From positions 1 to 27,862 of IMG/VR virus record IMGVR_UViG_3300025000_000354: 27,862 nt of DNA. One strand, 5' to 3'. A model generated the notes under the pieces. That model was not told the origin of the DNA. It did no database searches and saw only the letters and a list, made by a program, of their open reading frames with translations. A program made the position numbers and the translations under genes. Below are positions 1-27,862 of this stretch, in pieces. Each line of letters opens with the position of its first letter. Position 1 is the first letter of the stretch. This DNA is from a virus.

Positions 1-747
1 TCTGTGCTCCAGGGCGGCCAGCAGTTCCCTTTCCAGCCGGTCCGTGGTCCACGGGATGATCCGGTATTTCGAGCCCTTGCCCAGGATGGTGATGGTCCGC
101 AGGTGCTCGTTGATGTTCTCGGCCCGCAGCTGCAGGGCCTCGCTGATCCGCAGGCCGGCGTCTACCATGAGCAGGTAGATAAGCCGATATGCCGGCTCGA
201 TGGCCTGGTAGATGGCGGTGGCCTGCCGGCTGGTGAGCGGGTGTTTCGGCTCGGCCTGGGTGCGTTTCTGCGGGAAGAGAGGGAATGAGAAGGCGAGGGG
301 TTGACAGTGGCCAGCCCTGACCGCCCATTTAATCAGGCTGTTCAGGATGGACAGCTCTTTGTTGATGGTTCTCGGCTTGACGCCTTCGTCCAGCCGTTTT
401 TTTTTGTATTGATTGACCAGGGTTATGGACAGGGCCTGCGGCTGATGCAGGCCGAAGAAGGCAACAAGCTGGGCGCTGAAAACCGATCTGGTGTCCAGCA
501 TGGTGGTTTCGGCCACTTCGTTCTCATAAAATTTATAGAAGTCAAGAACCAGATCCTTGATGCGCGGCGCGGAGTGGATCACCTCAGTTTTGCCTGACGT
601 TTGCCGCACCGTTCTTTCGTATTCGGCGGCGGCGTCGAAGGAGCCGGTGAACGGGATGTAGGTGCGGTTTTTGCCGTAGCCGATGACGACATACCAATGC
701 CGGCCAGGTTCTTTTTTACTTTTGGTCGGGTGGGGGATGACACTCAT
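1..747 (-). CDS. int: Tyrosine-type phage integrase, C-terminus cut by window edge
   Basis: Site-specific tyrosine recombinase that would integrate and excise the prophage. Reading frame is open for 249 codons from the ATG at 747-745 to the window edge with no stop. A basic, aromatic N-terminal part (residues 1-60, with GRHWYVVIGYGKNRTYIPF) is followed by a helical core-binding domain (about 65-150, containing RTINKELSILNSLIKWAV) and the start of the catalytic domain. The motif LMVDAGLRISEALQL (about 204-218) carries the first catalytic Arg; the following LGKGSKYRIIPW fits the beta-hairpin with the catalytic Lys. The distal HxxR and Tyr lie outside the window. The start overlaps the stop of the upstream exported-protein gene by 4 bases, which suggests translational coupling. 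The attP site is expected beyond the left edge. Confidence 0.93.
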   Translation of the reverse strand, partial: MSVIPHPTKSKKEPGRHWYVVIGYGKNRTYIPFTGSFDAAAEYERTVRQTSGKTEVIHSAPRIKDLVLDFYKFYENEVAETTMLDTRSVFSAQLVAFFGLHQPQALSITLVNQYKKKRLDEGVKPRTINKELSILNSLIKWAVRAGHCQPLAFSFPLFPQKRTQAEPKHPLTSRQATAIYQAIEPAYRLIYLLMVDAGLRISEALQLRAENINEHLRTITILGKGSKYRIIPWTTDRLERELLAALEHR

Positions 748-1100
748 GGGGTCACTGTCCAGGTATCAATCGGCAGGTGGTAGTGGTCAATGACGCTGTT
801 CAGCCGGATAAAGAATTTTCTGTCTTGCGGCTTTTCCAGGATTAAAACCACGCCGGCCCGCTTGCCGGTCTGGAATGAGTAGTAGAGTGATTGCCCGATG
901 GCCTCGGCCCATTTTTTGCCGAAGTCAAACTCAACGGCGTGGCTGTCGGTCAGGCAATCCACGCGGGTCTTGTCCGGCAGCACCACCTCGGCTTTGCCCT
1001 TATGCTCCGTGCACCATTTGTCCTGGTAGTGCGATTCCGGCAGGGCGTGGGCCGAAGTGGCCATGGACAAAAGCAGGATGGCAACGATGGGAAGCTTCAT
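744..1100 (-). CDS. Exported PD-(D/E)XK-like protein, putative secreted nuclease
   Basis: 118-aa protein starting MKLPIVAILLLSMATSAHA, a Sec signal peptide with likely cleavage after residue 19. The mature part has features of a minimal PD-(D/E)XK/RecB-like nuclease core: Glu38, Asp48 in TRVDCLTD, then AVEFDFGKKW (Glu57, Asp59, Lys62) and Gln70/Tyr74 in AIGQSLYYS, which resembles the QxxxY motif of RecB-type nucleases. Similar short proteins are, to my knowledge, scattered in mobile DNA as hypothetical proteins. The start was placed at this Met because of the signal peptide; an upstream in-frame start would destroy it. No good Shine-Dalgarno is seen, and the gene begins 11 bases after the upstream stop, so it may depend on coupling. 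Nuclease function and periplasmic location are inferences; one Cys pair (30 and 49) could form a disulfide. Confidence 0.75.
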   Translation of the reverse strand: MKLPIVAILLLSMATSAHALPESHYQDKWCTEHKGKAEVVLPDKTRVDCLTDSHAVEFDFGKKWAEAIGQSLYYSFQTGKRAGVVLILEKPQDRKFFIRLNSVIDHYHLPIDTWTVTP

Positions 1101-1111
1101 GCGATGGTAAA

Positions 1112-1372
1112 TTAATCGCAGCCGCAAGTCGGGCTCAATGATCCGTCGCAGCACAGGGCGCGGCCGTCTGAACAGCCGCACACGCCGCCATGATGCGAAC
1201 AACAGCCGCGGCGCTCCACTTCAAGAAGGGTCTGCAGCTGGCCCGGGCACAATTTCTGTTCGATCATGTTGGGCGGGGTGGTTTTGACCTCTTCCGTGTC
1301 AAGCGAGGTGGCGAAGGTGTTGCCGGCTGTGGCAAGGAAAAGGATGGTTATTGCCAGAATTGTTTTCTTCAT
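1112..1372 (-). CDS. Exported Cys-rich small protein (CSHHGGV motif)
   Basis: 86-aa protein with an N-terminal Sec signal (MKKTILAITILFLATAGNTFA). The mature C-terminal half is Cys-rich: CCSHHGGVCGCSDGRALCCD followed by GSLSPTCGC, about nine Cys plus two adjacent His. This could bind metal or form disulfides in the periplasm. The CSHHGGV core resembles small secreted modules such as DUF3761, but I do not know a biochemical role. A clear ribosome binding site (GAGGAG, 6 bases before ATG) supports the start. It lies directly upstream of the nuclease-like gene (11-base gap) and 24 bases downstream of another exported protein, so all three are probably cotranscribed. A nuclease partner or inhibitor role is only a guess from adjacency. 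Confidence 0.8.
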   Translation of the reverse strand: MKKTILAITILFLATAGNTFATSLDTEEVKTTPPNMIEQKLCPGQLQTLLEVERRGCCSHHGGVCGCSDGRALCCDGSLSPTCGCD

Positions 1373-1396
1373 TATTTTCTCCTCATTTTGGTAGTC

Positions 1397-1672
1397 CTAC
1401 TTGTCGTATTGCCATTGGCCGCCGTATGACTTGTTGTACGCGGGCGGGGAGCTGAACTCGTTGCGCTGGTAGCCTTGTTCTCCGGTATATGGGTTGGAAT
1501 TGCCCTGGCTGGAATAGTTGTCGGATTTGTACTGGTTGGGGCTGCTGCGATAATGCGGCTGGACGTATGTGCCGTCGCTCCGAGAGTATCCCCGGACATA
1601 TTCATCGGCGAGGGCTGCTGTTGAGAAGAGGGTTATGGCTGATACGGCGCATGCGATGATTGTTCTTTTCAT
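1397..1672 (-). CDS. Exported small protein with GTYVQPHYRS domain
   Basis: 91-aa protein with a Sec signal peptide (about residues 1-22, ending TAALA) and a short mature domain beginning VRGYSRSDGTYVQPHYRSSP, then a Gly/Asn/Ser/Tyr-rich tail with SNPYTGEQGYQRNEF. The motif GTYVxPHYRSxP followed by NPYTG recurs in many small exported proteins of unknown function in Gram-negative bacteria and mobile elements. A GGGAGA ribosome binding site 5-6 bases upstream supports the start. The gene sits 29 bases downstream of the repressor stop on the same strand and so probably belongs to a transcript made in lysogeny. No enzymatic residues were recognised. Confidence 0.8.
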   Translation of the reverse strand: MKRTIIACAVSAITLFSTAALADEYVRGYSRSDGTYVQPHYRSSPNQYKSDNYSSQGNSNPYTGEQGYQRNEFSSPPAYNKSYGGQWQYDK

Positions 1673-1701
1673 TTCAGTTCTCCCGTTGCGTTTTTTTTTG
1701 G

Positions 1702-2382
1702 TCAGTAATTCTTCACCTTCTGCACCACCACCCCGATGATGCGGAATTCGATGCCGGTCATGTCCTTGATCGGGTACCGGCTATTTAATGGTTTGAGAAA
1801 AACGTTGTCCCCGTCCATGACGAGCTGCTTGAAGGTGGCCTCGTTGCTGCCGTTTTTCGCCACGATGAAGCTGCCGTTGCGGTGCTGCACGGCGGGATCA
1901 ACGACAATAATGTCCCCCTCCCGGAATTCCGGCTCCATGGAATCACCGTGGATGGTCAGGGCGAAGGTATGGGGGCCGCACGGTCGGGTGGCATAGACGA
2001 ACTGGGCCACTTCCTGGTATTCCACGGCCTCGGCCCAGTCGCCGGCCTGCACCCACGAGATCAACGGCGCACGGCACAGGGGCGGGGCGGAGGTGGTGTT
2101 CCTCGGTAATCGTGTATCGTCCATTTCTGCCACTACGCCGCCGGACAACAGTATGCGTCCCATATTGAGCATATCCTCGTAATCGTAATTAAAATAGCTG
2201 GCTATCTTACGGCGTGTCGTTTCATCTCCTTCGCGTTTGCCTTTAGCATAGTTGTTCAGAGTGCTTGTCGCCATATTGCAAGCTGCCGCTATCTCATGCT
2301 GCGGAGCCCTGCTCCTTTTTAAAAGACAGGCTAACGCCGTGCTGAACATTTCTCCTACTGTATAGTTTTTTTTCTCTATCAT
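1702..2382 (-). CDS. CI-like prophage repressor (HTH plus S24 autopeptidase)
   Basis: 226-aa LexA/CI-type repressor that should maintain lysogeny by binding the operators in 2383-2518 and be inactivated by RecA-stimulated self-cleavage after DNA damage. The N-terminal HTH (about residues 10-65) includes QHEIAAACNMATSTLNNYAK. The peptidase half starts near residue 105: the Ala114-Gly115 scissile bond is in SWVQAGDW, the nucleophile is Ser148 in HGDSMEPEF, and the general-base Lys185 is in EATFKQL. The ATG at 2382 has GGGAG four bases upstream; the longer frame to 2439 would run through the operators and has no ribosome site. Transcribed divergently from the Cro-like gene; its 3' side leads into the exported cargo genes and the integrase. 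Confidence 0.93.
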   Translation of the reverse strand: MIEKKNYTVGEMFSTALACLLKRSRAPQHEIAAACNMATSTLNNYAKGKREGDETTRRKIASYFNYDYEDMLNMGRILLSGGVVAEMDDTRLPRNTTSAPPLCRAPLISWVQAGDWAEAVEYQEVAQFVYATRPCGPHTFALTIHGDSMEPEFREGDIIVVDPAVQHRNGSFIVAKNGSNEATFKQLVMDGDNVFLKPLNSRYPIKDMTGIEFRIIGVVVQKVKNY

Positions 2383-2518
2383 TTTTCTCCCTTTCCAGTC
2401 CGCACTATTCACTTTTTGTGAAAAAAAATAAATTGACAATGTGTGAAAATTCTTGACACATAATTCACAAAGTGTGTATTTATATTTTCAATCTGAAAAT
2501 AAGTGAGGAGTGTGATCA
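2383..2518. promoter_or_regulatory. Immunity control region: three operators and rightward promoter
   Basis: AT-rich divergent intergenic region. Three 15-bp sites fit a TTCACnnnnnGTGAA pattern: TTCACTTTTTGTGAA at 2408-2422 (perfect dyad), TTGACAATGTGTGAA at 2433-2447 (one mismatch) and TTCACAAAGTGTGTA at 2464-2478 (less exact right half). A rightward promoter can be read as TTGACA at 2453-2458 and TATTTA at 2477-2482 with an 18-base spacer, so the third site covers the spacer. The leftward repressor promoter is less clear; TTGTCA on the minus strand (2439-2434) is one -35 candidate. The layout matches a lambda-like switch. Confidence 0.8.
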
Positions 2519-2725
2519 ATGAAGCAAAAAAAAATGGCAAACATCATCGGCGTTTCCCCGGCGTTGATAACTGATATCAAGAAGGGAAGGAAGACGGTGT
2601 CGCGGAAGCTGGCTCTAAGGCTCCATGAGCTGACCGGGATCGGGTTAGATCTGCTGCTGACGTTGCCACCCGCAGAAGTTATCGAGGCTGTCCGTGAAAA
2701 ACTGGAGAATGATTTAGTTGGGTAA
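2519..2725 (+). CDS. Cro-like small HTH protein
   Basis: 68-aa protein encoded immediately right of the operators and divergent from the repressor, the usual place for Cro. The HTH is MANIIGVSPALITDIKKGRKTVSRKLALRL (about residues 6-35), with a short helical tail ending KLENDLVG. It probably binds the same TTCAC-type operators to shut off repressor synthesis and moderate early transcription in the lytic cycle. A GTGAGGAG sequence about 9 bases upstream serves as ribosome site. The role as Cro is inferred from size, fold and position. Confidence 0.85.
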   Translation: MKQKKMANIIGVSPALITDIKKGRKTVSRKLALRLHELTGIGLDLLLTLPPAEVIEAVREKLENDLVG

Positions 2726-2803
2726 GAAATTCACATGATGGCCTTTTTTGACAAATCACAAAAACAACTTAAACCTTAATTGACAGTAAAAGGGAGGGGT
2801 AAC

Positions 2804-3559
2804 ATGAATGATGTAGTTCCGTTTTATTACAGTGAAAACGAGATACGTATCATTACCGACAGTCAGGGTGAACCTTGGTTTGTCGCCAAGGATGTGTGCG
2901 ATGTGCTGGGGCTTGACAATATCACATGGGCTTTAAATGGTTTGGATGAAGATGAGCTGACTTTAGAAAAACTAAACTCAGGTGGTCAGACCCGTGAAAT
3001 GAAACTAATCTCCGAATCCGGCCTCTACACCCTGATCATCCGATCCAACAAACCGCAAGCCAAAGCATTCCGGCGCTGGGTGACCCACGAGGTTCTCCCC
3101 GCCATCCGCAAGACCGGCGGCTACTCCGCTGCCGGCTTCAACTCCAGCTGCAAAGAAAGAAACCAGGCGGCCAAACGTATCCTGTTGGCGCACAAGGTCA
3201 TCGAAAACGAACTGCGCGTCTGCAAGCGGATCGGCGTGGACGTGCTCACGGCGCGGAAGCTGGCCGTGGAAAACGCCCGCGAGGCCACGGGCATTGACTA
3301 TGCCCCGCTGCTGCCCGCCGCCCCTCGCCAATGCCATGATTTCCTGGTGGAATGTTGCGAGCTTGATCCGTTCTTCTTCGTCCCCACCCTGGAGCTGTAT
3401 CGGTCATACCGGGATTGGGCAGCGGAACGGCCTTCGTCGTTGAGTGAAAGGATGTTCGTTGAAAATCTTCTGGCCGTGCCGGGCATCAGGAAAGAACGGC
3501 CGCGGGTGCAAGGCAGCCGGATTTCTATTTTCCGCGGGGTCCGGATGAAAAAAACGTAA
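2804..3559 (+). CDS. Bro-N phage antirepressor with D5-primase-like C-terminal domain
   Basis: 251-aa protein. Residues 1-110 form a Bro-N/antirepressor domain: WFVAKDVCDVLGLDNITWAL, LISESGLYTLIIRSNKPQAK and FRRWVTHEVLPAIRKTGGY are hallmark segments. A linker of charged helices follows, and residues about 188-251 form a distinct domain with LYRSYRDWA, GIRKERPRVQGSR and FRGVRMKK. That last part closely resembles the C-terminus of the primase-helicase in this window (LFADYKEWA, GVKKERPRIGGAR, FRGIGLRK), a winged-helix-like Pox_D5-type region. Start chosen at the ATG with GGGAGGGG 5-6 bases upstream. Likely lifts repression or acts on replication; the fusion suggests a DNA-binding role. A terminator follows immediately. 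Confidence 0.88.
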   Translation: MNDVVPFYYSENEIRIITDSQGEPWFVAKDVCDVLGLDNITWALNGLDEDELTLEKLNSGGQTREMKLISESGLYTLIIRSNKPQAKAFRRWVTHEVLPAIRKTGGYSAAGFNSSCKERNQAAKRILLAHKVIENELRVCKRIGVDVLTARKLAVENAREATGIDYAPLLPAAPRQCHDFLVECCELDPFFFVPTLELYRSYRDWAAERPSSLSERMFVENLLAVPGIRKERPRVQGSRISIFRGVRMKKT

Positions 3560-3595
3560 GCGTCGGGCCGGTTATGGGCTGGTCTGGCGCTTTTT
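3558..3595 (+). terminator. Rho-independent terminator after antirepressor
   Basis: A stem of AAGCGTCGG (3558-3566) with CTGGCGCTT (3584-3592), containing two G-U pairs, encloses an inner GCC/GGC stem and ends in TTTTT at 3591-3595. It begins within the antirepressor stop codon. It would end or attenuate the first rightward transcript before the replication genes, a natural antitermination point. Confidence 0.7.
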
Positions 3596-3659
3596 ATGGG
3601 TCATATGTGTTAGGTGTTGCTTAGTTTATTAGTGTCTCCATAACTTATTAGGTTTTCCA

Positions 3660-3851
3660 TTGAACCAAACAGAAGCGGAAATACTTGCAGAGCTGCGGGA
3701 GATCAAGGTCCTGCTTGGTCGGTTGCTTAACCCGGCGGCGAGTCTGTCGGCGGAGGAGAAGGGCCGGGAAATGGGGGCGTGTATCCGGCGCTATGGGCCA
3801 CGGTCGGCGGAGGTCAAGGCGTTGGCGAGAAAACATAATGGGGGAAAATGA
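3660..3851 (+). CDS. Small hypothetical phage protein (possible TTG start)
   Basis: 63-aa frame beginning at TTG 3660; an in-frame stop just upstream (TAG 3630-3632) leaves no ATG before residue 38. The N-terminal half is a heptad-like Leu/Ile helix (AEILAELREIKVLLGRLL), suggesting a short coiled coil; the C-terminal half (SAEEKGREMGACIRRYGPRS) is basic. No clear ribosome site was seen, so the start is uncertain and translation could begin at ATG 3771. The composition looks protein-coding and it lies in line with the early operon, overlapping the next small gene. Function unknown. Confidence 0.5.
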   Translation: MNQTEAEILAELREIKVLLGRLLNPAASLSAEEKGREMGACIRRYGPRSAEVKALARKHNGGK

Positions 3852-3984
3852 AATGGGTAGTCGGCGGTGCAGGTACTCTTTTGTGGATGAATTTGCGATT
3901 CCATACCTGGCCCTGGTCGGGTTTGTGGTTGTCATGGCGCTGGCTATTGATTGCCTGGTCTGGTTCGGCCGGTTGATTTTCTGA
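3838..3984 (+). CDS. Small single-span membrane protein
   Basis: 48-aa frame overlapping the previous gene by 14 bases. It has a short charged N-terminus (MGENEMGSRRCRYSFVDEF) and one strong hydrophobic segment (IPYLALVGFVVVMALAIDCL, residues 23-42) ending WFGRLIF. ATG 3853 is an equally good start, having GGGGGA upstream. Likely an inner-membrane peptide; function unknown. Confidence 0.5.
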   Translation: MGENEMGSRRCRYSFVDEFAIPYLALVGFVVVMALAIDCLVWFGRLIF

Positions 3985-4008
3985 TTAAAACGTTCATGGA
4001 GGAAGGTA

Positions 4009-4560
4009 ATGCCAAAGGTAAGGATTAACGCGGTTATCGAAGGGGAAATAAGCCAGCAGGATCTGGCCAGCACGTTAATGCGGGAGGCGGTGCGGCGTTT
4101 GCCTGCCTTTGACGATGCCGGCATTGACTGGTGCACCGATCATCACGGCTGCACCTATGTGGGCGGTCCGGAGTGGCGGGTGAGCAGCGACCCGCGGGTG
4201 GCGGCGCTGGTGGATGCCAGCCATATCATGGCCGGCGATGAGGATCTGTTCAAGTTTTCCGATCAGGACCTGGTCAATCCGGTTGGGGTTGTTGTCGGGG
4301 ACGGTGACTCCCCCCTGATCAGCATCAACCGGCTGAAAGAGATCTTTGATCAGGAGTTTAATGCACCGTTTCTGGCAGCCAAGACCGTGCGGACCTCCTG
4401 GAGGAGGGCTAACCATGCCGGCCGCAAGGTGCTGCATCTCAAGATTGGCCGGCGGGCTGTCGATATTGATGCGGCGGGCGAGGTGGTGTTTACCGGCACG
4501 GATTTGCGCGAGGACGGCAGGCAACCCGTGCCGGAGGTTGACGATGACACCAAAGGTTAA
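4009..4560 (+). CDS. Hypothetical early phage protein, 183 aa
   Basis: 183-aa protein with a strong ribosome site (GGAGGAAGG, about 5 bases before ATG). It begins MPKVRINAVIEGEISQQDLA, a beta-rich opening typical of small phage proteins, and contains WCTDHHGCTYVGG (residues 41-53), where Cys/His residues might bind metal, and a basic segment SWRRANHAGRKVLHLK near residue 130. The acidic C-terminus (PEVDDDTKG) overlaps the start of the next gene by 17 bases. I do not recognise the family. It is first in a run of tightly overlapping genes leading to the primase-helicase, so an early or replication-associated role is likely. Confidence 0.75.
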   Translation: MPKVRINAVIEGEISQQDLASTLMREAVRRLPAFDDAGIDWCTDHHGCTYVGGPEWRVSSDPRVAALVDASHIMAGDEDLFKFSDQDLVNPVGVVVGDGDSPLISINRLKEIFDQEFNAPFLAAKTVRTSWRRANHAGRKVLHLKIGRRAVDIDAAGEVVFTGTDLREDGRQPVPEVDDDTKG

Positions 4561-4765
4561 AATAACCGCGGTGTGCGGGAAATGCGGAGAATTCCAGGTG
4601 CTGCGGGCCAGGAAGAAGAGGGAGAGCACCAATGGCCATACGTATGACCTTCCCGCTTCCGTGGTCTGCCCGGGTTGCCGGATGTGGTCCATCGCGATCA
4701 TTAAGGTGGTGGACATCATTGCCGGCGGAGAAGATGGAAATGGCGGAGAAGAGGGCCATGGCTGA
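4544..4765 (+). CDS. Small zinc-ribbon protein
   Basis: 73-aa protein with two CxxC knuckles, CGKC (residues 11-14) and CPGC (about 42-45), separated by a basic stretch (RARKKREST). This matches a zinc-ribbon fold, commonly used for nucleic-acid or protein binding in phages. GGAGG at 4533-4537, about 6 bases before ATG 4544, supports this start inside the 3' end of the upstream gene. The Gly/Glu-rich C-terminus overlaps the following HTH gene by 8 bases. Function beyond probable metal binding is unknown. Confidence 0.7.
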   Translation: MTPKVKITAVCGKCGEFQVLRARKKRESTNGHTYDLPASVVCPGCRMWSIAIIKVVDIIAGGEDGNGGEEGHG

Positions 4766-5006
4766 TCTGGTCCCGGTGACGCCGGAACGGGTGCTGCAAG
4801 TGCGGCTGCAGCACGATCTGACCCAGGCGGAGCTGGCGGAATGGGTCGGGGTGAATGGCAGCACGGTGTCCCGCTGGGAAAGCGGGGAGAGCAGCCCCAG
4901 GGGAAAGACTTTGGCCAGGTTCAACGAAATATTCAGGGGGGAACATGAAAACAATGCAGATGGGCAAGGGTGTCGAGATCAGGACGCCGTGGTTGGGAAT
5001 CAATGA
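4758..5006 (+). CDS. XRE-family HTH transcriptional regulator
   Basis: 82-aa DNA-binding protein. Residues 9-60 form a classic XRE HTH: TPERVLQVRLQHDLTQAELA, then WVGVNGSTVSRWESGES and LARFNEIF. It resembles antitoxin- or MqsA-type XRE domains but has no toxin partner here, so it is more likely an early regulator. ATG 4758 overlaps the preceding stop; upstream in-frame ATGs at 4734 and 4740 are possible. The last 20 codons (from ENNADG) overlap the next gene by 62 bases, an unusually long overlap, and this tail may not be structured. Confidence 0.75.
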   Translation: MADLVPVTPERVLQVRLQHDLTQAELAEWVGVNGSTVSRWESGESSPRGKTLARFNEIFRGEHENNADGQGCRDQDAVVGNQ

Positions 5007-5196
5007 GGCGGCGGCCTACTGCAGCATGAGCCGGGAAAAGTTTCTGCGGGTGTCGGAAAAGTTCGACGTTTCCCATGGCGGCGGGGTGGGCAATGACCGC
5101 TGTTACCATGTGCAAGCCCTGGACCGCCTGCTGCGCCAGTCCGGCTATTATCCGCCGGAAACCATGATTGTGACGGAGGAGACGGAATTATGCTGA
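4945..5196 (+). CDS. Excisionase/AlpA-like HTH DNA-binding protein
   Basis: 83-aa protein with a MerR/excisionase-type helix-turn-helix: PWLGINEAAAYCSMSREKFL (residues about 16-35), followed by HGGGVGNDRCYHVQALDRLL, the usual wing plus a D-x-hydrophobic helix. Such proteins bind DNA as excisionases or phage regulators. The start has GGGGGGA about 5 bases upstream and overlaps the XRE gene. Position within the early operon rather than next to the integrase makes a regulatory role as likely as excision. The stop overlaps the ATG of the next gene. Confidence 0.72.
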   Translation: MKTMQMGKGVEIRTPWLGINEAAAYCSMSREKFLRVSEKFDVSHGGGVGNDRCYHVQALDRLLRQSGYYPPETMIVTEETELC

Positions 5197-5567
5197 GTCT
5201 GCCTGTCTGCCCTGTCGATGTCTGCCCGTTTGCCAGGAAGATCAGCCGGTTGGATGGGGCCGTCGGCTGGCTGTCGCACCAGCTGTGCGGCCGGCAGGAG
5301 TTTGATCCGCCCTGTCCGGTCACGAAACAGCAGGCCATGGTGTTGGAACGGGCGTATGGCTGCATCGAAGATTTGCCGGTTATCTCCTATGCCGGCACCG
5401 CCGTTCTGACCGCGGCGCCGGCCAGGCGGCTGAGATTCCTGGATCCGCCGATCGGCCCGGAGGAATTGTGGATCCTGTGTAACTGGGCGCGGCATTTTTC
5501 CCAACGCAATGTCAGCTGGGCGGTGATCGGGGTTGGTAAGCGTTTTTCCCTCATTCGCGTGCTGTAG
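5190..5567 (+). CDS. Hypothetical protein upstream of primase, 125 aa
   Basis: 125-aa protein with a Cys-rich opening (MLSLPVCPVDVCPFARKISR) and a conserved-looking C-terminal stretch LWILCNWARHFSQRNVSWAV. A GGAGGAGACGG sequence before the ATG provides a ribosome site; the gene overlaps the preceding one by 7 bases and ends 3 bases before the primase start. No known domain is recognised. Close packing with the primase-helicase suggests a replication accessory or regulator, but this is inference only. Confidence 0.7.
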   Translation: MLSLPVCPVDVCPFARKISRLDGAVGWLSHQLCGRQEFDPPCPVTKQQAMVLERAYGCIEDLPVISYAGTAVLTAAPARRLRFLDPPIGPEELWILCNWARHFSQRNVSWAVIGVGKRFSLIRVL

Positions 5568-5570
5568 CCC

Positions 5571-8180
5571 ATGGCGGATAATGGAGTGAGCCGGGTTTAC
5601 CCGCTGTTTTTCCGGCCGGGCGAGGTCGTCGAAGTTCGGGCGCTCGGGGTGCGCGGGAATTCCCCCGCCTGGGAGGGCTGGACAAACGGCCCGGTGCGCG
5701 GCTATTTCGATAATGCGGCGGATTTCGCCCGGGCCGCGGCCGCCGTGGACAAGGCCGGCGGCAAGGGTGTCTATTTTACGGCCAACCCGGTCAATCCCGA
5801 CCTGCTGGCCCGGGCGGCCAACCGCCTGCTGCCGACGGACAGTCCGTCTTCATCAACATCCGACAAGGATATCGTCTGTAGCCGTTGGCTGCTGGTTGAC
5901 GTGGACCCCGTCCGGCCCGCCGGTATTTCATCCAGCCAGTACGAGCTGGAGCAGGCCGCCCAGGTGGGCGAGGAGCTGACTGCCTGGCTGGAAAAGGAAT
6001 GCGGCTGGCCGGCCGGCATCAGGGCCTTGAGCGGCAATGGCTATCACATCAATTACCGCCTGCCGGACCTGGAGCCGTGCCCGGAGATCAGCGGATCCGG
6101 CGGTCTGCTACACAAGGCGCTGCAGGCGCTGCAGGGCAGGTTTGGCCGGGATGGGATCAAGATTGACCAGGTCAATTATAACCTGTCCAGGATCTGGAAG
6201 CTGTACGGCACCATGGCCCGCAAAGGGGATTCCACCGCGGCCCGGCCGCACCGCCGGGCCGCGGTGGCCGCTACTGCTCCGGAGCTGCTGGAGCAGGTGG
6301 GGCTGGTCAGCCGGCTGCAGTTGGAAGAACTGGCGGCCCTGGCGCCGGAGCCGGAGAAGAAGCAGGCCCCTCCCCCTTCCCCCCGAAAAGAAAATCAACC
6401 GGTGGTCGGCCAGGATGGCGGTAAGAAGTATGATAAGCAGCTGGGCAAGATCAAGCTGGACGAGTACCTGGCGCACTACAATATCACCGTTACCGCCACC
6501 AAAACAGTGGGGACCGGCGGCACCCTGTACGCCTTTGACCAGTGCGTGTTCAACGAGGAGCACCGGGGGCATAAGTGCTGCGGCCTGGTCTACTCGGACA
6601 CGCCGCCGCATCTTACCTACCAGTGTTTCCACGACACCTGCAAGGGCAGGACCTGGAAAGAGGCGCGGCAGATCATTTCCGGGGACGCCAAGCTGGCCCA
6701 GTTCTGCGAGGGGTACGATGCGACATGGCGGCCGCCGGCCAAACCAGCCGCCTTTTACCGCGATCCCACCGAAGATGAAAAGGCGGCCATGGTTGGGGTG
6801 GTGGCGGGAGCGGACGGCGTGCCGAGCCCCCTGGAAATAGGGTGGGATGAGTTTTTCGATAATCTGGACGGCAAGCGGCCCAGTTTCCGGCAGCAGAAAT
6901 TGGTGGAATATCTGCGCCGGTACCTGGCGCCTATTGTCCATACCAGCGGCGAATACTGGCGGTACGGCACCGGGAGGTGGCGGGAAATCAGCGCAGCCGA
7001 GGTGGGGAAGGTGGCCGCCGTGGCCCTGGGGGAGCAGATGCAGACATCCAGGATCGAAAACGCCGTCAAAGGCCTCAGTTTTTTTAACAACATGGAAGAG
7101 ACGGGCTGGACTGCGGGGGTGGAGAGTATCGGCAACCTGGTCAATGTGGCCAACGGTATGCTGGATATCGAGCAATTCCAGCTGGTGCCGCACCGGGCGG
7201 ACTTTTACCTGCGCACCCAGGTGTCCACGGCCTTTGACCCTTATGCCGAGTGTCCGCTGTGGGTCAAGGCTGTGCAGGAGATTTTCGAGGGAGTGGCGGC
7301 AAAGATCCTGGTGCTGCAGGAGTTTATGGGCTATCTGCTGATGCCCACTTGCCGCTATGAAAAATGTGCTTTTTTTTTCGGCACCGGCTCCAACGGCAAG
7401 TCCACGGTCCTGGATATTATGACCTGGTTGCTGGGTGAAGATAACGTCAGCGCCCTGTCGCTGGAGTCCATGTCCCGGCAGTTCCCCCTGGTCAGTTTGC
7501 GGGGCAAAATGCTGAACAGCGCCACCGAGGTGGACACCAAGGACAAGGCCGGCACTGAGAACCTGAAAAAGATCATTTCCGGGGACCTGCTCAGTTCTGA
7601 CACAAAATTCGGCAAGGAGATCACGTTTCGCACGTTCTGCAAGTGTATTTTTGCCATGAATACGCCGCCCACCATCACGGACAAGGCCTATGGGTTTATC
7701 CGTAAGATCCTGGTGCTGAATTTCAACCGCCGTTTTGCCGAGCATGAGCGGGACAAGTATCTGAAGGACAAGCTGCGGGAGCAGGAGCTGCCCGGGATCC
7801 TGAACTGGGCGGTGGAGGGCGCCCGGCGGCTGATCAAGCAGGGCCGGTTCACCGATGACCAGGTGCTGCGGGATGATGCGGCGGATTTCATGGCCAAGAT
7901 GAACAACATTCTGGCGTTTGTCATGGATCGCTGCATCCTGCACCCCAAGGTGCATCAAGAGTCCAATGAGCTGTTTGCCGACTACAAGGAATGGGCTGAC
8001 GCCAAGCTTTACCGCAAGGTGGGACAGGGGAAATTCGGCGATCAGCTGGAGAGTCTGGACGGGGTAAAGAAGGAGCGGCCCAGGATCGGGGGAGCCCGTC
8101 CCACTGTATTTCGCGGCATCGGGCTGCGGAAGGTGTGGCAGGATGTGGTCGGCGACGAAGAAAGGGGGTTGAACCTATGA
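5571..8180 (+). CDS. Phage primase-helicase (AEP-like primase plus D5/SF3 helicase)
   Basis: 869-aa replication protein. The N-terminal third resembles an archaeo-eukaryotic-type primase: WLLVDVDPVRP (catalytic DxD at 110-112), SGNGYHINYRLP (154-165, sxH-like) and RIWKLYGTMARKGD. A His/Cys-rich zinc-finger-like stretch (CVFNEEHRGHKCC, then CFHDTCKGRTW) lies near 325-365. The helicase has Walker A GTGSNGKST (604-612), a Walker B region KMLNSATEVD (about 646) and sensor segment CIFAMNTPP (about 692), as in D5-type SF3 helicases. The C-terminus (795-855) is a winged-helix-like region shared with the antirepressor. It would unwind and prime the phage origin. No ribosome site is obvious before ATG 5571, so coupling to the upstream gene (3-base gap) is likely. 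Confidence 0.9.
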   Translation: MADNGVSRVYPLFFRPGEVVEVRALGVRGNSPAWEGWTNGPVRGYFDNAADFARAAAAVDKAGGKGVYFTANPVNPDLLARAANRLLPTDSPSSSTSDKDIVCSRWLLVDVDPVRPAGISSSQYELEQAAQVGEELTAWLEKECGWPAGIRALSGNGYHINYRLPDLEPCPEISGSGGLLHKALQALQGRFGRDGIKIDQVNYNLSRIWKLYGTMARKGDSTAARPHRRAAVAATAPELLEQVGLVSRLQLEELAALAPEPEKKQAPPPSPRKENQPVVGQDGGKKYDKQLGKIKLDEYLAHYNITVTATKTVGTGGTLYAFDQCVFNEEHRGHKCCGLVYSDTPPHLTYQCFHDTCKGRTWKEARQIISGDAKLAQFCEGYDATWRPPAKPAAFYRDPTEDEKAAMVGVVAGADGVPSPLEIGWDEFFDNLDGKRPSFRQQKLVEYLRRYLAPIVHTSGEYWRYGTGRWREISAAEVGKVAAVALGEQMQTSRIENAVKGLSFFNNMEETGWTAGVESIGNLVNVANGMLDIEQFQLVPHRADFYLRTQVSTAFDPYAECPLWVKAVQEIFEGVAAKILVLQEFMGYLLMPTCRYEKCAFFFGTGSNGKSTVLDIMTWLLGEDNVSALSLESMSRQFPLVSLRGKMLNSATEVDTKDKAGTENLKKIISGDLLSSDTKFGKEITFRTFCKCIFAMNTPPTITDKAYGFIRKILVLNFNRRFAEHERDKYLKDKLREQELPGILNWAVEGARRLIKQGRFTDDQVLRDDAADFMAKMNNILAFVMDRCILHPKVHQESNELFADYKEWADAKLYRKVGQGKFGDQLESLDGVKKERPRIGGARPTVFRGIGLRKVWQDVVGDEERGLNL

Positions 8181-8377
8181 GAGACGTGGTGTGGTTTGGG
8201 CTGGTGGCGGTCGGGGCGCTGGCTGCGGTGATTTTTGCGCTGCGGTTCCACGACTGGGCTACCTATGGTGAGGGGGAACGGCGTTGGGACGCGGAACGCG
8301 GGTACCAGCGCGTTTTTGATCTGCCGTGGCCGGCGGCGGTGGCTGTGTTTGCCCTGCTGGCGGCCTGGCTGATGTGA
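8177..8377 (+). CDS. Small membrane protein, two hydrophobic segments
   Basis: 66-aa protein whose ATG overlaps the primase stop in an ATGA arrangement. Hydrophobic segments at residues 4-22 (VVWFGLVAVGALAAVIFAL) and about 48-66 (PWPAAVAVFALLAAWLM) flank a charged loop (HDWATYGEGERRWDAERGY). This suggests a two-pass inner membrane protein. A holin would normally lie nearer the lysis genes, so I do not call it one. Function unknown. Confidence 0.65.
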   Translation: MRDVVWFGLVAVGALAAVIFALRFHDWATYGEGERRWDAERGYQRVFDLPWPAAVAVFALLAAWLM

Positions 8378-8406
8378 TTAAAATCTGACAAGGAAGGGAG
8401 TGGGTC

Positions 8407-8670
8407 ATGACTGGTGATGATGGTGAGGATGAGGCATTGTTGCAACGGGATGTATCCGGGCTGCAATCTGTGGAAGTCAGGCGGGTGACGGATCAGGGTC
8501 CCTTTATGCTGTCGCTGCAGCTGGCGGATTTTACCGTCGGGACGATTATCTGTCGTCATGCGACGTTTGACAGTGTGGCGCGGGATCTGGAAAAGCTGGC
8601 CGCCTCCCTGCGCCGCAAGGGTGAAATGTGCCGGCAAGCGCCGCGGGTGGCTGTGCCGGCCAGCCACTAA
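8407..8670 (+). CDS. Hypothetical phage protein, 87 aa
   Basis: 87-aa protein with an acidic N-terminus (MTGDDGEDEALLQRDVSG), a predicted beta-rich middle (VRRVTDQGPFMLSLQLADFT) and a helical C-terminal part with DSVARDLEKLAASLRRKGEM. AAGGAAGGGAG about 8 bases upstream supports the start. It lies alone between the membrane protein and the next gene on the same strand and probably shares their transcript. No family recognised. Confidence 0.6.
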   Translation: MTGDDGEDEALLQRDVSGLQSVEVRRVTDQGPFMLSLQLADFTVGTIICRHATFDSVARDLEKLAASLRRKGEMCRQAPRVAVPASH

Positions 8671-8706
8671 GGGCTGGTCCGGAGAAAAAAATAAAGGAGG
8701 ATGTGA

Positions 8707-9102
8707 GTGGAAAAGACAGCAGAGGTAGAAAAAGCAATTCATGGTTCCAACACCCAGTGGGCAGGGGCGGCGCAGGCGGCGCCGCAGGCCGATGCGGACC
8801 GGTGGCGGGAAATCAGAGTGTCGCCCGGTTATGATTCCCTCTATCTGGTCCTGCAGGAAGCACTGGATCAGGCGCAGATTGGCAAGGGGGTGGAGCGGCA
8901 CGCCGAGGATGGGGAGCCGTTCGACCAGCAGTTGATCTGCGCCATTACCAGGAGAGTTGGGTTGGGATTCCCCTTGGGGCAGGCGATCAAAAAAGCGATA
9001 GAGAGCACGCGGCTGGGCGGCGAGGCCGGGGCGCAGGAGCTGCTCGGGGCCATCAACTATTTAAGCGCCGCAGTGATCTGTGGCCGGGAAGGGATATCAT
9101 GA
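8707..9102 (+). CDS. Conserved phage protein of unknown function, 131 aa
   Basis: 131-aa protein with GTG start, preceded by AAAGGAGG at 8693-8700 with a 6-base spacer, the strongest ribosome site nearby. The N-terminal 35 residues look disordered (SNTQWAGAAQAAPQADADR). The remainder is helical: HAEDGEPFDQQLICAITRRV, GLGFPLGQAIKKAIES and ELLGAINYLSAAVI. The G-x-PF-x-x-Q, QAIKK and ELLGAINY segments recur together in phage proteins encoded near replication genes, as far as I recall, but no activity is known to me. The stop overlaps the exonuclease-like gene (ATGA). Confidence 0.65.
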   Translation: MEKTAEVEKAIHGSNTQWAGAAQAAPQADADRWREIRVSPGYDSLYLVLQEALDQAQIGKGVERHAEDGEPFDQQLICAITRRVGLGFPLGQAIKKAIESTRLGGEAGAQELLGAINYLSAAVICGREGIS

Positions 9103-9725
9103 CGGATGGGGTGGTGGTTTATGACTGCGAGATCAAGCGGCTGGTGTTGCCGGCCGGGGAGGAGCGGCAGGACGGGGTGGAATACTGCGCCGGCTGGGAG
9201 GACTTCACCGGCATGGGTATTTCCTGTATCTGTGCCCTGGATGTGCTGCAGGGCCGGCCGCGGGTGTTTTTTGAGGATAATTTCGCTGATTTTCAAGAGC
9301 TGGTGGCCAGCAGCCGGGTGGTGGTGGGGTTTAATAACCATCGGTTTGACGATCGGTTGTGCGCGGCCCATGGGATTTGGATTCGTCCCGAACAATCCCA
9401 AGACCTGATGCAGATAATCTGGCAGGCCGCCGGCCTGGGGCCTGCTTACCAGCGCGATTCGCATGGAGATTTCACCCTCGACAAGCTGTGCCGGGCGAAT
9501 TTCGGCGACGGCAAGGTCGTGTCCGGCGCCATGGCTCCCCTGTGGTGGCAGGCCGGGCAGTATGGTCGGGTGGCGGATTATTGCCTGCGTGACGTCATGC
9601 TCACCGTCCAGCTGCTGGACATAATCAGTACCAACGGCAGGGTGGTGGATCCACGGGACACAACGAAACATATCATAATTGACCCGGACGCAGCGGCCGC
9701 GTTGGCGTGGTTTAGTCGGGGCTGA
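9099..9725 (+). CDS. DEDD-type 3'-5' exonuclease-like (RNase H fold)
   Basis: 208-aa protein with the ordered acidic motifs of the DEDD exonuclease superfamily: Exo I as VVVYDCEI (Asp9, Glu11), Exo II as VVVGFNNHRFDDRL (Asn80, Asp84) and Exo III as YCLRDVML (Tyr161, Asp165), giving the DEDDy signature. It is a stand-alone exonuclease domain without polymerase. Such proteins in phage replication modules probably process DNA ends or recombination intermediates. Translation appears coupled to the upstream gene by a 4-base overlap. Activity is inferred from motifs; RNA as substrate cannot be excluded. Confidence 0.75.
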   Translation: MTDGVVVYDCEIKRLVLPAGEERQDGVEYCAGWEDFTGMGISCICALDVLQGRPRVFFEDNFADFQELVASSRVVVGFNNHRFDDRLCAAHGIWIRPEQSQDLMQIIWQAAGLGPAYQRDSHGDFTLDKLCRANFGDGKVVSGAMAPLWWQAGQYGRVADYCLRDVMLTVQLLDIISTNGRVVDPRDTTKHIIIDPDAAAALAWFSRG

Positions 9726-9753
9726 ATTCATTCATCAAACAGGAGGCGGGAAA

Positions 9754-10254
9754 ATGGCGAAAACAACATTTGAGGAATTTGCCGCGGAGCGCGGCATTTT
9801 ACTGCAGGACTGGCAGGTGAAGGCGGGGAATGCCCTGCTGGCTGTGATACAGGAACAGCAGACCAGCGGGACCGGCAAGACTTTTCTGCTTGATCTGCTG
9901 CGTGCTTTCATCAATGTGTGCGGCAACGACTTTGCGGTGGTTCAACCGGCTGAGGCGGAAAATGAGGTTGTGCGGCCGCTTTTGATCGGCGAGTTAACCA
10001 CCTGGGCGATAGATCAGGTAATTGAGGAGCTGCGCAAGGCCGAGGAGAAGCACCCGAGTTGGCCGGTGGACCAGGTGCATGCGGTCTCCATCATGTCCGA
10101 GGAGGTGGGCAAGGCGGTGCGGGCCGCCAATGATTACGAGTTCTTCGACCATGGCCAGGGTCAGATTAACGAGCTGGCCAATAAGCTGGCCCGGAGCGGG
10201 GCCATGGTGGTGCGGTGCCTGGAAAATCTCAAAGCCTTTGTAAGGGGGCTGTGA
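9754..10254 (+). CDS. P-loop fragment fused to MazG-like helical domain
   Basis: 166-aa protein. Residues 1-62 resemble the start of a P-loop ATPase: QDWQVKAGNALLAVIQEQQ then TSGTGKTFLLDLLRAF with a Walker-A-like SGTGKT (38-43) and CGNDFAVVQP, but no Walker B follows. Residues 84-160 resemble a MazG-like nucleotide pyrophosphohydrolase: QVIEELRKAEEKHPSWP, VHAVSIMSEEVGKAVRAAND (Glu116, Glu117) and a final helix with MVVRCLENL. The usual third acidic position is Lys120 (EEVGK), and no ExxD is evident, so the enzyme may be inactive. Start chosen at ATG 9754 with AGGAGGCGGG upstream. Confidence 0.65.
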   Translation: MAKTTFEEFAAERGILLQDWQVKAGNALLAVIQEQQTSGTGKTFLLDLLRAFINVCGNDFAVVQPAEAENEVVRPLLIGELTTWAIDQVIEELRKAEEKHPSWPVDQVHAVSIMSEEVGKAVRAANDYEFFDHGQGQINELANKLARSGAMVVRCLENLKAFVRGL

Positions 10255-10412
10255 TGCAGTGCCCGGTTTGCAAGGCGGAAAACGATCCGCGCACGTTTGC
10301 CGTGGAGACTTCCGCGGAGGAGGACGGGGTGGAAGTGAGTTTCACCTGTGGTGGATGCGGCGCTGATCTGTATGTGGTGCTGCAGCCGGAGGTTTTTGAG
10401 GAGGTTGATTAG
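10254..10412 (+). CDS. Small zinc-ribbon protein, 52 aa
   Basis: 52-aa protein with CPVC (residues 3-6) and CGGC (about 32-35), a two-knuckle zinc ribbon joined by an acidic segment (VETSAEEDGVEVSF). The ATG overlaps the upstream stop by one base (TGATG), implying translational coupling. Acidic overall, so protein rather than DNA contact may be more likely. Function unknown. Confidence 0.65.
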   Translation: MQCPVCKAENDPRTFAVETSAEEDGVEVSFTCGGCGADLYVVLQPEVFEEVD

Positions 10413-10570
10413 GTTTGATTTTGCAGGCTGGTGCGGGACAGAAGGGGGCAGCATTGGATAACTCAACGGTCAGAGTTTGGCGGTTAGTGTGCTTGGTTCA
10501 ACTCCATAGCTGGCTGTTTCCCGAAACCGCCGCCGTGCCGGCCTGCATTTTTGACAAAGGAGCAAGGGCT
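10413..10570. other. Short intergenic leader, nothing decisive
   Basis: The frame of the downstream gene is open through this stretch, but no ATG start or ribosome site supports translation before 10571, and its translation looks uncharacteristic. I see no clear promoter or terminator here; the segment TTGACAAAGGAGCAAGG just before the next gene is mainly ribosome site. Confidence 0.3.
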
Positions 10571-10915
10571 ATGTCTGGAAGCGGGAAAAGGAAGAGACCG
10601 GCTGTGGGTGACCGGGTGGGTGCCATTCTCTGTACGGTGAAGGAAGAGGCAAAGTTTTTAGGATATGGGGTCTATGTCGGCGATTTTGTGCCGCAGGAGG
10701 CCAAGGGCTGGTTCGCCCAGGGCATTAAAGCCGCCGGGCAGGTGAACCCCCGGCTCGATCTGGATAACGGCCAGCGGGTGTATGGCTGCGAATGCTGGTG
10801 GGGTTCGGAAGAGGAGATCCGCGAGTTGCTGACCGGCTACCAGGTGACCATGGTGGATATTGACCAGGTGCGGGCCGCCCAGGGGGTTAATAAGTCTGCC
10901 GAGGCCTTGGCGTGA
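10571..10915 (+). CDS. Conserved phage hypothetical protein, 114 aa
   Basis: 114-aa protein with AAAGGAGC about 9 bases before the ATG. After a basic N-terminus (SGSGKRKRPAVGDRVGAI) comes a beta-rich domain: FLGYGVYVGDFVP, then NPRLDLDNGQRVYGCECWWG and EEEIRELLTGYQVTMVDI. The NPxLxLDNGxxVxGCECWWG block is familiar from phage proteins of unknown function. It overlaps the following GTG-start frame by 4 bases. No catalytic residues assigned. Confidence 0.7.
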   Translation: MSGSGKRKRPAVGDRVGAILCTVKEEAKFLGYGVYVGDFVPQEAKGWFAQGIKAAGQVNPRLDLDNGQRVYGCECWWGSEEEIRELLTGYQVTMVDIDQVRAAQGVNKSAEALA

Positions 10916-11130
10916 TTGTGGCGCCAGGCCGGCCGCCGGCGGCCGCGGAGAAAAAGCCGGCGATTCATGTCGGTTGCCCGGCCTGGCCGGAGAAGATCAG
11001 GGATAAGCCGGCCGGGCCGGATGAGGCGTGGTGTTTGGAGGCCAGGACCAGGGCCTCACTGGATCCGGTCGGCGGCTGGTGTCGGCGGGCCAGGTGTTCC
11101 TATCATTTCCCAGCGTTGAAAAAGGAGTAG
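10912..11130 (+). CDS. Small hypothetical protein, GTG start
   Basis: 72-aa frame with a GTG overlapping the preceding stop (GTGA). It contains four Cys (GCPAW, AWCLEA, GWCRRARCSY), spaced so that a small metal site is conceivable, and is rich in Pro, Ala and Arg. It fills the gap between two better supported genes on the same strand, which is the main support for it. No family recognised. Confidence 0.45.
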   Translation: MIVAPGRPPAAAEKKPAIHVGCPAWPEKIRDKPAGPDEAWCLEARTRASLDPVGGWCRRARCSYHFPALKKE

Positions 11131-11135
11131 GGTGG

Positions 11136-11564
11136 ATGAACTACAGACAAAGGCGAATGGTTGAGAAGATAGCGTGGGAGTTATTGCACAAAAAAAAGAT
11201 AGGGAGGCGTATTCCGTGTTCCCATCATATCTTTGACGGTTCCGGTGTTTGCGTGAGATGCGGGTGCGGAAAAGTTTATGCTATCCAACACCCGCATGAG
11301 TGTGAAGGGTCCGCCATGGTGTGGTTCCCCTTTCCCCAGGTCAAGCCTGATCATGGGCAGGTTTGCATTGTCGCCGCCGGTCCTGAGCGGCAGGCCCAAC
11401 ACCTTGGTTTGGTGTGGGATGGTGATGATTTCGTATGGGCGCAGGATATCGGTCTGGATCAGTTCCCGACTGAACTGGCAACGGCCTGGATGCCCTGGCC
11501 TGCGGATCCGCCGGCATGTCTAAAGCGGTCGTCATTAAAACAAGGAGGGGGCAATGAATACTGA
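11136..11564 (+). CDS. DUF551-like phage protein with N-terminal Cys/His motif
   Basis: 142-aa protein. The N-terminal part (MNYRQRRMVEKIAWELLHKK) is a basic helix, followed by a possible metal site CSHHIFDGSGVCVRCGCG (residues about 28-45). The C-terminal part starts MVWFPFPQVKPDHGQVCIVA and ends TAWMPWPADPP, the typical frame of DUF551-type small phage domains (Trp-hydrophobic start, WMPLP-like end). ATG 11136 has AAAGGAG upstream at an acceptable distance. It overlaps the next gene by 11 bases. Function of such domains is unknown. Confidence 0.68.
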   Translation: MNYRQRRMVEKIAWELLHKKKIGRRIPCSHHIFDGSGVCVRCGCGKVYAIQHPHECEGSAMVWFPFPQVKPDHGQVCIVAAGPERQAQHLGLVWDGDDFVWAQDIGLDQFPTELATAWMPWPADPPACLKRSSLKQGGGNEY

Positions 11565-11958
11565 TAATGGTGGGGAAAATCACGGCATGCCGACGGACGA
11601 GGAGATGGAGCTTTTCCGGCGGGATTTTGTCCGGCTGATTGAGGAAATGGGGGCCATGGCTAACCATCGGTTCCTGATTGGGCCGTCCGGGGAGTCGGTC
11701 AAGGGACTGCTGCGATTGGTGGTAAATACCATGCTGATCCTCGAGAACGGGGGCGGGCAGCCGCAGATGCTGGCTGTGGTTCATAATCCGGCGCCGGCGG
11801 CCGGCCAGGGGGACCAGGTGTCCATATTGGTGGCCGGCACGTCCAGTAATGATCTGCATGCCGCCATGGGACTACTGAAGCTGGCCAATGTGTTTTTGCT
11901 GAAAACTGTGGAAGCAATTGCCGCCGGCGGGGATATGCCGGCCATGCAGGTGCATTGA
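11554..11958 (+). CDS. Hypothetical early phage protein, 134 aa
   Basis: 134-aa protein with AAGGAGGGGG before the ATG. Acidic, mostly helical: DEEMELFRRDFVRLIEEMG near the N-terminus, a hydrophobic helix GLLRLVVNTMLIL, a Gly/Pro linker, and LHAAMGLLKLANVFLLKTVE at the C-terminus. There is no signal peptide, and the hydrophobic stretches look amphipathic rather than membrane-spanning. No family recognised. Confidence 0.65.
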   Translation: MNTDNGGENHGMPTDEEMELFRRDFVRLIEEMGAMANHRFLIGPSGESVKGLLRLVVNTMLILENGGGQPQMLAVVHNPAPAAGQGDQVSILVAGTSSNDLHAAMGLLKLANVFLLKTVEAIAAGGDMPAMQVH

Positions 11959-11971
11959 GGAGAGGGGTGAA

Positions 11972-12409
11972 ATGGGGAAAAAAACAGCCAAAACCATCCG
12001 CTACTCAGGATTCCTGTATGACCGGTTGGCCATGTGGGAATGTTTTATGTTTCTCTTCCGCAAGGCCCCTAAGTTGTCCGCTGCTCCCGTGGAGTTGGGA
12101 GACGGGTCGTTGATGGTCCCGGGGGACCGTTTTGTGGAAATCGGCGGCAAAAAGACCTCGGCCGGGTTTACCAGGTTCAAGATGTTGCCGGGCCATGCCC
12201 TGGAGTATGCCGGCAGCTTCTCCGACCTGACCGGCACGGCGCTCTGTTTCCATCAGGTAACGGACGGGAAAAGGGATGAGCGGCCGGTGGAGGGATATGC
12301 GTCCACGTTTTACGGCTGGATGGCTACCAGCATTGACGGATGTTGGGTGCATGGCACGCCGGCTGTGGCTGGCAGGGTGGTCGAGACAAATAAGATCGTG
12401 CGGGCTTGA
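11972..12409 (+). CDS. Hypothetical phage protein, 145 aa
   Basis: 145-aa protein; GAGGAGAGGGG about 5 bases before ATG 11972 sets the start. Basic N-terminus (MGKKTAKTIRYSGFLYDRLA) followed by a beta-rich body with two Trp/Gly-rich segments, including YASTFYGWMATSIDGCWVHG. Last gene of the dense early run before composition changes. No family recognised; the region resembles accessory early proteins of unknown role. Confidence 0.65.
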   Translation: MGKKTAKTIRYSGFLYDRLAMWECFMFLFRKAPKLSAAPVELGDGSLMVPGDRFVEIGGKKTSAGFTRFKMLPGHALEYAGSFSDLTGTALCFHQVTDGKRDERPVEGYASTFYGWMATSIDGCWVHGTPAVAGRVVETNKIVRA

Positions 12410-12466
12410 TCGTGGCCCATAATCTGGGTCTGCCAGCACAAAATTCATAACTCGAAGGAGGTTGCT

Positions 12467-13015
12467 ATGAGAGGAAAAGTCCCTGATTTGATTATTAACA
12501 AGGCTGTAGATATTTGGTGCAAAAAATTATTCACCCCTGTTTTCGATAACGGGGACAACTCTTTAGCGGGGGCCATGACGCAAATGTTGGCGCTGATGAA
12601 TATCCAAAACGACAAGGAAAAAATACCAAACATAGCCGCCAGAGTTGAAACATTCAGGCAGGTGCTCACCGCCGAACTCATTCGTTTGCGCGATGAACCC
12701 CAGAGCGGAGAACTTTTTCCGCCATGGCTTGGTGTCGATTATGGCCCATGTAAAGTTTTGGGCAATGCGGCTGACAAAGCAGGGATTCCTCGCTCGCAAT
12801 TTTCCTGTAAATCGTCGGTTTCAATGCGAGCGGGTAGCCTTGCCGTTAGTTTTGGTTATGGAGCCCCCCTTACAAATTATTACCCACTTCCTGACGGGCG
12901 ATGGCTTTTGACCAGTATTACAGCCAATGATGCCGAAATGGTCAAGGTCATCAGTTCAGTTATGGGGGGCAACCCCCTCGGGTTGTCGGTAGAATGCCCG
13001 GCAGACAGCGTTTAA
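12467..13015 (+). CDS. Hypothetical protein in lower-GC accessory segment, 182 aa
   Basis: 182-aa protein with a strong ribosome site (GAAGGAGG, 6 bases before ATG). The coding sequence is visibly more AT-rich than the early genes, especially in its first 200 bases. The N-terminal half is helical (VETFRQVLTAELIRLRDEP), and the rest is beta-rich (GSLAVSFGYGAPLTNYYPLP, DGRWLLTSITANDAEMVKV). It ends with NPLGLSVECPADSV. The bases encoding NPLGLSVE occur again at 13826-13849, followed soon by an in-frame stop, so this 3' end is duplicated. No family recognised; composition suggests recent acquisition. Confidence 0.65.
   Translation: MRGKVPDLIINKAVDIWCKKLFTPVFDNGDNSLAGAMTQMLALMNIQNDKEKIPNIAARVETFRQVLTAELIRLRDEPQSGELFPPWLGVDYGPCKVLGNAADKAGIPRSQFSCKSSVSMRAGSLAVSFGYGAPLTNYYPLPDGRWLLTSITANDAEMVKVISSVMGGNPLGLSVECPADSV
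12970..12993 (+). repeat. 24-bp direct repeat, left copy
   Basis: Copy one of a 24-bp perfect repeat (begins CAACCCCCTCGGG, ends TCGGTAGA) lying in the 3' end of the preceding gene. The same bases recur at 13826-13849. Each copy holds a hairpin CAACCC/GGGTTG with a CCTC loop. Confidence 0.85.
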
Positions 13016-13170
13016 ACACTGAATTTACTGGTTGTATTTCCATCCAGAGTACAGACGAGTTGCGGGTGCTCGTTGAATTGCTTTGTCATTCAAATGGCGC
13101 GCCATGTTTTGACATACGGATTGCGAGACTTCGCAAAGAAGCGACAATGTTGTGGGATGACAGGAAATAG
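12994..13170 (+). CDS. Small hypothetical protein, 58 aa
   Basis: 58-codon frame starting ATG 12994 within the end of the previous gene and ending at TAG 13168. The product (MPGRQRLNTEFTGCISIQST, continuing DELRVLVELLCHSNGAPCFD and IRIARLRKEATMLWDDRK) has an ordered helix-strand pattern and normal residue usage. There is no strong ribosome site, so translation would rely on coupling. Could be a real small gene or the remains of one. Confidence 0.4.
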   Translation: MPGRQRLNTEFTGCISIQSTDELRVLVELLCHSNGAPCFDIRIARLRKEATMLWDDRK

Positions 13171-13253
13171 AACGGTTTTAGCTGTGCTGCAAGCGCAGCG
13201 CAGACAGTCACCAGCGTTTTGTTATGATGAGCTGGTGCCACGGAGGAACACTG

Positions 13254-13760
13254 ATGGCAACAACACTTTTCTACTGGTATGGCTGGATATTTGTTCGTCC
13301 TCGGCGCTGGTTCTTCGGCAGGATGCTAGGACGTGGTTCGTTTGGGCTGCGGCTGCTTCCGAAACGTGAGGAGTATTGGGGCTGGCGCTGGCCGAATCTT
13401 CACTGGTGGCTGCTGTATAAAACCATCTTTAATTTCTGTTCTTGGCTGTCATGGGACGGCTGGCGTCCATTCTGTGATTGGACTGGCGGTTATCGCCGCA
13501 CATTCCCTTGGATAGCAAGGATGATAAAACGCCTCGGTGAAACCACTGCCGGTGTTCACTGCCACGGATGCGAGTGCTGGCATTGCGGGGCCGAAGATTG
13601 CGACCAGTGTACCCTTTCCGACGATGAAACCGGGACGACCTTTATTCTGGAGGAAACGTGGACGGAGGGGACTCAGGAAGGAACAGACCACCGATTCAGA
13701 GGTATCACCATCTGCCCGAAATGTGGATATCGTGCCGAATATCAGGACGGATCACTGTAA
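13254..13760 (+). CDS. Trp-rich protein with Cys/His metal-binding motifs, 168 aa
   Basis: 168-aa protein; GGAGGAA about 7 bases before ATG 13254 sets the start. The first half is strikingly Trp-rich (YWGWRWPNLHWWLLYKTIF, then FCSWLSWDGWRPFCDW). The second half contains HCHGCECWHCGAEDCDQC, with six Cys and two His, followed by a second knuckle CPKCGYRAEY near the C-terminus, suggesting two zinc sites. It lies between the two copies of a 24-bp direct repeat and may have arrived with that segment. The family is not recognised. Confidence 0.65.
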   Translation: MATTLFYWYGWIFVRPRRWFFGRMLGRGSFGLRLLPKREEYWGWRWPNLHWWLLYKTIFNFCSWLSWDGWRPFCDWTGGYRRTFPWIARMIKRLGETTAGVHCHGCECWHCGAEDCDQCTLSDDETGTTFILEETWTEGTQEGTDHRFRGITICPKCGYRAEYQDGSL

Positions 13761-13825
13761 GCATCATAACGACCAGCATAACCAGCGGCGGCCCAATGAG
13801 CCCAGCTAAAACCACCGCGCATCCC

Positions 13826-13849
13826 CAACCCCCTCGGGTTGTCGGTAGA
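13826..13849 (+). repeat. 24-bp direct repeat, right copy
   Basis: Identical to 12970-12993. In the matching frame it encodes NPLGLSVE and then Val and a stop (GTTTAA), as if it were the 3' end of another version of the gene at 12467-13015. The two copies bracket about 830 bases with two frames. Confidence 0.85.
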
Positions 13850-13909
13850 GGTTTAACGGCTACCGTGTTGATTGTTTTCTGGTTGGAAAGCCGGGGGAAT
13901 TTGGGAACG

Positions 13910-14710
13910 ATGAAAATAGCCCTACACGATAGCGACAGCACGGGATACCCGAACTTGGCTCTGATGAAACTGGCAGCCCACTACCGTGCAGCCGGTGACA
14001 CGGTAGAATGGTTTAATCCCCTGGTCGGAGGTTATGGCCGGGTTTATGCCGCCAAGGTTTTTACCTGGAGCCGCCGCGATCCGTACTTGCCGCCCGATGC
14101 GATTTGCGGGGGGACAGGCCACGATATTACCGCCACACTTCCGGAAGAGATAGAGCACACATGCCCGGATTACTCGCTTTACGGCTGTAATGAGAGTTAC
14201 GGCTTCCTGACGAGGGGCTGCATTCGGGCCTGTGAGTGGTGTTTTGTGCCCAGTAAGGAAGGGAAGATCCGAGCCCATGCCGACATTGAGGAGTTTGCCC
14301 GCCATCCAGATGTGGTGCTGATGGACAACAACGTGCTGGCGCACCACCACGGCCTGGACCAGATCGAGAAGATGGCCCGGCTTGGCCTGCGGGTGGACTT
14401 TAACCAGGGCCTGGACGCCCGCCTGATTGATGACGGGGCCGCCCGCCGCCTGAGCAAGCTGAAATGGATACGGCATATCCGGCTGGCCTGTGCCCAGATC
14501 TTTTGTTATGTGCTGGTGCGGGATATTGAGGACGCCTTGGAGCGGGTGCGATTTTTGAAGGGCATGTATGTGGTGCCGTTCGCGCAGCCGTACCGGGCAC
14601 CAGATGGGGCGGAACCGACCGCCGACCAGAAGGCGTTTGCCCGCTGGTGTAACCACCGGGCGATTTACAAAACTTGCACATGGGAAGATTACCGGCACAA
14701 GGCCGCGTAG
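13910..14710 (+). CDS. Radical SAM protein, phage type, likely internally shortened
   Basis: 266-aa protein with the radical SAM cluster motif CIRACEWC (Cys104, Cys108, Cys111, CX3CX2C), which holds a 4Fe-4S cluster for cleavage of S-adenosylmethionine. It matches radical SAM proteins often found in phages and prophages: MDNNVLAHHHGLDQIEKMAR, RVDFNQGLDARLI, RHIRLACA and FCYVLVRDIEDALERV. In relatives as I know them, about 25-35 residues separate the RLAC strand from FCYVLV; here RLACAQIFCY joins them directly near residue 195 (around 14490-14503), suggesting an in-frame deletion inside the barrel. ATG 13910 was chosen for its match to the family N-terminus (MKIALHDSD). Substrate unknown. Confidence 0.82.
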   Translation: MKIALHDSDSTGYPNLALMKLAAHYRAAGDTVEWFNPLVGGYGRVYAAKVFTWSRRDPYLPPDAICGGTGHDITATLPEEIEHTCPDYSLYGCNESYGFLTRGCIRACEWCFVPSKEGKIRAHADIEEFARHPDVVLMDNNVLAHHHGLDQIEKMARLGLRVDFNQGLDARLIDDGAARRLSKLKWIRHIRLACAQIFCYVLVRDIEDALERVRFLKGMYVVPFAQPYRAPDGAEPTADQKAFARWCNHRAIYKTCTWEDYRHKAA

Positions 14711-14773
14711 GCTTTCCAACGACTGAGGCCACCTGCGGCGGCCTTGAACTTGGATTGAAATTCGGAGGACAAA

Positions 14774-14812
14774 ATGAGGCAGAAACTCCGATTTTCGTAT
14801 CACCACAAATAA
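14774..14812 (+). CDS. Possible 12-codon leader peptide
   Basis: A strong ribosome site (GGAGG, 5-6 bases upstream) precedes ATG 14774 and a 12-codon frame, MRQKLRFSYHHK, ending in TAA. It is 31 bases ahead of the next gene and may be a translated leader. Its small size means it could also be chance. Confidence 0.25.
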   Translation: MRQKLRFSYHHK

Positions 14813-14843
14813 TACAGATACAAAGCGAAAGAGGCGACTGACA

Positions 14844-15521
14844 ATGGGAGTGACGGTTATGACCGGAATTGAGATAATTGCCGCTGAAAGGCAGCGACAG
14901 ATTGATATGGAGGGCTGGAGTGCAGAGCGAGACGCCCAGGTTCATCCTAATGGGCAACTCGCTCGTGCTGCTGAAAATTATGTCCGGTTTGCAGCAGAAT
15001 CAGACACAGCAAGAGACTACCAGCGAGAGAATGGGCATACCCCAGGCGGTTGGCCATGGCACTATAGCTGGTGGAAACCAAGCAATGGTAATCGAGTGGC
15101 TGACCGCATCCGTGATCTTGCCAAAGCCGGAGCGCTGATAGCGGCAGAGATAGATAGGTTGCAGAAGGGAGGGATGAGTAAGATGGATGACAAACAAAAC
15201 GAAAACGAAGCCGCTGATGGCCGGTCTATCTCTGCCGCCGGGTTGGGAGACCTGCCGCCAGTCCTCGATGCTAGCGTGAAGTATCGCCGCTGGAACTTCG
15301 ACACCGATGACGAAGGCCTGCTTGTGTGCCGAGGGCTTCACGATGGGAACGAGCATTGTGAAGCGCACATGGAGCGCCTTTCCCCGTCCGAAGCGTTGGT
15401 GATCATCAACGCGCTTCGGTCTGAGTGTCTTAAGCGGGCCGCCAAGGATGGCATCTTCTACGTTGATTTTGCCCCTGCCGGTAATCATTGCCGAACGATT
15501 GACGCTACCGGGCGGTTGTAG
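14844..15521 (+). CDS. Conserved phage protein with added C-terminal domain, 225 aa
   Basis: 225-aa protein. Residues about 6-110 match a common phage/plasmid family: MTGIEIIAAERQRQIDMEGW, a GQLARAAENYVRFA segment, WPWHYSWWKPS and KAGALIAAEIDRLQKG. After a linker (KMDDKQNENEAADG) the C-terminal part, about 140-225, is a separate domain with KYRRWNFDTDDEGLLVCRGL and SEALVIINALRSECLKRA. The two halves probably come from different genes joined end to end, with the internal MSKMDD a possible former start. ATG 14859 is an alternative start, preceded by GGGAG. Function unknown. Confidence 0.65.
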   Translation: MGVTVMTGIEIIAAERQRQIDMEGWSAERDAQVHPNGQLARAAENYVRFAAESDTARDYQRENGHTPGGWPWHYSWWKPSNGNRVADRIRDLAKAGALIAAEIDRLQKGGMSKMDDKQNENEAADGRSISAAGLGDLPPVLDASVKYRRWNFDTDDEGLLVCRGLHDGNEHCEAHMERLSPSEALVIINALRSECLKRAAKDGIFYVDFAPAGNHCRTIDATGRL

Positions 15522-15524
15522 ACT

Positions 15525-15541
15525 ACGCCCCCCAACGGCGT
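15525..15541. repeat. Small hairpin carrying a repeated 14-mer
   Basis: ACGCC and GGCGT form a 5-bp stem around CCCCAAC just after the stop of the preceding gene. The 14 bases CGCCCCCCAACGGC occur again at 16996-17009 within a larger hairpin. No T-run follows, so a simple terminator is unlikely. Confidence 0.5.
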
Positions 15542-15585
15542 AATAAGCGGAAATGATTACACACAGTAACAGGGGGACAGGTGAC

Positions 15586-16098
15586 ATGAAAAAACTATTG
15601 GCAGCGTTGCTGCTGTTGTTGAGTGCGGCCGGCAGCCTGCCGGCAGTCGCCGCTGATCAGAGTGGCGTGCTGGTGTTTGCTGGCCGGACCGTCGGTGCCC
15701 GCCTGCAGGTCCTGGATACCGGCGGCCTGCCAGCGCCGGGGGAGATCCTCACGGCCCAACAGTTGCTGCTCCTGGCCAGGGAGGACGGCGGCCAGCCTGA
15801 TATTGTCTCCCGGCTGGAGCAGGAGCTGCCGGCCAAGCGGTTTGTATCTGACGGCTGCAGCGGCGGCTGTCCGAACGTCTGGCGCGGGGTGAGTATTTAC
15901 GGGGCCTGTTTCTGGCATGACGCGCGGTATTATTTGGGGGGCGGCCTGGTTGATAAGCTGCAGGCTGATGCGCGGCTGATGCTGGATGTCTGTGTCTTGA
16001 CCCAGGATCCGCACTGGGCTGTGGCTATGTTCAATGGTGTCTGGTTGGGGGGGGATCTGCCGGCGTCCTGGCGGTGGGGTAAGGTTGGGGTGCCGTAG
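15586..16098 (+). CDS. Secreted phospholipase A2-like protein
   Basis: 170-aa protein with a Sec signal (MKKLLAALLLLLSAAGSLPA, cleavage near 23). The C-terminal half resembles a phospholipase A2-like fold: VSDGCSGGCPNVW (Cys91, Cys95), then ACFWHDARYYLGGGL with a His111-Asp112 pair and Tyr115/116, and ADARLMLDVCV with Asp128 and Cys136. The HDxxYxxGG pattern holds the catalytic His in this superfamily, and the Cys are placed for disulfides. ATG 15586 has AGGGGGACAGG upstream. It could hydrolyse phospholipids during lysis or be lysogenic cargo; activity is unproven. A strong terminator follows 40 bases later. Confidence 0.65.
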   Translation: MKKLLAALLLLLSAAGSLPAVAADQSGVLVFAGRTVGARLQVLDTGGLPAPGEILTAQQLLLLAREDGGQPDIVSRLEQELPAKRFVSDGCSGGCPNVWRGVSIYGACFWHDARYYLGGGLVDKLQADARLMLDVCVLTQDPHWAVAMFNGVWLGGDLPASWRWGKVGVP

Positions 16099-16138
16099 AT
16101 TCTTGTCGGCGCTGTAGATTATGGCTGTTGTGTGTGCT

Positions 16139-16178
16139 GGCCCGGTCCCTGTTCCAATGGGGGTCGGGCCTTTTTTTT
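16139..16178 (+). terminator. Strong rho-independent terminator
   Basis: GGCCCG (16139-16144) pairs with CGGGCC (16165-16170), with further TCCC/GGGG pairing inside, directly followed by eight T (16171-16178). It ends the rightward accessory transcript after the phospholipase-like gene, facing the minus-strand operon. Confidence 0.9.
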
Positions 16179-16209
16179 GCGTTAAGATTCTGGAGATTGG
16201 GTTGTTTTT

Positions 16210-16656
16210 TTATGGCTCCTCCTCGGCATCCAGCATCCGCTGGATGTATTCCTGCAGCTGCTGGCCGGTGGCGCCGCGTTTAGCGAGGTGGTGGTAGCCT
16301 CCTGCCCACCACTGCAGGACGGCGCCCTGGTAGGTTGTCAGCCTCCGGATGCGGCTGCAGAATCCGGACAGGTCCGGCAGCGGGGGCAGGGAGCCCATGA
16401 CTTGGTATTGCTTGATGAGTTGGATCAGCCCCTGCCCGGTAGTGTCATCCTCTTGGATGCGTGGGCTGAGGTCCAGGATAAGCTGTAACTCTTCTAGCCC
16501 GAAGCGGCCGCGGATCTCGTACAATGTCATGATGTACAGATTTGGGGCGGTGTTGAGAATGACACGGGCAGCCATGTGCCGGGTTACGAAAATCCCGGCA
16601 TTGAGCCAGGTTCTGGTGTTTTCTGGCAATCTGATACTGGTCGGGTAAAGGGCCAT
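16210..16656 (-). CDS. Putative ribbon-helix-helix regulator, 148 aa
   Basis: 148-aa protein on the minus strand, opposite to nearby genes. Its start MALYPTSIRLPENTRTWLNA resembles the beta-strand and first helix of ribbon-helix-helix DNA-binding proteins (TSIRLPE pattern), with FVTRHMAARVILNTA as a possible second helix. The remainder is helical (GLEELQLILDLSPRI, GQGLIQLIKQYQVMG, QQLQEYIQRMLDAEEE) and may oligomerise. ATG 16656 is preceded by CGGAGAAAACAACC, nearly the same leader as the upstream gene. It may repress its own promoter, which lies in a large inverted repeat at 16922-16981. The RHH assignment is tentative. Confidence 0.6.
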   Translation of the reverse strand: MALYPTSIRLPENTRTWLNAGIFVTRHMAARVILNTAPNLYIMTLYEIRGRFGLEELQLILDLSPRIQEDDTTGQGLIQLIKQYQVMGSLPPLPDLSGFCSRIRRLTTYQGAVLQWWAGGYHHLAKRGATGQQLQEYIQRMLDAEEEP

Positions 16657-16691
16657 GGTTGTTTTCTCCGTAGTACATAGGGCTGGGGTAA

Positions 16692-16868
16692 TCAACATTC
16701 AAATTTCTTGGCAATTTTCAGGTGGATCCTCGGGCAACATCCTATATGACATTCCGGAGTAATGTTTCGAGGATGACAACAGGTCCCATCCTCTTCGTCT
16801 TTCCAGCTACAGTCATTTATAGGGGTCCAGACATCATCAGTGGTTTCCATTTTCGCCTCTGTGTTCAT
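16692..16868 (-). CDS. Cys-rich peptide, 58 aa, first gene of minus-strand operon
   Basis: 58-aa frame starting ATG 16868 with CGGAGAAACAACC upstream, nearly identical to the leader of the next gene. The product contains NDCSWKDEEDGTCCHPRNIT, PECHIGCCPRIHLKIAKKF and a C-terminal EC: seven Cys and several His, with paired Cys typical of a small metal-binding or disulfide-rich module. It lies 35 bases upstream of the putative ribbon-helix-helix gene and directly downstream of a good promoter. The shared leader, promoter and coherent composition support it as a real gene. The function is unknown. Confidence 0.6.
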   Translation of the reverse strand: MNTEAKMETTDDVWTPINDCSWKDEEDGTCCHPRNITPECHIGCCPRIHLKIAKKFEC

Positions 16869-16921
16869 GGTTGTTTCTCCGTAGTTTGGCTACATACCGG
16901 TGTAATCGAAAAGTTTACATA

Positions 16922-16981
16922 ACTGTAGTACACATGTGTAATTTTTCTGTCAACAAAAAAAATGCGCATATGTACTACAGT
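16922..16981 (-). promoter_or_regulatory. Leftward promoter inside a long inverted repeat
   Basis: Arms ACTGTAGTACACATG (16922-16936) and CATATGTACTACAGT (16967-16981) are inverted copies with 14 of 15 matches and a 30-base spacer. On the minus strand TTGACA (16953-16948) and TACTAC (16930-16925) give a 17-base spacing. The -10 is inside one arm and the other arm lies upstream of -35, as for an autorepressed promoter. A further partial match, GTAGTACATA, lies near 16671. Confidence 0.65.
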
Positions 16982-16993
16982 ATCCTCACCACA

Positions 16994-17049
16994 CGCGCCC
17001 CCCAACGGCCAGCAAAACGCCAGCAGAGCGGCGCTTGGGGAAGGGCGCG
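16994..17049. other. GC-rich structured element
   Basis: CGCGCCC (16994-17000) pairs with GGGCGCG (17043-17049), extended by CCCAA (17001-17005) with TTGGG (17035-17039) across a 3-base bulge, giving a 12-bp stem with a structured loop. It contains the 14-mer also found at 15526-15539. It lies upstream of the leftward promoter and next to the TGGACARG cluster. May be a noncoding RNA or a replication-region structure. Confidence 0.45.
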
Positions 17050-17080
17050 GCCCTCCCGCCCCCCTCTTCCTAAATAATGG

Positions 17081-17329
17081 TGGACAAGGGGGGACAGCTT
17101 GTCCATAAATTGGAAGATGTGTATCTATTTGTAATTGTGTATTTTTTTTGACTGGACAGGCTGGACAGGCTTTTCTCTATATTCCAGCTAGAATTTGAAA
17201 GGAAGATATGAAATATGTAAGAGGACCGGGAAAAAGGCTGTCCAGCCGGTTCATGTGAGTAAACTGTTATCCACCAAGCGTTTTGGATGCCGAAGACGTT
17301 TGCAAAGTGCTTGTCCATCCACCTGTCCA
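17081..17329. other. Cluster of TGGACARG motifs with AT-rich block: candidate origin
   Basis: TGGACA followed by AG, GG or GC occurs seven times: plus-strand copies at 17081, 17153 and 17162, and minus-strand copies at 17098-17105, 17237-17244, 17310-17317 and 17322-17329. A related GGGACAGC is at 17091. The first and third sites form a hairpin (GGACAAG/CTTGTCC). An AT-rich block at 17106-17150, including eight T, lies between them. No convincing gene is seen. Iterated sites plus an AT-rich tract in a noncoding region fit an iteron-type origin or a regulator-binding array. Confidence 0.5.
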
Positions 17330-17577
17330 CTGCCGAAATGCGGCAAAACAATGCATAGGGTGCGAGGGCTGGTGGTTTTTGCGGGTGAAAACGTGGACGG
17401 GGAGACCAGGCAAGTCATCCGCGTGGCCAGGTTAATAAGGAGAGGGGGGAGGGGGAAAGCCTGGAAAAGTTGAGTGATTTCTGATGATTATGTAAAAGCG
17501 AGTTGCGGCCGGCAAAATGATTGCCGGCCGGCTTGGGGGGATTTTTTGCTTGTAACTCGCTTCGTGATGGTTGTCAA
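17330..17577. other. Intergenic stretch with nested inverted repeats
   Basis: No well-supported gene. A short frame from ATG 17352 lacks a ribosome site. At 17506-17530 CGGCCGGCAA and TTGCCGGCCG form a 10-bp stem around AATGA. Around it, AAGCGAGTT (17496-17504) and AACTCGCTT (17554-17562) are a second inverted pair. A T6 run lies at 17542-17547. The inner hairpin may terminate the recombinase transcript. Confidence 0.55.
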
Positions 17578-18168
17578 TCAAACTCTTTTCGCCGCCACCG
17601 GCGCCGTGGTGGCGTAGACGCCGTTGCGGATGTTGTAGATGGTCTGCCGGCTGACGCCGTACTCAGCGGCCAGGGCGCTGGCCCTGTCGGTTGCCCTGGC
17701 CGTGATCTCGGTCACCTGGTCGTCGGAGAGCTGCCGGGGTGCGCCCAGGTGTCGCCCTTTCTTTTGGGCGGCGGCGATCCCTTCGCGCTGCCGTTCGCGG
17801 ATCATACTGCGCTCAAATTCAGCAAAGGCCCCCAACATTTGCAGCATGAGCCGCTGCATGGGGTTGCCGGTGGCGCCGTCGAATACCAGTTGTTCCTTTT
17901 CGAAGCGGACGGCTACACCGCGGCCGGTGAGGGTGTCGATGATCTGCTGCAGATCCATGAGGTTGCGGGCCAGGCGATCGATGGAGTGGACATGCAGGGT
18001 GTCTCCCTGGCGCAGGTAGGCCAGGCATTCGGTGAGCAGGGGACGCTGCCGGTCTTTGCCGCTGATCTGCTCCGTGAAGGTGCGGTCCAGGGTGATGCCG
18101 TCCAGCTGCCGGTCGGTGTGCTGATCGGTGCTGCTGACTCTGATGTATCCTACGCTGTGGCCGGTCAT
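17578..18168 (-). CDS. Serine recombinase (resolvase/invertase family)
   Basis: 196-aa small serine recombinase of the Hin/Pin/Tn3-resolvase family. N-terminal catalytic motifs: VGYIRVSSTDQHTDRQLD with the nucleophile Ser at residue 12 or 13, then LHVHSIDRLARNLMDLQQII with the SxDRxxR signature, and MLQMLGAFAEFERSMIRERQ of the long E-helix. The C-terminal HTH includes ALAAEYGVSRQTIYNIRNGV. AGGAG seven bases before ATG 18168 sets the start; the frame stays open upstream, but that part covers the promoter. It catalyses DNA inversion or resolution at short paired sites; none is certain here. Placed between the early and late regions on the opposite strand. Confidence 0.92.
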   Translation of the reverse strand: MTGHSVGYIRVSSTDQHTDRQLDGITLDRTFTEQISGKDRQRPLLTECLAYLRQGDTLHVHSIDRLARNLMDLQQIIDTLTGRGVAVRFEKEQLVFDGATGNPMQRLMLQMLGAFAEFERSMIRERQREGIAAAQKKGRHLGAPRQLSDDQVTEITARATDRASALAAEYGVSRQTIYNIRNGVYATTAPVAAKRV

Positions 18169-18177
18169 GGTGTTTGC

Positions 18178-18200
18178 TCCTGTTGTCGTTTGTTGTCGTT
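18178..18200. repeat. Short tandem repeat in recombinase leader
   Basis: The decamer TGTTGTCGTT occurs twice in a row at 18181-18200, with a partial third copy after it, between the recombinase ribosome site and its promoter. Confidence 0.7.
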
Positions 18201-18212
18201 TGTTAAACATTT

Positions 18213-18251
18213 GCCTATAAAGGTTATAGGCCTTTTTGGTTGATGTGTCAA
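18213..18251 (-). promoter_or_regulatory. Recombinase promoter with perfect palindromic operator
   Basis: Minus strand: TTGACA (18251-18246), 17-base spacer, TATAAC (18228-18223). The -10 sits in the perfect dyad GCCTATAA-AGG-TTATAGGC (18213-18231). This is the strongest promoter match in the window and drives the serine recombinase; the dyad over -10 is a likely repressor site. Confidence 0.75.
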
Positions 18252-18263
18252 TTAAATAGTTGC

Positions 18264-18328
18264 CACCTTTTTTGACAACGGTTGCCGTGGTGTCGGGTAT
18301 TGTAAAATAAGGTACACCTTTTTTGACA
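18264..18328. repeat. Paired 14-bp direct repeat upstream of recombinase promoter
   Basis: CACCTTTTTTGACA occurs at 18264-18277 and 18315-18328, 51 bases apart (about five helical turns). It could be a regulator site or a resolvase-type accessory site. It also supplies TTGACA in the plus direction, though no good -10 is placed after either copy. Confidence 0.6.
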
Positions 18329-18641
18329 GCAGCTAACCGGGGAAACCGCGGGATCCGCTTTCCTTTTCTTTTCTTCGGGCCGGCGCCGTGGTCGGCTGCC
18401 GGATCGGATGCGGCGCCGGTACCGGACATGCCTGCCGTGGGTGGCTGCAGCTGGGCAGGGCTTGGCGGCATGGGGGGGGGTAGGTATGGCATGGGTACAG
18501 GGGGAGAAGGCAACGGCCAGATGGAAAGGCGGGATCAGGGACTCCTCCCCCCCTATCAATATGCACCGTCTGGGATATTCCAAACTTTTTCAACCATCCA
18601 TGACCCCCTGTCCAAAAAATATGGTAGGGGGAGGGGGAAGT
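18329..18641. other. Intergenic region, low-complexity G/C runs
   Basis: No convincing gene. The stretch has poly-G and poly-C runs (nine G near 18472-18480; several C runs near 18546-18553). Frames on both strands here have repetitive Pro/Gly-rich products and no ribosome sites. Confidence 0.5.
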
Positions 18642-18938
18642 ATGATAAGGTGGGCATGTGGGGGTGGCGTGGATCGAACAGACAAATTAACCGAATACCA
18701 ACGTATAGGCGGGGCGGTTGGGGCGGTCAGTGTTCTGACCGTGCTGGCTTCGCTCTGTCGTCTGTGGAATCCGCCCTCCTCCTTGTTTTTTCTTTCCCTG
18801 CTGGCCGGATTTATTCTCAGCCGACTTGCTGACCAGCATGGCCCGGAACTCCTATTCAGTCTGCTGGCTTATACCCTGCTGGTTTTGCTTCTCTCCTGCG
18901 TGCCGTTGGCCGTGTATGCCCTGGCCGTCTTTTCCTGA
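18642..18938 (+). CDS. Small multi-span membrane protein, possible lysis or superinfection role
   Basis: 98-aa protein starting ATG 18642 with GAGGGGG close upstream. A short charged N-terminus (DRTDKLTEYQ, about residues 10-19) precedes three hydrophobic segments: IGGAVGAVSVLTVLASLC, LFFLSLLAGFILSRLA and LFSLLAYTLLVLLLSCVPLA. Size and topology resemble class I holins, but no adjacent endolysin is present, the M15 peptidase being 8 kb away. It might also be a superinfection exclusion protein. Both are inference; no family motif is recognised. Confidence 0.55.
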   Translation: MIRWACGGGVDRTDKLTEYQRIGGAVGAVSVLTVLASLCRLWNPPSSLFFLSLLAGFILSRLADQHGPELLFSLLAYTLLVLLLSCVPLAVYALAVFS

Positions 18939-19183
18939 AACCTGTCAACCTCTTTTTTTGCAAGAAACGCAAGCTCTCCCCTGTAATCTGCCAGGATTCT
19001 GGCGGTTTCACCGCTCGTCATTCTGCATTTTTATCTCTCTCTCCTATCGTCTGTAAATCATAAGGTACACTGGCCATTGAAGGCGGCCGGGGTGGCCTTT
19101 CCCATTTTTTTATTTTCCTCTTTTCTTGTTTCCCTCACGCCCACCCCAACCCACCCCGGCCGCCGTTTTCAAAGCGGGGACCA
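18939..19183. promoter_or_regulatory. Noncoding leader of terminase with large inverted repeat
   Basis: No gene seen. GGCGGCCGGGGTGG (19082-19095) and CCACCCCGGCCGCC (19151-19164) are a perfect 14-bp inverted repeat, with outer TTGAA/TTCAA extending it across a bulge. The 55-base loop is almost entirely pyrimidine. The position just before the small terminase gene suits a packaging (pac/cos) site or a late-operon regulatory structure. No strong promoter was identified. Confidence 0.55.
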
Positions 19184-19864
19184 ATGGCAAACGAAATTTC
19201 AAAAATAGAGAGACTCGGCAAGGCCGGCCTGGTCCGTGATTTGTATTTGGCGCAAAATATCCGCACCGCCAAGGGCATTGCGGAACAACTACGGGCGGAC
19301 GGGGTGCAGATCTCCGATGCCTCAGTGGCCCGTTACCTGGCCAGGGTGAAGGATGACTATCGGGCCGCGGCCCGACAGGTGGTTTATGACCACGTCAACA
19401 AGGAACTGCCCAAGGATTTGGACGCCCTGGAGGAGATGGAATCAACCTGTCTGGAGTGGTCGCGCATGGATATGCCGGTGCTTATCGAGCGCACGGCAGA
19501 CGCCGCCGTGGCCATCGCCGGCGAGGTGGATGCCTGGGTTATGGAGTTGACCAACTATCATCTGGAGCTGCACAAGAACCCCACAGCCAAAGCCTCTATG
19601 GTCAAGGGTTTCATCAAACAGTGCCTGACCTATATCTCTATCGCCGACGAGAAGCTGGAAAACCGGCTCAAGGCCATTAAGGCAGCTGCCGGCATCATCG
19701 AACTGAAACTGCGGCACGCCACCGGCCTGGACGCGGACAGCAGGGGGAATATCATTATTCTGGATCGCTCCACGGATGGCCCTGTGCATGAGGTAAAGTC
19801 TGCGGACCGGGGCAAGGAACAGGGCCGAGTGATGTTCTCCATCGGTGGGGGGGATCGTGGGTAA
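19184..19864 (+). CDS. terS: Terminase small subunit
   Basis: 226-aa DNA-recognition subunit of the packaging motor. The N-terminal region has an HTH: RTAKGIAEQLRADGVQISDA then SVARYLARVKDDYRAA (about residues 25-62). The middle is a long helical oligomerisation region (PKDLDALEEMESTCLEWSRM to KLENRLKAIKAAAGIIELK) and the C-terminus (about 190-226) probably contacts the large subunit. Assigned from position directly before the large terminase (8-base overlap), HTH and size. Only a weak ribosome site (GGGGA) precedes the ATG. It should bind the pac/cos site, perhaps the inverted repeat just upstream. Confidence 0.8.
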   Translation: MANEISKIERLGKAGLVRDLYLAQNIRTAKGIAEQLRADGVQISDASVARYLARVKDDYRAAARQVVYDHVNKELPKDLDALEEMESTCLEWSRMDMPVLIERTADAAVAIAGEVDAWVMELTNYHLELHKNPTAKASMVKGFIKQCLTYISIADEKLENRLKAIKAAAGIIELKLRHATGLDADSRGNIIILDRSTDGPVHEVKSADRGKEQGRVMFSIGGGDRG

Positions 19865-21287
19865 AGATCTGACATTTGACCTGTCCCCTACGCAGTCGGC
19901 CTTTGTCCATTCCGAGGCCGAGATTGTGCAGATCTGCGGACCCATGGGGGAGGGGAAAACAACAGCCGGCATTGTCGCCATTCTGGCCCACGCGGCCCGC
20001 TGTGGCCGCGATATCCGCGGCGCCATTATCCGCGATACCCACATCAATATAAAAAACACCACCGTGCCGGATTTCGTTGAATTGCTGGGGGACTATGTCT
20101 CCGTGCATGACGACAGTAAGAAGCTGGTGATTCACACCCAGCCGAAAGTAGAACTTTTTCTGTTCGGCGCCGGCGATGAGGGTGCCCTGTCGAAATTCCA
20201 ATCGCTGATAGTGTCCTTCATCATGCTGGAGGAGCCGGCCCCGGTGCTGGAAAAAAACAACGCCGGCCTGTCCCGTGACGTGTTTGACATGGCCGTGGCC
20301 AGGGCCTCCCGCCAGACCGGCACCAAAATGAGGGTGCAGATTACACAGAATCCGGCGGATGAGGAGCATTGGACAGAGGACCTCTTCTGGGAGCCGGAGA
20401 TTTTTGCCAAAGACCCGGACACCGGGGTGGAGATCCGTAAGCAATGCTTTCGTATTCCCTACGGTGACAACAAATTTCTGAACCCCCACACCAGGGCGGC
20501 CAACCGAGCCGCCTTCCAGCGTGATCCCGGCAAGTTCGCCCGGTACGTGGAAGGCCGGGCCGCCCCTATCCAGCGCGGCATCAAGGTGGTGACGGGATAT
20601 AACGCCAAGTCTCATTTCGCCGATAAAGAGCTGCCGGTGATTCCCGGCGGTCTTGGCATCCGGCTGTGGGACGGCTGGCATAATCCGGTGTGCGTGGTGG
20701 GTCAGTTTCTGCCGCCTGGCCGGATATGGTTCCACGATGTGCTGGTGGGCCAGGGATGCGGGGTGGATGTGCTGATTGAGAACATGGTGATTCCGCTGAT
20801 GAAGAGCGAGAAATATAAGGGAAAAATCGACCAGTGGCGTGATATCGGCGATCCAACCATGGCCACCCCGGACCAGTCCACCAGGACCAGGAGCGGGGCA
20901 AAGTTGATCGAGAAGATGTTGCATACCAGGTTCGAGCCTGGTCCGAGCCGTTGGCCGCAACGAATCGGACCGCTGCAGAAGGCCGTGCTGACCAAGTGTG
21001 TCAACGGCGATGAAAAAATTCAGGTATCCAGTACTGCCCATGTCCTGCACAAGGCGCTGAATGGCGGCTGGCACTGGAAAAAGGACAACAATAATAAACC
21101 CATCGGCACCGGGCCGGTGAAGGACGAATTTTCCCATATCGGCGATCCTCTGAGCCATGGCGTCCCATTGTTGTTGCCGCAGCTGGATGACAGCGGCCGG
21201 GGAAAGACGAGTGCGGCCCAGCGCCGGGCGCAGCAGGATGAAAGTTTGCGCATTGCCATGAGTTATGCACCAGGCGGCCAGGGGTAG
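19857..21287 (+). CDS. terL: Terminase large subunit (ATPase/nuclease)
   Basis: 476-aa packaging motor from GTG 19857, which overlaps the small subunit by 8 bases and follows a GGGGGG run. ATPase: Walker A GPMGEGKTT (residues 28-36), Walker B SFIMLEEPAP, coupling motif QITQNPAD. Nuclease: acidic residues in IRLWDGWHNPV, then DIGDPTMATPDQ and the final HIGDPLSHG, in RNase H-like order. It pumps DNA into the prohead through the portal and cuts the concatemer. Length is normal for the family. The GTG at 19845 is an alternative start. Confidence 0.92.
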   Translation: MGKDLTFDLSPTQSAFVHSEAEIVQICGPMGEGKTTAGIVAILAHAARCGRDIRGAIIRDTHINIKNTTVPDFVELLGDYVSVHDDSKKLVIHTQPKVELFLFGAGDEGALSKFQSLIVSFIMLEEPAPVLEKNNAGLSRDVFDMAVARASRQTGTKMRVQITQNPADEEHWTEDLFWEPEIFAKDPDTGVEIRKQCFRIPYGDNKFLNPHTRAANRAAFQRDPGKFARYVEGRAAPIQRGIKVVTGYNAKSHFADKELPVIPGGLGIRLWDGWHNPVCVVGQFLPPGRIWFHDVLVGQGCGVDVLIENMVIPLMKSEKYKGKIDQWRDIGDPTMATPDQSTRTRSGAKLIEKMLHTRFEPGPSRWPQRIGPLQKAVLTKCVNGDEKIQVSSTAHVLHKALNGGWHWKKDNNNKPIGTGPVKDEFSHIGDPLSHGVPLLLPQLDDSGRGKTSAAQRRAQQDESLRIAMSYAPGGQG

Positions 21288-21301
21288 GAAAAGGAGAAGC
21301 T

Positions 21302-21565
21302 ATGTCGCAGATAAAACCAAAAGGAAAATATGACGGCTACTGGGAGATGCGGGAGGGAGGGCCTTATGACGCAGGGGACCCGGTCTTTAAGTGCACCGGC
21401 TGTAACACTGTGACCGAGATGGATAAGGACTGGAACGGCGAGCCCAAGCCAGGCAGGTGCAAGAAGGGGTGTCCCAACCATGAGCATGCCACCACCGACT
21501 GGCGGCCCGGCGCGGTAAGCAAAAAGTATGCGATAAATTATGCAGCGGTATTCGGGCATGATTAA
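21302..21565 (+). CDS. Small putative zinc-binding protein between terminase and portal
   Basis: 87-aa protein with AGGAGAAGC before the ATG. It contains CTGC (residues 31-34) and CKKGCPNHEH (about 53-62), giving four Cys and two His for one zinc site. The rest is polar and Gly-rich (GYWEMREGGPYDAGDP). Placement between terL and portal suggests a packaging or head-assembly accessory. It overlaps the portal gene start. Similar small Cys proteins exist next to N4-gp56-type head genes as far as I recall, but no function is established. Confidence 0.65.
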   Translation: MSQIKPKGKYDGYWEMREGGPYDAGDPVFKCTGCNTVTEMDKDWNGEPKPGRCKKGCPNHEHATTDWRPGAVSKKYAINYAAVFGHD

Positions 21566-23399
21566 TCTGAGCGCCGTGCGGCAAAACGCCATGTATCCGC
21601 TGCTTGACAGTTTCCGGCGAATCATGCGTAACGGGAAAAGCGTCCCTGACCAAAAGGAGCAGGCGGAAAGGGAGCAGGCGGCCCGGCGCTACTCCATGGA
21701 GGACGAACAGCATCTGGTGGATTACTGCATGGATTGTGTCAAGACGGATGCAAGTTCACGTCGGGAGGTGCGGCAGGCGCAGGCGGAATGTTACCGGGTG
21801 TACAAAGAAAAGGAACCTGCCTCTTTTGCCCGTAAGGCGGCATGGCAGAGCAGGATTGTGGTGCCCAGACCATACGCCACGGTGCAGTTCGCCGCCGCCG
21901 CTATCCGTAAAAGTTTTTCCCCTGATTTTCTCAGTATCGAGGACCCTGTGGTGCAGGCGGCGGCGGATTTCTGGAAGAAGGTAATGTCTGTCCAGTTGGA
22001 CAGCCGACACGCCAACTTCGTTATCCGCTTTGTCGATTCCACCACCATGGGACTGGCGGTGGGGGAATCGATGGACATGAAGCCGCGCTGGATACCGGGC
22101 AAGGGCCTGTATTATGAGCTGATCGAGCCGTGGAAGATCAGCCGGGATCCGGACGCCGTGCCAAGGGACCCCCAGTCCGGAGTTTTCTGGATCCACCAGG
22201 AGTGGAAGGATTTCTATCAGCTCAAGCTGCTGGCTGACAAGAAGCTGCTGCAGAACATTGATGAGGGTTTTAATGTCAACGACGAAGACCCGGACAATCC
22301 TTTTATGACCAAGGAGGCCCTGGCGGCCCGCAAGGATCAGATCTGGACCAGGTCAAAATTCAGGAAAATGGGTCGGGTCTATGAGTTTTTTGGCACGGTG
22401 CTGTCCCCCCGCGGTGAATCGCTGCTGCCAAGGGCGACATACAGTGTCATGGGCGGACGGTTGATCAAGTCCCCCATGGGGCTACGCTACCGCACCCTGC
22501 GCTGGCCGAGCGTCATGTTTTCCCCGCAGCCAGACCTGCTGCAGCTTGGCGGCCGCGGCCTGCTGGAGGGGGTCCGCTCCATCTGGGAAGCCATGTGTAA
22601 TCTGATGTGTCTGCATGAGGATGCCATGAAATGGCTGGTCAATCCCATGACCGAAATTAATGTCGATGCCCTGGTTGATCCGGAGGATGTCAAAACAGCC
22701 CCCGGCCGCACCTATCTGACCCACGACAGTCTGAATGGCCAGCAGGCTGTTCGTCCGGTGTCCCGCCGCGATGTGACGAATTCCACCCTGGCCAACATGC
22801 AGTATCACGACCAGAACTATCAGCGCGGGACGTCTGTGTCAGACAGCGTACAAGGCCTGCCCGGTTACCGACAGGATATCACCTGGCGGGAAAGCGAGCA
22901 GAACCTCGGACAGGCCATGGAAGTGTTTAACCTGATGGGCACCAACGTGGAGTTGGGCGCCATCCAGGGACTCAGCGCCGGGCAGGAGGTGGTCGAGGCA
23001 TTTGCCGGCTGGAAGGATTACCAGGAGATGCTGGGCGATGAGGGGGTAAGCAAATTCGGCTTGCGGTTAGGGCAGGATGGGGTCATCGATGGCCTGCCAA
23101 GGATGAGCGGGGCTTTTCATGTGTCGGGTATTCAGAAGCTGATGAAAGACGCCGAGACGGTATCCACCCTGATCCGCACCATTATCCCCCTGGCCGGCAA
23201 CCCGAGGTTCGCCCCGTTTATTATGCCCTATTCGGTGCTGAAAGCCATGGAGCGGCGCACCGGCCTGCAGGATGAAAACATTTTTATTCCCAAGGAAGTT
23301 GGAGAGAAATTACAGCAGCTGCAGCTGCAGCAGATGCTTGCCGGATCTCCGCCCCCCCCTGATTCCGGCGGCGGAGACCAATCAGGAGGGCAGCCATGA
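21558..23399 (+). CDS. Portal protein
   Basis: 613-aa protein read as the portal ring subunit, through which DNA enters and exits the head. Supporting features: size, position right after terL, the N-terminal helical region with RAARRYSMEDEQH-like charged helices, KAAWQSRIVVPRPYATVQFA, a wing-like region (YYELIEPWKISRDPDAVPRD), and a C-terminal Gln-rich helix (KLQQLQLQQMLAG) plus a Pro/Gly tail, typical of large portals of podovirus type. ATG 21558 overlaps the previous stop; ATG 21540 is an alternative. No clear ribosome site, so coupling is likely. Stop overlaps the next ATG (ATGA). Confidence 0.82.
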   Translation: MINLSAVRQNAMYPLLDSFRRIMRNGKSVPDQKEQAEREQAARRYSMEDEQHLVDYCMDCVKTDASSRREVRQAQAECYRVYKEKEPASFARKAAWQSRIVVPRPYATVQFAAAAIRKSFSPDFLSIEDPVVQAAADFWKKVMSVQLDSRHANFVIRFVDSTTMGLAVGESMDMKPRWIPGKGLYYELIEPWKISRDPDAVPRDPQSGVFWIHQEWKDFYQLKLLADKKLLQNIDEGFNVNDEDPDNPFMTKEALAARKDQIWTRSKFRKMGRVYEFFGTVLSPRGESLLPRATYSVMGGRLIKSPMGLRYRTLRWPSVMFSPQPDLLQLGGRGLLEGVRSIWEAMCNLMCLHEDAMKWLVNPMTEINVDALVDPEDVKTAPGRTYLTHDSLNGQQAVRPVSRRDVTNSTLANMQYHDQNYQRGTSVSDSVQGLPGYRQDITWRESEQNLGQAMEVFNLMGTNVELGAIQGLSAGQEVVEAFAGWKDYQEMLGDEGVSKFGLRLGQDGVIDGLPRMSGAFHVSGIQKLMKDAETVSTLIRTIIPLAGNPRFAPFIMPYSVLKAMERRTGLQDENIFIPKEVGEKLQQLQLQQMLAGSPPPPDSGGGDQSGGQP

Positions 23400-23710
23400 G
23401 CGGCACAGAGGTCGATATTGTCACCGGCTTACCCTTAGAACTGGTGGAGCGGGAGCGGCAGCAGGCGGCTGAGGCCGAGGATAAAGGCACCATGCTGCGT
23501 CAGGCTGGGTTCATGGGGGTGGCGGAAAGCGAGGCGGCAGCTGTGCTGCTGGGGCTGATCGAGGAGCGTCTGACCGCCAGGGTTCATACCCTGGTCAGTC
23601 TTGATGCTGAGGCCAAGGCCTTCATCGAACTGCTGAAGAAATTCGGAGAGCGGAAGTTTTCCGCCCAGCTGGCCGCCAAGGAGCTGGTGCGGAAGTACGG
23701 GAAATCATAG
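23396..23710 (+). CDS. Small helical head-region protein, 104 aa
   Basis: 104-aa protein with AGGAGGG about 5 bases before the ATG, which overlaps the portal stop. Highly charged and helical: ELVERERQQAAEAEDKGTML, GLIEERLTARVHTLVSLDAE and FAERKFSAQ-like C-terminal helices ending RKYGKS. The position between portal and scaffold suggests a structural or assembly accessory. No family recognised. Confidence 0.7.
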   Translation: MSGTEVDIVTGLPLELVERERQQAAEAEDKGTMLRQAGFMGVAESEAAAVLLGLIEERLTARVHTLVSLDAEAKAFIELLKKFGERKFSAQLAAKELVRKYGKS

Positions 23711-23715
23711 CAATC

Positions 23716-23856
23716 AGTCCGGCCCCTTAAAAAAGGACCACGCCGGACTTTATAAACAGCGGCCCCTCACAGAGGACCACGCCGCACCAAACAGTGGCCC
23801 CTCACAGAGGACCACGCCGCACCAAACAGTGGCCCCTGCAAACAGGACGACGCCAC
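23716..23856 (+). ncRNA. Tandem array of four two-stem hairpins in scaffold leader
   Basis: Four units occupy the 161-base gap before the scaffold gene; units two and three are exact 35-base tandem copies apart from one base. Each forms an inner stem, CCTN pairing with NAGG, inside an outer stem. Inner pairs: CCTT/AAGG (23725/23733), CCTC/GAGG (23765/23772 and 23800/23807) and CCTG/CAGG (23835/23843). Outer pairs: AGTCCGG/CCGGACT, GCGG/CCGC, GTGG/CCGC (one G-U) and GTGG/CCAC. The joiner ACCACG (ACGACG in unit four) is kept. Unit four ends directly at the GGGAGG ribosome site. Compensatory changes indicate a selected RNA structure, perhaps controlling scaffold and capsid expression. Confidence 0.75.
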
Positions 23857-23871
23857 GGGAGGTTTTTGACC

Positions 23872-24888
23872 ATGCCAACAGGTATTGATCTTGAGCAAGC
23901 GATGAAAGACGGCGCCAGTATTTTCCAAATGCCGCCTGCGGAAAGCCAGGGAAATGGAGCGCCGCAGGCAGGCGTAAAGCCGGAGGCGGGTGAGTTGCCA
24001 GCCGCAGGCGTAAAGCCGGAGGCGGGTGAGTTGCCAGCCGCAGGTGTAAAGCCGGAGGTGGGAGAGTTGCCAGCCTCAGGTGTAAAGCCGGAGGTGGGAG
24101 AGTTGCCAGCCTCAGGTGCAAAGCCGGAGGCGGGTGAGTTACCCGCTGCAGGTGCAAAGCCGGAGGCGGGCAGTCCAGCGCCATCCCCCAGGTTTAAGAC
24201 CCATGACGATGCCGAGAAAGGCTATACCGCGCTGCAGTCAAGGACCACTAAAACGGAGCAGGAAAATGCCGAGCTGCGCAGGCAGCTGGCCAGTTACCAG
24301 GCAGAGCAGGCCGAGAAAGCCAAACAAAACAAGCAGGGCGAGATCCGGCAGTTTGCCGTCACCAAAAACAAGGAGGCCCTGGCTGCCATCAATCAGCTGA
24401 ATCCTGAATCATCAGATCATGATCAGCGGGTGGCGGAGATCTGGGCCGAGGCAAATATGGCGGTGGATGATTTCCGGATGAGCAAACAGGAGCCATCCCC
24501 GCCGCCAGCGGCCGGACAACCGCCGGCCGGCAATGACAATGATGCCGGTGATGACTCCAGCGCCCTGGTAACCGGCATGCTGGATGCCGAGAATTTTTCC
24601 GAGGCGGAAAGAATTGCCTTCTGGGGTTTATCCAGATCCGCACCAACCCATGGCCCGGACGGGGCCAAATTAACCCTTCAACAGCAAATCTCCATGACCA
24701 TGGAGAAAGCCAGGCAGCACAATGCGGCCCAGCGCAGCCAACTCATGCAGGAGCTGAATCTGCCCCTGGAGCGCGGCGGGAGTTACTCCGGCCCTGCCCC
24801 CGGGGAGGACGCCAGGCAGTACGCCAATAGGCAGTTGTCCCTTGATGATGCCATGCAGGAGGCTGACCGCGGTCGCACCTTAGCCTGA
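23872..24888 (+). CDS. Probable head scaffolding protein with N-terminal 12-aa repeats
   Basis: 338-aa acidic protein directly upstream of the capsid gene, the usual scaffold position. After MPTGIDLEQAMKDGASIFQM come five full and one partial copies of a 12-residue repeat (VKPEAGELPAAG type, about residues 35-101), then a coiled-coil region (TEQENAELRRQLASYQAEQA, EKAKQNKQGEI), a disordered Pro/Gly stretch and a helical C-terminus ending DAMQEADRGRTLA, suited to capsid binding. GGGAGG about 9 bases before ATG 23872 sets the start, adjoining the hairpin array. Scaffolds guide prohead assembly and leave before or during packaging. Confidence 0.78.
   Translation: MPTGIDLEQAMKDGASIFQMPPAESQGNGAPQAGVKPEAGELPAAGVKPEAGELPAAGVKPEVGELPASGVKPEVGELPASGAKPEAGELPAAGAKPEAGSPAPSPRFKTHDDAEKGYTALQSRTTKTEQENAELRRQLASYQAEQAEKAKQNKQGEIRQFAVTKNKEALAAINQLNPESSDHDQRVAEIWAEANMAVDDFRMSKQEPSPPPAAGQPPAGNDNDAGDDSSALVTGMLDAENFSEAERIAFWGLSRSAPTHGPDGAKLTLQQQISMTMEKARQHNAAQRSQLMQELNLPLERGGSYSGPAPGEDARQYANRQLSLDDAMQEADRGRTLA
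23974..24174 (+). repeat. 36-bp coding tandem repeat in scaffold gene
   Basis: Five full units starting at 23974, 24010, 24046, 24082 and 24118, and a partial sixth at 24154. Each encodes a variant of [VA]KPE[AV]GELPA[AS]G. The first two units are nearly identical, which shows recent expansion. The Pro/Glu/Gly/Ala content suggests an extended flexible segment. Confidence 0.93.
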
Positions 24889-24903
24889 TAAGGAGCGAAT
24901 ACG

Positions 24904-25854
24904 ATGTTTACATGGACTTATGACGCAACGGACGGGGTATGGAAAAACCACGCCCTGTCCAACGAATTACTGAAGATCGCCGCCCGGGATTTCGTCCTGG
25001 TGCGGTTTACAAAGAAGCAGCCGAATTTCGGCGCCGGCATGGGGCAGAGCGTAACCCTGCCCTATTACAAAGCCCTGGACGAGCCGGACACCCCGCAGCT
25101 GGATGAGCGGATGCGGGTGCCCATCGATGAATTGGAAATGGCCGGCCGGTCCATCACTGTGGTGGAGTGGGGCCGTGGTTGCGGTTACACAAATCTGGCG
25201 GATGAGTTTTCCAAGGTTTCCCCCAAGAAGGGCGGCCAGAAGCGGCTGCTGGACCAGATGAACGCCTGCATGGATACCGGGGCCGCCGCCGGGTTCAAGG
25301 AAGCTAAGGTGTGTTTTACACCAACCTCAGCTTCCGCCGGCACCATCGATACGGATGGGGCTCACAGTGTGGCGGCCACCAGCAATCTGACCGCCGCCCA
25401 TGTCGGCCTGATCAGGGACTACATGGTTAATGACCTGCATGTGCCGTACTTTGAGGGCGGCGACTATATCGGCACCGTGGCCACTAAGGGTCTGCGCGGC
25501 CTGAAAAACGATACCGCCCTGCAGGAGTGGCATAAGTACCTGGCCAAGGGTGACATCATTTTTAAAAGCGAGGTGGGCAAGGTGGAGAATGTCCGCTTTG
25601 TCGAGGTGAGCCACGAGCAGGCCCTGTCCAACGGGGTCGGCACCGGCAGCGTGCTGGGCGAAGGGCTGATCTTCGGAGACGACGCCGTGCGCCGGGTCGA
25701 GGTTGATTCCCCGCACCTGCGGGCGGATCCAAACTATAAGGGCGATTTCGGCCGGCGTAAGGCGATTATCTGGTATGGCCTGATTGCCTTCGGCAGCACA
25801 TTCATGACAGCGGATGACCGCGAAGCCAGAATCGTGCGTATCGGTTCCCTGTAA
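24904..25854 (+). CDS. Major capsid protein, N4-gp56 family
   Basis: 316-aa major head protein. It matches the N4-gp56-type capsid family: N-terminal ALSNELLKIAARDFVLVRFT, GAGMGQSVTLPYYKALDEPD, LEMAGRSITVVEWGRGCGYT, the central RDYMVNDLHVPYFEGGDYIG and the C-terminal segment KAIIWYGLIAFGSTFMTADD. Residues IDELEMAGRSITVVE correspond to the E-loop/spine region of the HK97 fold. No protease gene or N-terminal delta domain is seen, so shell assembly relies on the separate scaffold. AAGGAGCGAA lies before the ATG. Confidence 0.9.
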   Translation: MFTWTYDATDGVWKNHALSNELLKIAARDFVLVRFTKKQPNFGAGMGQSVTLPYYKALDEPDTPQLDERMRVPIDELEMAGRSITVVEWGRGCGYTNLADEFSKVSPKKGGQKRLLDQMNACMDTGAAAGFKEAKVCFTPTSASAGTIDTDGAHSVAATSNLTAAHVGLIRDYMVNDLHVPYFEGGDYIGTVATKGLRGLKNDTALQEWHKYLAKGDIIFKSEVGKVENVRFVEVSHEQALSNGVGTGSVLGEGLIFGDDAVRRVEVDSPHLRADPNYKGDFGRRKAIIWYGLIAFGSTFMTADDREARIVRIGSL

Positions 25855-25891
25855 TCAGCAACCCGGATCGTGATTCCGGATAAGGAGGTTT

Positions 25892-26350
25892 ATGATGTTA
25901 GGTGATCATATCAGTTCATTGCCGTTCGATCTGACCGGCACGGAGAGCGCGGCCGGGCTGGCGTTGACCCAGGCGGCCGGAGACCTGGCCGTGTTTACCG
26001 TGCCGTTCAAGTGTGTGCTGCTCTACAGCGCCTTGTGCGTCACGACAGCCTGCGCCGGCTTAACCACTACCCCCATCGTCAAGCTGGACAAGCGGCCCAC
26101 CGCCGGCTCGGACACCGGCCGCGGCGATGGTGATGCCGGGGTATTCACTCTCGGCACCATGGCCCAGGGGAAATTTGTTTATTTTATGCCAACCTCTCGG
26201 GTTGAACTGGAGCCCGGCCAGGAGGTGGTCATGCAGTTGACGCAGATCGCCGCAGGCACCGGCGCCGCCGGGGCCTGCCGGCCGGTGCTGGTGGTGGAGC
26301 ATGCCGCGGAAACCTGGGGCAACCTGGATAGCGCCGTGGCCGCCGCGTAA
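25892..26350 (+). CDS. Probable head decoration or structural protein, 152 aa
   Basis: 152-aa beta-rich, Gly/Ala/Thr-rich protein (TGTESAAGLALTQAAGDLAV, LELEPGQE-like turn VELEPGQEVVMQLTQIAAGT), with no membrane or catalytic signature. It lies 37 bases after the capsid gene with AAGGAGG before the ATG, the common place for a capsid-stabilising decoration protein. A similar small protein often follows N4-gp56-type capsid genes. Followed by a strong hairpin. Confidence 0.65.
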   Translation: MMLGDHISSLPFDLTGTESAAGLALTQAAGDLAVFTVPFKCVLLYSALCVTTACAGLTTTPIVKLDKRPTAGSDTGRGDGDAGVFTLGTMAQGKFVYFMPTSRVELEPGQEVVMQLTQIAAGTGAAGACRPVLVVEHAAETWGNLDSAVAAA

Positions 26351-26366
26351 TAATCGATAAGAACGA

Positions 26367-26394
26367 TTCGCCCGGCCACACACGGCCGGGCGAA
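26367..26394 (+). terminator. Strong hairpin after capsid genes (attenuator or stabiliser)
   Basis: TTCGCCCGGCC (26367-26377) pairs perfectly with GGCCGGGCGAA (26384-26394) around ACACAC: an 11-bp GC-rich stem in a 60-base intergenic gap. No T-run follows, so it may stabilise the capsid mRNA or partly terminate, lowering expression of the genes beyond. Confidence 0.7.
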
Positions 26395-26410
26395 CTGATG
26401 GAGGAAGCAG

Positions 26411-26983
26411 ATGCAGATTTTGAAGGTGAAAAAGCCGGGATCAAATACCTCAACGAAAGTCAGGGTTTTGCGCAGCTGGGCCAACGCCAAAGGCACTACC
26501 ATCTACCTGCACCATAACGGGGTGTATGGCTATAAGGACGGAGCACCGGTGAGGAGCGAAAGCGAGCTGCTGGACGGGATCCACGCCCCGGTACAGCAGG
26601 CCATCGCCGTGCGCTGGTGGAGAAGTATCGGCCAACGACTGGCAGAGGATTACTACGCGGCCAGGATGCAGACGGAAATGGCGGCCAGCTCCGACTTCCA
26701 GATGCTGGATGACGGGGCCAACAGCGCCCTGGATATGACCATGTACCGCCGCCGGTGTGTCAAGCCAGGGTCAGCCGTGTCCGGGCCGAAGAGCTGGATG
26801 GAGACTGGTTTCCCGGAGCGTCCGGACTGGTGGGGCCAGGCCCGTATGATCGAGGTGGGCGAGTGGGTGTATGAGCGGGTGGATGAGCTGGTGGATGAAA
26901 AAGATACCATTCCGCTCTCTTCTCTTACGCCTCCCCTTGTGTCGCTTAAAGGCGACGGCAGCGGCGGCGACACGGGGGCATAA
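26411..26983 (+). CDS. Hypothetical phage structural-region protein, 190 aa
   Basis: 190-aa protein with GGAGGAAGC before the ATG. N-terminal part is basic and beta-rich (MQILKVKKPGSNTSTKVRVL), followed by helices with several Trp (AIAVRWWRSIGQRLAEDYYA) and GFPERPDWWGQARMIEVGEW. It ends in a Gly/Asp-rich tail. The position after capsid and decoration genes suggests a connector or head-completion role, but no known connector fold is recognised. Confidence 0.65.
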   Translation: MQILKVKKPGSNTSTKVRVLRSWANAKGTTIYLHHNGVYGYKDGAPVRSESELLDGIHAPVQQAIAVRWWRSIGQRLAEDYYAARMQTEMAASSDFQMLDDGANSALDMTMYRRRCVKPGSAVSGPKSWMETGFPERPDWWGQARMIEVGEWVYERVDELVDEKDTIPLSSLTPPLVSLKGDGSGGDTGA

Positions 26984-26986
26984 GAT

Positions 26987-27163
26987 ATGGCGGACGGTGA
27001 TGTCCGGATCTGCCTGGCGTGCAAGACACCAAGCATCGAGGATGACCGGGAGTGGGTGGATCCGCAGCGCTGTCCGCGCTGCGGATCCCTGTTTGACGAG
27101 ACGGTCGAGCGGCCCGGGCCGCAGGTGTTCCATTTTGTGATTCCCAAGGATATGCCGTCATGA
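26987..27163 (+). CDS. Small zinc-ribbon protein, 58 aa
   Basis: 58-aa protein from ATG 26987, 3 bases after the preceding stop, to TGA 27161. It has CLAC (residues 9-12) and CPRC (29-32), a typical zinc ribbon, and a C-terminal tail FHFVIPKDMPS. Overlaps the peptidase gene by 4 bases, which implies translational coupling. No strong ribosome site. Function unknown. Confidence 0.65.
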   Translation: MADGDVRICLACKTPSIEDDREWVDPQRCPRCGSLFDETVERPGPQVFHFVIPKDMPS

Positions 27164-27471
27164 TGTTGTCGGAAAAACAACAAAAATTTACTCATATGGT
27201 GGCCCTGCTGATTCTGCACGCCGAACAGCTGGGCTATGCCGTGACCTTTGGCGATGCCTATCGTGATAAGCGGGTCCCTTACGGCAGCGAGAAAAGTCTG
27301 CACCGGCAGCGGCTGGCCGTGGATCTCAATCTCTTCCGGGACGGGTTGTATCTATTTGCCACGGAGGCCCATCAGCCGCTTGGGGAATACTGGGAAAGTA
27401 TCGGCGGTACATGGGGCGGCCGGTTTTCCGACGGCAACCACTACAGCCTGGCGCATGAGGGGATGAAGTGA
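27160..27471 (+). CDS. M15-family peptidase (endolysin or virion-associated lysin)
   Basis: 103-aa protein matching the compact M15 D-alanyl-D-alanine peptidase fold: QQKFTHMVALLILHAEQLG and VTFGDAYRD, then KSLHRQRLAVDLNLF with zinc ligands His48 and Asp55, and FSDGNHYSLAHEG with the general base Asp91 (likely) and ligand His94. It would cut peptide cross-links of peptidoglycan. There is no signal peptide, so it is either released by a holin or carried in the virion. ATGATG allows a start at 27160 or 27163. Overlaps both neighbours by 4 bases. Confidence 0.85.
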   Translation: MMLSEKQQKFTHMVALLILHAEQLGYAVTFGDAYRDKRVPYGSEKSLHRQRLAVDLNLFRDGLYLFATEAHQPLGEYWESIGGTWGGRFSDGNHYSLAHEGMK

Positions 27472-27734
27472 AAATAGTAAAAATCACCCTGTGGGATGGT
27501 GGCGAGTATTACACCGACAATCAGGACAGCGGCTATATCCGCCGGTTCATCGAGCGGGCCAGGGTACTGTTTGCGGAGGAGGAGCGCGGCGCCGAGATGC
27601 TCGGCCAGCTTGACATCATGGAGATGACGGGCGAGAAGTACAGCGCATTACGAAAACAGCAGCCGACGGACGCGGCGGCGCTATTCGGGGAGGATGAAGA
27701 TGAGGGGCAAATCAGTGGAGGTAGCGGTGAATAA
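27468..27734 (+). CDS. Hypothetical protein, 88 aa, GTG start
   Basis: 88-aa protein whose GTG overlaps the peptidase stop by 4 bases. N-terminus MKIVKITLWDGGEYYTDNQD is beta-rich; a helix RRFIERARVLFAEEERGAEM follows, and the C-terminus is acidic and Gly-rich (FGEDEDEGQISGGSGE). It overlaps the next gene. No family recognised; the position suggests a head or tail accessory. Confidence 0.6.
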   Translation: MKIVKITLWDGGEYYTDNQDSGYIRRFIERARVLFAEEERGAEMLGQLDIMEMTGEKYSALRKQQPTDAAALFGEDEDEGQISGGSGE

Positions 27735-27862
27735 AATCAAGGAAAAACCAAGAACAAGCCTGCATTTCCCCAAGGATGGCGGGGTGACGCCGGAAGGCTT
27801 GTCTGATGTGGGGGTCGATGAGCGGGTAACCGTGGTGTTGAAAGGCAAGCTGGTCGGCATTA
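27727..27862 (+). CDS. Small phage protein, truncated by window end
   Basis: Frame open to the right edge. GTG 27727 has GGAGG at 27717-27721 with a 5-base spacer and overlaps the previous stop by 8 bases; ATG 27700 with GGGGAGG upstream is an alternative. Visible product: KIKEKPRTSLHFPKDGG, then VTPEGLSDVGVDERVTVVLK and GKLVGI, a beta-rich start resembling small phage proteins of the head-tail region. Function cannot be assigned from this fragment. Confidence 0.55.
   Translation, partial: MNKIKEKPRTSLHFPKDGGVTPEGLSDVGVDERVTVVLKGKLVGI

Follow-up and report, generated by a model that had tools for sequence, protein, structure and literature searches.

A conserved two-stem module, probably a cis-acting RNA signal, in the leaders of phage scaffold and capsid genes

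Introduction

Several described RNA elements can be compared with a structured leader among phage head genes. In RNA phages, a coat-protein operator hairpin serves self-repression or marks assembly, and the MS2-type operator is characterized by one bulged A and an invariant four-base loop. The ribosomal-protein and cis-regulatory leaders of Rfam carry co-varying stems around a kept loop. The put RNA of phage HK022 is a cis-acting leader RNA whose hairpins contain internal loops, and it lies 5' of the terminators that are overcome in early operons. In T7, RNase III hairpins between genes and the phi10 leader shape the ends of late mRNAs; the RNase III hairpins have long stems, near 20 bp, without a common loop sequence. 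Intrinsic terminators combine a GC hairpin with a T run, and the CsrA/RsmE signature is a GGA exposed in a loop. The C-loop, an asymmetric internal loop with one base opposite several in a hairpin, is defined by a specific set of non-Watson-Crick pairs in three dimensions.

We analyzed a stretch of viral DNA of 27,862 nucleotides (the window; IMG/VR virus record IMGVR_UViG_3300025000_000354, positions 1 to 27,862), in which an original prediction, made from the sequence alone, had placed four tandem hairpins before a scaffold gene.

Results

Four two-stem units in the scaffold leader

The head genes of the window are consecutive and all lie on the + strand. The portal gene (21540..23399) matched phrog_1216 portal and, below the Pfam cut-off, SU10_portal (E 1e-5). 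It is followed by a 104-aa open reading frame from the ORF list (23396..23710), which lies between the portal gene and the leader, has the same place in relatives and gave no match in the PHROG search. The next gene (23872..24888, 338 aa) stands between the portal and major capsid genes and is called scaffold-like from synteny only; PHROG and Pfam searches returned no match for it. The major capsid protein gene (24904..25854) matched phrog_1357 major head protein (E 9e-14). The scaffold-like protein has, close to its N-terminus, a 12-residue repeat of the type AGVKPEAGELPA, encoded by a 36-bp tandem repeat of 5.6 copies (23968-24170).

All four predicted units were found in the leader (23716-23856), and the observation proved wider than first seen. 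Each unit consists of an outer stem, an unpaired C, an inner stem, a loop, ACNAC and the outer closing arm. On the + strand, unit 1 (23716..23749) reads AGTCCGGC C CCTT aaaa AAGG ACCAC GCCGGACT, unit 2 (23759..23785) GCGGC C CCTC aca GAGG ACCAC GCCGC, unit 3 (23794..23820) GTGGC C CCTC aca GAGG ACCAC GCCGC, with one G-U pair, and unit 4 (23829..23856) GTGGC C CCTG caaa CAGG ACGAC GCCAC. The outer stem is one pair longer than predicted (GGC/GCC), with 5 bp in units 2-4 and 8 bp, not 7, in unit 1. The two-stem fold stood as drawn, whereas the internal loop, given as CC against ACCACG, is really C against ACCAC in units 1-3 and C against ACGAC in unit 4. The paired changes had been read correctly, the inner closing pair being T-A, C-G, C-G and G-C across the copies and the outer second pair C-G, T-G and T-A. 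The last arm does touch the scaffold ribosome site: the Shine-Dalgarno sequence GGGAGG (23857..23862, + strand) lies directly 3' of unit 4, with the scaffold ATG nine bases past it, and this adjacency is repeated in relatives.

Folded alone, each of the four units had exactly the proposed structure as its minimum-energy fold, with energies of -16, -12, -10.1 and -11 kcal/mol for units 1 to 4 (z -3.8, -3.6, -1.9 and -1.6). The fold of the whole leader was more stable than that of 199 of 200 shuffles (z -2.95). The near-identical units 2 and 3 represent a recent duplicate in the form of a 35-nt tandem repeat. The four copies in the window alone are therefore thin evidence, and the strong evidence comes from relatives.

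Comparison with known RNA elements

Like the MS2-type operator, the unit is a small hairpin with an irregular stem beside a phage ribosome site, a candidate for protein recognition. In place of the bulged A and the fixed loop, it has a 1x4 or 1x5 internal loop (C against AYNAC) and terminal loops that range from 3 to 9 bases and take many sequences, and it occurs in dsDNA phages. With the Rfam leaders it shares the leader placement and the co-varying stems around a kept loop; unlike them, the units are restricted to phage head genes. At curated thresholds, Rfam 15 gave no family on the window or on the leaders of 20 or more carriers. A likeness to put RNA lies in the internal-loop hairpins of a phage leader, but the units lie mostly 3' of a terminator, or have none. 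They also resemble the T7 hairpins in standing between genes of T7-type phages, but their outer and inner stems add up to 7-13 bp in the listed units, shorter than in a T7-type RNase III site. The leader of the window contains no terminator-like site on the sense strand. As regards the CsrA/RsmE signature, most units hold GGA, with the GG paired in the inner stem; in units such as those of loci L145 and L157, where CCGG is followed by CAAC or CGAC, GGA is missing at that place. The likeness to the C-loop is one of secondary structure, the unit loop being known as sequence and secondary structure. The motif was not found described in a partial literature search, which took in few subscription journals and did not extend to the 2017 survey that covers 224 structured RNAs.

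Elsewhere in the loci, the Rfam 15 matches were to tRNA, group I intron and glutamine-II riboswitch only. Glutamine-II riboswitches were seen in T7-like cyanophages (L286, 1165-1218; L292, 164-219; L185, 3661-3715), where the distance to the capsid gene downstream ranges from a few hundred bases to about 1.3 kb; the one in P-SSP7 directly follows psbA. A group I intron lies just 3' of the motif in a T7-like marine phage contig (L193, 8161-8394), probably within the capsid gene.

Stem covariation in capsid-gene relatives

Relatives were gathered by capsid alignments, which yielded 80 loci from the third viral scan and 337 relatives altogether. A descriptor was run over both strands of 88 capsid-gene relative loci (547 kb). 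It required a C between an outer stem with a minimum of 4 bp and an inner stem with a minimum of 2 bp, then a loop of 3-14 and, after the loop, A[CT][AT][AC] or A[CT]NAC. Among the sense matches, 60 of 66 lay in the portal-scaffold gap, the scaffold leader zone being set at -1400 to -800 relative to the capsid start. There were 6 antisense matches in total.

Since the descriptor itself demands pairing, we also picked unit cores without regard to the outer stem, which made the stem test non-circular. Outer positions 1 to 5 were paired in 69, 70, 78, 55 and 57% of cases in leaders, compared with about 25% elsewhere or on the opposite strand. We observed 329 outer pairs, against 178 +/- 11 when the arms were reshuffled among units; the maximum in 2000 shuffles was 217. 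The units were further aligned with a covariance model. Since plain MAFFT alignment of mixed units misplaced the loop, the alignment was seeded with units of nearly equal length. The result comprised 59 distinct sequences. Its cells were paired in 96.7% of cases, both sides had changed in six of the seven pairs, and covariation scored 0.522, compared with 0.113 after shuffling; as this alignment was fitted to the structure, it counts as secondary support. GNRA sequences, an RNA signature, made up 14 of 25 four-base terminal loops (p 3e-15). Imperfect outer pairs did not favor G-U (8) over A-C (14), and wobble pairing thus lends no support to RNA.

Individual relatives illustrate these changes. 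In L127, the nearest relative with changes (capsid 89% identical), the same gap holds three units, and unit 1 differs from that of the window by the replacement of a T-A pair with C-G and the loss of one pair to A-A. In L379 (GACGG C CC cgcg GG ATAC CCGTC), L381 (ACCGA C CC gcaa GG ATAC TCGGT), L385 (GATCG C CCC caa GGG ATAC CGATC) and L150 (ACAGA C CC acac GG ATAC TCTGT), the stems are wholly different and the internal loop is retained. A covariance model of the AYAM form (R1) recovered that form but did not find the ACNAC units when run on the window. We joined the two forms as one motif on their common site, common architecture and intermediates within one capsid family, not on one model; examples of intermediates are L314 (ATAAC and ACAAC), L358 (ACTAC with a CCGG outer stem) and L378 (ATAC). 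The original prediction staked its claim on related phages varying in a paired manner; they do, and the claim survives. Selection on the structure of the units is strongly supported through these relatives, and mere duplication accounts for the near-identity of units 2 and 3.

In the capsid family of the window, the last unit ends a median of 3 nt 5' of the scaffold Shine-Dalgarno site (IQR 2-8). A terminator-like or long hairpin was present in the leader zone of 26 of 67 relatives, just 5' of the unit in the examples inspected. Where such terminator-like hairpins occur, they mark the junction between portal and scaffold as a boundary of expression. In L330, L334 and L336, the terminator-like hairpin lies between the small ORF and the scaffold gene and keeps the loop CCGGCGCCGGAATCAATGG with co-varying stems, with the base GCCAAAAA...TTTTTGGC in some of the three. 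Those of L320 and L340 have another kept loop, CATGTCGGCTGCCGACCCCG. In L153 (3720-3845) and L159 (4110-4225), two units flank a common stretch, GACGYAAGCATTARAGAGRGG ... CCCTCTTTTTTGGCCCC, which may be a further structured RNA that has its own terminator.

Neither gap nor unit was found in L137, L322, L323, L327 and L376, or in the enterobacterial and Vibrio relatives (Vibrio, E. coli; L160-L163, L448). The element is thus dispensable. Its absence from some gamma-proteobacterial relatives had suggested hairpins that block RNase J, an idea dropped since Vibrio phage CKB-S2 has the unit.

Occurrence in other phage groups

The simpler core GGCCCGCAAGGAYAMCC was found in at least 120 viral contigs or loci, compared with 16 for the reversed pattern. 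Among the matches listed, the genes next after the core fell into 39 groups at 110 loci. A major head protein came next at 76 of these 110 loci (13 groups by PHROG, phrog_3437 and phrog_267), and a scaffold-like gene at 13 more, some of them named by position or appearance only; the viral contigs are unannotated, and scaffolds there take their names from position. Among cultured phages, a unit precedes the capsid gene in Synechococcus S-CBP2, Prochlorococcus P-SSP7 and P-SSP6, Rhizobium RHEph01, Bordetella BB8, Roseobacter CRP-403 and Vibrio CKB-S2; the outer stems of P-SSP6, RHEph01 and BB8 are imperfect. In four complete genomes, the capsid-leader match was the best or nearly the best genome-wide. 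The unit was not found in Acinetobacter TPWB-05, Alcaligenes Piluca and E. coli vB_EcoM_APEC, phages in which the scaffold and capsid genes abut.

Across these leaders, the module takes the form of an outer stem, a single unpaired C and an inner stem of 2-6 bp, often GNRA-capped, with A-Y-(N)-A-C (or AYAA and similar) on the 3' side before the outer closing arm. Modules occur singly, in tandem or nested in one hairpin, the nested form being present in many of the leaders matched by the core. In phrog_3437 capsid leaders (L257, L177, L187, L219, L198), two or three C / AYAC modules are stacked in one long hairpin, up to about three in L219 and L198. The distance from the unit to the capsid start codon is about 35-120 nt in T7-like and pelagiphage-type leaders, compared with about 15 nt to the scaffold start in the window.

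A scan for the subtype of the window matched 54 contigs. The non-coding matches were nearly all before scaffold genes of the window's capsid family, and the remaining ones, inside open frames, were chance-like. The exact pattern CCCCTN{3,8}AGGACCACG was rejected, as its matches were mostly due to chance and the outer stem was missing. In 395 genomes of the host phylum, the one to which a MAG bearing a related capsid belongs, the core pattern gave 2 matches against 3 for its control, and the window form gave 4, fewer than its control. Neither form being enriched there, a host cis-element was rejected.

Discussion

The unit of the window belongs to a module of defined structure, with co-varying stems around a kept asymmetric loop, which lies on the sense strand in leaders of several unrelated phage groups. 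Its recurrence before these genes makes it highly likely that the motif is an RNA signal, undescribed in the literature searched, which governs capsid-gene expression. As to function and binder, we infer that it is best explained as a conserved cis-acting RNA module, a factor-recruiting leader that would raise or time scaffold-capsid translation or mRNA stability (probability about 0.6). Through the kept internal loop, an RNA-binding factor or the ribosome may make specific contact with the module. Docking at the loop would cause the scaffold-capsid part of the late mRNA to be translated more, or at a set time, and probably to be stabilized. Scaffold and capsid would then be abundant relative to the portal encoded just upstream. 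The median of 3 nt between the last unit and the Shine-Dalgarno site points to translation initiation in the window's family, and the translational control originally proposed fits this spacing. However, the distances of 35-120 nt in other families indicate that direct masking of the ribosome site is not the general mechanism.

One rival explanation is that the hairpins protect a 5' end, which would arise by cleavage or at a start close by, and stabilize the scaffold-capsid mRNA with translation untouched. The terminator-like or long hairpins in 26 of 67 leader zones would create a transcript boundary there, and the variable spacing in other phages suits a general 5' shield. However, a stable stem would suffice for this purpose, yet it is the stems that change and the internal loop that is kept exactly; the close Shine-Dalgarno spacing in the window's family is left unexplained, and the leader of the window has neither a boundary hairpin nor a match to a + strand promoter. 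We consider end protection or processing rather unlikely. The units might instead form an operator at which a scaffold, portal or capsid protein represses its own synthesis or marks assembly. The coat-protein hairpin of RNA phages is a precedent, the motif is always beside head genes, and tandem copies could titrate a protein. This role appears improbable, as one loop precedes capsids of PHROG families 1357, 3437 and 267, and the scaffolds downstream have no match in common. The spread of the motif over capsid families that are not related speaks against simple self-regulation by a single type of capsid.

An action on RNA polymerase at the portal-scaffold boundary, through an attenuator or a put-like antiterminator, would account for the terminator-like hairpins between or just before units in L153, L154, L159 and L217. 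Most unit-bearing loci, the window included, have no such terminator, and where there is one the unit is usually 3' of it, whereas a put-like element must be 5'. The late genes of T7-like carriers are transcribed by a phage polymerase. We regard this mechanism as still more doubtful than the operator. A role at the DNA level, as a single-strand hairpin or a recombination boundary that aids the exchange of head modules, would suit the position at a module boundary, the sharing between unrelated phages and the lack of preference for G-U over A-C. The restriction to one strand relative to transcription, the enrichment of GNRA loops and the adjoining Shine-Dalgarno site render it very unlikely indeed.

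Returning to a leader that recruits a factor, a wider reading can be offered tentatively. The C / AY(N)AM module may be a capsid-expression signal common to several unrelated dsDNA phage capsid families, which reads a conserved component of the host. The hosts span cyanobacteria, alpha-, beta- and gamma-proteobacteria and Desulfobacterota, and the component might be, for example, the ribosome, a ribosomal protein or an RNase complex. Tandem and nested copies would then set the strength of capsid synthesis.

Scaffold and capsid are needed in hundreds of copies per portal, and it is seldom known how phages tune this inside a single late operon. A short, defined motif common to unrelated phages provides a handle on this tuning, as it can be excised, mutated or used as bait for the factor that reads it. 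The motif would also be an RNA family missing from Rfam, useful for recognizing the capsid operons of uncultured viruses, and might serve as a part with which to adjust expression in bacteria.
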